From: Apostichopus japonicus
Lineage: Eukaryota; Echinodermata; Holothuroidea; Aspidochirotida; Stichopodidae
DNA length: 64,000 nucleotides
Reading direction: 5' to 3'
Assembly: GCF_037975245.1 (NCBI RefSeq)
Contig: NC_092577.1
Coordinates: 18,970,898 to 19,034,897 of the forward strand
The notes under the pieces are model-generated. The model did no database searches, had not been told where the DNA came from, and saw only the letters and a list, made by a program, of their open reading frames with translations. Each line of letters starts with the position of its first letter. Position 1 is the first letter of the stretch. Below are positions 1-64,000 of the stretch, piece by piece. The position numbers were made by a program, and so were the translations under genes.

Positions 1-2231
1 ATTTTGCCGTTGCGTCGCCATTTAAGGAAGTGAAGTATAAATAGGACTTTCACTGTGCATCCCAGCTCTGCAAATGACCTGCTGAGGGAGCTTCAAGTTG
101 GACTTCTGACGCAACCCTGCGACCCCTTAGCAGAGTAGAAAACTGATCTCTAATTAATCAGTCAGGTGGATATTCCTTTTCAGTGTGGCTTTTCAACAAA
201 TCATGTCTAATTTTGGTGTATATTTCACTTTTATCTTCATATACAGCTTTGCAATGAGTTGGAAATGCTGACAGGGAGGAACGTTGTTGTTGAAATGAAG
301 ACTGCTTTAGAAAAATATGCACCAAAGATAATCCAGACCAAAGCAAAAGAGCTGATGCGTGCCTACCGGTAGGAGGAGGAAGTCCTTCTTGAAGAGGACA
401 AGAAGTGTATGTTATCACATAATTTGACCTTACAATTACTAGTAAGTCGATCAGAGTGGAAAATGATGGGCGGGAGTTACAGGAGGGTAAGCGAGAACCC
501 ATAAAGATATTTAGGTAGAAACTGGTCCAAAAAACCGTACTGCCTGAAAGTAACTAGACAATTGCAATCAAACTCCCATGTACTCTGTTCTTCTGTAGAC
601 AGAGAGCGGGAAATTAGGTGAACAAATGAGCATAAGGTGTGAGCAGAGCAACTTTACTGGGGTGTAGGAGCAGCTGAACAATTTTGATCGAAAGGGGAAT
701 ATTGTTAGGAAATTAGGATTGCATGGAGAGTGTATTCACAGTGCAATCATTGCCCTCTTTGCATTCAAATTTGTCTAGTTACTTTTTGGCGGTACTTGTG
801 GTCTGTTATTGCATAAGGGATGAAAAGGTGTCTGCACTTGTTGGTTCTGAGACACTGGATATCTGCTATTCAACAAGTAATTAGAAAGAGGCTAAGCTGC
901 AGTCGACCAGCATTTCACACTGACAGTATGCCTACGTATATCATACTGTCGTACTGTACACTGACTGTACAGTACATACTACATAGGCATAGTACTCCAT
1001 ATGTACAGTGTGTGTGTGTAAATCACGAACGACAACCCTGTCGTTGTTGAGGAAAAAGTTAAGAGGAACTGCTGCCTGCTCTCTGTATGTTGAACTGATC
1101 GATTTTGCATGCTATGAGTTGACCCCAATTAACCCGTCAATTACAATGTTAATTACAATGTCAATTACAATGTTACTCCAACGTGGGGATATTTGTGCTA
1201 ACTGCTCATGTAATTCCATAAATCAGTGTTCAAAGGCTATTTGTCGGGCCGACAAAGAAACTTCCAGTCCGAGTTATGATAAGGCATATGGGACAGAGAG
1301 TGGTGATGATTGGGTCGTTTAGAATCCTTGTCTCATGAGGATTCGAAATAGGGTGGGTGAAATTCACATACAAGCAACTTCGTTTTTTGCCGGTCCAGAG
1401 CAAAGTCAGCAAGGGATCTTTAACATGGAAATCCCAGTTACTAGCCAGAAATAAAAAGTGTAGCCGATAAAACCACAAGTATAATGTTGTTTCTCTTCAT
1501 CGTGAGTTTCACAGCAGTTGGAACTACCGACAACAGAATATGGTTATTGGGGACAGGGTTCATAGAGAATCTTGACTTCATGCCCCCTATCTCATGATTT
1601 CAGTGACGAATGATACTGATTCATTTCCCCGTTGGAATAGCACAGGGGGTATAGATTTGGTGTTCATTTGGTTCATTCGGTGACGTCAAAGCCTCATAAT
1701 TATGAATATTTGGCTCTATTTTGGGAATGACATCTCTGGGATATTCACAGTTTGAAATCAATTTTCTCAACGTTACCTCCCATTTGCTTAAAAATGGTAC
1801 CGTTGGAAAGTGAAAAACTACTCTGTTTGCACACATAATGGAATGGCCATGTTATGCGGTCTTTAACGTTGAGCTTTGGTGGACTCCGACAGTAACGGCA
1901 GATGCATCTATGGTTCTCGCGGTACATTCTCCTGGGTCAGGTTGCCCTCGTACAGATCCTTTATCAGCCGGATGTACTTCTTTCTCTTTTGGGCATTTCA
2001 ATACTTCGCTTTGGGGCACTCTCTCCAGATCTATGAAGATACGCTGCAGCTGTCTTTGGCCTTCTCTGTATTTCTCCATCAGTTACCGCAATGCAAAGAC
2101 ACATGCATTGTACCATGGTGGTAGTAACCTCTCACAACATTGCTCATTGTCTGATTATGACTGCTGCCTTGTAACACTTGAAAATGTAGTGATACAGAAC
2201 TGTATTTTCCAATCTTAGGTTTTATTGGCAG
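1..2231. other. Non-coding stretch, no convincing gene
   Basis: Only short open frames without recognisable domains are present, on both strands. An imperfect stem-loop lies near 928-992, where the arms begin ATGCCTACGTA and end TACATAGGCAT. A 12-bp motif (ATTACAATGTTA-like) is repeated three times near 1139-1175. A short plus-strand frame starting at 264 looks mildly protein-like (charged, helical) but meets a TAG after about 35 codons. It might be an upstream exon of the remnant at 2232, which I cannot show. Confidence 0.5.
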
Positions 2232-3372
2232 ACCTGGAGTATTCTGTCGCTCTGATGGCTCTACCGTACATCTTCGACGAGAAGCCTGGGTTCTTGCATG
2301 TTTCGGACAAGAAGGTAAGTTCCTCTTGTATATGGTCATTTTCACAGTAAAGGGTGTAAATTGACGCACTCTGACACCAAAGTTTCAACATGATTTGTCA
2401 TGAACATTTCCACCAGAATCATGTACATAAATATCTTAATTATCGGGGAAAACTACTTATGAAGCTTAAACTACATCATAAAGTATGAAAATAGTTGTGA
2501 ATGTCCTGACAAGCTATCATGTGGCAAAGTGTCCTTGAATTGTGTCGCTTCATGAGGCCACTACTGACAAAAGGTCTTAAAACGCAAAGTTACACCATTT
2601 ACTGTGAAAATGACCATTTGTCCAGGAGCAGATAGCGAATGTATTCCTGGAACACCCATGGTCAGACTCCTTGTGTTCTAGAGATAGCAGAAGGAGCAAT
2701 CACTGAGCACCCAACAGCCCGGCAGTCAGGGAGTATCCTGTGATCGGGTATGCGAAGTGAAACCCCCCCCCCCCTTCAGAGGTCTGGACCCCGATCTTTG
2801 GTCTGACTTCTCACACGGAGGCCGCCGTTACTAACAATGTGCTCTACCCTTGTAATACATACAGTGTAGACACTGGAATTTGAACAGAAAAGGGAAAAAA
2901 CACAGTATATGGGGAAATTTAATCACTACCATTAGAAAATACACATTGACACGGATTGACAGTGTCAATATTCACTTTAACCGTGCAGTTGCGTTGAAAA
3001 TCCCAAACAGTCCTGCCTTTAGATGAAATTTTTGTGGTCAACCATATGTCAATGTACTCTAATTGTTATCTATCATTTCCTTTTTCAGGAGATAGTGTCA
3101 CCAACACCAGTTTTAGTGCTACAGTGTAGTACCATCAAACCTGATGCCATCTCTGTATGGGCCGTAGGATGACAAGTCTGTCAAGGGATTTCCAGCATCT
3201 GGTATGGAGTGGTACTCTTGATGGCCGTGTGCTATGCGCATGGGATCGACTACGCCCCAGAGGCGGCCAACACTCTGGGATTCCTACAACGTTACATGAT
3301 GAGTATCAAGAAAGAAGATGAGGGGCCAAAAATACCAACTCCAATACTGCGACTGCTTTCTGCATTGATATG
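2232..3372 (+). pseudogene. Two-exon remnant of an uncharacterised 'SAM domain-containing 3-like' family protein (C-terminal part)
   Basis: Exon 2232-2314 follows an AG and ends at a perfect GTAAGT. Exon 3089-3372 follows TTTTTCAG. Both are phase 0 and join in frame. The translation includes VALMALPYIFDEKPGFLHV in the first exon, then SPTPVLVLQ, a hydrophobic MAVCYAHGIDYAPEAANTL stretch and FLQRYMMSIKKEDEGPKIPT. This layout recalls the C-terminal half of large, expanded animal families annotated as sterile-alpha-motif-domain-containing 3-like; their function is unknown to me. An in-frame TGA at 3170-3172 interrupts the second exon, so I call it a pseudogene. Upstream exons were not identified. 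The family name is from memory; the exon structure is directly visible. Confidence 0.5.
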
Positions 3373-3392
3373 AATCAAATTTCCACAGCACA

Positions 3393-3643
3393 ATGCATAT
3401 TCCATATGACTGTGACTTTTGCAGGGGTACTCGTCAAAGGCATTTTTTCTCACTGCAGAAGCTTTGTCGACACCTCGAAATAGCTCATGCACATCAACCC
3501 AATATCGCAAAATGGGATCTTACAGAAAACATATCCGTCGTTGCCACAATGCTCGGCATTCACAAGAACCTGAAGCTGAGGAGCATAATGATTGCTTTGT
3601 GGTTGAGTTGCTTCATGAAGAAGAAATCCCATTTATTTGTTGA
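3393..3643 (+). pseudogene. Degenerate C2H2 zinc-finger fragment
   Basis: One frame reads CDFCRG, then FFSLQKLCRHLEIAHAHQPN: a Cys-x2-Cys followed by Phe, Leu and two His with classic C2H2 spacing. The match to a second finger (SYRKHIRRCHN, followed by an acidic tail) is in another frame, beginning about 3519, so a small frameshift separates them. Fingers of this type sit at the N-terminus of the family whose C-terminal exons lie just upstream. This may therefore be the head of a second, tandem copy. No complete gene is visible. Confidence 0.3.
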
Positions 3644-3799
3644 AGTCAAGTATATCTTATATTCTTGTAATATGTGGCTTATTTGCAGCTGCATAATGAT
3701 GGCAGAAGCATTTGTAGAACATTACATTGCCTATAAAGTCAGAAGAACCACTGAGTGGTTAACCTTTTCACCAGGTGCTCTGGATACCATATAGGAGTG

Positions 3800-4495
3800 C
3801 TGGAAATATGTACATTCCATTGAGGTATAAGGTAACTGCTACAAGATAAGCCAGAACAACATACATCAAAGCTTTCAGTGTTGGTTCACAAAAATTGTAG
3901 GTGGGATTGTAATATCACACTGAATCGCAGTATACTAGTCGAATTAGCAGGGATGAGTAAATGACCACTACACAGCTTATAGTAAATGTAGGAGAAGTCT
4001 TTGGGAACACATTGTTTCACCTGATTAATTTCACTTACATGCACTTGCATGTTTGAATATTTTGTGGTGTGGTGCAGTTGTTATTGAGTTATTCTTTAGT
4101 TTGTATTTCATGATTGTGCATGTACAAAGCATACAGCATTTGGCCTAATCCCAACATTGCATTCCTCAGAGAACTGTTAAGTGATTGAACAATTCCACAT
4201 TGTATATCAGCTCATTCTACAATTTTTGGATGTAAATCACAAAGCTGTTGTGATATGACAAAAGGTAATGTCTTTTTATTGAATTTCAGCATTTTGAATC
4301 TAATTGATATTTCATGCAATAGATAATTGACAAGATTTGTTTGTTTCGTGGTTTGCTGAATTTTAAAGTGAATAAAGTTATTTGCAAGTTGACAGAACAT
4401 CATCAGACTTCTGACATTATTTTTAAGCAAAAATTGTACACATCTCACAATAGCTGCAACTTAATACTATTTTCTGGTCTTCATGGCTTCTGTGA
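3800..4495. other. Non-coding AT-rich spacer
   Basis: I see no supported gene, RNA or repeat. Open frames are short and low-complexity on both strands. Confidence 0.5.
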
Positions 4496-4499
4496 ACAG

Positions 4500-5215
4500 T
4501 AAAAAGTAAGAACCTTCCAAAGAACTTTTGAGAACCATTTCAAAGGGGTTCCCCTGGGAACCATATTTGAAAAGGTTCTCGGTAGAACCTTAAGGGTTCT
4601 GCACACAGCTACAAATTGAAAGAACCTTTTATGGTTCTGGTGAGAACCATTTCAAAGGGGTTCTCAAAAAGAACCTTAGTCATCAAAGTTCTTGATAGAA
4701 CCTTAGGGGTTCTGCATACGGGACAAAATGAAAGAACCTTTTATGGTTCTTTCGAGAACCATTCAAAGGGGTTCTCAAAAGAACCTTAGTCATAAAAGTT
4801 CTTGATAGAACCTTAGGGGTTCTGCATACGGGACAAAATGAAAGAACCTTTTATGGTTCTTTCGAGAACCATTCAAAGGGGTTCTCAAAAGAACCTTAGT
4901 CATAAAAGTTCTTGATAGAACCTTAGGGGTTCTGCATACGGGACAAGGTGAAAGAACCTTTTATGGTTCTTTCGAGAACCATTCAAAGGGGTTCTCAAAA
5001 GAACCTTAGTCATAAAAGTTCTTGATAGAACCTTAGGGGTTCTGCATACGGGACAAGGTGAAAGAACCTTTTATGGTTCTTTCGAGAACCATTTCGTAGG
5101 GTTCTTATGAGAACCACCATGAAAAGGGTTCTCGTTAAGAACCATTGAAGGTTCTGCATACGGGACAAGTCCAAGAACCAGTTTTGGTTCTATGTGGAAC
5201 CATATTTTCTTAGAG
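4500..5215. repeat. 110-bp tandem array of AGAACC/GGTTCT inverted pairs
   Basis: The motif CTTGATAGAACC recurs at 4691, 4801, 4911 and 5021, giving a period of exactly 110 bp. A more diverged ~115-bp unit precedes and a decayed unit follows. Inside each unit AGAACC and its complement GGTTCT alternate several times (for example AAAGAACC, TTTTAT, GGTTCTTT), so each unit can fold into short hairpins. Central units are nearly identical, implying recent amplification or homogenisation. The right edge ends TTTTCTTAGAGTGTAG, resembling a MITE terminus, but no matching left terminus was found. Confidence 0.85.
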
Positions 5216-5225
5216 TGTAGGGGTT

Positions 5226-5938
5226 TTATGGGATTGCAGTGTTTGCGTATTTAGTTTGATTTGGAGCAGGTATAGGAAACGTCGCAGCCATTTGGATGTA
5301 ACCCTTTTCGTTATTCTTTGCATGCTCTTTCAACGAAGGGGTGTTTTCTGTGGTAACGTATTATGTTTTTTTCACATATGTGTAATCTCTTAACAATATG
5401 TTCAATACGCCTATAACACCATGTAATTTGGATAATTTGTAAAATATTGACTGGTACTAACGCTTCTCTATAACTTGTTTTTAGCGATGATGTATATATT
5501 AACATGTGAGCTATTTGTGATCGGTTGATTTTCAAAGTTTTTCCAATATGTTATATCCTGTTGGAGAAATGGTTAGAATGTTAGGTTTTGAATTGCTAGA
5601 AAACGAATCATTTGTCTTTGCGGTGTTTTCCAATTGTTTGGGTGGCGGAGAAGGAAGCATTCAATGCTATTTAGTTATCATTATTTTTGTTAGAATTATG
5701 GTGGACCATCATGTTTCAATTGTGACGTCAATGCAAACGGAAGGTAGTTTTATTATTTCTAAATTCTTGTGATTATAGTGTACGATGATCATCTTGTAGG
5801 GAAGATGTCCCTGGATTTGTATTATGAAGGTGAAGCAAATCGGTTGGCTTTCGAGTTCTTTTTTGTTTATTGCCCTTTCGTTTAATATAACACAATGATA
5901 AAACAAAACAAGAGTTAATATGTTGATGGGCTGTAGGT
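5226..5938. other. Non-coding spacer downstream of the OB-fold gene
   Basis: AT-rich sequence without a supported feature. It should include the 3' flank of the minus-strand OB-fold gene that ends at 5939. Confidence 0.45.
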
Positions 5939-7550
5939 TTATTCAGTATCTGAATCTAATTCTACTTTAATCATTTTGCCCTTGTCGGTTGTCATTTTGC
6001 CCTTGTCGGTTGTCGCAGTGTCTTGAATTGGCGTCTTGTTTGTGAATTCCTCCACGCTCATATTCATTTCGGCGATGAGGTCTGCTTGCACTACTAACTC
6101 CTCTCCAGTCTCTGTGATGAGGGTGATGTGGTCTCTGTTTAGGAAGAAATTGTTGAAAATCTTGTAGTGGTTGCTAACTTTTGCAGAAACCGTTATATTC
6201 ATGAAGCAAAGAGTGCCATCCGTTGTTCTATTTTCTATCGTAATTTTGAAATTAAAATAAAATAAAACTGTTTGGTTATAGAAATTTTGAAGCTTGATAT
6301 ACCTACCCCCCCCCAAAAAAAACTAATCTGGTGTATAAAATAGTATATTTCGGTTATTTAGTGCAATGCGAATCATATCTTTGTCAATTAGTTTCTTCTT
6401 ATATCTGAAGAATCCGACACATCATAAATATCCCAAACAATGAATTTTTTCTCATGTGGATTTTGTAGCTACATGTTAGGAAATGTTTTAAACGAGATCT
6501 GTATACTTACTCATCTTCATCCACCCCAAGTACCATGTGTCTTCCTCCCGAAGCTGCCATGGATTCGTGTATCTAGAAGAGGTAATAAAATAAGTAAAAT
6601 TTCTTAGTGTGGTATGGTAAAGGACAAGGAGACAAACCTGCTATCAACGTCAAATAATGTCTTTTTCAAAGGATGGATTGATGTTGGTACATAACTGTTA
6701 GTAATTGGTTTTGGTGCCGTTTTAATTGAAATTCCTGTCTTAATAGGTGCATGTTAATCTTTCTTATTTCAATCATAACGTGTACGTTTAAGAAGTTTCT
6801 GCCATGTAGTGTGCTAAAGTGTAGGAGCAAGTCTTCCACATTTTGGGTGATAGCAGAACACAGCTTTTGGTGTCAGATACAGTCATTGTGAGTGTGGTGT
6901 CTTATCATATTGTTGGAGAGCTGTTGGATGTGTTTTTTAAATGTCATGTTGTAATTTGTGCTGCCATCATTTGTTGTGGTTTGAATTCACCCCAATAATT
7001 ATCAGGCCATTGCTACTATTTTGTTAACAAATTGTATGAACAGTGTGTAGTGTACTACTTTATTGGGTTTTGTTTTGGTAACATTCATATCTTATTGTTA
7101 TGTAATTCCTTAACACATGGAAAAACCACCTCATATGAATTTCTTGTTAATGTCAATATATGTTTTTTATGCCGTGTAAAATAACTTTTGCTCAGAACAA
7201 TTTTGTTTAGTGTGGAAGGAAATATAATAATCAACTATGTCATGCAGCATAATTTGTGGTTTTGTTAGTCATGAAACTACATGTTAGTGCAGTAATGTTT
7301 TTTTTTTTAAAACGGTGAACGAAAATAACTGTACCTTGACCATTGTTAAATCCGTGGATTTTATACTGGTCTTGTTATTGTATATGTCCACTTCAACGTT
7401 TGTCAGACTTACAGATGCCCCCGCATCTGCTGTGGTTACCCTATCTGCATGTTGTCCCCACAGCTTGCAGCCTATTTTGGTTTTGGTGGTGGGATCCTCC
7501 AGGAGAAAGTCCTGTCTTTTCCATGTTTTCCCCGTTCTTAATGGGAATAC
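5939..7550 (-). CDS. OB-fold (RPA1-like) protein, three 3' exons
   Basis: Three minus-strand exons join in phase. Exon 7550-7335 (72 codons, phase 0) lies between CAG and GTACAG. Exon 6572-6511 (62 nt) lies between a TAG acceptor and a perfect GTAAGT. Exon 6227-5939 ends with a stop. The first exon reads GKTWKRQDFLLEDPTTK, then CKLWGQHADRV, then SLTNVEVDIYNN and STDLTMVK. This order (a strand ending in D, LWG..A, NVxV..YN) is typical of single-strand nucleic-acid-binding OB folds of the RPA1 type. The last exon is acidic at the end and carries a duplicated TTDKGKM made by a 21-bp tandem repeat near 5980-6015. The 5' exons, start codon and promoter are not located. The OB-fold call is by motif; the exact family is uncertain. 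Confidence 0.6.
5972..6014. repeat. 21-bp tandem duplication inside the last OB-fold exon
   Basis: The unit TTTTGCCCTTGTCGGTTGTC occurs twice back to back and encodes TTDKGKM twice on the minus strand. It keeps the reading frame. Confidence 0.8.
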
Positions 7551-7616
7551 CTGGTAAGAAAATTTGCCAGTTTGTGAAAAGTTAGTTGCGTGGTAATGAA
7601 AATGTGCAAAGATCAT

Positions 7617-8670
7617 TTGGTGTCATATTTGGTGGGGTGGGGGGGGGTGGGGGAGTCGGTACTAGTTTCAGACTTGGATATATCATAATTATAAAAACAT
7701 CATGTATTTACATCGTTTCTGAAATCGTATTGTAAATCAAAATTTTCAAATGCATCTACGAGGCTACTATATCTTGTAGCACGCATAAAAGCGAACAATG
7801 AGTGATGTAACAGCATGTATTGTTGTGATGATTACTTTACCGTGTTTCAGTAAAATGGTGTTGAGCGTTCTTGGCTATGTTTTACATTAGTGGCAGATGT
7901 GTCTTGCAAAATGGTATTCTATGTCGGTATTGGGTCATTGACACATAATATCAGACAACGATAAATGTGAACCAGTACATTGATGAAGTAGTGGTAAATC
8001 GTTGGTAAATGTCAAATCGTTTGGCCGAGAATATTTAGCAAGTTTCGAATTTGCTTATGCACCGTAAATAAACATTGCTTGTGCTGAATGTTGTATTGCA
8101 GAGGGTTTTTTGTCAAGAATTCCTACGAATTTGAAACAGGTCTTGTTTTTAGTGTAGCTCGTTGCTAGTGTAGTTGTGTGAGATTCTGTTATATTTTGCG
8201 ATATTTAGTGGCAAGCTGCTGAAAGAAGCATATTGCGTTGAGCTGTCTTTTTACGAAGTTTTCCCGTGTCTATCTATTTTTGTATCATTATGCAATCACA
8301 AACGACAAAAATGAGCCTATTTTGTATTATTTGTTTCGAATTTGGATCGTCAGTTACTATGTAGGCCTAATTAAGGCTTATATACGTTCGATATGTGTGT
8401 CTTCTATAGACACATTGAACCATTTACTACTTATCACATTTTGCTCTACAGACCTCCTATTCAGAATCAATGAATCAACGAAGTCATGTTTATCTTTCAA
8501 TTGGCGCTAAAAATAGATCCGTTAATTGTGATATATTGCAGTAAAAAAATACACACACGTAGGCTTACCGTATATGGTAGCGAAACATTGCGTGTGTGGT
8601 TGTTACAGGTTTGACGTAAACAAAGAATAAAATAATGAAGAAGCGCTCGAATGGGAGTTGTAATACGTTT
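7617..8670. other. Non-coding spacer
   Basis: There is a G-rich run near 7630-7655 and otherwise AT-rich sequence. Further upstream exons of the OB-fold gene may lie here or beyond, but I could not place one with matching phase. Confidence 0.4.
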
Positions 8671-9104
8671 TAGGGATGCATTGGATATCCGGTCCGGCCG
8701 GACTATCCGGGCAAATAGTGAGCAATTATCCGGTCCCGGTTCCGGCGAGATATTTTTAAAATAGGGCCAGATCTTTTTAAAATCTGGCCGCTTCTTTTTT
8801 TAAATCTGGCCTGAATTATTCCTTAAAAAGGTGTTGGTATTAACTTAAATCAATGTAAACTATTTCCAAAAATTAATGAAGACATTGAAAGTAAGGAAAA
8901 ATTAGGCTTAACATGTTAATTTCATTTTCTCAAAATGGGTGCTTAATTTCACCCTCTTTATAATATGCGTATACCTCACCTAAGATTTGCTTCTTGTTTC
9001 ATACTTGTACATCTTATTACTGATTCTTTTGTGTGTAATGATAAATGATTTCCGGCCGGTTTTATACGGCTATATTTCATGTGCTATGGATCCGGTGCAT
9101 CCTA
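8671..9104. mobile_element. hAT-like MITE candidate
   Basis: The left end TAGGGATGCATTGGATATCC and the complement of the right end, TAGGATGCACCGGATCC, form imperfect terminal inverted repeats. Flanks ATACGTTT (8663-8670) and TATGTTTT (9105-9112) contain an approximate 8-bp target duplication (one mismatch, with one base of placement ambiguity). The TAGGGATGCA start and 8-bp duplication are typical of hAT-derived non-autonomous elements. No transposase is encoded. An internal GGCCAGAT / ATCTGGCC hairpin lies near 8763-8788. Confidence 0.5.
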
Positions 9105-9139
9105 TATGTTTTCAAGTGTGGAAAATAACATCCCCATTG

Positions 9140-9184
9140 TTGTACCAGGGAGTTGTTATGTACCATAACAACTCCCTGGTTGTA
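9140..9184. mobile_element. Tiny palindromic element with TTGTA direct repeats
   Basis: The core 9145-9179 begins CCAGGGAGTTGTTATG, has a 3-nt loop TAC, and ends CATAACAACTCCCTGG, a perfect hairpin. It is flanked by TTGTA at 9140-9144 and 9180-9184. The same core recurs at 12495 and 13511 with different flanking duplications. Confidence 0.65.
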
Positions 9185-9189
9185 CACGC

Positions 9190-12100
9190 ATATAGATGCA
9201 TTGTCTTATAAGTCTAAGGCACTGCATCAATCATCCGTGTGTTTATAACGTTATTCAGACCTATCCATTGTGAAAGTCGCACGATGAAAGTTCTGATTTT
9301 ACCCCAATCATTAAATCTGTAGTCTATGTGGATATGATTCACAGGCATCGGGGAACGCCAACATTTCTTGGGTTTTTACGTATGGATATCGTAGGTTAAT
9401 AAATTGCGTACTGTACCGTCGCGCGGTCCAACACTTCGGCTGATTTTGTTATCTTGTATTCAAATGATCTTGTCTTTTATTTATAAACACAAGGTTCCTA
9501 TCATGTATTGATATCAGAGATTCAAAATACGCCAATTAGAAAATGTCGTAATTTATTTCAATTTTAATTTTTCTACTTTGAAACTGTACAGTTAAGCTTG
9601 TTGTTATTGTTATAGTATCCTACCATTGGAGAAATTTCGAGAATAACGCAGATTGGTGCATTGAGGCTTGTTTTTAATGGTTCGGCAATATTTCTGAAGC
9701 ATATTGTTTGCAGCGTTAGCTTGATCTTGAGTCATTTTTTTGCGAATGTACTATTTAATACTCTTCAAGTGTGGTGGAATATGTCAATGATTTGGACCTG
9801 TATATCACGCGTCATGAGATCATTACAGTGCATCCCCTATGGTATTTATTATTAAGTGTTCATGTACCAGTGCTTGAAATAGTTGTACGTGTGGACTGTT
9901 GTTGTGTAATGATAAAACAGTGCTGCCATGCCCTTTAATATATTTAACCGCACTTGTTAGTATTAAGTGAAGTAATTTTTTTTAGATGTATGTGTTAAGT
10001 TAAGTATACATCAAATCAATGTTCTTTGGGAATGATGTAGGTACTGCATTTATCTTTCATCTCATTGAATATGAAACTGTTTTAGAAGATGGTTTGCTAT
10101 GTAGAATGTTTTTTTAAAATTTTTGAAATTCATAAATGTTCTAATCAGGCACCAATTTTTTTTTTTGGTAGATCCCATAGCCGTAAGGGTTTTGGTTGTA
10201 TAAAAGATAGTGATTCCTGCATTTGGCAAAGATTGATTCCTCATTTGCCGTTTTAGTGAAATGTGGTTCAGGGTTTGAACATTTGACATGTCTGCTGTAG
10301 ATGCAGTTGTATGAGGTGATTCTTGTTCTTGTGGGTTTTTTTTGACGTGATATACGTGTTACTTATATCTTACATTTCATCGCCAAATACACTGTTTTAA
10401 GAATATTGATTTGATCAAAGCAACACAAGGTATTAATAACCGCCATATCTTATCAATCAACTGCATCAGAAGTTACCTTTGAAGAGTCTTCATACAGTGT
10501 CAGTCGGAATGTGTTATCCTCCTGGTTGGTATTGATACTGTATTTGTGGATGACGAAGAATTTGTTTTTTTATATTTTAGTTGCCAAGTTAGAGCTGTGC
10601 GTGCCAGGGTTCTGTATATATCCCTCAAGGATATCTTGGCTTGCAGAGAGGGCAAAGAATGCCGCGTTGCATCCTCTGCTGGTAGGTTCCGTCAGGACAT
10701 ACAATGTGTAAGGTTTTGATGCCATTTCTGAAATGCAAATGAAAAATATAGGAAGATTTTTAAAATGTGGTAGCATATCTCCATCACCATCTAATCATTA
10801 TTTCCATTGTCAATTAATGCAATCATCTTAGTTGTATTTTTTGTTCGAACGCCCTGTGTGTTTTTGAATCTGTATCGCGTAAAACATTCCTAAGGTGTGC
10901 TTTATTTGTGATAGTAACCTGTGATGTTCTTTTTTGGTAATATACTTGTGGCAACATGATAGTATTTATTTCTTTGTCAAAGTTACGCTTTGTTGTCCTT
11001 AAATATTGTAGGTTTTCAATGATGGCTGCCTTTGCTAAAAATTGTTGCTGTATTTGTTACACTCTAAAGAAATGTATATCATATCTCCTGGCAGCTTTTA
11101 TTGAAATTTAATTCCAAAGAAGAACAATTCATGATAATTAAATTGTGTATACATGTAGGATGTAAATTGTTATTCCAAATGCGAAGAACATTGTGCAACA
11201 TATTAATGTTCAGAATATGAAGACAAATATCTCAGCAATGTTGTATATAAATTCAACAAAATTACCAAATGTGCACAGGTATGTCAATTATTCCAGTTTG
11301 CACAACCAGTGAAATTATGCAAGTTTGTTAACGATTTTCTTGTGTTGTGCAACCATATAAGTAAATTCCACAGCCTAAATGTTACATCATCGCCTCATTC
11401 TACCAAACTATGTTCCTTCTTTTGTCATTTATCACAATTTAAAGGTGACATGAAGGGCTCAAAATATATTTCTTTTTTGGAAGGGCGGGGCTCTTATTGG
11501 TGTTGCGAGGGCTGTTTGTCGTGTATAAATTGTAGCTACGAAATTGATTAATTTTTACAACATTTTATCACTCAAATTAATTACTATAAAAAGTAGACCT
11601 ACTATTGGCTAAGAAAAGAAACAAAAGTTATACATTTTCAAAGTGTTACACCAATCCACTCTCTTTATTTCCACACTCAAATAATACGTTTAATAGTAAA
11701 ATGTTTGCTATAGTATGTTGCTTTTATGCTACTTCATTCTGTCAATCATGGCGACCCATAATTAATATGGTACTGTTCATTAAGTGTACCCAATGGTCAG
11801 TTTAAATCTTGAAAAATATTCCGTAGCTATAGCACTAACCTTCCTGAGTTGTTACTACTCTAATGCTACTAAAATGTTGAAAATCATGGGAAACATGAAT
11901 TATCGTTGCAATATTGTTGGCAACGTTATGAAAATCAAGATAAATTTTTGGGTATTACAGTAACGCTGTTGTTTGAAATTCACGGAAATTGAGAGGTGTA
12001 AATTAGAAAAGAAATCAGGGAATTCCGTGAAAAAGCTTCTCCTGCATATATTACCATGATAACAATAATACTAACCGTGAAGCAAGATTGTTTGTGTTGT

Positions 12101-12480
12101 CATCATCCTATTATATTGCCTTGACAAATGGTTTATGGAACCCACGCAATATCATGCTAATATACCCCCATCCCCTCCTCCCTCCCCGATTGGTTCATAT
12201 GCCTAATCTTTTTATCTTGTTAGTCATTTCATTAATTCCCTAAAATCTGTTAAAGTCTGTTAGTTGTTCCATGGAGCTATAAACAGACCATAGTTGTTCA
12301 AAAATAACCCACATGGCACTATGTCCTACTTGAAGTCAGTTGCGTTCCAAACTTTTGCTATTAAAAAGTAGTCGTAAATTTATCGTCATCTTTTAACAAG
12401 ATAGATTGGCATGGTCGTTACTATAACGCAAATCTGTTCCTCCTGCCTTTCTATTTAGGTATATATTAGGAAAACACCGC
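9190..12480. other. Non-coding stretch, no confirmed gene
   Basis: About 3.3 kb of AT-rich sequence. A minus-strand frame at 10725-10570 (MASKPYTLYVLTEPTSRG start, 51 residues) follows a CAG acceptor-like site. It could be an early exon of the OB-fold gene, but no splice donor is visible before its stop. Nothing else is supportable. Confidence 0.4.
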
Positions 12481-12488
12481 AGGAGTTG

Positions 12489-12529
12489 TCAATGCCGGGA
12501 GTTCTTCCATAACAACTCCGTGGTCAATG
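12489..12529. mobile_element. Tiny palindromic element, diverged copy, with TCAATG direct repeats
   Basis: The core 12495-12523 reads CCGGGAGTTCTT, then CCAT, then AACAACTCCGTGG, a mutated version of the 9145 and 13511 cores. The flanks 12489-12494 and 12524-12529 are both TCAATG, consistent with a 6-bp target duplication. Confidence 0.6.
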
Positions 12530-13505
12530 TTTGGTCACTTTTCCCACAGTACCGTGTAACGCAACACTTAGCTGAGAAAAAAAATATACAAATACACAGC
12601 TGTGCGAAAATGAGCACGCTGAGAACCGAGATTTTTTAGCTAGCTAGGTGGTTGTCCTTGAGTGTGGGTTTTCATGTTGTGTTGTTGACTTTACGATTAA
12701 ATCATGTGTGAGCGAGCGTAAACACCAAGCTGTTTTTAACAAAAAGAAATGGCAGGCAAGGGTTTTGTCGGTGATTTATTTCACAGTATTGTGTCATCAT
12801 TATAGCAGCAAACATGCATTTTTCCAGAAAGGTGTGTTTGCACTGCAGACACTATTAAAACTTCATTGCGTTATTGTTGGAAAGCATTGCTTCATTTCAA
12901 AACAGCATGTGCTTTCTAAGAATAATAATGATGGTTTGTAAAATAACAGTACTAACAATTAGTATTTTTAACAGTCTGGAGGATTAGGACCATCCAATGC
13001 TTTTTGTTAAATTGTGGCAAACAGTTCCTTTTGAAATACTATGAAAGTAGGAAAGAGCAAGTAACACATTTTTATACTTACTGTTTTGAAGTAGCGACGA
13101 ATATGTAGGTTATCTTTTCTGTGTTTTGTTGCAGGAGCTGTAAAGTGAAGAAAACGAACATATGCTGCTTTTGTTCCTGGTCATTTGACATGTTAACATG
13201 CAACAATATTAGATAACACTTAAAATCTCTCCCTTTTATGGCCTTCAAGTTATATAATTCAGTCATTTTGCAAGTATGGTGACTTGTATCTCACCATCTT
13301 GTAAAAATGATGTGGAATGCTGAAGTCAGAAATAAATTCTTTTTCTACAGGAGAACTTAGTAAGGAATAAAAATAAGCGTCATCCACACATGGAAAACTG
13401 GCTACAATTTTGGTTCATTTACATTCTGTGGGCTTACCTAATTTCCTGCGAGTAAATTACATCATAAATCACCCCTCCTCATTCATGAAACAGAACTTGA
13501 TATAG

Positions 13506-13545
13506 TGACACCAGGGAGTTGTTCCATAACAACTCCCTGGTGACA
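13506..13545. mobile_element. Tiny palindromic element with TGACA direct repeats
   Basis: The core 13511-13540 is CCAGGGAGTTGTT, a 4-nt spacer CCAT, and AACAACTCCCTGG. It is only 30 bp and almost perfectly self-complementary. It is flanked on both sides by TGACA (13506-13510 and 13541-13545). Confidence 0.7.
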
Positions 13546-13549
13546 CGCA

Positions 13550-16500
13550 ATAGTGGATATATCATTTGCAATTTTTATTACAATTTGATGGCGCGACAGC
13601 ATGTCAGGGCTAGTTATAACCAGTAGTATCACTAGTTTGTATGCATTTTTTCCAGCACGCCTGGCCATAAACTCTCCATGGGAACCAATTGAGCTATGCT
13701 GGATCTAAATCATTCAATTCACAGGCTGGCAAAATGTAAACTTCAAACCTTCTTGACCTCCACTGACCGTTGACTCTTTCAGAGAACCACATTATTCTCC
13801 ACTTTACCAAGGTGGTCTTAGGCTTCCACATGACATAGAATAGAATAGAATTAGCAATGTCAGATAAGCATTGTATGGATCACTATGGCACATGTGCCCA
13901 CCCCCCCCCCCCCCCACACCCCATCCCTTTTCTATCAAGTTGAACGTGAACAACTAAAACATTAATTGTTGATATGTTTTTCTCTGAATGTTTCATTGGC
14001 TCTTCTTAATAGTGTTGTTGTAATATGGATTTGGCCGAAGTTCGATATTTCACTTCTGATGTTTTCAATTCCAAACCTAATATTGATCACTTAAACGGCT
14101 AACATGAATGTTAATACATAGAAGTTATGCACACATATTTACATTGTGTAATTCATCAACAGCTTTCTTATGTTATTATTTTTTGCACAACTTACAAACA
14201 GTTATCACTTGCGTAATTTTCATGCGTGGAACCATGTTTTTAGATGTGCAAAACAAATAATGGTATTCTATATCAGTAGTTTTTCTTTCATTTGGCATGA
14301 TCGCTCATATTTCGTCATTGATTTGCAGAAATTTGAGTTAATTTTTTCCTGGTGGGGGTGGGTGGGGTTACTCTGAATCAGGAACTTCGTTTAACACTTC
14401 AACTAATCAGTTAATAGCTAACATGTTTCGTTATGAGCCGTTGCAAATATATATTTAGGTTGATTCGTGGGTACCACCATGTTATATTTCGTTTTGGTCA
14501 ATGACGTTTCAGTAATTTTGGTACGGGAATTAATGTTGTACTATTTTCGACATTATGCAATATATCGGGAGGGTAGGGGTGTGAAACATCAAAGAGAGTC
14601 TTTTTCATACACAATCACAACTCGTTATGCTATAAGCTGGTACACGTACATTGTCCGATAACTTAAATATGTATGATTATTTGATGTGTTAGTATGCTAT
14701 CAATTATATTTCTTGTGGTTGTGCTACAAAAAGATATGAGATGCCATTTTAAAAATAGCATGTACAAACTATAAATAAATATTAAAATGAAATATTCAAT
14801 AGACAAAGGCTTACGAAATCCAAAACCAGATTTTAAACAGAAGGGCCAATTTTTTTGGGCCAGTAAGGCACATTTGCTATTTTGGAAAAAAGGACCAGTG
14901 GGCCCCTCTCCCCTTGGCTCCTACCGTGCATATCGGTTTAACAAAGCATTTAACATTGTAACCCTTCAAGGCCTTTTTCCTCTTTTGTCAATTATCAAAT
15001 TCCAGCATTTTGTCTTCATTAAAAGCACCATATAATTGTTATTTCAAGCTCGGGTTTTGAAAGTATCATGGACATAAATTATTTTAATGATATATGATAT
15101 CTTTTATCTAGCAATTTTTGAACCAGTTAGCGTATCTTTGAATCTGTATAACTTGCAGGTAATATATTCACTACATAACAGCATTCATGAAGTATGCTAC
15201 TCAATCACTATTTTAAGCCATATTTGCTTTAGTTTACCTGATATGGAGGCGCATGCATTTGAAGAAGCCAAAAATGTATGGCTAGTAATCTCATTGGTTC
15301 GTATCTTAAGTGCTAAACCACACCCTGGTTACTTTTGGCCAAAAAATAACACATGTCAATCAGTCTGTAATCAAGCTATTTCTGACAAAACTAGTGAAAA
15401 AATATTGAGATGTGTTTAGTATGGGGCGGTTGTGGCACCAAAGTATGCGCACACATCTCTGTAATACACAGAATATTATCGCAGGAACGGTTGCATGCAG
15501 AAACATATGTTAAGACAATTCTAGTTTGCTATTGGGCCACAGTCATATATGTTCTACCTAACGTCTACAAAACGCTTCAACCGAATAGCTCCACGTTTTT
15601 GCAATTACCGATGACACAATATCAATAATAGAACAATTAATGTGTAATCTTAACATATGTTCTTTAGTTGGTTGTAGCTGTTACTGGTAATATCATTCGG
15701 TATCGTCTAATGTGCCCTATTGTACTTAATAACAGCCTTACTCCGAAAGCTGATAGCTTATTATTTTATATTGGTTTGTGCACATATTCTGCTAAATACA
15801 AAAAATGTATGTATGATATGTATATTACTTATTAAACAAGGAAGTTTTTAATATTTTTATCACAAATGGTAAGTCATGGGGTACTGAGATCTGTATAACA
15901 ACGACCCGAAAACAAACATGTTTCATTGTAATGCAATAGTAATGCAATGTAATGCAATTCAAACAGGATAATCAAATGCAAGTCATATAGATACATGGAC
16001 GACGTAGTAAAAGAATATCAGTAGTTTCAAAGTAATCGAATCAGTATTATGAAAGCTAATAAAACATATATAAGCTTATTGTGTGCTATATGATCATTAT
16101 GGTCTGAATTACAAATAGACATGTACTACTGAAAGTAGGAAAATTCAATAAACCTTACCTTTGATATTGTGTTGAGGTCCTCTGGAATGCAATCTTCTCT
16201 TCCTCTCTACTGGAGATTCAAATGCAAAGTGATGAGGTTGTCATCTCTGCCATCTGAAGTGGTTTCACCAGAAAAGTGTACCTCGATGTGACTCCAAAAG
16301 GTGATGAACTTCAGGACCTTGGCTTGCCTTAATGGTTATTTTAAATCACATTACTGACAAGTGCAGCTGGATTAAGATAAAGTAGTGTCACTATATGTGG
16401 AGTCTTGAAATTGAGGAAAAATGGTACCACACAAGACATTGTTTGTGCTTAAGAGAACAATTTTCTTTGGCAGGGTCGGTTTGTTTCACTCATCAGGAAA

Positions 16501-16990
16501 ATTAGTGATATCAAGTACTGATCGTTGGTCATGACGTCGTCTAGTTTATGTGAACTTCCAGTGAATTTTCTTAGTAATTGGTAAGGTGTAGTCAAGTATA
16601 CATATGTGTACTGTCATTCATCAAGGTGTTCAAAGCCACCCTGTTCTTGTAAGAAGCCTGATAGGAGAAGTTGAATTTGTTTAACTTAGGTGCTGTTATG
16701 ATGATAATTGGAATAACTATATGAATTTTCATAGAACAAGGTTTTTTAAAAGTATATATGGGTAAATAACAAGAGCCCAAGGGCACTGTGGTTCCTTGCG
16801 TAGGGCTATATGACAATACACATAATATTATCAAGCAAGATTGGGCTCTCAAATAGTCAAGTAATTGTGGTCCTACATGTACCCATAAAGTAACCAACAC
16901 TATAGCCAACACTTTTGTGATCACAAATTGTGATGGGATTTTGATAAAAATGCACTTTTGAGATTTTAACATGGCGTCGAAAATGTAAGA
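13550..16990. other. Non-coding stretch with diffuse repeats
   Basis: A C-run lies at about 13902-13915. A dispersed-repeat-like GGGCC-rich patch lies near 14840-14930. A minus-strand open frame at 16972-16592 overlaps repeat-like DNA (AAGAGCCCAAGGGCAC) and shows no domain. A possible minus-strand exon ending in AAAG|GTAAGG near 16155 is not supported by a partner exon. Confidence 0.35.
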
Positions 16991-17660
16991 AATATACGGT
17001 CACCTACAAGCTGGTCAACAGATATGATAACATTGGTGATCACAGATAACATTACCGTTAAATTTGAAAATGTTCCACCACCCCATTCACAACTTGTCCC
17101 AAAATACCATCCATGTCACACTTTGGCATTGGGATTTAATTGCATTAAATGTCTAAAAGTTGACTTTTAAATGGTATACATAACTTAACACACGAAGGTC
17201 ACCCGGAGGTCAACCAATTGACATTTTTGATCATTGAGACCTAAATTGAGCATGAAAACTGTAAAAATTCAAACTGTAAAAAAAAAAATTCGCACACAAA
17301 GGTCACACGGGGGTCAACCCATTGACATTTAGGATCAGAAGGTACCTTTGACATATGAAAATAGCATCGAAACTAAAAATCCCCAAAACAAGTAAAGGTC
17401 ACCAGAGGTCAAATTGAGGTCAAAGGTCACCCAGATGGGGTCGACAATTGTATTACATTTAAGCAACTTCCAACTCTAACGGACAATTCATTTTCAAGAT
17501 ATCGCCAAAAAAACAATTTTTTTATCATTAATTGACCTTTGGTGACCTCGGATCACATGACCGTTAAGTTTGAAAATGTTCCCCTATACCATTTGCAACT
17601 TGTCCCAAAATATCAACCGTGACACACCTTGGCACTGGGAGTTATTGCACTAAATGTCCA
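16991..17660. repeat. Dispersed repeat with duplicated block and AGGTCA half-sites
   Basis: A block around 17030-17160 (GTTAAATTTGAAAATGTTCC, AACTTGTCCCAAAATA) recurs around 17550-17660 with modest divergence. Between them lie several AGGTCA/GGGTCA words, including a perfect direct repeat AGGTCAAAGGTCA at 17417-17429. No protein is encoded. Confidence 0.6.
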
Positions 17661-20224
17661 ATAAACTTCCTTTTGTTCCTTTCGAGATGTAATGCTATTT
17701 TGGCAAAATTATTATTTACGTTTGTTCCCTTGAAAGTTCAGTTCGTATCACTACACTTCGTAAAAGTCACCGCGCCTAAAAAATCTTCGTACATAATTCT
17801 CGTAAAAGTGGTGAGCGTTTTTACACAGAAATCTCCCTATTGTAACATTGCTCGTTGATGATATGCAATTTTTACTTGCTTCAAGTTCACTGTAATAAAC
17901 TTTCTTATAGGAATATATACATTTACTGTTGCTGAAGTAATTAAAGAAACCACAAAGCTCAGACAGCAGTCACATTGTGATACTTCAAAAAGAAATTGTG
18001 AAAGTATGCGGGTTTTTTTTGGCCTTTTTTTTTTGGTAGCACACATTTTGTTCTGCAAAGGTTCCCGCGCATACTGCTTGCATACTTATCTTTTGTTATA
18101 ACTGTTTATAACTCCATGATTTGAGCGATTAGTATAAAATTAGTTTCGAGCTGGTGAACAGAGCTGTTTCTTAGGACTATGGAGGTAAAAACAGACTCCG
18201 TGTTAGGACTACTTATAACAGTGCACTTGATACTACTACTGTAATGTATAACATTAAAAAATTAATTGCCTTGATAAAAAGAAAGTCGGACCATCAGAAA
18301 TCGATTCATTCCATCACAAAAAAAATCTCTCTACCAATGGGAACTTCATCTTTATGAAGTCACCTTTTAAGTTGGCTTCGTCTCTAAGTATTTGTTCTAT
18401 GCACCAAACTGTAATTGCATGTTCTGCTTCCCTGTTTTATTTGGCTAATACATGTAAATATTACATGAGAAAGATCCTCTATCAGTTATGCATTATTCCA
18501 GCACCGAAAACACTCTCTTCAATCAATGTGTTCTTCATTGTCAGGAATTCTCCGTAAAAGTTGAGTTCATTCCATGAGATTGTTCTTATATTCATCAAAA
18601 TGTAGTTGCCTCCATTAAAAACAAGTTTTGCATATTCCGCATGTTGACAAAAGTAAAGGAAATCACCGGGTAAAAAATAATTCCATCCCAAAGTGAATTC
18701 TGCTGCCCAAAATTGTACTGTCCTCAGCCTACTGTTGTATATATACCAAAAGGGTTGTTTTTTACTAGCTCAGTCATAACCATATTCGTTTTTGCCTCAT
18801 GTGGATGAAGGCAATTAGTGTTGGCCGATATTTGCTTATTCCTATTGCGATACACAATTTAAAATTATGTAAAATTTCGATAATGGCAATAGAGGCATTA
18901 TTGCTTGCACAATATGTGTGGTAGGCTGATGTGGGGCATAGTATAAGAAGGATCATGTGTTTTGGAATTATTAGTTGCAGTTAAGAAATGCACTTTTCAT
19001 GGCATCCATTTCCAGCTGAACTACATATTCTTTGGATAATGTACATTGCATGCACATATGATTTTTCTTATCTTTGAGTTTACGGAATGTATGATATTTT
19101 TCATGATTACAAGTTTTGGACATCTGGTGACCCTGTATGACCTTTAGCATGAACCAAATACAGCTGAGGCTTTGTTCTAAATATGGTGAAGCTGCATGCC
19201 AAATATGCTTTTTATTTCAGTGTGCATATGAAGATCATGTTCCAACAAAGAAAGGTCAACATACAAACACACAAGCATAAACAGTATTGCACACACTCCA
19301 GCTTCCCACACAAACATTAACAAACCAAGACGCTCAATATATTATAATCCACATATCAATGCAAAAATCATGGATTCATGCAGTTTGATTTGGTATGTAT
19401 CAAAACCAAAGATGTCATGTACTTTATCACTTTTATTTGGATTTATTTTACCTAACAAAGATCTCCGCAATATACCTTGTTTTCATTGTGATTTGTTAAA
19501 TACAGTGTACCCTAACACATATGTAAATTGCCAGAAGAATTAGCAATATCATTGATCTCACTTAAAAATGTAAGACTGGGATATCTACCTCTTATGCATA
19601 TGTTTGGAAGGGAACCTGTAATGAAAGATGTGAAATACAACAATGATATTGGAAATGCATTGGGAAAAATTTGGGTTGTGTTGATAATTGATTACATAAT
19701 GAATCAATCTTTCATCCCTTTGGTCTTGATGGACAATTATTTAATTCTTCAGTTCTAAAATGCTTCACCATGCAGCACTTGTCAAGTTCTTGCTTCTTTG
19801 CTGTTCCAAATTATGAGACATTATATGGCTGTAAAGCTCAGCTTTGTCCAAACACTCGTTATTTGGCCTGCTGACAGCAGGAAACGGTTTCATTTGTTAG
19901 CTACAGTATCGGCAGCCCTTTGATGTGTTGATAGACAAAATTCGAGGAGTCAAGCTACAAGTATCCAGCTTAGAACAGATGTTTCTTTCTGGAGATAATC
20001 CTGCAGTAAAGAATAAGAAATGCATATTTACTGTAGCACTGTACAAGAGCATGTGGCAGAAAACAGAATGAAGATGCTGTTACAAGGACAATGATGACAG
20101 GAAAGATGTTTTCAATATTAAAGAAGAGGTTTATCAACACATTGGAGCAAATCATATGATACAAGATTATACATGTGTATTGGTGATAATTTCTCATAGC
20201 TGATAAGGAACTGGCAAGGTTTAT
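17661..20224. other. Non-coding stretch flanking the Helitron
   Basis: No supported gene. A plus-strand frame at 19528-19758 lacks any domain I recognise. The 19760-20224 segment, read on the minus strand, would be the place to expect a Helitron helicase, but I see no Walker motif there. Confidence 0.4.
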
Positions 20225-20640
20225 CTTTGCAAACAAAGTTTTAAGCCTACAATGGTGATCTATTGTTTACTGTGTAACCTGATCCATGTGGCTTTGTGGT
20301 CACTGTAAAAGCTTTCTAAAATTCCACAAGTTACAACAGCTCAGGGGATGTTAGTATAAATATGGTCTAAACATGAGTTGTAGTCAGTTGTTGAAACATC
20401 AATTAGCTGTGAAAATTTCAGTGAGTCAACAAAGAAAGTGAGAAGCCTTTGTTTATCTAATGTGTTTTGAAAAATATCAACATTGAAGTCTCCTGCGACA
20501 ACAGTGGGTAGTGATGCATTGATGAAGTTAAATATGTGTCAGGGCTTGTAGAAACTGCTCCATACTCACAGGTTTGGGTCTGTATATGGCAATAACTTGG
20601 ATTTCTGAACTAGTGTTGCTGATAATTGTCAGTGTTATTT
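20225..20640 (-). pseudogene. AP-like endonuclease fragment joined to the Helitron
   Basis: The minus strand gives VIAIYRPKPVSMEQFLQALT, then (one frame over) VVAGDFNVDIFQN, LIDVSTTDYNSCLDHIYTN and GILESFYSDHKATWI. GDFN, the DHIYTN region and the SDH are hallmarks of the endonuclease domain of non-LTR retrotransposons, also captured by the Helentron group. The N-terminal strands of the domain are absent. It could be part of this Helitron (same strand, next to Rep) or an independent LINE fragment. Several frame changes are present. Confidence 0.6.
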
Positions 20641-20658
20641 CAATATGAAATAACACTG

Positions 20659-21827
20659 TTATTTCAATATGAAATATGTTGAACTATCTGGTAATTGTTG
20701 AATGTAATACAATGGTTTTAGCAATATTGTGCGATCTTCTAGCGGTGATGTGTTGATAAATATGAACTGTCTTGAAGCTCTCCTAAGAGACATCTGAAGA
20801 ACTAAATAAACAGCCTCTTGAGCACTGATTTCAACATGGTTTAAGAACTTGTTTCCTATGTGTCTTACACATTGTTTGATATGAAGGTTACCCTCTCTTG
20901 CTTCTTTTGTAGCACGTTGCATTAAATTGCTCATTCCTCTCTGACCTTTGCTGATGTAAGAGACAATGTACATAGCACAAGAATATGCATCTAGAACATA
21001 TTGAATGTCCATGTTAGCTTTCCATGTTTCTAGTAAGGCCTTATCGTAGGCATTTACTCGTATCTCACTTGGGGATCTTTGTAGAAACACTTTAGCAGAT
21101 GTCAGGTTAGACCTAATGGCACGAATGTACTGTTCTTCTGTGGTTTCAAGGATTTGAAGCATCTCTTGAAATGTGGTAGAGACATCATCTGCCAACTTCA
21201 GGCCATCCATTTGTCACATCTCCTAATGGAGTTAGAATCATCGTCTTTGGCATTGGTGGAATTGGAAACCCAAACCTACAAACACCCTGTCTTTTCTTTC
21301 TACATGTTTTTGCATGACTGTGATTGCAAGTTAACTGAATTATTGACAGTTGGTTGTGGTTTCTTGCATGTGACATACTTGTTAATGAACTGTTCTACTT
21401 CAGAGTTTTTTGCATCATCATACACTGGGGCATCTTTGATCCATGCTAGCATGTGAATGTGAGGAGAACCTCTTTGCTGATGATATGAGCTTTGCAATAC
21501 ATCGGTGATAAATCTACGTACCATGTAATCAAAGTGTCTTGCACATGTAACTGGGTCACTCTGAATGAGATCTGACTTTTCTTGCCATGTCATGCTCAAC
21601 AATTCGTTGTCTGAAAGTTCTCTTTGCTGGACTGTTCTGCCCAGAATACGGAGCAGATGTAACCATCGAGTCTCTGCAGCTGAAAAGGACAAAAACCATG
21701 TTGGAATTCCTAACTGTCTGATCATTGCAAAAAGCTCTTTGGCTTTTTCCCAGTATGGAGAACCTCTCAGTGTTCTGAACACCCTGTAGCCTTCATCAAG
21801 TGAAAGTAGTTGTTGCACTTGTTCCAT
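20659..21827 (-). pseudogene. Helitron Rep (HUH endonuclease) domain
   Basis: Rep nicks and rejoins single DNA strands during rolling-circle transposition. The frame contains QQRGSPHIHMLAWI near 21450-21480, the HUH motif (His-Ile-His), and DAYSCAMYIVSYISK near 20940-20990, which carries two tyrosines as in the Y2 active site. The end reads SLRRASRQFIFINTSPLEDR, the usual post-Rep segment. Two frames (21827-21300 and 21210-20659) are joined by a third (21376-21185), so at least two frameshifts exist. The reading frame ends at 20659 in a duplicated AT-rich palindrome. Confidence 0.8.
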
Positions 21828-22082
21828 ATTCTTGAAGTGTTCTGCAGTTGTAGTTTCTTGGCTTTGTAGAATATGTTGGGAACTGATTTTGCAAATCTCC
21901 TGTCTCTATGACGTCATTCCCACTTACAAATATTGCTGTAATGAGCTTTTAGTTGAGTTTTGTTCCTGCTGTGCCCAGAAAATAGGGTTGGAAAGGCTAG
22001 TTCTTCTGAATACTTATCCTGGAACAAACCTAGTGGGCAATTCCCTTCACTTGGGGCAAAGCAATAGGCAAGATTGTCATCT

Positions 22083-23014
22083 TCAAAGTTTGGAGTAAGC
22101 ATGGTATCTAGTGTGCCTGTTGCTTGAATGTCTTGACTTTGTATTTGTCCATTCTTCATGAGAATCCAGTTCCACTTCAGTTTGCTGAACTGATGCTACT
22201 GTTGTGTGTTCTTGTGGTTGTAATAGGTTTTCAGAGCCTACATCTGGTTCTTCACTATCTATAAATTCTTCCCAATCATTTTCTAATTCTTGGAATGAAT
22301 CTGTCCATGTGTCTTCAACTGTTACACCTTCATCTTGATATAGCTGGCTATTTTTTACAAGCCATTTAGCAGCAGCAACCACTTTCTTTTGGCCTTATGT
22401 TTTGACTTTGTACTGAGTGTTTGTATGATAACTTTCTCTTAAATTTGACTGGGATGGTTTGGCCGTCATCCAATCTACGAGGCAGTGTTCTTACAGTTGT
22501 TGATACATCAGCAGGTACATTCACTACATTTCCTTTGATGCTTTTTTGGACGTCCTCTGGGCAATTCTCTCATTTGCATAAATGGAGTACGAAGTGCAAC
22601 AAGCCTTTCTTCTAGAGAGTGTAATTGAAGTTCATCTGGGACTTCAGGCAGAGACATGTTATTGTCTAATCCTAGAAGCCGTGTTCTTCCAGTTTTGACA
22701 TAAATGTTACATGTTCTACAGATATACCTCTGTTCATTTTCTGGAAGCCATGATTTACTTCCTTCGATACTTGATTTTATACGATTTGTGGAGACCACGC
22801 TTTCTTTATACCATAATTGTTCACAAGAACAGCAAACATATTTTGGTCCAACTGAAACAGATTGCCAAAAATGTTGTTGTACTGCTTGAAAAGATTTGGG
22901 AGAAATGAATGTACTGTTATCAGTAGACATTTGTTGTTGATCAGTTGTTCCAAGTTTTTGCATACCTCCTTTTACTTTGTACATGGCTTCTGTAAGCAGG
23001 GACTGCGTTCTCAC
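22083..23014 (-). pseudogene. Helitron cysteine-rich / pre-Rep region
   Basis: The minus strand reads GPKYVCCSCEQLWYKESVV, then RYICRTCNIYVKTGR, then EERLVALRTPFMQMRELPRG, and after a frame change GNVVNVPADVSTTVRTLPRR. These C-x2-C pairs and the RxxFM..LPRG..GxVVNVPxDV..LPR order match the conserved segment preceding Rep in Helitron proteins. The frame changes within an A6 run near 22545-22550. The following acidic stretch (FQELENDWEEFIDSEEPD) at 22382-22083 continues the protein. Confidence 0.7.
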
Positions 23015-23029
23015 TTTGTTGGGGTTCTT

Positions 23030-23700
23030 TCTTTCATGTTGCAGATTCCATTTCCTTGCTCTAACAGCCTTAGTACATTTTTAATTCGGATGAATTTTTT
23101 TTCTGTCTCGTCCTTGGAGTAAGATTTGCATGTTCTTAAATTTTGCATACGTTTCTTATTAGATTGTTGTTCTAATGTCACATACTTGTTATTTTTCCTC
23201 AGTAACAGTACTCTGTGAGCATTTTGTGTCCTTTCTTTTATTTTGAATAACACATTTCTCCTTGCTGCTGTAATTCTGCTCTGATTTTGCTGTTGTTCCT
23301 TAACTTTGTAAACTGCATTTTGTCTCGGTGTTTTCAGACGTCTTACATTTTGCTGTTGTTCCTTAACTTTGTAAACTGCATCTTGTCTCAGTGTTTTCAA
23401 ACGTCTTAGATTTTGCTGATGTTCATTTCTTTTTTGTAAGCTTCATTTTGTCTGATTGCTTTCATTCGACCAACATTTTGCTCTTGTTCTTTAAGTTTGT
23501 AAGTGTTATTTTGTCTCCTTAATTTCATTTGATGAAGATTTTTCTGCTGTTCACTCTTTCTGTATGCTTCATGTTTTCTATTTGCTTGCATACGTGTTGC
23601 ATTTTGCTTCCTTTCATTGTCTCTATATTGTTGGCTTTTTCTTTTTTTACGAAGTTGTTGACATGTTTTCATCTTTTCAGTAATTCTGAAGCATCATTAG
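23030..23700 (-). pseudogene. Basic 21-residue tandem-repeat region of the Helitron protein
   Basis: The minus strand encodes repeats of the pattern YKxKEQxQNxxRxxxxRxN. At DNA level the phrase TTTTGCTGTTGTTCC recurs 63 bp apart (about 23285 and 23348). Roughly ten diverged repeats span the region and are predicted to be highly charged and helical. Comparable Lys/Arg/Gln/Asn repeats are often found N-terminal to Rep in invertebrate Helitrons; their role is unknown to me. A frameshift near 23405 separates two halves. Confidence 0.65.
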
Positions 23701-23814
23701 TTGCTCTAAGCCTTCTCATACGCAGGCAACCCTTGGTACCCTTTGTATGCTGTGATTTAGATTCTTGCCAAAGATTTTCTCTGTTCATCTCTGCTTGAAC
23801 AGATTCTGGTGTTG

Positions 23815-24362
23815 TTTTAGATGTACAGATTTGCTGATCATCGCTGATGTTAACAACAACATCATAATGGTTACTGTTAGTATTTACTAAGATATATTGC
23901 TCTCTTAGTTATGTCTACTGGTGTATCCAGATTACCACATGCAGGATAACGAAGCCATTTCCAGCAGTGGCCATGCAATGCATATGTGTAAATGTCTGTT
24001 TGCAGAAGAGAAGCAGCAGCTAAGACTTCCACCTCTGTTGACCACACATTAACAGAATCCACTTGTAAGCTGAATGTATTCTTCTACTGTCTGCGTTGCA
24101 GAATGAAGGTGGCTCTGTTGAATAGCTTGGACAGTTAACTGTCTTAGAACTGCCCAAACATCATCGACAGGGAAGAAATAACAAATGTTATTAGTGTTGG
24201 TAGCAATAAGTACAATATCATTCTGTGAAGGACAAAGATCAACTTCTGAATTGCAGTTTGTTTGATGTGTATTGACATGTTGAATGCGACTGTTTTGGAC
24301 ACTTCTCTTAATGATGTTTTTTTTCTTTTTCTGTAACTAGCTATCTTTGTTTTTGGCATAGT
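23815..24362 (-). pseudogene. OTU-like cysteine protease domain of the Helitron protein
   Basis: After a basic N-terminus (MPKTKIASYRKRKK) the minus strand reads NDIVLIATNTNNICYFFPVD, then WSTEVEVLAAASLLQTDIY, KWLRYP and, one frame over, NHYDVVVNISDDQQ. The W.TEVE..AAA..L...IY block and the C-terminal NHYD match the later part of OTU-family folds, where the His is catalytic. The usual DGNC nucleophile box is not clean (NNICYFF), so activity is doubtful. A stop/frameshift near 23880 separates IYLSK from NHYD. Confidence 0.6.
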
Positions 24363-24504
24363 GAACTGTGTTTTTCCAGTATTGAAGACTACTTGTAACA
24401 GACATGAAGTTTGAATAATGTTTGGCCTGATAAACTGCTGGTTTGATAGACCAAGTAAACTGTACAGTTATCTGTACAGTTATCACAGTAAGTGATAGCT
24501 AATA
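24363..24504. other. Spacer upstream of the Helitron protein
   Basis: It contains a direct repeat of TAACTGTACAGTTATCTGTAC-like sequence near 24460-24485 and could belong to the element's 5' region. Confidence 0.3.
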
Positions 24505-24765
24505 ATTATCAACTTTGAACCAGTACTGTAAGCCCTGGGATGGCTTTATAGTTATCAAACTTTTAACCAGTACTATAAGCCCTGAGATGGGTTATAAATA
24601 TCAATTTTGAACCAGTACTGTAAGCCCTGGGATGGCTTAATAAATACCAACTTTGCAACCAGTATTGTAAGCCCTGGGATGGCTTAAAGAAAATCAAGTT
24701 TGAACCACTACTATTAGCCCTGGAATGGCTTTTAATAACAACGAACTGACACGAGAACTTTCAGC
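24505..24765. repeat. Minisatellite, ~56-bp unit, about 5 copies
   Basis: The phrase ACCAGTACTGTAAGCCCTGG followed by GATGGCTT recurs about five times with spacing near 55-60 bp and increasing divergence to the right. Minisatellites are common near Helentron ends, so it may mark an element terminus. Confidence 0.75.
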
Positions 24766-24784
24766 CCTGGGATGTTGAACTGGT

Positions 24785-26790
24785 AGAGCTCACCTGCAAA
24801 ATAAAAATACAGAGAAATAAACATGGTCTCCAGGAAAAAATTACTGAGTCCAGCTTTGGTAGCAGCCTACATGGGGTAGCTGACACTTATTTGACGTTCA
24901 TGTTTACTTTTTCGCACAACATAGAAAATGGTGGTTTCTGCTATCAAAACATGCAAACAGAAAGAAAAATTAGGCGTAGTCCTAATGTAATGTATTTCTT
25001 TATATCTCATTGCCAGGCTTTAGCATATACTGTTGCTATATGTTAGGCCTACTCCAGCCTGAGTATTGTCTGGGTTATTCAACATTAAAGTTAGGCCTAT
25101 CCTAGTTTACATAAATTGCCCATAAACCTAGCCAATTCTGTTCGAGTTAAGAGTGGTCTTGATAAAAATCTAACTAGGTGACAGTTAATTTTCGTAAACC
25201 ACGCTAGGTCATTTCTCCTTCGTACCATTCAACCTGAAGATTTTGTTTGGCACCGTATCTTGACAATTGCAAAATACCAAGGAAACCTTAAACAACGGAA
25301 GGAAGATATACCTTGATTTTAATCAATGTCGTTAACTCCAATACTAGAACTTCTGTCATCTGTTGGTCTGTTGGTGTTGAACTGATAAAGCTCACCTGCA
25401 AAATACAAATAAAGGAAAATGGACATTATCTCAGAAGAAATATGGCTGAGTCTGGCTTTGGGCCAACCATCATGGGGTAACTTATAATTATTTTTTTTCC
25501 CACCTTTACTTTCCGCATACAGCTTAGATAATGGCGATTTTTTAGCTTGTAAACAAACAACACTATTCTTGGACTATTTCCAGGGTATTTTTATTCATGT
25601 AAATGATTGTACGTGCGGAAATTGATGGCTGGAAAGTACTAGGGCCGGAACACAACTAAAACCTTAAAACTAACAAGAGTTAGACACAGGCTAAGCCTAA
25701 AGTCACTGAAATGAACTTGATGTTTACAAACCTAGTAAAGTACTATTGCTTTTCCAAGGTCATTTGAATTATCATCCACCTGACTGCTAACATCAATAAA
25801 AATAAATAAAAGGCCTAGGCACTTAATACATACAATTCCTACCTTGAAGATGTATACACCTAGGCATACTCATGAAAAGGTATTTTCTTCATATCTCACT
25901 GGCAAATTATAGCTAATCTGCAGGCCTAGACTAGAATCAATGAAGTGAACTTGATTTTACCTGACCTGGAAAAGTATTATGGCTCTATCCAAGAGCAGTT
26001 GATTTGAAAGTAAGAAGAGTAAGACATAGGCTAAGTAAAGTACTATTGATTTTCCAAGCTCATTTGAATTATCATCCACCTGACTGCTAACATCAATCAA
26101 ATAACAAAATAAAAGGCCTAATACATAAATTTCCTACCTTGAAGATGTATACGCCTAGGCATACTCATGAAAAGGTATTTTCTTCATATCTCACTGGCAT
26201 ATTATAGCTAATCTGCAGGCCTAGACTAGAATCAATGAAGTGAACTTGAATTTACCTGACCTGCAAAAGTATTATGGCTCTATCCAAGAGCAGTTGATTT
26301 GCTATCCACCTGGCTGCTAATATTAGCCAATAACCCAAAAAAAGCATCTGGATCATATTACATAAACTTCGTTACTTTATCAAGCTGCAGATGAATACTC
26401 GCAGGCCTTATCCTATTGCACCGTATTTCCTTCAAATGTCGCTGAAAAACTATAGCATACTGCCGTTGGTCTAACTTAGGCCTACTGCAACGCCTGATTA
26501 ATGTCTGGGTACAAACTATCTTAAAAACATAGGGGTGTCGTAGACTACATAAATTGCCCATAGCCTAGGCCCTGCCAGTTTTGTTGGAATTATGAGTGGT
26601 CATTGGTTAAAATTTAGGCGACAGTCAAATTTCGTAAACGGCACCTCATAAATTCTCCTTCGTACCATCCAAGCTGAAGTGTTTTGTTGACACAGAATCT
26701 CGACATATGCAAATACCAGGAAGATGTTATGGAAACTCACTGCAAATACAGTACGTTAACCACAGAATAAAGCTATGATACCTTGATTCG
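24785..26790. repeat. Nested diverged direct duplications of AT-rich DNA
   Basis: A unit at 25735-26007 is repeated at 26035-26302 with exactly 300-bp spacing (for example AAGTACTATTG at 25738 and 26038) and few differences. A second pair, 25010-25330 and 26440-26780, is more diverged but shares ACATAAATTGCCCATA, TTTCGTAAAC and TTCTCCTTCGTACCAT. A third pair links 24790-24890 with 25390-25490 (CTCACCTGCAAAAT, ATGGGGTA). No coding content was seen. AGGCCTA words are frequent. Confidence 0.75.
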
Positions 26791-26875
26791 CAACGATATC
26801 GTTCACCCCGATCCAATAGTAACCTTGTCTCAGGGAGTTGTATGTATTATGGTGGTTACGGTGCACAGGCGCAAT

Positions 26876-27054
26876 GCGCTTTTTACGTGACCCGTCATAC
26901 GGGATACAAAACGTCACGGCCAAACGGCACTACCAAACCATCCCATTCTTACAAACGAACCTCAGGTCAAGCGAGCCAACAAAAGTACATACGCTCACCG
27001 ACCTGCAGAGACAAAACGCCCAACGCGAAAATAGGCCTTATCCCGCAACGAAGT
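26876..27054 (-). mobile_element. LINE family A, copy 1: 3' end (left of the nested LTR element)
   Basis: This is minus-strand 3' sequence of a Tx1-like LINE, starting at the conserved terminal GCTTTTTACGTGACC. It matches the start of copy 2 at 41025 (ACGGCACGGCCAA, TCAGGTCAAGCGAGCC). It is cut at the LTR-element insertion point; the other half resumes at 32055. Confidence 0.75.
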
Positions 27055-27215
27055 TGTTACGATATTGTAATAGCGCCATCTGTTAGGATCATCTGTTGAT
27101 CACACCTCGTTGTTATAAACATGTATTATTAGAACCGGAGTAGAAATATACCTGGTATTTTGTTAAATACATCTTTGTAGAGTCCTTCTTCGTAAATAAG
27201 AGGCATAAAATAACA
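27055..27215 (+). repeat. 5' LTR
   Basis: TG...CA bounded, 161 bp. It reads as identical to 31894-32054, pointing to recent insertion. Confidence 0.95.
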
Positions 27216-27234
27216 TGGTGTCAGAAGTAGGATC
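27216..27234 (+). promoter_or_regulatory. Primer-binding site
   Basis: TGGTGTCAGAAGTAGGAT starts right after the LTR. TGG pairs with the CCA tail, and TGTCAGAAGT-GGAT is complementary to the acceptor/T-stem end typical of tRNA-Leu, with one mismatch to the form I remember. Confidence 0.6.
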
Positions 27235-27470
27235 TCTCGTAAGGCAAATTAAAACAAGTGGGTTTTAAAACGGGTAAGCAGGTCAATATTTTAGCCTAGG
27301 CTAGTTCTTCGTATTTTTATAACGTTAGGCTAATGCATACTAGGCACGTTAATGTTAGTTGTTATCGCTAATTCATTCACAGTCATGCGGTATTGTTTCT
27401 ATTAAGAAAACACGTAGTAAGAGGCCTACCATTTAAAGTTTACGGCTCTTTGTAAGCCAAACAGTTCAAA

Positions 27471-28799
27471 ATGAGTGGCGTACAAGTACCGTTACCTCCC
27501 AAACTTAACCTTCAGGGTAATTTAAAGAAAAATTGGGAACAATTTAAACAGTTATGGGACAGCTACGAAATTGTCACAAATTTAGTGACAAAAGACGACA
27601 AGGTTAGAGTCGCAACCTTTATAACCTGTATTGGTCTAGAGGCCCTTGAAGTGCACAATGCACTCCCCTATGAGGAAAATTCTGATAAGCAAAAAATGGA
27701 CAAAATTTTGGATCTGTGGGGGAAATATTGCATTGGAAAAACCAACGTCATTTTTGAACGTTATCAATTCAACAATTGCAATCAGGGACCTAGTGAGACC
27801 TTTGATGAATATGTTGTACGTCTACGAATTTTGGCATCAACATGTGAATTTGGTGCTCTAAAGGATGAATTAATCAGAGATCGAATTGTGTGTGGGATCA
27901 CAAGCAGAAATGTTAGGAAGAGATTACTGCAGACCCCCAATTTAGACCTCACCAAGTGCATAAATGAATGTAAAGCAGCAGAGGTCACCCAAGCTCAACT
28001 CAATGGCATGGCATGTGAAGAGGGTGGTGCTAGTGGACATAAGACTCGTTCCAAATATTCCAGAAAGTCAAAAGCTGGATTCACAGATAATTGTAAATTT
28101 TGTGGTAAGAAACATGAGCTTCAGAAACTCAAATGCCCAGCGTATGGAAAAACATGTACCAGCTGTGGCAAGCAAAATCATTTTGCAAGCAAATGTACCA
28201 AGAAAGATTCCTTCAAACAAAAAGCAAAGTTTGTGAGGCAAGTAGAAGTTGAAAGTGATGAAAATGAATCTGACTCACTCTATAGCTCATCAGAAGAATC
28301 AGTATTATCTGTGACCTTGGAAGGTGAGGTAAACTGTGTCAACTTTAACAAAGATAGTCCATTTGAGACTAAAATATTTGCAACATTGGAAGTAAATGGA
28401 AACCCCATAAAAATGCAAGTTGATTCAGGAGCCACGTGTAATGTCATTGCGGATAAACACTTACCACCTGAAGTAGTTGTTAAGCAAACTAATCAGAAAC
28501 TTACAATGTACAGTAAGGACACAATGCCAGTTGTAGGCAATTGTAAACTACATGTTAGAAACCCTAGGAACAAAAGACGTTATAAGGTACCTTTTGTTGT
28601 TGTTAGAAATGATTCATGTGTACCACTGTTAGGTTCACGAGCTTCTCAGCAAATGCAGCTGATTCAAGTTATGTATGAAAATATTGCCACTGTTAATGAA
28701 GTATCTTGTGAAAGTAACATAAAGAGGGAGGTATTTGACATTCAAGATTCCGTCAATTCAGGTGTGGTGGGTCAATCCGATATCCTTAGGGGACTATAA
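27471..28799 (+). CDS. gag: Gag with CCHC knuckle and retropepsin
   Basis: A 442-residue frame starts at an ATG about 255 bp after the LTR. The N-terminal ~200 residues are a helical capsid-like region (NWEQFKQLWDSYEI near the start). Zinc-binding motifs follow: CKFCGKKH at about residue 207 and CTSCGKQNHFASKC (C-x2-C-x4-H-x4-C) at about 227. A serine/glutamate linker leads to the aspartic protease site MQVDSGATCNVIA at about residue 316 (DSGA). Gag packages RNA and the protease processes the polyprotein. The frame ends at TAA 28797-28799, while pol continues in another frame overlapping by about 60 nt. In Mag-type elements gag and pol are commonly one frame, so this may be a frameshift mutation or programmed shifting. 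Confidence 0.9.
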   Translation: MSGVQVPLPPKLNLQGNLKKNWEQFKQLWDSYEIVTNLVTKDDKVRVATFITCIGLEALEVHNALPYEENSDKQKMDKILDLWGKYCIGKTNVIFERYQFNNCNQGPSETFDEYVVRLRILASTCEFGALKDELIRDRIVCGITSRNVRKRLLQTPNLDLTKCINECKAAEVTQAQLNGMACEEGGASGHKTRSKYSRKSKAGFTDNCKFCGKKHELQKLKCPAYGKTCTSCGKQNHFASKCTKKDSFKQKAKFVRQVEVESDENESDSLYSSSEESVLSVTLEGEVNCVNFNKDSPFETKIFATLEVNGNPIKMQVDSGATCNVIADKHLPPEVVVKQTNQKLTMYSKDTMPVVGNCKLHVRNPRNKRRYKVPFVVVRNDSCVPLLGSRASQQMQLIQVMYENIATVNEVSCESNIKREVFDIQDSVNSGVVGQSDILRGL

Positions 28800-31134
28800 G
28801 GATGTTTTTGATGGTTTTGGCCATATGCCAGGTAAGGTACATTTAGAAACTGATCCTGCAATTACACCTGTTGTCATCCCCCCTCGGAGAGTTCCGGTGG
28901 CTATTAAACCAATGCTAAAAGCAGAATTAAAACGCCTGGAGCAATTAAACGTGATCCAGAAAGTAACAAAACCTACGGACTGGGTCTCAAGCCTCGTTAG
29001 TGTGACTAAAAGCAGTGGTAAGCTGAGAGTATGCATCGACCCTCAGCCACTCAACAAAGCGCTGAAGAGAGGGCACTATCCACTACCTGTTATTGAGGAC
29101 ATACTGCCCCAATTAGCGAAAGTCAAAGTCTTCAGTAAAGCAGACTGCAAGGAAGGATTCCTTCAATGCGAACTGGATAATGAGTCGTCTTATCTAACAA
29201 CATTCCAAACTCCATGGGGCAGGTATAGGTACAAACGAATGCCGTTTGGCATCAGTCCTGCTCCAGAGCTATTTCAGCAAAAGATAGATCAAAACCTGGA
29301 AGGTCTATCTGGGGTGTTCGTAATAGCTGATGACATTTTGATCACCGGAACAGGAAACACAGTAGAAGAAGCAAATGCCGATCATGTCACAAACCTCAAA
29401 CGCTTTCTACAGCGGTGCAGAGAACGATCAATCAAACTAAACAAGGACAAATTTGAATACAAATGTGAGGAAGTTGCCTTTATCGGACATGTGTTGTCAA
29501 AGGAAGGCCTCAGACCTGATCCACGAAAAGTTGAGGCAATCCTGAAAATGCCCAAACCAGAAAATGTTGCAGACATACAGCGATTTGTGGGCATGGTTAA
29601 ATACCTCTCCAAGTTTCTTCCAGCACTTTCGGACAAAAGCGAACCACTTCGACGTCTTACTCATAAGGACGTAGACTGGACATGGTCCATAGAACAAGAT
29701 CGCGCCCTAGCAGAAATCAAACAGTTGGTTACAACAGCTCCAGTGTTGAAGTATTTCAACCCAGACAGCCAAACAGAAGGTCAAGGCGACGCTTCCGAAA
29801 AGGGACTCGGATTCTGCCTTATACAAAATGGGCAGCCAATCACATACTGCAGCAGAGCTTTAACGCCAGCTGAAACGCGATACTCTCAAATCGAGAAAGA
29901 ACTACTAGCGCAAGTATTTGGATTAGAGCGAAATCACCAATATGCATACGGCCGTCGCATTACTCTTTGGACAGATCACAAACCACTTGTAGCAATCGCA
30001 AACAAACCACTCGCCTCAGCACCAAAACGTTTGCAAAGACTCCTATTGCGTCTGTTTCAATACGACATAGAAATTCGCTACAAACCTGGAAAGGAAATGT
30101 ATTTAGCCGACACGCTATCACGAGCATTTTTGAATACACAGGAACGGTCAGTGACAGAAGCGGAGACAGAAAGCATAAACATGATTGACTTTCTCCCAAT
30201 CTTAAAAGCGACACAAAGAAACATGCAAGAAGCAACAGACAAAGACCCTTCTCTCAAAACAGTCAAAGACTACATTGTCCAAGGATGGCCAGAACACAAG
30301 CATTTTATACCCTACTACTTACACCCTTACTATTCAATGAGGGAAGAACTATCCGTACAAGATGGGATTGTGTTTAAAGGTCAACAATGTGTCATCCCAG
30401 AAAGCATGAGAAACGAAATCAGGAAGAAATTACACAGCGCTCATACCGGAATACAAAGTACAATTCGACGTGCAAGAGACAGTGTGTACTGGCCGGGGAT
30501 GGCCAAAGATCTGAGCGATATGATAAAACTTTGCACAGTTTGCAACAAATACCAGACAATGCCACAGAAAGAACCCCTTATTTCCCACAATACCCCTGAG
30601 CGTCCATGGGAGAAAATCGGATGTGATCTTTTCACAGTTGACTCCAAGGACTATTTGTGTACTGTCGACTATTATTCAGATATTTTTGAAGTCTACCATC
30701 TATCACACAAAAAGGACTCGCAAACAGTTATCAAAATGTTGAAGAAACACTTTTCAAATCATGGCATATCCAATCAGCTGTTCTCCGACAATGGACCACC
30801 ATTCAATTCAACAGAATTTAGTGAATTTTCAGACAAGTACCAATTTGATCACACAACAAGCTCACCTAGATATCCAGAAAGTGCGGTGAAAATAGCAAAG
30901 AATCTGATCAAGAAAACAAGTGAAAGTAAAGGAGATTTCTATCTTAATCTTCTCAACTGGCGAAACACTCCCACTGAAGGCTTGAACAGTTCCCCAGCTC
31001 AAAGACTGTACAGTCGAAGAACAAACGTTGATTCCAACCGTAAATTCCCTTCTCAAACCCAAAGTGCCAAACAACGTCAAATCAAACAAACAAAGCGAAA
31101 GCAAAACAAGCAAAATTCTATAACAGAGGAGTAA
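28735..31134 (+). CDS. pol: Pol: reverse transcriptase, RNase H, integrase
   Basis: 799 residues in the displayed frame; the true junction with gag is probably near 28790. RT: FSKADCKEGFLQCEL (about residue 133), the RMPFGISPAPE block, and the catalytic VIADDILITG (about 197). RNase H: GDASEKGLGF, then IEKELLAQVFGLE and TLWTDHKPL (about 412). Integrase: HSAHTG...CTVCNKYQ zinc module (about 568-605), then Asp in GCDLFTVD (about 629), Asp in LFSDNGPPF (about 684) and Glu in YPESAVKIAKN (about 713). The stretch between the second Asp and the Glu looks several residues short. The frame ends at TAA 31132-31134 within the integrase C-terminus, and homologous sequence continues in other frames, so the copy is frameshifted. 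Confidence 0.9.
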   Translation: MTFKIPSIQVWWVNPISLGDYKDVFDGFGHMPGKVHLETDPAITPVVIPPRRVPVAIKPMLKAELKRLEQLNVIQKVTKPTDWVSSLVSVTKSSGKLRVCIDPQPLNKALKRGHYPLPVIEDILPQLAKVKVFSKADCKEGFLQCELDNESSYLTTFQTPWGRYRYKRMPFGISPAPELFQQKIDQNLEGLSGVFVIADDILITGTGNTVEEANADHVTNLKRFLQRCRERSIKLNKDKFEYKCEEVAFIGHVLSKEGLRPDPRKVEAILKMPKPENVADIQRFVGMVKYLSKFLPALSDKSEPLRRLTHKDVDWTWSIEQDRALAEIKQLVTTAPVLKYFNPDSQTEGQGDASEKGLGFCLIQNGQPITYCSRALTPAETRYSQIEKELLAQVFGLERNHQYAYGRRITLWTDHKPLVAIANKPLASAPKRLQRLLLRLFQYDIEIRYKPGKEMYLADTLSRAFLNTQERSVTEAETESINMIDFLPILKATQRNMQEATDKDPSLKTVKDYIVQGWPEHKHFIPYYLHPYYSMREELSVQDGIVFKGQQCVIPESMRNEIRKKLHSAHTGIQSTIRRARDSVYWPGMAKDLSDMIKLCTVCNKYQTMPQKEPLISHNTPERPWEKIGCDLFTVDSKDYLCTVDYYSDIFEVYHLSHKKDSQTVIKMLKKHFSNHGISNQLFSDNGPPFNSTEFSEFSDKYQFDHTTSSPRYPESAVKIAKNLIKKTSESKGDFYLNLLNWRNTPTEGLNSSPAQRLYSRRTNVDSNRKFPSQTQSAKQRQIKQTKRKQNKQNSITEE

Positions 31135-31644
31135 AAGAGCTGCGCAAACTGAATAAAGGAGAAACAGTCCGTGTCAAAATTAACATTGATGAAAGCGCAA
31201 GTTCAAGAACAGGTCGATATCAGATCTTACAAAATTAGAACAGAGGATGGTCGTGAATATCGGAGGAATCGCAGGCACATAAGACCCTCCAATGAACCTT
31301 GTATCTCTGAACATGATCTGATAAAACTGCCGCAATATAACAAAATAGCAAACAAGCATAGCGGAAATCATCATCAGAGCGAAAACGAATATAATGAAAG
31401 GAAGCAAAGCGAAAGCAAGCTTAGCGAAAACGACCAGAGCGAAAGCAAGCACAAGGAAAGCAAGCATAGCGGAAGCAAGCATAGCGGAAGCAAGCATAGC
31501 GAAAGCAATCACAGCAAAAGCAGACATAGCAGAAGCAGACAGAGCGAAAACCAAAGCCAGATAATAGCAAGTACTCCAGGACCGGAGATAAATCTACGGA
31601 GAAGCGAAAGAAACATCCGTGCACCTCAAAAATTGAACCTTTGA
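31130..31644 (+). pseudogene. Frameshifted integrase C-terminus with Ser/Lys/His-rich tail
   Basis: After the pol stop one frame continues with FYNRGVKELRKLNKGETVRV, a typical GPY-like C-terminal integrase module start. A second frame (31171-31644) gives IRSYKIRTEDGREYRRNRRH, the usual ending of Mag-lineage integrases. Then comes a tail of SGSKHSGSKHSESNHSKSRH-type repeats (15-bp period around 31440-31540), closing with LRRSERNIRAPQKLNL. At least two indels separate it from pol. Confidence 0.75.
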
Positions 31645-31880
31645 ACTTTTGTACATAACTACAGTTGTTAGTGCTGTGTAGTTTGGTTCTAAGGCCTGAT
31701 TTTATACCACAGAATAATTTCAGTGTGTAGCTGAACTAAGTCTAAAACTAACGTCTTTTCTTTTCTTATATTTAAAAAAAAAAAAATCTTCTGTATCATT
31801 TTATGTATCAGTTAGAAAGACAGGATGTAAAGCAGCATCAATGAAGTGAAGTAACTTTAATATTTTGTTTTTCTAACTCT

Positions 31881-31893
31881 AAAGAAGGAAAGA
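31881..31893 (+). promoter_or_regulatory. Polypurine tract
   Basis: AAAGAAGGAAAGA directly precedes the 3' LTR and would prime plus-strand synthesis. Confidence 0.85.
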
Positions 31894-32054
31894 TGTTACG
31901 ATATTGTAATAGCGCCATCTGTTAGGATCATCTGTTGATCACACCTCGTTGTTATAAACATGTATTATTAGAACCGGAGTAGAAATATACCTGGTATTTT
32001 GTTAAATACATCTTTGTAGAGTCCTTCTTCGTAAATAAGAGGCATAAAATAACA
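31894..32054 (+). repeat. 3' LTR
   Basis: Same 161-bp sequence as the 5' LTR, followed by the GAAGT target duplication. Confidence 0.95.
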
Positions 32055-34225
32055 GAAGTGTGAACGAGGGCCGGCTGTGACAGGTCAACAGGGGGCAACT
32101 CAATCAGAGCGGAGCAGATGACACGCACCACCCTGTTTGGAGTACTACTAAGCGGTTCTCTGTTGCTAAACAGCGCCGGGACCCATCGACGCAGGTGCAA
32201 ACCGCCCCAAAAACCTACAAAATTACGGTGACTTTCCCTAGGATCGAAAGCCAGCGGGTGCCAAAGGCTTCGAGCCTGCTCTCAAATACCTCAGCCCTCT
32301 CGTTCCAGGTGACGTCACAAGGTGCATCCGACGCACCGAATGGTAAGTCTCTGTATCTCCAGCTACCAAGGCGAAGGCCCTTTGTGTTTTCCGGATTCAA
32401 CTTCGCCCCGGTAGCTCTCTCAAAGATAGATAAATCCTGCGAGAGGGCACGAAAGGAGCCCAGACTCGAAACAACACACGTTACGTCATCTGCATATTGA
32501 CCGCATTTCACTTTGGCACCCCCTGGCACAACGAATGGAACAAGTTTGGAATCCCTTTCCAAAAGACGAGAGAGGGACTCGCTAAACAAAACATAAAGTA
32601 ATGGAGACAGAGGGCATCCCTGGCGCACCCCCCTCTCTACGTTAAAAACCTCCGAACAAAACCCATTTACAATAACAGAACTGAAACTTTCTTGATACAA
32701 AACAGAAATCCATTTACGAAAAACCGGGTGCAACCGAAACGTCTCCAATACATTCATTAAAAAACCGCCATCCATCATGTCAAAAGCCTTCTGCTGGTCC
32801 AGAGACACCAATGCACATGGCAGATCACGCTCAATAACAAAGTCGGTCAAGTCGCGCATCAACCACAAGTTCTGCTGGATGCAATGACCCTTCACTGCAC
32901 AAGCCTGGAGATCACCAACAAGATGCGGCATAGCCAGTGCAAGGCGGTTGCACAAAGCCTTAGCCAGCAACTTGTAGTCCACATTTAACAAGGTGATCGG
33001 ACGCTTGTTTTGGGGATCCAAGGGGTCCCCAGACTTTGGCAGCAAAGTAATCATGCCCAGACGTTGACTTTGGTTTAACAGTCCGTTTTGGAAGGCGTCT
33101 TCGAAGACGGCTCTGATGTCGGGTCCTATTATTGCCCAGAAGGTTCGGTAGAACTCCCTCGGAAGCCCGTCCGAACCCGGGGACTTGCCATTCTTCATCT
33201 TCGAAAGCGCCTTCCAAAGCTCAACAGTGGTTATTCCGCCCCCTAAAATGTCATTGACATCGTGGGGAACGGTTTTAGAGATTCCCCTCAATAAATCAGC
33301 CCGTGCCGACAAGTCGACATTGCCACGCGTAAACAAACTCGAATAATACTCTTTATATACGCGGACAATGCCGTGAGGGTCACTGACCACGGTCCCATCG
33401 GTAGCGCGCACAGACGGGACGCGTCTCTCACCCGCCGATGAGCTAACGGACTGGTAAAACCTCAGTGAAGGGCGCTCCTCGGCTTCCACCGCTTCGACAC
33501 GGGCCCTGACGCGGGCACCGTGGTACTTTTCATCGAGATATGTCTGCAAAGCGATGACTGCCGAAGGGTCGCCAAACTTCACCTCCGCGCACAGCTTCGA
33601 GAATTTTTCTCTTCGACGCCGTGCGCGGGTCACGCAATACTGAATTGCGTAGCGTTTGATGCGCAACTTGACATTATGCCACCATTGGGATGTACAGGAA
33701 AGGGCCGGCTGCAATGTTTGCCATCATTTGTACCTTGTTTCGAAACCTTGGCGGGAGCTCTTCCTCGTCAAGTATCTGACAGTTAAGCTTCCATAGGCCC
33801 GATCGGCAAAATGCAAAATAGAAGGCAAAACAGACCGTGCTACAACGGTTTCGTGGTCGGAGAGTGGACAGCTCAGTGTCGCGCAACCCGAAAATTAAAA
33901 GTAACAGGCGCATACACCCGATCTACCCTACAGGCATCTTCCCTGTTAGGCCTCACCCACGTGCATATGCCTCCAGACATCGGCTAAAAGGTGCGCCGAA
34001 GTGAGTCTGTCCAGTTCTGTGATCCCAACGTCAGGACTAGCAGACAAAGAAGCCCCGAGTCTGTCAAGGCCCGCGTCTGGGACACAGTTATAGTCTCCGA
34101 CCATGACACACTACCAGGAACAAAGGAAGGCAGCGTGTTAAAAAAGATACTTGAATATAATGCAAACCAATCGGCCCTCGTGATCCGTCTCCACCCTAGT
34201 GGCACAACCCGCCTAACGAGGTGAC
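32055..34225 (-). mobile_element. LINE family A (Tx1-like), copy 1: main body
   Basis: This is the continuation of the LINE interrupted by the LTR element. The minus strand carries an endonuclease remnant (GDYNCVPDAGLDRLG near 34080, LADVWRHMH near 33980) and then a long RT frame. Compared with copy 2 it lacks a ~250-bp segment at about 32220 (equivalent to 41950-42205) and a 15-codon segment at about 32330. The 5' end is not defined; it abuts a plus-strand family-B derivative near 34240, in a head-to-head arrangement. Confidence 0.8.
32215..33714 (-). CDS. LINE A copy 1 reverse transcriptase, partial
   Basis: A 499-residue open frame. Motifs in order: MKNGKSPGSDGLPREFYRTF (start of the RT core, about residue 173), LLPKSGDPLDPQNKRPITLL, then CALVSLDQQKAFDMMD with the first catalytic Asp, RGVRQGCPLSPLLYVLFSES, and QYADDVTC with the YADD active site (about 422). 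The layout and SLDQ-KAFD wording fit the L1/Tx1 group. The frame is unusually clean for a fragment, but it stops where copy 1 has a deletion, so the thumb and C-terminal zinc region are absent. RT would copy element RNA at a nicked target. Confidence 0.85.
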   Translation of the reverse strand: MQPALSCTSQWWHNVKLRIKRYAIQYCVTRARRRREKFSKLCAEVKFGDPSAVIALQTYLDEKYHGARVRARVEAVEAEERPSLRFYQSVSSSAGERRVPSVRATDGTVVSDPHGIVRVYKEYYSSLFTRGNVDLSARADLLRGISKTVPHDVNDILGGGITTVELWKALSKMKNGKSPGSDGLPREFYRTFWAIIGPDIRAVFEDAFQNGLLNQSQRLGMITLLPKSGDPLDPQNKRPITLLNVDYKLLAKALCNRLALAMPHLVGDLQACAVKGHCIQQNLWLMRDLTDFVIERDLPCALVSLDQQKAFDMMDGGFLMNVLETFRLHPVFRKWISVLYQESFSSVIVNGFCSEVFNVERGVRQGCPLSPLLYVLFSESLSRLLERDSKLVPFVVPGGAKVKCGQYADDVTCVVSSLGSFRALSQDLSIFERATGAKLNPENTKGLRLGSWRYRDLPFGASDAPCDVTWNERAEVFESRLEAFGTRWLSILGKVTVIL

Positions 34226-34239
34226 AGAAGGATGACAGT

Positions 34240-35076
34240 GCACACATCTCCGCTTACCTCCTTCACGGACATTGTTGACCAACTTGGATCGTTCTCAGAG
34301 GAATTTTCGATAGTGTTTACGTTGGTTTCCAAAGAGACGTGCTTATAGTCTCCTTCACTTTCCCCTGGATGATACCAATCTGTGATACTAGTCGGGCCCC
34401 GAGTCAACCGGCCCAAGAGACATTAAGTGGCCCAGATTCTGACTCGCCAATGGAGGACTGCACTACAGCCTTATTAGTTGTGGCTAAGGAGTCCTCCGAT
34501 TGGTTTGATGAGACAAAACAGGCCACTGATCTCATTGACTCGAGTGGCCCTTCCACCCTACCCGCAGCCGCTTCCGCTATACCGGACACGATGGTCGCTA
34601 GTGGACCTCCTGTTCCTGACAGGGAGGTCCACTCGACCAAGGTTGACGAGGAGTAAGAAAAGGGGGAATACTGTTAGGGGCTTGAAAAGACCCGTATTGG
34701 GAAAATTTCGCAGGTAATGCGCAAGCCTGTCGTCTGCTATCGGGACGGCGTACCCCGGATGAATTTTGGAGTTAGTTAGTTCTTGTGTGGGGTGGGGGGT
34801 TTGTGTGGTCCCTACATAATGTGGGTTGGGGGTTTTCTGTTTGTGGTTTGGTGTTGGCTTTTTGGGGCTGGTTTGTGGAGCTTTATTGTTTTGGTTCTGT
34901 TAGCCTTTGGGTCCGTGTCCTTTTCACGTCACGTTAAACGCTATATTTTATACATTTGTGGGTAAGTGAGAGATTTCTGTTTGTGGGTTTTTGCTGGTTT
35001 GTTAAACAGACTGGGATTGTTTTTGGTTTTGTTGACCTTTGGTCCGTGTGTCCGTTTCTTTGCACGTAAAAAGCAC
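34240..35076 (+). mobile_element. LINE family B derivative lacking ORF2
   Basis: Plus-strand ORF1-like sequence (ESSDWFDETKQATDLIDSSG at 34490, then LPAAASAIPDTMVASGPPVP) matches ORF1 of the full family-B copy (ESSDWFDETKHATDLTDSSG). At about 34716 the sequence reaches the position of the ORF2 start codon and jumps straight to CGCAAGCCTGTCGTC, the sequence just past the ORF2 end in the full copy. The complete 3' UTR follows and ends at the family terminus GTAAAAAGCAC (35076). So about 3.3 kb, essentially all of ORF2, is missing. The left boundary is uncertain. Confidence 0.75.
34339..34720 (+). CDS. ORF1 C-terminal region of the family-B derivative
   Basis: Two overlapping frames are needed. 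One carries SDSPMEDCTTALLVVAKESS onward to a stop at 34656. The other ends RGLKRPVLGKFRR at about 34717, matching the RGLKRAVLGK... end of ORF1 in the full copy. Acidic/Ser-rich then basic. ORF1 proteins of Tx1-type LINEs bind element RNA; this fragment shows no recognisable fold. A frameshift lies near 34650. Confidence 0.55.
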
Positions 35077-35153
35077 GATTCTGAGATGTTTACCCCCCCC
35101 CCAAAAAAAAAAAATTCCAACCTCAGAATAATGACTGAATTGCAGAAGCATCG

Positions 35154-35760
35154 TTGACAAAACCTCTGAATTCGCAGCTGTTCTGCAATGATGTCGTTGT
35201 TGGCACTGAGTCTTGGCTCAGAGGGATCAAGCCAGGGTCAACACCATCACCAAATTGCATAAAATCTTGTAAGATTTTCCCATCGAATTACAGTGTATAC
35301 AGAAATGACCGCTCTACCAAGGGCGGAGGTGTTCTTTGATTCTGCAGAGGGGAAAATACCTTCGTGTGAGCAATTAGACCTAATCACGGACTGTGAGGTT
35401 GAATGGGCAAGGATAACACTTCAGGGAAAGAAAATTCTTTATGTTGGGGCTTTTTTATATGCCCCGTAGGTCTCTTCGTGACATCCAAAGTTTGAATTCC
35501 TCTCTTACCAAACTCTCTGATGGGCATTTCAAGAACATTATTCTCTCGGGAGATTTCAACTGTCCTGATATTGATTGGCATAACAACTGTCTCAGACCTT
35601 ACTGTCTCAGACCAGGATAGCGAGGTCCAGCAAGCTCTTTTAGATCTTGCTAGTGATCATGAACTGGTCCAAGTTCACGACCTGCCAACTAGAGGTGCAA
35701 GTAGACTAGATCTTGTGTTCACCAACAATCCTACGCTGATCTAGTCCTCTATGAATTACC
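35154..35760 (+). pseudogene. Endonuclease domain of the CR1-like LINE
   Basis: Pieces in different frames: VVVGTESWLRGIKPG (metal-binding Glu context), FPSNYSVYRNDRSTKGGGV, WARITLQGKKILYVGAFLY, NIILSGDFNCPDIDW, and SRLDLVFTNNPTLI. These follow the order of AP-like endonucleases of non-LTR elements. At least four frame breaks are present. Confidence 0.75.
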
Positions 35761-36544
35761 CAGGTATATCTGACCATGACATCCTGGTCACAGACTCTGT
35801 CTTGAAGCCTACTTAGTCAAACAGAAGCATAGGAAGGTCTTTGTTTATTCTAAAGCTAACTGGGCTGAGATCAAAATATATGCTAATTCTATTAGTACTC
35901 ACATTACTAAGCTTAATAATGATGGTGCTGACATTGTGGAACTCTGGGAGACATTTAAAGAATGTCTCCCAATTTTGCAAAACATGTCCCTTCAAAGACC
36001 AGTAAGCCAAAAGGTTAATTGCCCTGGCTCAACCGCGACTTAGGAAGATTGCTCAGACAAAAGTAATGGGGTTGCTAAATTGTTGGAGAACATCAATACT
36101 TCAAAAGCTAGTGGTCCTGATAACCTTCCAAATATCTACCTGAAGACTTGCGCACAACAGCCTAGCGCCAGGACTTTTGCTGATATTTGACAAGTCGGTT
36201 GACGGAATGCAATTTTGGCACCTATATTCCAAAAAGGGAATGTCCACCTGGCTGAAAACTATCGTCCTGTCTCTCTGACATCAGTAATCTCCAAGTTACT
36301 TGAACACATCCTCTGTAAACATGTCTTGGGTCACTTAGATCGGAATAACATCCTGATATCCATGAACCATGGTTTCCGTAAAGGATTTTCTTGTAACAAT
36401 GGATGATTTACTTAAACAATATGACAGAAATACACAAAGTGATGTTATCATATTGGACTTCTCTAAGGCCTTCGATACAGTTCCACATAAAAAGCTGTTG
36501 AATAGGCTAGAGGGCTATGTATGGAAAATGTGTCAGGCTGTTCA

Positions 36545-36620
36545 GGCATATCACGTTGACTATACCGGTTCTCGTCCGATCACCGAAGTCAAGCAACGTA
36601 GAGCGCAGTCAGTACTTGGC
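36545..36620 (+). rRNA. 5S rRNA-like fragment, copy 1 (truncated)
   Basis: GGCATATCACGTTGACTATA, then CTCGTCCGATCACCGAAG and AGTACTTGG match the 5S rRNA order. The 5' eight or nine bases and everything after AGTACTTGG (loop E/stem 3') are missing. It is followed by a ~70-bp linker before copy 2. Confidence 0.7.
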
Positions 36621-36880
36621 TTTTATTGTCCTAATTGATAACACTATGTTGCCACGACGATGAGAAAGTGAAATGGCCTACATTGACCTCTTATGTCTAC
36701 GGCCATATCACGTTGACTATACCGGTTCTCCTCCGATCACCTTAGTCAAGCAACGTAGAGCGCAGTCAGTACTTGGATGGGTGACCGCCTGGGAATAATG
36801 GGTGCCGTAGGCCTTCCTTTTCCTAATTAGAACACTGTCTTGCGACAAGGAAAGCGATTTCAAAATCGAATATATTAATA
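36621..36880 (+). repeat. Tail segments of the 5S-derived repeat
   Basis: After copy 1: CCTAATTGATAACACTATG, TTGC and CGACGATGAGAAAG. After copy 2: CCTAATTAGAACACTGTCTTG and CGACAAGGAAAGCG. The two tails align, supporting a composite unit of about 190 bp present twice in tandem. Confidence 0.55.
36695..36815 (+). rRNA. 5S rRNA-like sequence, copy 2 (full length, pseudogene or SINE head)
   Basis: About 121 bp, the normal 5S length: GTCTACGGCCATATCACG at the start, CCGGTTCTC, GATCACCTTAGTCAAGC, AGTACTTGGATGGGTGACC, GCCTGGGAATA and GTGCCGTAGGC at the end, complementary to the start. The internal promoter region (box A-like AGTCAAGC, box C-like GGATGGGTGACCGCCTGGG) looks intact. A T-run (CCTTTT) follows. 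A few substitutions (ACCTTAG for ACCGAAG; AATAATGGG) argue against a functional gene. The ~60 bp after it resemble the linker after copy 1, so the unit is 5S plus tail, as in 5S-derived SINEs. Confidence 0.75.
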
Positions 36881-37904
36881 TATTGCTTTTTCTTTGTCAT
36901 ATAAAGAACCTCCCTGATTGTGTTTCGTCACAAGCTAGATTGTTTGCTGATGATTCCCTTCTCTATAGGCCTATAAGGAAACAGAGTCATCATATTGCGC
37001 TACAACAACATTTGGAAAATTTAGTCTCTTGGGCTGATGCCTGGGGAATGAGTTTCAACTCTGAGAAATGTTACTTGTTGAGTAGTAGAAATAAAGGATA
37101 GAATCTTGAAGAAGTCAATAATAATCCTTACCTGGGACTTATCATCTCTGATGACTTCAAATGGAGTACCCATATTAGTACAAAAGCTAGCTCCATGTTA
37201 GGTTTGCTAAAGAGAAACCTCAAACGAAATGTAAGAAACTCGGCTTTACATCTCTGGTGAGAAGTAGCTTGTAATATGCTTCCATAATTTTCGATCCCTA
37301 CCAACATTAATTGCTTGGAAAGAATCCAACGTAGAGCTGCTCGCTTGATTAGCGGTAACTATAGTTCCCGGGAGGAAGAGTTTATGACTAGACTGCTCGA
37401 AGAACTAGAGCTCCCAACACTTGAAAACCGTAGAAAAAGTGATAAACTATGTACTCTCTCTACAAGATTATGGATGACCAATTCCCAGCTATTCAACAGG
37501 ATCATTACCTCACTGCCCTTCCCACTAGGAGACGGATCTTTCCCACGCAGTTAAATATTGTGCTGCGAATAACATAATTAGGAACCAAGTCAACAATAAT
37601 AGTAAAGTCCTTAAGTACATTCATTGTAAGACCCCCCAGTATAAACATTCTTTTCTCCCTCTGCCATTGCTGGTTGGAATAAGTTAAATGATGAGCATCG
37701 ACACATTTAGGTGTCGTCTGGTGTGCCGCTAGTGCTGTCTATCTCCCCGTTGCGCTTTTGCCCTATAAGTTTCTGCAACGTATGAAGAAGAAGAGCTGCT
37801 ATGAACCAATATATTCAGAGACAAACACCATCTTAGGAACAGTGGTTTCATTATTGTGCCTCACCCGAACACCCTTTATACATACACCGACTTCACGCAG
37901 CCAC

Positions 37905-38415
37905 ATTGTGCTTTTTACGTGACGCGGGATACAAACGGCACTACCGAACCATCCCATTCTTTCAAACGAAACTCATGTCAAGCGAGCAAAAAAGTACATA
38001 CGCCCACCGACTTGCAGGGACAAAAAGACCAACCACCCACTGAATCATTCCAAAAACTACAAAAGGACGACCAGCACGCAGCGAAACAAAACACCCCTCC
38101 CCAGCACACCACCGTCCAAAAAAGGCAGCCCTAGATAAACGGCGAAAATCGCCTTGTGCTTTTTACGTGCAAAGAAAAAACGGACACGGACCAAAGGTCA
38201 ACAAAACCAAAAACAATTCCAGTCTGTTTAACAACCACCAACCTTCAATCTGAAGGCGAATGTCAGACTTCACCGCCTCCAGGACTGCCTGCCAACTGGC
38301 AAATTTCCCCCTAAAAACAACATCACATCTATTCCTCCAAACAATTTTTTGTTTACAACAGAACAAACTCAAATAATACGCTGCAACACAGCAACAGAAC
38401 AAACTGGTATGTTCA
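37905..38415 (-). mobile_element. LINE family A fragment with a nested LINE B tail
   Basis: Minus-strand 3' region of family A, starting at terminal GTGCTTTTTACGTGACGCGG (37913). It runs through the 3' UTR into the C-terminal coding end; AACTGGCAAATTTCCCCCTA corresponds to 41334-41354 in copy 2. An 86-bp family-B tail is inserted at 38156-38241. Confidence 0.8.
38156..38241 (-). mobile_element. 86-bp truncated LINE B insertion
   Basis: It matches only the last 86 bp of family B (GTTAAACAGACTGG through TGACCTTTGGTCCGTGTCCG to the AAAAAGCAC end on the minus strand). It is flanked by CCTT at 38152-38155 and 38242-38245. Removing it restores the uninterrupted family A order seen at 41277-41300. 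Confidence 0.85.
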
Positions 38416-38834
38416 AGGTTACATTGAGTTCTGTGTCATAGTTTACTACTATGTTTCTTTTCAGCCGTGACACTTAGCATATATCTCAGCTTTTGCTCTG
38501 CATTACAACTTAGCCATAGACACAGTTCAACACAAACTCTCTTCAACTGAAGTACTTTAAATATTATGTACAAAGGAAAAATGCACTAAGACTATTATTT
38601 CATGTAAGTAGTTTTCAATATAAAGGCTTGTTCTGTGATGGAGGCTATTGATGTCATTAACAGTAAAACCGATATACATGCTCAGGATGGTGTTATGTAG
38701 AGCCTCATATGTTTACAAGCGGGCTGAAGTTCTTTTTTGCAGGGTGTCTATAATCATTTAAGCTTGGTGCAATTTGAAAGTAAATGGTTGATAAATGATA
38801 GACCTTACTGTTACTCTTAATCTTCTCCGTAACG

Positions 38835-39290
38835 TCTGTTACATAAAGTCATTATGCTGTCTTTCCACCCATGTCGATCTTCTGCAGCTCTTGTCACATT
38901 GGACCAGCTTCTCCAGCCATTCTTGTCTCTCTCCTAGTGGTTTCGTGTATCCTGTGTAGCCTGCGTAGCCTGTAGCCTGCGTAGCGTGTAGCCTGCAACC
39001 TTCCTCCTTCCTTGTGGTGCCCTCTATTGCTACTCTTGCATGATTTCCTGCCTCCTTCCTCATAATACGACCAATCCAATTCCATCTGCGTCTCCGTATC
39101 TCTACACTCTTTCTATTTATGACTGTTTGCTGCAATTCTGTCATTGCTAACTAGTTCTGTCCAAGGTATTTTCAGTATTCTTCGTATGCACTTCAACTGA
39201 AAAGCAACCTACTTTTGCTCCTCTCTCTTTGTCACTTTCCGTGCTGCGCTTCCATATATAACAGCGTTTTCGATAGTGTTAGTTTTTTCT
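38835..39290 (-). mobile_element. 3' fragment of another non-LTR retrotransposon (RT tail)
   Basis: The minus strand reads YGSAARKVTKREEQK, FQLKCIRRILKIPWTELVS and then EIRRRRWNWIGRIMRK...ARVAIEG. This is the well-known C-terminal tail of RTE/jockey-type reverse transcriptases (FQ.KCLRRIL..., RRRWxWIGHxxR). A short CTGCGTAGCCTGTAG-type microduplication sits at 38958-39000. No upstream RT core remains. Confidence 0.7.
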
Positions 39291-39299
39291 TTCTGCCTA

Positions 39300-41024
39300 T
39301 TGCACCATTTGTCCAAATGATAGGCCCAGCTAGGGCTATGTAAGATATGGACTACTGCATGCCAATGCACAGTGATCACTAATTTGATTGATTGTTGGGC
39401 CCGCAGGTGCTTTGCACATTATCATTAATATACTACTAGTACTATTCATTAACATATTACCAAGACAGTTATTTGTCCATTAGCCATACGTTGCAAATTT
39501 CAGCTCTCTTAGACCCTCCACTCTCTGAAACTTGATCTCTTCTGCAACCATACTGGGCTCAGTGAGCTGGAAAAGTTTATTTGTTCACACCCTGGCAAGA
39601 CCACCTTCAACTGCCCATCCTGTTGCCAGAACTACTTGCAGAGTAACAGATTGCTATTGTTTTTTCGGACTGTGTTGCAGTGCAGTTAGCAATGGAGCAG
39701 TTGATTCCGTCATGCATACTGATAAAGCTGCTGTAAATTGTAGACCCATGCCAATACACTGTATTACACACAACGGGTGCACTGCATTGAATCTCCATTA
39801 CAGCTCTTAATTTGCTTCACATATGTTTTGGAGGATGGACTAGAGGTTGTAGATATTTTTGTTCTCCTTGAAAATCAATGCTTGTTGAGACTTCATGGTT
39901 CTGTTTTAAAATGCCAATGACAAATTGATGCAATATAGACTCTAAAACAGAGGGAGCCAAGCCTTGATCTTTTCAAGTAAACAACAATAACCTGAAAACA
40001 CATGTATTGGCAAAATAAGGGAAGAGGTTTCCTGGCAATTATATGAAGAAAAAAACTTTAAATTTAAAAAAAAAATTACTTGTCTATAAATGCACACTCT
40101 CTGATCCAGGTTACTGTATGTTTTAATATCACTGCCCTGTTGATCAATCATTACTATATGCCATCATGTTATAGTTAGTATTTAATAGTCATTAAAGGGG
40201 AAAAAATGGGAGTCAAGAGGCCTGTGCAAAGTTGCAAACTTCATTTTAAGTCATGTTGGGGAGAGGAGAGCACATAGGCAGGGTCCTTATGTTCAGGTGT
40301 AAAATACTATACCCCTCAATTTCCTAAAAAGTTGAAGGTGTCCTTTGTGACTATTAATGCTCATGATTAAGAATGTCTACACAATGTCAGATAATGAAAC
40401 ATCGTACATTTTACCACTGAATATTTTGGAGAAGCATGGGCAACTGTCCTTCTTACTTATCTAACAAGTTCTGTGTTAACAAATACAAAAAAAGGAAATG
40501 AGAATCTCTTCGAATACAAACACTTTATTCACATGACAGATTTACAACTTTATTCAAAGGATAGAGAGAAATAAAGCACAACATAAGGTTACCTTAACAA
40601 TAGCAAGACCGAATAATTGCATTCAGGAAGCAAGTTGAAAATAATATAGAATGTAAATTGGAAAAGGCTTGAGAAGGTTACCATGATATTGCTATAAAGA
40701 CATTAAATCAATGGCTTGCATGTCACACATAACTTTACAAAGCACCTTAATTATTTCATGTTACTGAAGGCAGTGTTAGAATGAATCACAGACAAACATA
40801 AATGACTAAGATTTACTGCAATGAATATATATGGCACCAAATACACCTATAATGAGGAGAGACTGCTTGATAGCATTCAATAAACAATAAGTTCTATAAA
40901 CACAGGGCAGACGACGCTTGAGGTAGTAATGTCCAAGCAAGTACATATTACAAGATAAAGAGCAAAATATCTGAGAATGTTACAATGATATCATTGCTGA
41001 AATCACGTTACATAGAAGGCTTAC
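39300..41024. other. Non-coding stretch
   Basis: About 1.7 kb without a supported feature. Short open frames at 39532-39810 (+) and 39942-40151 (-) show no domain. Confidence 0.45.
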
Positions 41025-42501
41025 GTGCTTTTTACGTGATCCGCCATGTGGAATACAAAACGGCACGGCCAATCCCATTCTGAAAAACGAAACTCAGGTC
41101 AAGCGAGCCCAAAAAATACGCCCGCCGACCTCCAGCGACATAGACGCCCAACACCCCCCCCCCCCCCCGCAGAAACATTCCAAAAACTACAAAAGGACGA
41201 CCCGCACGCAGCGAAACGAAAAACCCTTCCCCAGCACACCAACGTCCAAAAAATGCAGCCCCAGATAAACGGCGAAAATCGCCTTCAACTTGAAGGCGAA
41301 TGTCCGACTTCACCGCCTCTAGGACTGCCTGCCAACTGGCAACCTTCCCCCTAAAAACCAAATTACATCTATTCCGCCAAACATGTTTTCTTACAATAGA
41401 GCAAACAAAAATGATGCGGTGCAACACAGCTACCGAACAAACTGGAGGGTCTACCCCATATAAAATAAAGCCTTGCCCTACCGACCATGAACGGTCTCCC
41501 GTAACACGGTCGGTCCAGGTCTGGAACCACTCCCATAAGTTTACTACAAAGTAACAATGCCAAAAAACATGAGCAGTACTGTCTAAGCTGTCACAGCCGG
41601 TCCTAGGGCACAGTCCATCACCCAATCGCCAATGATATCTTTTTAGGTTGGTCACCAAGGCACCGTGTGCAACTCTCCATGCAAGATCACGGAGCCTGCA
41701 ACCATTCAGCCTTGAATGCACCGAACGCCATACTTCGGCGGAATGACGTCCCTGGACAAAAGTTGCATTCAAGGCCTTATCCCTCAACGAACTGTGAACG
41801 AGGGCCGTCTGTGACAGGTCAACAGGGGGCAACTCAATCAGAGCGGAGCAGATGACACGCACCACCCTGTTTGGAGTACTACTATGCGGTTCTCTGTTGC
41901 TAAACAGCGCCGGGACCCATCGACGCAGGTGCAAACCGCCCCAAAACGTACAAAATATGAACAAGGCAACCCTGGGTCAGTTACCGCTACAAACAACTGC
42001 TTAAAAACAAAAAGGTAAATTTACTTCCCAGATGAACCACCTGTAACCCACCCTTCTCCAGTTTTTGGTACAATACCGCCCTCTTGACAAGCTCTGTACC
42101 ACCAGACCATATGAATGAAAAAATCGCCCTCTCCAACCGTACCAGGACGCGACGCGGAATAGGGTACACCGCGCCCGGGTACCACAAGATGGGCGAAACG
42201 AAACGATTAATAACGGTGACTTTCCCCAAGATCGAAAGCCAGCGGGTGCCAAAGGTTTCAAGTCTGCTCTGAAATACCTCAGCCCTCTCGTTCCAGGTGA
42301 CGTCACAAGGTGCATCGTAGCCGAACCATATACCATTAATTTTGATATTCTGATCCGACCACGACGCACCGAATGGTAAGTCTCTGTATCTCCAGCTACC
42401 AAGACGAAGGCCCTTTGTCTTTTCTGGATTCAACTTCGCCCCGGTAGCTCTCTCCAAAATAGATAGATCCTGCGAGAGTGCGCGAAAGGAGCCGAGACTC
42501 G
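41025..42501 (-). mobile_element. LINE family A (Tx1-like), copy 2, 5'-truncated
   Basis: Runs from the terminal GTGCTTTTTACGTGATCC to GAGACTCG at 42501, where homology with copy 1 (near 32468) ends abruptly. It retains two segments deleted from copy 1. The endonuclease and RT palm are missing. The flank beyond 42501 is unrelated. Confidence 0.85.
41032..42457 (-). pseudogene. LINE A copy 2 RT thumb and C-terminal zinc region
   Basis: Two frames: 42457-41987 (ERATGAKLNPEKTKGLRLGS, INGIWFGYDAPCDVTWNERA, WLSILGKVTVINRFVSPILW) and 41964-41032 (LRDLAWRVAHGALVTNLKRY, then the zinc-knuckle-like CPRTGCDSLDSTAHVFWHC, C-x4-C-x7-H-x4-C). This is the normal post-RT region of Tx1/L1-type ORF2. A frameshift lies near 41975. 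Confidence 0.8.
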
Positions 42502-43122
42502 TTCAGAAGTGTTACCCTCAACTGCAGAGGCGAAAGAAGGATAAGGCACTGAATCCTGAAGAATTCCATCAAACAACACAAACTTTGTGCCCACTTTGCT
42601 TAGTGGCAAAATGATTTTAACTGCATTACTACAGCTCCAACTAGTTCATTTTGTTACGTTGGAATGCGAGAGGTCTCGATAACTAATTTTGAACGAGACA
42701 CAAGCCTGGGTTCGTTTCCGTAAGGAACACAGACAAATTGACAAGTCTAGAGATTTGAAATGAGAACGTAAACTATATTGAACAATGGATTTCGAACCAA
42801 CAACAACAAGTGATAATTACAAATATATAGAAAATTACTCACAAACTTAACAAGATAGGATACGCTTTAAAACACGCTGGTCTCTTCCAACGGCGATATC
42901 CCTCAGCGGCCACGACCTTGATGACGACGATTCTCGGTCCGTTGTACCGCGAAATTCACTGGTCCTCGACGAAGTTTCTCGCGATCCCAGAAACAGCAGT
43001 CACCTTCTTTCCGGCGATGCTCCAAAATAGAAGACGGACTTCCAGCCACAATAGAGTGAAGCACAAGTCGAACTTCTCGCCGACTAAATATTACCAGAGT
43101 CAGTCCAAAATCAGCTTTATAG
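42502..43122. other. Unclassified non-coding sequence left of the solo LTR
   Basis: No coding signal. It is the left half of sequence into which the ~1-kb LTR-like unit at 43123 inserted; the right half resumes at 44116 with the same ATAG. Confidence 0.4.
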
Positions 43123-44115
43123 TGTAACACCCCTGTACCCCGGCCGAGCGGTAGCGTGGGAAATCAGGCAGCTGGAGGCCACCTGATGTCAGGGCAGGGG
43201 AAGGGGGGGAGGCGAAGACTTATGCTAGCAGGGCTTGAACCAATAGACACAAAAAAAGAGAGAAGAATATAGTTAAAGAGAACTGGGTCTGAAATCAACA
43301 ATTTAATAGCTTAATTAACTTTAAACATACACTTAACAAAAATAAGGCAGTGACTTTCTGCCGTATACAAATATAAAAGCAAACAACGGGCAGAGATTCA
43401 GTTTAAATAAATAAAAAATACTCTACATACCAGGGCGTGGGCAGCACGGCCCTTAAGAATCACGAGAGTGAATACCCGACACGGGGCGCCAACGGCAGGC
43501 TGAACTAATAATACTGCCTAATGTGCTCCCGCCCCGATTAACTTCTGCAATACCTCCGGGGAGAGCCCTAATTTGACCCTACCTCCGGAGTCTAAAAATG
43601 CAACGAAGCCAACCAGGACGGCAACTTATTAGTTATACTATACAAAAGGAATGGCGCCCGTAGTCAGCCTTCACTCCCGGACCCGCTCTCTAAAATAAAT
43701 CAACCTTGCCTTTAAAATAATACTTTACTGTAATTGCCGTGCTGCTCACCGCTGGTCTCCAGTTCTCTGCCCGAACTTCAACGAAATAAATTCAGTTTCC
43801 ACAATACAAAATACATAAGAAAAACAACGTCTTCATTAAACAAGGTTAAGAGAGCAAGTGATAGTAAAATAGATACACGCTAAACAGAACAACTCGTGTA
43901 ATAAAAGAGCGAATGCCTGGAATGCTGGTGATGGCAGACGACGGGGAGAGCGAAAGAGACCTGCATAATAAAACAAAAGTAAATGGAATGGTGAATGAAT
44001 GGACAACAAATCGCAGGGTAAATTATTCAAACAAAACGGGAAAACATATTCTTAGTAGCCCTGGGCGTGTTCGAAATACGGGGTACACGCATCCCGAACA
44101 ACCCAGGGCGTAACA
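43123..44115. mobile_element. Solo LTR candidate (993 bp)
   Basis: Begins TGTAACACCCCTG and ends CAGGGCGTAACA, so the termini are TG...CA and imperfectly inverted. ATAG occurs immediately before (43119-43122) and after (44116-44119), a 4-bp target duplication typical of LTR elements. No internal coding sequence or second LTR lies nearby. A TIR-bearing DNA element with 4-bp duplication is the alternative. Confidence 0.6.
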
Positions 44116-44463
44116 ATAGCCACTAACTCCTGGCGTAACGAACTTCCTCAACGGAGACAAAAATTCTTCACCTCCGAAATAAAGACTGGAAAACTGTACT
44201 TTCACAGCAAAGTCCTCTTCAAACTTCTGAATGGAAGTGTAGAATCAATCTTGTTATCGATATCTCAATCCCTCAGAAACTACTGGCAGTTGAGCACTGA
44301 CGATATATAGTAGAATGGTATAATATGTGTCGTCGCTTGTATTCGTTCAGAAACTGAGAAACTCTCCGATCTGGGCGGGTTTTTATACGATTCGCCATGT
44401 CAAGAATCATCTAGATCTTTCTCGATACACTTGACCCAGTTTCTCTATTCTTGGAAGTCCTTC

Positions 44464-44513
44464 ACGTAAACCGACGTAAACGACTTCACGTAAACCGACG
44501 TTAACCCGAGACC
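44464..44513. repeat. 24-bp tandem duplication
   Basis: TTCACGTAAACCGACGT recurs with 24-bp spacing (44461 and 44485). Confidence 0.6.
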
Positions 44514-44580
44514 AGCGCGTCATCATAAGGAATATACCAGAACAATCGTGTATTACAACATTGTGACACGGTAACCCGAC

Positions 44581-46009
44581 CTAATTTCTCAAATACTGAT
44601 TTATCACGTAGGCAATTTCAATTACTCTCCACATTATAACATTAGGTTTCTCACTAGCAGTGACTAGCGTTAGGCTGCAATGGGCCCTCGTAACAATATG
44701 CTTCCCTGAAGATATATATATAATTTCCTCAATTCTAACTGCAGGATTCTCAACATTCTTGGCATCAACCATGCTTAACTCTATCATATGAAAATCGGAT
44801 ATTTCAAGTTCACCTTCTTGCGGGGAACCCTTTTATGGCAAAACTGACAGGCGGAATTGCACAGAAGGAGTTTACTTGTAACTCAACAGGTAATGGTAAT
44901 TCGCCATTAGCTCTTTCAATACATGTATGACTTAAACTGAAAACCAAATGAAGTGCAACTATTCGCCATTTCTTGTAGACTAGACATAATTTCTGCATCA
45001 TACCTTCCCTTTAGTGCATATGAAGAAACTAGATTATTGCAGAGCCAGTGCCAAACAGGTTCTTTCATGGCACATGGTGCCATTCCAACCTTATCCCTGA
45101 TTACACATGTTTCATACAAAATTGAGTGAAACTGACACTTTGGTATGTATTTACAAATTCCAAATTAAAAAAAATCTAAAAGTGCATTCACTGCACAAGA
45201 GTAACCATGATAATCATGGTCCAAACAACTTTTACCATTTATGAAATGAGGAATTTCCATCACAGTAAGAGAATAAACATTACAAATAGCAGACTACATC
45301 ATGAAATTTAGGAGTTTTTGACCTTAACTCAAACTCAGGTTTAACTTGCTGTATGAAATCCCATACAAATGTCCAACATTGCTCGCTGGAGGAGGACAAC
45401 AAGCCGTCAATACTACAGCTTTCAATAGTTTCCTGTTGGTCAATGTCACCACAAACTGTCTTACAAAATTGAAACAACTGTCTCCTCTCATAATATCCCA
45501 CTCCAAACCAAAAAATGTTGTCTAGCATGTTTAAGTTTTTATCCCTTAGAATGAATGTCTTTCTCTTCTTTGCAATAAAATCAAGTCCAAAAAGTTCCAG
45601 GTCTACATCTGGAGAAGCTAAAGCAAACGAAACTGCTCTGGTTCTAGCCTTGCTTTAAGAGCTCTTTCGACTTCCTCCAGAGCAAGCCTGTCGCAGATGA
45701 CCTGTCCTCACTGCTTTCCTGTAAACATAATCATGCTTGGACTTTTCCTGAGACGCATGAAAGGCCTTCTTAGTGGCTCCCTTTAATGTCTGTTTCACAT
45801 ACCTTGAAAAATGCACGGATGCTTTGTCCACCTTCTTTGTTGGTCCTGAGATGCAGAAGTCAGTCTTATCAATAACAAATCCCTCACATGTGTAAGAACT
45901 ACCATCTTTCCATATGTTCTGTACTCCTTCAGACACCCCTATCCCAGATGCTTGCACAACATCTCCAACTTGCAGGAAAGTTTCGGGGCACGGGAAAAAT
46001 GCATCTTTT
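44581..46009 (-). pseudogene. Gene Y, long 3' exon of an unrecognised protein
   Basis: A nearly continuous minus-strand coding signal of about 475 codons follows a TTTTCAG acceptor at 46010. It begins KDAFFPCPETFLQVGDVVQA, continues HFSRYVKQTLKGATKKAFHA, LELFGLDFIAKKRKTFILRD, then LDHDYHGYSCAVNALLDFF, RDKVGMAPCAMKEPVWHWLC, CAIPPVSFAIKGFP, and ends IEEIIYISSGKHIVTRAHCS ... YLRN-stop at 44581. It is interrupted by in-frame TAA at 45655 and at about 45164, and by frame changes near 45290, 44930 and 44815. I do not recognise the family. The GYSCAVNALL context (Cys opening a helix) is reminiscent of a thiol-peptidase nucleophile, which is speculation. Upstream exons are listed separately. Confidence 0.5.
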
Positions 46010-46714
46010 CTGAAAATGACAAGAATGTACAGTGCAACATCTTCATAGTTGTGAAGTGTAACTAGGAGCTTTCAAAAATCCCGAGTTCAAATAAGGATGC
46101 CAAAAAAGCAAAGAAAATCAAATCAAACATATTATATTCCAAGGCCACATATGCTATTGAAAGTTTAATAAGATTGAACTATTATTAATTTCAAATTTAT
46201 TTCAGCTATTTCTGTAATTTCTTGTCAATTAAAAAATGTGTAATTTTAACTAATATAGAAGATTTCAAGTTTTTTTAATTGTTGAATGTATACATGATCT
46301 CCAACTGCACCAGTAAGTATATCACTTAACAAAACAATTGTCCCTGTACCACTCTCTAGATAACAATAATACTTGGAATATTAACACTGTGTGGAACTAT
46401 ATATCCAATTGGTCACATATGGTATGTTTGCAGCAGTGTCATTAATTGCAGTTCTTTAGGAAAGCAAGGCAATTAGCTTCAAGTTCAATCAAGTGTACTG
46501 TATGAAGGCAGGCAATCTCAACTTAGACTTACATGGGCCATAGCAAGCGGGGGGGGGGGGGGGGCATTTATGTATGCAAGATATATCGAGCATGACGAGT
46601 ACATCTAGGCATGAAAACTACTAGAAATGTACCTATTTGATGTCAAAAATCAATAAATTCTTATTTTTTCATATATTTATAACAATTCATTGGCAATTCA
46701 AATATATACATTAC

Positions 46715-46782
46715 TGTATCTTGTAATTCTGCACTATTCTCCAAAGGAGTTGAACTTTCGCCCATGGAACCTTCAGGGATAT
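46715..46782 (-). CDS. Gene Y, candidate internal exon
   Basis: After CTTTCAG the minus strand gives DIPEGSMGESSTPLENSAEL and ends ACA|GTAATG. It receives phase 1 from the 49747-49682 exon as expected (G + AT). Its exit phase does not match the long exon at 46009, so another exon or an indel lies between. Acidic and low-complexity. Confidence 0.35.
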
Positions 46783-47669
46783 CTGAAAGGAAATTTTGTG
46801 ACATGTAATAATCATAATATACCTATTTTGATAATGCTGACAAGTGACAATTGAAATTACCAAAGACAAAATTGTAAACAGAAAATTATATCTTACAGAC
46901 TGGGGAAGCTGAATGTTAAAGAGGTTACATCTCTTCCTGTTCAAAGTGACATGCTTTAAATACAGTATAGCTCACATCAACTGGACAGGCCTTTGTACCA
47001 ATTCATGCATAAAACTGTTGAAACACATATATTCAACTTCTATTCACGTTTATGTATTTGATTACATGAAAATTTTTTTTGTTTGAAAATTAAATTGGCA
47101 CCATTTGTCATGGCTAACATATGAAATGGTAGCATAATTTTTACCACTAAAACGAGCCGACACCAGGCATGAATGAATGCCTCTACTTGAATTTATTCGC
47201 GTATAGTAATTGCGCAGACCCTTGATATGATATACAGTAGGCCCAAACACGAGGCTTCAACAATGTCACTTTTTAGTACTTGACCATGGTGCTAGCTGTT
47301 TTCTAAACATACTTGCCCTTATGATTTGTCGAATCCAAACCTACATAAAAATTATAAAGTCTACAAACGTCATATTGCAGTTTAAGGTACATTATTCTTT
47401 CACACTGTAGCCCATGCATCATGATGTATGTATTGCACATATGCCTAGTTGCTTAGGCAAGTGTTATAGTAGTTGGTGCATAAGAATGTCCAAGTGTAAA
47501 ATATGGTTCTATCAATTCTGTTTTAAATCAATACCAGTTACATCATTATCAGCTCAAACATAGTGTTTTTGAATCACTTACACTGCCTTTTTTGTTTACA
47601 TTATAAATCTTGAGTTACTAACAATTGCTTTGTAGCATACAACTACAATACAAATAAGTACTGTCATTT

Positions 47670-48340
47670 TTAGCTCATACCAGCATGCTGGTGTGAGCTA
47701 TTGTTACAGTGCGGCGTCTATCACTCTATCATTCTATCACTCTATCCGTCAACAATTGGTAAAACCGCTCCCACTCGCACAGTGTTTGATGGGATTTCAT
47801 GAAACTTGGACACAAGGACCATTAGGTATAGGGCCATCAGAGATGATCCAAAATTTGGGGTCAAAGGTCACCTGTGGGCCGTAATGGGCCATTTTGTGGA
47901 AATACGAAAAATGCTTCTTCTCCTACAGATTCCATGGTACAATGTTGAGGGTTTGTCACGATAGTACTATGGTAGTTTTACCTTCAGGGTGTTCATGAAT
48001 TTCAGATCAAAGATCAACTAGGGGTCTTTTGTGGGCCGGGCCGCGGCCCTATATTTTCAAATTGCTCCTGTTCGTACAGTGTATGGCCAATTATAATGAA
48101 ACTTGGTCACAATGTTCCTCGGGATGAGAGTTACGAGGGGTGTTCGGAAAATTGAGGTCAAAGGTCATTTAGGGGGTCATCGGGGGTCATTCTTTGTAAT
48201 ATTTTCAAATATCTCAATCTTCTCAAGATTTTGATGGATCATATTCAAAGTTGAACTGATGATTGTTGGATTGTGTATGAATAAGGTGATGCCTAAAAAT
48301 TTTTGGTCAAAAGTTAATTAATTACAATTAATCCCATTGT
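47670..48340. repeat. Dispersed repeat starting with a perfect-type hairpin
   Basis: It starts TAGCTCATACCAGC then ATGCTGGTGTGAGCTA, an almost perfect ~30-bp palindrome. TCTATCA-type short repeats follow, then text typical of invertebrate dispersed repeats (GGGATTTCATGAAACTTGG, later ATAATGAAACTTGGTCACAA). It includes GGGTCAAAGGTCA (47858) and a perfect AGGTCAAAGGTCA (48155). No coding content. Confidence 0.55.
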
Positions 48341-49681
48341 TTAAAAAAATCTGAGCCTTCACTTTTTGCCAAAGCTCCTTTAATTTGTCTCCCAGTGTCT
48401 GCAGTGTTTGTTTACATTTGTGCAGGACTGGGAGTTGTTATTAACTGTTGAACTGTAAGCATGAGAGCCCTATAGCCAATCAGCACTTGCCGATTCTTAG
48501 AAGTCTTTGAGCCTGAGGTATGTAGGCAGCTTGTGAAGTTATGCGTTGTAGGGAGTGCTTGTTATGTCTGCTAAGGTAGAGGGGAGAAAGTTTAATAGGG
48601 TAGGTCAGTGGTATTGTTTGAGAGAGTGGGTAAAATAGGATTTAAAGGGGAAAATAGGAATTATAGCCAGTGGTGTGGCCAGGATTCTGCTAATGGAGGG
48701 GGGGGGGGTATCCCTCACGGGCCCAAAATTGGTTTTGTGGGCCCTACATTTTTAAGCTCGAAAAGGTATGAGCTTCTGCACCATTGGTGCTCTAGTTATA
48801 TATATTCTACACTACCACATGGAATACTTCTGTACAAGCACATAGTATACACATAACACTAGGGCCAATGCTAATGCAAGAATTTCCGAGCATTATAAAC
48901 TTACAGTATTTTTGCTCATGAACTTCAAAATACATGGGCTGTGATGATTATGGAACTGTTCAAGGATCACATTAATGGTACATGTTGTGGTGGCAAATGT
49001 GTTAATTTTGGTTTTTTTGAATATTTATTTCGAAGGTCAGAGCTACTTGCCCCATTACAATATTGAGCAATGCACTTGCCTGATTGACTTTTACTTGCCT
49101 CAGGCTGACAGGTGGGAGATTTGTGGAGGGCAAGCCTACATTTAAAAAACTAAGTAGCTGTGCCCATTCTTGATATCAATTCGTGCCTGTACTTTAAATA
49201 AAATGGGCACACCGTTCTTATGACTTTGAAGTACCAAAATAGTTTCTTCCCCTACATGGTGGCAAACTATAACCATTTGAACTATCCGATACACCTATTA
49301 CATATGCATCTTATAACAGCAAGGTGTGAACAAATCTTATGCTCCCATAAATGTTGTGTAGATACTGTGTAGTGTATAACAACATTTACACACTCTTTTA
49401 CAGATACTACTGTTTAATACGCCTTTCCAATTTTGTAACATACATATTTTGAAGAATCTCTTTAATACTACTGCGATATCCTACAAAAAGTATTTCTTTT
49501 CAGAGGCACTGCTTTGTTTTCGCAATTTGCAATACTCAGTAAAAGCTCTTAACAAACTTGTGAAAATGAACTCAAGGACAAAAAGACCCCTTCAATCCAA
49601 ACTGAAAATGAGCTTAATTAAAAACGAACTTCCATTTCTTTAATTATAATTAAGGAACTGACAGTTTGCTTAGAACTGTAC

Positions 49682-49747
49682 CTGATGTGGTAGCCTTGAC
49701 AGCCTTTGGAGTTGTGACCTTCCTCTTATTGTTCCTCTTCTCTGTTC
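49682..49747 (-). CDS. Gene Y, candidate basic exon
   Basis: A 66-nt exon after AATTGTAG reading GTEKRNNKRKVTTPKAVKAT, with donor AG|GTACAG; phase 1 in and out. The short Lys/Arg-rich stretch could be a nuclear-localisation-type segment. Phases fit the flanking candidate exons. Confidence 0.4.
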
Positions 49748-49749
49748 CT

Positions 49750-50471
49750 ACAATTAAAAAAACTGTATAAAACAACTTCTCAACTCAGATGCCTAGGGTA
49801 GTACGGGACATTGACAGAATAAAATGGTTATCAAGATGGCCACACATCACAAGCAACTGCCCTACTTTGAACATCAGTTGAAGTACACCAGAGGTTGCTA
49901 TTTGTACAGTGAAGTCTGAGTCATGGTGAGAAATATACTTTAACAATACATGTTTGACTGCAACTCCAAAGGAGGCCTGGCACCTCACCCCAATTACTCT
50001 CACTGACTCCCTTACATTACTTGCTCAATTATAACTCTTGGAATGCACTATAGAAGACGTTTTGAAAGGTGAGGTATTACATTCTGTACTTGCACTTACT
50101 AACACTCTAAATGCAGAAATTAAGCAAATATAAACATCACTTGAGAAGTTGTTAACTTCTCATAACATGTTTTATTCATGTTAGTGGTGACAGCAGGGCA
50201 CAACTTTAAGACTAGGGCTAACATCCCTTAGCATGGTGCCAACCTGTGTATCCTTCTGTATGTGGGTACTCACACACACAAACTGTGAGTTGAATAACTG
50301 TTACCTTGGGCATCAAAAACCAACAGCAGACAAATACATACAAACATACACGGGGTCATGACTGTACAAACTTAGATCTTGTTTGCTTGTAGCAGGAAAT
50401 CAAAACTTAAAAACCCGAAGGCAAGTTTCTATAAAGAACAGCCCATTTGCCTCTATGGTGAGATAATTTAC
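49750..50471. other. Intron of gene Y
   Basis: No independent feature is supported; a short CACACACA tract lies at about 50272. Confidence 0.35.
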
Positions 50472-50638
50472 CTTCCTCCCCATCCTCTTCAAGCTCCATC
50501 TGAAGACAGGCTGGGAAAGTAGCCGTTTCTCCATCATTCCTTTCAATCTGCACCTCAAAAACAGTCACCTCCTCCAAATGGTCATTTATCTTCACCTGTA
50601 CCACATCTCTAGCACACAATGATCTTAACATTGTTGTT
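50472..50638 (-). CDS. Gene Y, 3' part of an exon split by a LINE
   Basis: The minus strand reads MLRSLCARDVVQVKINDHLE, then VFEVQIERNDGETATFPACL and QMELEEDGEE, ending at donor G|GTAAAT (phase 1). The other part of the exon lies at 55007-54964, beyond the LINE B copy. Skipping the LINE and one copy of the 12-bp duplication gives an uninterrupted frame. Function unknown. Confidence 0.55.
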
Positions 50639-50970
50639 GTGCTTTTTACGTGCTACGAAAAAACGGACACGGACCAAAGGTCAACAAAACCAAAAACAAA
50701 CCCAGTCTGTAAAGCAACAACTGAAACCCATCAATCTCTCACTAACGCAGCGTTTAACGTGACGCGAAAAGGGCACGGACCCAAATGCCAACCGAAGCAA
50801 AAGAAATAAAACACTACAAACAAGCCCCAAAAAGCCAACCCCAAACCACAAACAGAAAAATGAAACCAACCCATACTATGTAACGACCACACAGCCCCCA
50901 CACCTACCAAGTAACTCACTCCAAATTTCATCCGGGGAACGCCGTCCCGATAGTAGACGACAGGCTTGCG

Positions 50971-52614
50971 CTAGCGTCTACGGAATGCAGTGTCGGGAAG
51001 CCGTGCATGGTCCGCCTCCATGCGCAACCTGATGTCACTTTGCACGAGGGGGACAACATCCTCTGCCCTCCAGACGTCCCCATCGAAGACTAGGCGGCAT
51101 CTGCTGTTCCAGATGTGTCTCCTGATGACAGCGGCAAACAACAACAGCAGATCCCTAACCCAGGTTGGGCACACAGGGGGCAACAAACCATACAAAACAA
51201 AATCACTACTAATGGCCCACTGTGTGCAACCAATAACACCAATAACGAAGGCGTGAAACCAATCCCACACAAACCGGACAAAGGGACACTCCAGCAAAAG
51301 GTGTTGCATAGTCTCGATGGCTTTACAGCCCACACGGGGACAAATCCCATCACCTAATCGCCACCTGACTAGGCGAAAATGGTTAGTGATGAGGACCCCA
51401 TGTGCAATCCTCCACGCCAAGTCCCTGAGACGGCTATCTAGTGACTTGCAACACACAGACCGCCACACATCTGGAGAGATGGCGGTCCGGCAAGCCGACG
51501 GGCACACAGGTGCGAGCATTGGACGAAACAATGGTGGGTATAACACAGAGGGGGCCACGTTCAGCAGAACATGTGGCCCACCCTCTTCTTTGATTCTACG
51601 AAGAGAGTCACCAATCTGAGTATAGACCCCAGAAGGGCGTGTCGCCTTTGGCCGGTTATTGGAAAAGGATCCGGGCCAGTGGTGTCGCAAAAGAAACCCA
51701 CCCCAGTACAAAAAAAGCAAAGGGAAACGAAGGATTTTCAAAAGCAACAAAACACCTTTCAAGAGGAGAAAGCGCAGTTTACATGGTAGGTGGACCAAAC
51801 CAAGATCACCGCTCAAGGGGGTCTTATACAGAACGGTCCTTTTGACAAGGTTTGGTTTGCGCTTTCCCCAAATGAAATCAAAAATGATCCTCTCCAGTCG
51901 CACCAAGGCATGATCCGGTGCGGCGATCACCGTACCAGGATACCAAAGGAGAGGAACAATAAACCTATTTACAACTGTAACCTTCCCAGGGAGGGAGAGC
52001 CACCTGTGACTGAATGTGTCGAGCCTTGCCTCCACCTGATCAGCCTTCTCGGCCCAAGTGGTGGCCTCCGGGGCACCATAACCTAGCCAGATGCCATTTA
52101 CCTTGATCATGACATCTGACCAAGTAGCATCGAACGGGAGGGATTGGCCGCGCCAACCTCCCAATCGCAGCCCTTTGGTCTTGGACTTGTTCAGTCTGGC
52201 ACCAGTAGCCTCTTGGAAGGTGGTCAAAACCTTCGATAAAGGCTTGAAGGAGGCGAGGTCCGACACAATACAGGTGACGTCATCGGCATACTGCACGCAT
52301 TTAACTCTAGCCCCACCCGGTACGTTGAAGGGTCGAAATCGAAAGCATCTGTCCAGCGAGGTACTGAGCGTTTCGCTGAAAAGAACATACAACGGGGAGA
52401 GGGGACAACCCTGACGGACTCCTCTTCGAACCGGGAAGGGACCAGAAGTTAATCCGTTAACAGTGACAATGCTCGTGACGTCCTTGTATAATAACGAGAC
52501 CCAACGAATATATACGGAGTTCAATCCGAAGGACTCTAAGGTTCTGAACAGGAAGTCGTGATCTACCATGTCAAAGGCCTTTTCCTGGTCCAGTGAGACC
52601 AGTGCACATGGCAA
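50971..52614 (-). CDS. LINE B ORF2, RT palm to C-terminus
   Basis: 547 residues: CALVSLDQEKAFDMVDHDF (catalytic Asp), RRGVRQGCPLSPLYVLFSET (one Leu fewer than family A), VQYADDVTC (YADD), then RLDTFSHRWLSLPGKVTVVN, LRDLAWRIAHGVLITNHF, and the zinc region CPRVGCKAIETMQHLLLEC (C-x4-C-x7-H-x4-C). It ends RLPDTAFRRR-stop. Clean over its whole length. Confidence 0.85.
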   Translation of the reverse strand: MPCALVSLDQEKAFDMVDHDFLFRTLESFGLNSVYIRWVSLLYKDVTSIVTVNGLTSGPFPVRRGVRQGCPLSPLYVLFSETLSTSLDRCFRFRPFNVPGGARVKCVQYADDVTCIVSDLASFKPLSKVLTTFQEATGARLNKSKTKGLRLGGWRGQSLPFDATWSDVMIKVNGIWLGYGAPEATTWAEKADQVEARLDTFSHRWLSLPGKVTVVNRFIVPLLWYPGTVIAAPDHALVRLERIIFDFIWGKRKPNLVKRTVLYKTPLSGDLGLVHLPCKLRFLLLKGVLLLLKILRFPLLFLYWGGFLLRHHWPGSFSNNRPKATRPSGVYTQIGDSLRRIKEEGGPHVLLNVAPSVLYPPLFRPMLAPVCPSACRTAISPDVWRSVCCKSLDSRLRDLAWRIAHGVLITNHFRLVRWRLGDGICPRVGCKAIETMQHLLLECPFVRFVWDWFHAFVIGVIGCTQWAISSDFVLYGLLPPVCPTWVRDLLLLFAAVIRRHIWNSRCRLVFDGDVWRAEDVVPLVQSDIRLRMEADHARLPDTAFRRR

Positions 52615-52907
52615 ATCACGAACTTTAACAACTCGATCAAGTCTCTCATCAACCAGAGGTTATGTTGAATACACTTGCCTCGCACAGCACAAGTCTGGAG
52701 AGGACCTACAATATCCGGCATCACGTCCGATAAGCGATTTCCTAATGCTTTGGCCAGGATTTTGTAGTCCACATTTAACAGCGTTATTGGACGCCTATTT
52801 GTAGGGTTCAAAGGGTCTCCTGACTTTGGGAGGAGAACAATATTTCCAAGCCGCTGTGTTTGGTTCCTGTAATTCAACTGGAAAGCGGTAGCGAAGACAT
52901 CTCTCAA
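52563..52907 (-). pseudogene. LINE B ORF2, RT fingers segment
   Basis: A separate frame reads FATAFQLNYRNQTQRLGNIV, LLPKSGDPLNPTNRRPITLL, KALGNRLSDVMPDIVGPLQT and QHNLWLMRDLIE, aligning with 32900-33100 of LINE A. The frame is lost near 52620, just before the palm Asp motif. Confidence 0.8.
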
Positions 52908-54267
52908 GTCCCCACCGAGGACCTCCCTCCTTCTTCATCGCTTCTACCGCTGTCCAGAGCTCACCAACGGAGAGATTCGAGCCCAAGCTATCATTTTTAC
53001 TCTCAGAGGGGGCCTTGTCTATACCAGACAACAAGTCCTCCTGGAGATCCTCGCTAACGACAGCCCTGGAGTACTGGTTCGAAAAGAACGACCCAAATAC
53101 CCCTAGGACTGCCTGCGGGCTCTCCACGACGACCCCACCAGGATGACACACTGCCCTTATTCTGCGGTCAACCACAGACTTGGTGTCGTCCCGGTAAAAA
53201 CGAATAGTGGTCTTCTCGTCCGCCTCAACAAACTGGATTCTGGCACGCACTCGGGCTCCGTGCAGTTTCTCATCGAGAAACACTCCAAGTGCATGCAGAT
53301 CAGACGATGAAGAACCATCCCTTGCTCTATTGCACAAGGAATGGAACTTGAATCTCCGTTGGTGAGCTCTCTCAACACAATACCTGATCTTGACCTCGTC
53401 CCACCAGACTAACGCATTGGGAAGAGCAGGCTTGAGGGACTGCCATCCTCTGTACTTCTCGACAAATTGCTCCTTGAAGTTTTGCTCTTTAACAATTTCC
53501 GTGTTCAGCCGCCAAAGTCCCTTCTCAACATGAAAGGACTCCGGCAGCTGCAAGCGCAAAACAACAGCGTCATGATCAGATAAAGGACATGAAATAATCG
53601 AGCACCGAGATCGAGGAAACTTGCGCGGGGCATAAAACCTGTCGAGTCTGGATGAAACTGTTCCATCTGGTTTATGCCACGTACAAGCAACCACCTGGGG
53701 ATTTTGGGACCTCCAAACATCCACAAGATCTCGGTGCTTGACAAACAAGCCTAGCTCAATCATGCCGGTGGTACAATTGGGGGACTCTTTCCTCGAACGT
53801 CTATCTAACGCAGAGTGAGGGACACAGTTAAAGTCCCCCCCCCCAAGGATACAATTTGCCTTACCCGGTACAAAGGATGGCAACACCGTGAAGAAATTTT
53901 TCCTACATTCTGGCCGGTTGGGGGCATACACATTGCAAACCACCAACTCACCCCGCGTGAGCCTTAAGTGTATGCACACCACCCGACCTTCATGGTCTTT
54001 CTCCACTTTTCCCACACAATGACACAGTTTTGGGGACACCAAAATTACAGTCCCGCAAGATGCCCCTGATCCAAAGGAGGCATAAAGGCCTCCTCCCCAC
54101 TCCAAGGACCAAAGATGAACATCACTCTCACAAGATATGTGGGTCTCTTGCAAAAGGACCACATCCACTTGGAGCAACTTGCAGAACTGTAAAATCCGTC
54201 GCCTTTTTGGGGTACCCCTCATCCCATTCACATTAAGGGTGGCGAGGGATAAGGTGTCTGGTGTCAT
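52795..54267 (-). CDS. LINE B ORF2, endonuclease half
   Basis: 490 residues. AP-like endonuclease motifs in order: LATLNVNGMRG (Asn), VVLLQETHIS (catalytic Glu), CNVYAPN, LGGGDFNCVP (Asp/Asn), SSRLDRFYAP and LSDHDAVVL (SDH). This enzyme nicks target DNA to prime reverse transcription. The last ~35 residues are out of frame relative to family A: where the RT entry motif (GKSPGSDG...) should be, about 20 residues are gone and the frame shifts (near 52925). The start ATG overlaps the ORF1 end. Confidence 0.85.
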   Translation of the reverse strand: MTPDTLSLATLNVNGMRGTPKRRRILQFCKLLQVDVVLLQETHISCESDVHLWSLEWGGGLYASFGSGASCGTVILVSPKLCHCVGKVEKDHEGRVVCIHLRLTRGELVVCNVYAPNRPECRKNFFTVLPSFVPGKANCILGGGDFNCVPHSALDRRSRKESPNCTTGMIELGLFVKHRDLVDVWRSQNPQVVACTWHKPDGTVSSRLDRFYAPRKFPRSRCSIISCPLSDHDAVVLRLQLPESFHVEKGLWRLNTEIVKEQNFKEQFVEKYRGWQSLKPALPNALVWWDEVKIRYCVERAHQRRFKFHSLCNRARDGSSSSDLHALGVFLDEKLHGARVRARIQFVEADEKTTIRFYRDDTKSVVDRRIRAVCHPGGVVVESPQAVLGVFGSFFSNQYSRAVVSEDLQEDLLSGIDKAPSESKNDSLGSNLSVGELWTAVEAMKKEGGPRWGLERCLRYRFPVELQEPNTAAWKYCSPPKVRRPFEPYK

Positions 54268-54766
54268 AACCTGTGATGTTTTCCCAATACGGCTCTTTTC
54301 AGGCCCTTAGCGGTGTTTCGCCTTTTCCTACGACCTAGCAGACCTCTTAGCTCCTCGTCACAAGGAACAGGAGGTCCACTAGCGACCATCGTGTCCGGTA
54401 TAGTGGAAGCGACTGCGGGCAGGGTGGAAGGGCCGCTCGAGTCAGTGAGATCAGTGGCGTGTTTTGTCTCATCAAACCAATCGGAGGACTCCTGTTCAGA
54501 CATGTCCAGAGGGAGATGGAGGACTGTGACCCACACCGAACTGTCGTACGGTGTGACCTTCAGTCCCTCGACTCCCTCCAACACATGGAGGTAAAACGAA
54601 CATCAGAACAATTCATACCCCGGAGAGGTTTACGCTGAAGCGCGTCAACCTCTCCAGGTACTTTTAAACCAACAGAACGCAAAACTGAAAAAACTTGTCC
54701 GGGGACGACCTTAGCCTCCCCCGAAAAACTCAACAATACGATTTTGCTGTCACGGCGAGCCGCCAT
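54264..54766 (-). pseudogene. LINE B ORF1
   Basis: The first frame, from the second ATG, reads MAARRDSKIVLLSFSGEAKV, then LRSVGLKVPGEVDALQRKPL. The second frame continues LEGVEGLKVTPYDSSVWVTV, LPLDMSEQESSDWFDE and ends in the basic RGLLGRRKRRNTAKGLKRAV. The alternating strand-like pattern suggests an RNA-binding fold, unproven. A +1 frame change sits near 54585. The protein is short compared with typical Tx1 ORF1, so an internal deletion is likely. Confidence 0.6.
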
Positions 54767-54963
54767 GACAGCTAGGGGTGTGGCAAAGCCACGCACCTAT
54801 ACAAAAACCAAAAGGAAGCAAACCCAAAACACACAAACTACACTAACACAAACTGCAAACTAATGAAAGGCCAACGTAAAAACACAAAAAGGTGTGGTCA
54901 ACGAAAAGTGGAGAGCAGCCGAAAACACGTCCGCACTCCACGAGAACTGAACTTGTTCAGAAC

Positions 54964-55007
54964 AACATTTTTGTTAACTGGCCTTTTGTGCTTCCTTCCA
55001 AGTTGAG
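54964..55007 (-). CDS. Gene Y, 5' part of the LINE-split exon
   Basis: A 44-nt segment after acceptor CATCCACAG: LNLEGSTKGQLTKM. Its final bases are the AACAAAAATGTT copy of the duplicated target site, and the frame resumes at 50626. Further upstream exons were not found. Confidence 0.5.
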
Positions 55008-55009
55008 CT

Positions 55010-56129
55010 GTGGATGCAATGGCACAATATATTAGCTTGTTAACCTTAACAATTATGAATACATGATACTGTACCTGCAGGGGAGGAGTTTCACATGAAA
55101 TGAATAACAACGGTATATGCACCACCAGATTCACAAATTGGGGACAAACCAAACATGTTTGTTACTATGAGCAGTGTTTTCTCACGATAACATTTGCTTT
55201 AGAATATGGTACTAAGTTACTAACCTACATATTTGCATATTGCTGGGCTAACAGGCAACCCCACCCCATCCCCAAAAATTTATCCCTCCCTGATTTCAAT
55301 TTGATGTTGACACTCTAAACACATGCCCCCTCCCCTTCCCTTCCACTTTATGAAACTGCTTTGACTGCCCTAGAATGTTTTTCTAACATGCTTCAGAGGG
55401 GGGGTTTGCAGAGGTGGGGGGGTTCAGCATGAAAACTTACTGTCACACTGCTAATCCATTCTTCATGCTTTATACACACATGTTGTAAGGGCCTTTGAAG
55501 AGGAAATTGACCCTTATGCTGAAAATCGTTACATTTTGTGAAGGTATTGCATACAGCTAGATTTATCCCCAGCAAACCATCCCTAGCAGTTTTCACATTT
55601 TACAAAACGCAAAAAATCAAAAATTGTAAATCGTTGAAACTGACAGCAAAATTTCTAATTAGAACACCAAGTAGTCTATTTTTCAGACAGGATTGAGAAA
55701 GCTATAGTATTCCCCTCAGGGCACTTGGAATTCTTTCTCCTTTTACTTTCATATTCTGCTTTCATTCTTGTTAAGGCAGGATTTTGCGTTGGCTCGCTTT
55801 TTCCAGCTTTTTAACATGTGCATGGATTTTTTTTACATGTATCAATCATAAAACAGTCAAAATACCATCCAAGTTTCACCCTGCCAAGAGCGTTAATTAG
55901 CGAGTAATAAACGAATTATGTCGATAACGAGTAAGTGTACACGACAAAGTGTTCATTCATCCAAATCCACTAGTTTGAATTCCACCAATCAATGAATAGT
56001 ATGTTTATTCATGAGACGTTGCTTAAAATAGATTCATTCACAACAACTCGAAAAAGTTGCGTGTGCGTGGGTATCACAGACATACCAACTCCCTGGACAT
56101 ACACTGTACAAACTAAAGCATTGCATTGT
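55010..56129. other. Spacer between divergent genes Y and Z
   Basis: It would hold the 5' parts of gene Y on the minus strand and regulatory DNA for gene Z. Poly-G/poly-C patches are present near 55395-55420. No exon could be supported. Confidence 0.35.
56080..56102. mobile_element. Half-size remnant of the tiny palindromic element
   Basis: CAACTCCCTGG (56086-56096), one arm of the palindrome, is flanked by ACATAC on both sides (56080-56085 and 56097-56102). Confidence 0.4.
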
Positions 56130-56142
56130 AGTACGTATCGAT

Positions 56143-56422
56143 TTGTGTGGTCGTTACATAATATGGATGGGGGGGGGGGTTGTGGTTTGGAATTGGCTTT
56201 TTGGGGCTGGTTGTGGAGCTTTATTGTTTGGTTCTGTTAGCCTTTGGGTCCGTATCCTTTTCACGTCACGTTAAACGCTACATTTTATAAATTTTTGGGT
56301 TAGTGAGAGATTTCTGTTTGTGGGTTCTCAGTTGGGTTTTTGGTGGTTGTTAAACAGACTGGGATTGTTTTTGGTTTTGTTGACCTTTGGTCCGTGTCCG
56401 TTTCTTTGCACGTAAAAAGCAC
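56143..56422 (+). mobile_element. 5'-truncated LINE B insertion (3' UTR only)
   Basis: 280 bp matching the family-B 3' UTR (CATTTTATAAATTTTTGGG, GTTAAACAGACTGG, TTGACCTTTGGTCCGTGTCC) and ending at AAAAAGCAC. It is flanked by AGTACGTATCGAT at 56130-56142 and 56423-56435, a 13-bp perfect target duplication. It lies just upstream of the first exon of gene Z. Confidence 0.92.
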
Positions 56423-56481
56423 AGTACGTATCGATATGCTGGGTTGCTTTCGACTCCGGCAAAGTGAACACTTATTCTATC

Positions 56482-56697
56482 ATGGAAGCGAACTTAGAGA
56501 AGCGCGCAAAAGGAAAATACAAGAGTTTCAAGAACCTTACTCCACCGGAAAAAAGAAAGTGGCGGAAGACTCAGAAGCGAAGGTATCAAGCCACCCGTAT
56601 TCACCTAGGGAATCAAGTAGAAATATGGAGCGAACTGAAGGAGAAGTTGGGGCTGGAGAACGACACGGAGGTCGCTCGATATTTGCTACACAGGCGA
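56482..56697 (+). CDS. Gene Z, candidate first exon
   Basis: It starts at ATG 56482: MEANLEKRAKGKYKSFKNLT, then PPEKRKWRKTQKRRYQATRI, HLGNQVEIWSELKEKLGLEN and DTEVARYLLHR. It is a highly basic segment followed by an amphipathic helix pair (W..LK..LGL..D..VA..LL), seen at the N-terminus of several uncharacterised invertebrate protein families. A donor near GCGA|GTAATC is plausible. The link to the 58-62 kb exons is an inference from family memory and orientation. It could instead end as a 94-residue ORF. Confidence 0.45.
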
Positions 56698-56749
56698 GTA
56701 ATCTCTTCCTTGCTACGACATAAAAGTTCTAGAATTCATTGTATCTAAG

Positions 56750-58130
56750 GCATAGCTGCAAATTCTTGATTGTTGAAACAAGAATAGGATATCAAACTGC
56801 CGGTGTATTCATACGACTTCGTTACTAGACCTAAGCCTTTGGCCTAGGCAACGCCTGCCTAACCCGACTTTAGAACGTCAACAGCAGTTTAGGTTTAGTA
56901 TTTGCTGTTACGACCGTTTATGCTTGCAGGTTTATACGCTCGCTCGAACTTTTTAACGGAATGAATTTCTACCCAAAATTAAGAACATCTTATTGATCTA
57001 AGCTAGGGGTGAGAATGTTATAGCCAAAATGATATATCACTCTCACCAGCAAGTACGAATTTTTTACTCATAATCCTCACATGAAGACCTTCAGTTAACT
57101 TTACCTGAATGCAGCCACAGAACAATGTAATGCAATGGCCTATAATATTGGTATTCAATTTCAAATGCTATGAGAAATTGTGTTTCGGTGCCCAAGATTA
57201 GTGAAGGATCTCCATAGTATTTGCTTGTAAAAGTGTTTGTTTATTGACTCCAAACCGTGAGTATCAACATAGGGAATCATAGCAAGAACAAAGAGAAGGG
57301 AAATGTAACAATAACGGTCTTTATTCATGAAACCACCCTGTTGATAAGCAGCATTGCATAATGAATGCACAGTAACTCTTGTGGTCAAGGACATCATTCA
57401 AGAGATTGAGTCTCTCTTTATGTGGTTTGAGATTGTACACTACAGTAGGTTTACAGTCTTGTCATCATTGTCAGCTCTAAACAGGATGTTGTGGCCATTC
57501 ATTGTTGCTTTGTACCCTTTCCCCCATTTCTTTAATAAGCCTGGTTAATTTCAAGCTTGTGAAAGTTGTAATAGTGGTTTAAGATTTATTATTTTCAGTT
57601 AGGAGAAAGCATGACTGAATTTACCATAGAAGAACGAAGCAGTGTCCCATTAAGCTGACTGTATATCCCAAGTTATTCAACATATCCCATATCGTAATAT
57701 CTTTGTTGCAGTTATAAATACATCCTCCCTTGCAGCGGCTTCAACAGTGATATCTACAAACTAATCAGCAATTGGAGCGGCAAGACAAAACAACAAAGCC
57801 ACTTACTCACAAATATCTTTATTATATCTGTATTAATAGCTTGCTGAAGAAATCTCTTCATAGATACATCTCATTGCATTATGTTTTAGATACTGTGATA
57901 TATTTAAGACAAGTGCACTTGCTTGTATTGTTCTAATATGTCACACAAAAGCTGAATTAATCCAAGAATAAATAATAACCAGGAGACCAAATTTAATGTC
58001 AAAATTACACACTCCATTGTGGTGCTTGATTTTGCCAGTTTTCTTTGAATTCCCTGATGTATTATTCATATACTGCAACATATTGCTTTCGCCGCAGTTT
58101 TATCTGTACATGTATTTTTACTTTCAGAGT
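56750..58130. other. Intron or spacer within gene Z
   Basis: AT-rich; no supported coding or repeat feature. A frame ending at 58205 (SSLCILSLQNTKHRPDDINT) follows a CTTTCAG acceptor and could belong to the exon with ATG 58198 in a different frame. Confidence 0.35.
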
Positions 58131-58197
58131 TCACTCTGCATACTCTCCTTGCAAAACACCAAACATAGGCCTGATGACATCAACACCTGTGTGAAGT

Positions 58198-61100
58198 ATG
58201 TCTGCTAGAAGTGAAGATGCACTGCCAGCTACAACACCATTTTTATCTGGAGAAACATCATCCGCTGACCAACTTAAGTATGAACGTTTGGATAGTTCTG
58301 AAAAAAAAACAGAAACCTTTCTTCAACATTTTGCAGTTTATGTGGTGCTACAATTAAGTACCTAAGCCTTGTCAAGTTATACCCGAAGGCAGTGTGGTTC
58401 AGTCTCACACATTTAACATTTTCGGGTCCATGTAATCTTTTTTCCATAACCTGCTGCCCCTGCTTTTGTATTTTCAACTCCATTGGTGTCACTTATTACG
58501 ACAGATGTTCACATTAACATTCATTGGTTTTACATATCTTGCTTGTGTAACAAAACAGTTTCAAATGCTTTCATATGCAAACGTCTTAGCCCTGGGTCAA
58601 GCTTTTCACAGTAACACTGACTTTTACACCCAAAAAATATATGGATATAAAAATGTTACCTTAGATGATTCCAATATGTGTCAGAATTGAAATTATTCTT
58701 TTTTTTTCAGTTTCAGTTTTGACTACACTAATGTTGGGGACTACATCATTCCACATGATACCCAAGGCTCATTTGACAGGGACTCTGACCCTGACTGGGA
58801 TTCTGGTGAAGAAGATGCCGACTCCTCTGACATGAGTGTTGATCTCAACGTTATGTATGTCTGCTTCTTGACTTCAGCCTCAAATGTTATATCCGCTCAT
58901 TTTTGTTGGAATAAAAGAGAATCAGAGCTAAATTAATGCCTTTATTAAATGCACATGTAAATTTAATTTTTCTCTTACAGTCATCCAGAACAACCAGCAG
59001 ATTTGGACAACATTCTTTCCTTTACAGAGACTGATCAGTCTGAAGATGAGGATGTAGATGATGGAACAGGTTCTGAGGCATGTGCAGAAGATACTGTATT
59101 CATTACTTACAAGGAGTCCCTTTTGCAAGTACTAAAGGATTGTACACATAAGTCTTGCGCTAGAGAATCTTGCCAGTCTCCTCCGCAAGAGGTCACAAAA
59201 TTCGTCGGAACTGCTGTTGGTGTGAAATGGGTTCGTTTCAGTTTCTATTTCGCATTTTGTCAGTCCAGATTTGGCTACTATATTTAAATTATCCCCTAAT
59301 TTCAATTATTTCTCACCAAAGGCAAATAGCATATTTGCCTTGGAGGTGACACTTGCTTATAGACAAGATAACTAAAAAAAAGTGAACATTACTTGAACTT
59401 GGTATATGTGTAGCCCTTGGTGAGTAGGTGGTCCTTAATAAGTTTCATGGATGTCGAAGGTCCAAATTAGACAACTCTGTAAATACTGTATCATAAAACT
59501 TAAACTTCACTTGGTACGTCTTTTAGTGCCTGGTCAGTAGATCCCTTTTGGTTTTCATGGAGATGAAAGGGCAACGGAGGTCAGAGTCCCTAAACTTTGT
59601 GAACATGATATCTTAAGCAGGTAAAGTTGCTTGTCCTTCCCAAAAAAACTTGATGCTAATGTAGCCCACGGTAGTTAGAGGCTTATTTGCTTGTGATTAC
59701 TACTTCTTTTGTCTGTTTTCCAGATTTGTGCTCATGGACACGTGAGCAAGATATGGCATTCTCAGCCAAAGCTTAAAGGGAATAACGCGGGAGACATAAC
59801 AGTCTCAGCTGCAGTTATTCTGTCTGGAAATAACTACGCCAAAATCAAAATGATGTTTAGGGAAAACAGTAGTTATCGCTGGTAAGTCATGTAATTACTA
59901 TTTTACAGCCCTGCATGTCAGGGGCATATATAATGGCAATTTTTTCATGATGTACATAATTTCACTGTTTAGATATGTCTTCATGATTATGTGGTACTTC
60001 TTCAAAAGGTGACGGAAGGAACGACAGTCCTGGGCACTGTGCACAATATTGCACCTACAGTGTAATGGATTACGAAACTTGCGATATACTGGACATTGAG
60101 GTTGTTGACAAGAGGGAAGCTGACTTAAAGTCGACCAACATGGAAAAATTGCTTTCTGATGAGCACTGGAGACGCTAGAGAAGAGCGATGTAAAGGTTGA
60201 AGAAGTAGTCACAGATGCTCACCCACAAATTAAATCTTACCTAAGTGAGCAATTCTAATTTGATGTACTTTTGTACGCTTGTTTATGGGACAATATTTTT
60301 CATTTCTGTGTATGTTCACATATACTTGTGTTATGACTGGTTGAACTAAACTCAAGGAAAAATTATATTCCTTTGTAAGCTTTCATTTAGAATAATGTTC
60401 ATTTGCGGATTTTTAAATTCTTTTTCTTACTGAGTTACCAAGACACGGATTCCATTGTCACCCACATAGTATATTTCAAGTTTTTCTTTTCTGTCTACTG
60501 TACAGAGGGTCTTGAAGGAACCGCTCATTCGTTTGGCATGGGGCCAAAAATATTGGCAAGAAATTGAGTGAGGTAAGTCCGATTGCCTTGTGTTTCATAT
60601 CTTAACATGATTATTTTTTCTTTCTAAAAATAATGTACCTTAAACACATCCTGTTCTTACCTGTTTTCTCTTCAGGCAGCAAAAACGGCAAGGGACAGGC
60701 CACTCATGCCATGGATAAGTGACATAACAAGGCACTTTTGGTACTGCTCACAGCATGCAGATGGAAGTGCACACAAATTTTTTGTCACTTAAATATGTTC
60801 TTCTGACTTAATAATATTACATTCAAAACATGCACTTCAGTGTAATAATCATTTTAACTACGTTAGGCAGCCAGTATAAATACTTCCTCTTCTTGTGATG
60901 GAATTCTGCTATACTTTCTATTTCACTTTTATGCTTGTCATGTCATTATCTCTTCTTTCATTTTAAGGCAAACTGGAGAGGAATTCTTCACCACGTCGTT
61001 GGAGGTCATGAATGGGCTCTAGGTGAGTTAGTCCAGCATGTTGCCAGCATGGACCTTTACCAGCTAGTCAGAAGGACCTTGAACCAGACCCTCCTGCACA

Positions 61101-61934
61101 TGCAGCACTGAGAGAGATTGTGCTTGACATGAATCTTATAAGAAACATACTACACGAAGTTCAGGCACTGGTTTTGGTGCACAAATCTTGAATATATGTT
61201 ACCCTTTTATTAGGATATTGGTATATATCTTGCACATGCCCTGCCACGTGGTGAAGTAATCAATGATGAGTAGCTAGAAGTATGAAAATACTTTCAGGCT
61301 AGTTGCAGTGGAAATTGATCCTTAAATTATGGAATATTCCTTCATATCACTTTCAGACACACATCAGCACTACATAATTTCCATAGCGATGTGCTACTTT
61401 ATGCTGCCAAGCGGTTTGCCTATGGGTAAGTATGTTGTCCAAGATTTTCATTTCTGCTAATTTATAATGAAATCTCATTGAAATCATGTAATGATCAAGT
61501 ATGAAATCATGTAATGTTTGAAATCATACATTTTTTCAGCCCTCCTTCGTATAAGGCTAGAAATTTGTTACCTGGTATCGACTACCAACACCACAAAGGA
61601 AGACGACAAGCAGAAAGAGACGGGGAACCTGTGTAAGTTACATACTGTACTATCATCACATCACTTTCCTTTATTAAGGCCTGCAAGTACAGAAATATAA
61701 ACTGATATGTTTTGGACCTGTGTCCCAGTCATGCCAAAAAAAACCTTCAAGTACATTCCAGTACTAATGAAATATCTATTTAGAAGGAGGCTTATTGATA
61801 GTAAGTCCCAACGAAGTCATGCGGTTTTGGCAGAAGATGACCCCAGGCGCATCTCCGGGACTATACGCCCAAACCAACCACCATCTGTCCAACAACTTCT
61901 TGAAAAACACAAGTGCAGGATGGAAGCAAGTTGA
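58198..61934 (+). pseudogene. Gene Z, multi-exon protein of an uncharacterised GDGR/TDAH/WH (transposase-like) family
   Basis: Visible exons: 58198-58277; 58711-58854 (tandem acceptors CAG/TTTCAG 6 bp apart); 58981-59230; 59724-59881; ~60008-60241; 60506-60572; 60676-60766; 60968-61187; 61357-61425; 61540-61632; 61729-61934. Early exons are acidic (DRDSDPDWDSGEEDADSSDM). Then GTAVGVKW joins CAHGHVSKIWHSQP, followed by GDGRNDSPGHCAQYCTY, VVTDAHPQIKSYL, WHGAKNIGKKLSE, ITRHFWYCSQHADG, FHSDVLLYAAKRFAYG, PPSYKARNLLPGIDYQHHKG and FKYIPVLMKYLFRRR. The D...TDAH...WH order resembles RNase H-fold transposases; the function is unknown. Many splice phases agree. Frameshifts near 60165, 60545, 61035 and at the A8 run at 61735, plus a missing segment before GDGR, indicate decay or sequence errors. 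Confidence 0.65.
59290..59720. other. Large intron of gene Z with dispersed repeat
   Basis: Sequence such as GTTTTCATGGAGATGAAAGGG and ACTTGGTACGTCTTTTAGTG resembles common invertebrate dispersed repeats, with no coding potential. Confidence 0.35.
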
Positions 61935-63459
61935 TCTCTTTAATCTTAGCCATCACTGAAATGTTTAAATTTTTTTTAGGTTGGGGGGGGGGCTGGCGGG
62001 GGAATTGTTACATGTTGTTTTAATGGATGAATATGGTTCCCAAAGCTTATTCTCAAATGTTATGGGAAATAAATGCATTGTGGTTCTATTGTACCATAGT
62101 TTGTTACGAATCTGTCATTATTTGTATCAAGAGTATGTAATATATGTACAGGAAAAAGTATGAGAATAATGAGATGTGACCAGCATTGCATTCTCGTTGA
62201 CAGTTCTTGGCCTAAAGTTAAAGTGATATATCACCATGTTAAATCGTTTAGCTCCCACCCCCCTTCTCCTGCTTTATGCAGATATTGCGCATATGCCCTC
62301 ATTTGAACCATTTTACCTCCCTCAAGAAAAATCACTTTCCTGTGCATGCAGTGTGTTACAACTGTATGACAGCAGAGCTCCCCTTAATTAAGAATCTTCA
62401 AAGGATTTTCATTGTGTAACCTTCATGACCTGAACTCAACTTTGATCTCCAGCAAAAACAATAAGCGTCTTGGCCTTATGTTTTTACACCTTACTACCAC
62501 ATATGTCATCTGTCCTGACTTCTCTCCTTGAGATAATATGTTTACAACTTTCACAATTTTAACCCCAAATGAACTTTGACCCATTCCATAAACAGTAGAT
62601 ATCTTTATCAGCGATGTAGACTTTTCCTCTCCAATGGTAAATTTTGTAACAAAATAGCACACAAAGCCAAAAACTCAATGCAGTTCATATATTTCACATA
62701 CATAGAAAGGCTGGGCATGCATGTGTGAGAACAAATTCTGAAACACCAACAATACTATATTGCAGTACTACATGTAATGCAAGGCCAATGCAACTTCCAA
62801 GAAGAAATTGATAAGAACTGTTATAAAAAGAGAAAGAAACAAGCAATTCAAAAGAGCAATGTAACAAATGGTAAAGTATGTTTAAAAAGAAGCAGACGTT
62901 TCCATGGAATGTATCTTCGTAGAGTCAAGGTGAATTCTTCAGCTGTGTAAGCTACTAAGCACTGATAAAAGTTCTTATTTTTTTTTTAGACATTTATATC
63001 ATTTTTGTTAATTAAGCTAGGGAGATGGTCATCTTAGAAAAATATACTACTGTTTGAAAGAAGTGGGGGGGGGGGGGTGAGTGAAGCAGTGAATGACTGT
63101 TTTGGATAAAAGTCTTTTCAGTATATCAAAAATATGTGATATCAAAATAAAGATCATTTTCGAATGACAGTTTTTGATGGCATAACAAATGAACGACAAA
63201 GAAGTGAAAAAATAGTCTGATTAATGGCAAGTATAAAAACAATATATAAGTAAATAGAAAAATGTGAAGAAAAATGGAATACCGGCAAGAATAGCTAACA
63301 AAGATAAATGAAAACATTCCAGCAATCTACATTATGAAAGAAGGAAATAAGACAGTTACGACCTTTCCAACAGATAATGTTTGTTTTCCTTTTAGAGATA
63401 ACCTTTGGAGCATATTTGCTTCTGATCAATCATAATTCATGGGTCAAACTAACATTCCT

Positions 63460-63495
63460 GAAGCCTAGCTAACATTATAATGTTAGCTAGGCTTC
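63460..63495. repeat. Perfect 36-bp palindrome
   Basis: GAAGCCTAGCTAACATTA is followed immediately by its exact complement TAATGTTAGCTAGGCTTC with no loop. Confidence 0.9.
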
Positions 63496-63681
63496 TATAC
63501 CAATAAATGTAACTACTCACTGTACAAGACGACATTCATTTTAACTAAGCCACAATTCACAAACATCACTACACTATGTAAAGTTTGTCGTAATATGGGT
63601 TTGTTGTTAGGCCTTAAGTTACCCTAACATCGGTACAGTAGTTTGGTCACACATGTGTTTAGGCATAGTCTAGTGTATACC

Positions 63682-63701
63682 CCGCGATCTAGCGATCGCG
63701 G
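63682..63701. repeat. CpG-rich hairpin
   Basis: CCGCGATC, loop TAGC, GATCGCGG. It is a CpG-dense island in an otherwise AT-rich, CpG-poor area; its role is unknown. Confidence 0.7.
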
Positions 63702-64000
63702 AAAACGGAGAGTACATCTGCAAAGATGAAGAATGTTTCGACAGTGTTGGTAAATGATAGGAACTTACATCGGTATTTCTGGTTTCCATGCTAAGGGCGA
63801 GCGAATATCTTCTTGTGAAATTCTTCTTTTGCAGTAACGAATATCAGCACACTGTCTTTGCGAGATGGACAGGCAGAGTACCGATGTAGATGTATAGACT
63901 GAAGTAACGTTATGTAGCCTGCCTACACTATCTGTCGCTTCGCGATGCCTTGCATTGAGCTGATCATTGTTTATTATTTACCACGTTATGCAATAACGTT

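Follow-up and report, generated by a model that had tools for sequence, protein, structure and literature searches.

Does a palindrome of about 30 bp, flanked by a direct repeat that differs from site to site, move as an element in its own right, or is it what a larger transposon leaves behind? This question arises from the window (the whole 64,000-nt stretch of DNA analysed here), in which a sequence-only reading had placed three such palindromes and suggested an ultra-short mobile element. The three palindromes are present where that reading placed them, and their flanking duplications are real at all three sites, although the repeat is 7 bp long and not 5–6 bp. The middle copy is substituted in both arms and is therefore without the exact arms quoted as shared by all three. 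The core had been given the wrong bounds, as its outermost C/G are part of the 7-bp target-site duplication; genome-wide, these outermost letters vary (TCAGGG, GCAGGG, ...CCTGA). The core thus re-bounded reads CAGGGAGTTGTT...AACAACTCCCTG, and measures 33, 28 and 28 bp at the three noted sites. The window has five sites rather than three, the two extra ones lying at 26710-26749 and 56079-56102:

9139..9145 (left) and 9179..9185 (right), + strand: duplication of site 1, GTTGTAC
9146..9178, + strand: core of site 1, 33 bp, CAGGGAGTTGTTATG-TA-CCATAACAACTCCCTG
12488..12494 (left) and 12523..12529 (right), + strand: duplication of site 2, GTCAATG
12495..12522, + strand: core of site 2, 28 bp, an 18 + 12 nt join with AA in common, both arms substituted
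13505..13511 (left) and 13540..13546 (right), + strand: duplication of site 3, GTGACAC
13512..13539, + strand: core of site 3, 28 bp, an exact 18 + 12 nt join
26710..26716 (left) and 26743..26749 (right), + strand: duplication of site 4, CAAATAC; absent from the earlier reading
26717..26742, + strand: core of site 4, 26 bp, left arm degenerate and reading to ATGGAA, followed directly by a short remnant of the right arm
56079..56085 and 56096..56102, - strand: duplication of site 5, GACATAC (GTATGTC on the - strand)
56086..56095, - strand: core of site 5, a single-arm 10-nt remnant, CAGGGAGTTG on the - strand; absent from the earlier reading

The arms of site 1 correspond to 15 and 16 nt of the terminal repeat of the parent transposon described below, with 2 nt between them. 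The same scan of the window with 200 shuffled terminal repeats returned zero sites (+ strand only), and a 13-nt arm with at most 2 mismatches matched 10 times within the window, compared with a shuffled mean of 1.6 and maximum of 7.

Genome-wide, the exact 12-nt arm gave 3777 matches (control, 35), a count in which the two arms of one site may appear twice, and perfect palindromes numbered 146 (control, 0). The core itself, which the earlier reading took for a repeated unit, gave 948 matches when searched as a 30-mer with at most 3 mismatches (control, 0), and 83 exact 30-mers were among the matches listed. Some footprints hitch-hike inside another repeat, which adds to copy number; for one such host repeat, 40 copies were scored, with 1463 candidates.

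We then compared flanks at 60 fetched palindromes, comprising 40 from the top of the list of 83 exact 30-mers and 20 more, of which 10 were exact and 10 were picked variants. In the first 40 sites the outer duplication letters are fixed by the CC...GG core, and the shuffle control keeps those letters. A perfect 7-bp duplication was found at 44/60 sites, whereas shuffled pairs gave a mean of 1.5 and a maximum of 6; with at most one mismatch allowed, the count was 49/60 (shuffled mean 6.5, maximum 15). Perfect repeats at lengths of 4, 5, 6, 8, 9 and 10 bp occurred at 0, 0, 0, 1, 0 and 1 of the 60 sites, and the commonest base at each duplication position spells GTTTAAC. Palindromes with flanking duplications are not a chance occurrence. 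The expected excess over shuffled controls is therefore real, and the earlier view of the flanks as a transposition product that differs from site to site is supported, while its 5–6 bp duplication with CC...GG as element ends was replaced by 7 bp on comparing the 60 sites. Transib and RAG-type transposons duplicate 5 bp of target; an element of this type was rejected, with 0/60 duplications at 5 bp vs 44/60 at 7 bp.

A further sample of 40 sites on C1 was drawn from a source list of 88 distinct loci: 38 in list order up to C1:6.4 Mb, together with L149 and L150, chosen for recurring flanks, and without the loci of L001 and L002, which were already in the 60-site set. A rule blind to the duplication found the right end in 28/40 and gave none in 12/40. 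Among the 28 blind-ended sites, 11/28 had a perfect duplication and 19/28 one with at most one mismatch (shuffled means 0.83 and 2.13). Six of the 40 sites lie in one repeat family (L134, L138, L141, L143, L146, L149); with these copies removed, the counts were 9/22 and 16/22 (shuffled means 0.46 and 1.2).

Eleven of the 60 palindromes had no 7-bp match at one mismatch or fewer. Among these, direct repeats of another length flank L002 (8 bp, perfect) and L056 (10 bp), partial matches occur at L034 (7/8), L018 (6/8) and L053 (5/6), and L010, L017 and L040 match at 5/7; the flanks of L028 and L035 are inverted, and those of L044 are unrelated. Exchanged duplications marking rearrangements were considered for these flanks and abandoned on a recount, which left mostly partial matches and only L044 clearly unrelated. 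Most mismatched flanks may be decayed duplications. Comparison of the sequence spanning each of the 60 sites with the other fetched loci found it in common only for L049 and L050, which form a duplicated segment and are therefore not independent within the 60. Flanks belonging to a longer conserved sequence, a concern of the sequence-only reading, are thus confined to this pair among the 60, although some footprints elsewhere do lie inside repeats.

Joining the flanks of the 60 sites and comparing them with the loci fetched by then yielded no empty site. A search in the host repeat gave 40 matches, of which six were read (L151-L156), and copies at L151, L152, L153 and L155 carry an empty site with a single GTACAAC. 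The empty sites that the earlier reading hoped to see in related individuals were therefore found in host-repeat copies, by comparison within one assembly and not between individuals.

Longer elements with the same ends, which that reading had anticipated, were found as complete transposons:

C3:19626415-19638456: parent element, 12,042 bp, target-site duplication (TSD) GTCTGAC on both sides
C17: parent copy, 13.1 kb, TSD CTGAAAC
C2 and C12: copies of ~4.5 kb each, TSDs GTTTAAC and GGTAATG

The C3 parent has identical 33-bp terminal repeats beginning CAGGGAGTTGTTATGGAA / CAGGGAGTTGTTATGG..., and the ~4.5-kb relatives are without the transposase region. A C3 reading frame matched PF21787 at 103.2 bits (cut-off 24.6, E 1.8e-29) and a later one PF21789 at 33.9 (cut-off 24), with PF12017 at 25.2 (cut-off 23) in the same element; the closest solved relative of its transposase is that of the Drosophila P element (6p5a, E 1.4e-9). 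Features of the P superfamily are a transposase with the P-type RNase H-like domain, a target duplication of 7 or 8 bp with GT...AC palindromic preference and short terminal inverted repeats beginning CA (33 bp in the C3 element); the parent shows all three, and is by its sequence a P-superfamily DNA transposon that encodes a P-type transposase. The GTP-binding insertion domain PF21788 did not appear in a scan confined to two reading frames of C3; other P transposases in this genome do have it (L063, L065, L066). An N-terminal THAP DNA-binding domain is usual in the P superfamily. In L067, L068 and L069 no THAP domain is listed at E up to 0.1, and a RAG1_imp_bd match stands in its place.

Related transposases in this genome carry a RAG1-type N-terminal domain. 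None of the ten first-sampled P-transposase loci (L061-L070) showed a complete end pair; L068 has one end only, and L067, the stretch fetched for the C3 parent, does not reach that element's ends. We also looked for a parent of high copy number and conserved interior at 20 loci where an 18-nt arm stands without a visible partner (L071-L090), and rejected it; the filter used (K at one position) excluded the true parent sequence. The second 7-bp flank copy that closes a footprint was absent in 17/20 of these loci.

Taken with these elements, the palindromes are very probably the fossil excision footprints, left in mass, of this P-superfamily family. The transposon would insert with duplication of 7 bp at a GTTTAAC-like target. 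On excision, the transposase would cut flush at the 3' ends of the element, and its cut in the opposite strand would fall about 18 nt within either end, so that both broken chromosome ends would carry CAGGGAGTTGTTATGGAA as a 3' overhang. Short-microhomology end joining would then unite these overhangs, giving a scar composed of the duplication, at most 18 nt of one end, at most 18 nt of the other end, and the duplication again. Such a scar would be palindromic because the two ends of the element are inverted repeats. The terminal AA of one overhang could find two pairing positions in its partner, which would give forms of 28 and 25 bp. The staggered cut of ~18 nt and the end-joining route are what we infer by analogy with Drosophila P; the duplications, the ends in common with complete elements that have a P-type transposase gene, the arm limit, the variety of centres and the empty sites can be read from the letters themselves.

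Of 100 arms of at least 12 nt among the matches listed, 33 stop at 18 nt, 4 at 19 nt and none beyond; where both arms reach 16 nt or more (29 sites among those listed), none needs more than 18 nt per side and 21/29 use at least 18 nt from one. The palindromes accordingly keep at most ~18 of the parent's 33 terminal bp. The cut position is here read from end products and may be off by one base through trimming or fill-in. The centres vary as well: 67 parseable rows of the 100 listed hold 32 distinct core strings (29 with reverse complements merged), some of them separated by point mutations alone. An 18-nt overhang ending in AA allows exactly two joins by 2-nt terminal microhomology, of 28 and 25 bp, and these are the commonest two cores among the 67 rows (28 bp, 13 rows at 8 loci; 25 bp, 9 rows at 9 loci, 4 of these in one repeat family), in a comparison made post hoc with the data already seen. 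A 17-nt overhang with single-A pairing could, worked out by hand, also yield joins of 28 and 25 bp along with further sizes, and five AAT centres fit 19 + 16 too.

The duplication is kept where an arm has been trimmed away (L136, L049:325, L079, L087 and the window site at 56079-56102); at L079 and L087 an 18-nt arm is followed by 1-2 nt and then the second duplication. At L086, an 18-nt arm is joined to 66 nt of an end with one A in common and the duplication present, and at L104 ~58 nt of an end is joined at AA to a 12-nt arm; the element DNA remaining at both resembles partial gap repair. We regard the palindromes as repair scars rather than insertions of a short element because their centres vary, their arms stop at ~18 nt and trimmed arms keep the duplication, observations that contradict the ultra-short mobile element first proposed. 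The core does represent the paired ends of a larger transposon, as the sequence-only reading also suggested, but a minimal pair mobilised in trans is not supported. Arm matches number in the thousands, but complete elements were verified in just four cases; most scars must therefore derive from copies that this assembly no longer contains.

A palindrome of 28-33 bp that is itself mobile, an extreme MITE moved in trans by a P-type transposase, would account for the many identical 28-mers with perfect duplications at different targets (83 exact 30-mers listed) and for outer ends that are both intact. We nevertheless consider it highly unlikely, given the diverse, junction-like centres, arms reduced to 5-10 nt or to nothing beside an intact duplication, and arms that stop at ~18 of 33 shared terminal bp; end joining of 18-nt overhangs predicts the two forms that occur most often, and L086 unites an 18-nt end with 66 nt of an end. 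One internal sequence inherited across targets, by which a MITE is recognised, is not what the 32 core strings (29 merged) of the 67 parseable rows represent. Transposase-binding sites in Drosophila are internal to the terminal repeats (PMC7776569, figure legend), and by analogy a 28-bp unit would be without their equivalent.

Ends plus duplications would remain as well if recombination or replication slippage, and no transposase cut, had removed the interior of full-length insertions, and some interior is indeed kept at a few sites (L086, L104). Without a fixed cut, however, arms of all lengths to and beyond 33 bp are expected, whereas 0/100 listed arms extend beyond 19 nt and 0/29 long-arm sites need more than 18; this origin is extremely improbable. 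The strong inverted symmetry and high copy number could also suggest a conserved palindromic binding site or RNA hairpin, its flank repeats being due to chance or part of the motif, but 7-bp duplications that differ per site, empty sites with one target copy and complete transposons with the same ends leave this explanation with next to no probability.

Excision scars have close counterparts in Drosophila. P excision there leaves 17-nt tails (PMC2895639 Table 1; PMC7776569), compared with the ~18 nt inferred here, and the duplication is 8 bp compared with 7 bp. The Drosophila junctions, like ours, consist of the target duplication and parts of both terminal repeats with a fixed maximum tail; joins are blunt or involve short microhomology, commonly of 2 nt, or small insertions, and partial gap-repair products occur (PMC2895639; PMC7776569). 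The Drosophila data comprise 68 sequenced junctions from spn-A mutant flies with one reporter (PMC2895639), whereas ours are thousands of arm matches in one assembly. In the P-superfamily elements 1360/Hoppel (GTTNAAC) and Galileo (GTANTAC), 7-bp TSDs show a palindromic preference, as here (GTTTAAC) (PMC3276498, PMC4168063); the terminal repeats of Galileo are very long, whereas ours are 33 bp, and the transposase here differs from both in a RAG1-like/zf-AD-like N-terminus, with THAP not detected. Zebrafish Pdre2 / THAP9 elements (PMC10983969) likewise belong to the P superfamily, begin their terminal repeats with CA and have relatives with internal deletions, unlike here with 13-bp terminal repeats and an 8-bp duplication; when zebrafish THAP9 excised its substrate in Drosophila cells, larger flanking deletions resulted. 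A search of the open-licence literature with the arm letters gave no match on transposons, by title, and earlier genome-wide P excision scars were not evident in open-licence titles and abstract starts, which is weak evidence of absence.

The RAG1 N-terminal region is missing from Transib transposases. We tentatively raise the possibility, which we think rather doubtful, that the thousands of scars are mostly independent germline excisions and that the 18-nt-cutting P lineage, whose relatives in this genome have a RAG1-type N-terminal zinc domain, has a common ancestry with whatever gave rise to that region of vertebrate RAG1. Palindromes this short, flanked by target duplications, resemble tiny MITEs and could easily be annotated as such. 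These results suggest that, through its excisions, a transposon can mark a genome far more heavily than through its very few complete copies. Fossil scars in such number would allow the cut position of a P-type transposase and the favoured germline end joins to be inferred from an assembly alone, and, should the 18-nt offset hold up, the long stagger known from Drosophila would be a trait of the wider superfamily, variable in length.

The three palindromes of about 30 bp that the sequence-only reading described in the window are present as claimed, and the window also holds two footprints beyond them:

9146-9178, core of footprint 1
12495-12522, core of footprint 2
13512-13539, core of footprint 3
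26710-26749, footprint 4
56079-56102, footprint 5

A 13-nt arm with ≤2 mismatches matched the window 10 times (shuffled mean 1.6, maximum 7), and 200 shuffled terminal repeats scanned against its plus strand gave no footprint. Across the 671.6-Mb assembly (35 contigs), the 30-mer core at ≤3 mismatches returned 948 matches (control 0), among which near-symmetric sites may be counted once per strand; the 35-mer form gave 116 (control 0), perfect palindromes with 2-12 nt centres numbered 146 (control 0), and an exact 12-nt arm plus a fixed-length stretch was matched 3777 times (control 35), a figure in which one site's two arms may each be counted. Rows reading TCAGGG...CCTGG and GCAGGG...CCTGC place the outermost letters in the flank, outside the core.

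We compared 60 fetched sites and found a 7-bp direct repeat abutting CAGGG...CCCTG, perfect in 44/60 sites, whereas shuffled flank pairs gave a mean of 1.5 and a maximum of 6; perfect repeats of 4, 5, 6, 8, 9 and 10 bp occurred 0, 0, 0, 1, 0 and 1 times, respectively. The differing direct repeats reported earlier are real and site-specific, but 7 bp long instead of 5-6 bp, with GTTGTAC, GTCAATG and GTGACAC at the window's three original sites. The commonest base at each position across 55 perfect duplications spells GTTTAAC. A less selected sample of 40 sites on contig C1 (38 in list order, two picked), for which one exact 12-nt arm was the sole requirement, showed a wide variety of centres and, under a criterion that ignored the duplication, a recognisable right end in 28/40. 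The 7-bp duplication was perfect in 11/28 of these and within ≤1 mismatch in 19/28 (shuffled means 0.83 and 2.13), or in 9/22 and 16/22 (shuffled 0.46 and 1.2) once six copies belonging to a single repeat family were removed. The 7-bp match failed at ≤1 mismatch in 11/60 fetched sites. Exceptional flanks were as follows:

L002, perfect 8-bp direct repeat
L056, 10-bp direct repeat
L034 (7/8), L018 (6/8), L053 (5/6), L010, L017 and L040 (each 5/7), partial flank matches
L044, unrelated flanks
L028:400-430 and L035:400-430, inverted 7-bp flanks
L134 (from the C1 sample), GTTGTAC/GTACAAC flanks, the empty site there being GTACAAC

The six loci with partial flank matches may carry decayed duplications, and the inverted flanks of L028, L035 and L134 could reflect template switching at the palindrome or rearrangement; exchanged duplications are reported for Galileo-made inversions (PMC2775673). 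Tandem footprints at L003:373-437, with GTTTGAC three times, and at L130:570-640, with GTCTAAC, share the middle duplication copy, as if a duplicated target had been struck a second time. A related palindrome at L001:791-825, with arms CAGGGAGCTGCT...AGCAGCTCCCTG, is perhaps the scar of a second family.

Longer elements with the same ends, as the sequence-only reading had envisaged, do exist. The first parent-like sequence was locus L086, an 83-bp insert flanked by two GTATGAC copies, and a genome search with this insert yielded paired ends.

Parent elements, their reading frames and related transposases
C3:19626415-19638456, complete element of 12,042 bp, GTCTGAC on both sides
C17, copy of 13.1 kb, CTGAAAC on either side
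C2 and C12, copies of about 4.5 kb, duplications GTTTAAC and GGTAATG
C3 element 8723-9817 (L092:638-1732), minus strand, opposite the transposase, 365-aa frame
C3 element 11453-11866 (L092:3368-3781), minus strand, opposite the transposase, 138-aa frame
L068:2224-4152 (C17:20913223-20915151), plus strand, P-superfamily transposase, PF12560 40.1 bits
L069:3457-5481 (C17:16777656-16779680), minus strand, P-superfamily transposase, PF12560 42.2 bits

The terminal repeats of the C3 element are identical over 33 bp (CAGGGAGTTGTTATGGAATGGAGTTCTGTCTTC), and the C17 copy matches it at 99.3% identity over 569 columns (left end) and 96.3% over 464 columns (right end). The element matched PF21787 (103.2 bits) and PF12017 (25.2, cut-off 23), with PF21789 in a later reading frame; its predicted coding product is, by these profiles, a P-superfamily transposase, with Drosophila P transposase 6p5a as best solved relative. 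Two of the 45 PF21787 genome matches (C3:19630435 and C17:23631930) fall within the C3 and C17 elements. The 4.5-kb copies match the outer parts of the C3 element, the transposase region being unmatched; they retain much of the part holding the two reverse frames, for which no Pfam match exceeded the cut-off.

The palindromes are very probably excision footprints of this P-superfamily family, a reading that replaces the earlier proposal of an ultra-short mobile element because the arms stop short, the centres are junction-like, the predicted joins of 28 and 25 bp are the two commonest cores and partial products exist. Among 100 arms listed of 3777, the match to the parent end extended 12 nt in 27, 13 in 7, 14 in 8, 15 in 13, 16 in 4, 17 in 4, 18 in 33 and 19 in 4; none of the 100 exceeded 19 nt, despite C3 ends identical over 33 bp. 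All four 19-nt arms read GGAATAA, whose T may derive from the opposite arm or from a substitution. When both arms had to reach ≥16 nt, with an exact match across the inner ten letters of each, 29 sites were listed, with centres AA (15), A (5), AAT (5), AATT, AT, GAT and AACAT (1 each); none of these 29 required >18 nt from a side, AAT being compatible with 18 + 17 or 19 + 16. Core parsing left 33/100 rows without a simple right end, and the 67 parseable rows held 32 distinct core strings (29 once reverse complements were merged), some separated by later point mutations alone. We read these centres as junctions rather than a single inherited interior.

We infer a staggered-cut offset of about 18 nt. 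Both broken ends would bear an 18-nt overhang, CAGGGAGTTGTTATGGAA-3', whose terminal AA has exactly two possible pairing positions; the products would be 28 and 25 bp long. The commonest core in the 67 rows was the 28-bp form (13 rows, 8 loci), followed by the 25-bp form (9 rows, 9 loci, 4 in one repeat family). In this comparison, made post hoc after the data were seen, overhangs of 16, 17, 21 and 22 nt gave no join at ≥2 nt, and those of 15, 19 and 20 nt gave joins of other sizes. By hand, single-A pairing of a 17-nt overhang also allowed 28 and 25 bp, along with other sizes, but would leave the fifteen AA centres, in which one arm reads 18, unexplained. Partial products include L086, an 18-nt end joined to 66 nt of an end with one A shared; L104, in which a 12-nt arm meets about 58 nt of an end at AA; and L079 and L087, with an 18-nt arm, then 1-2 nt, then the second duplication.

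Empty sites were sought in a dispersed host repeat carrying an old footprint:

C1:7890652-7891686 (L149) and relatives, 40 scored copies of 1463 candidates

The centre at one place differs between its copies. The two flanks of the footprint, joined as a query, gave 40 scored matches, of which six were read: L151, L152, L153 and L155 had a single GTACAAC and no arms, L156 had GAACAAC, and L154 a doubled GTACA without arms.

On C1, the arm listing covered about 15.05 Mb and comprised 88 distinct loci, some arm-bearing loci being hitch-hikers within other repeats; extrapolation from this one contig suggests that the whole genome has roughly 3,900 loci where at least one 12-nt arm is exact. Complete elements with verified duplications number four, with further single ends listed, and on these figures scars far outnumber complete elements.

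The N-termini of the L068 and L069 transposases match RAG1_imp_bd (PF12560) above its curated cut-off of 23.3 and were its only genome matches; the C3 transposase scored more weakly (18.3 bits, under cut-off). In a PDB search, a profile built from three proteins with such N-termini hit RAG1 chains (21wb_A, E 7.3e-7). The Aplysia transposon N-RAG-TP carries a RAG1 N-terminal-like sequence (PMC8355894); none of the titles and abstract openings listed pointed to a link between it and P elements.

Among P-superfamily elements, 1360 duplicates 7 bp at GTTNAAC (PMC3276498) and Galileo 7 bp at GTANTAC (PMC4168063). Drosophila P transposase cuts 17 bp inside a 31-bp repeat, leaving 17-nt tails (PMC7776569), and junctions in spn-A mutant flies comprise the target duplication and ≤17 nt per tail, with microhomologies or insertions (PMC2895639, Table 1). 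The A. japonicus sites share this plan, whereas the offset is 17 nt there and apparently 18 nt here. The scar type is already known; its number, the inferred 18-nt offset and the parent family appear to be new.
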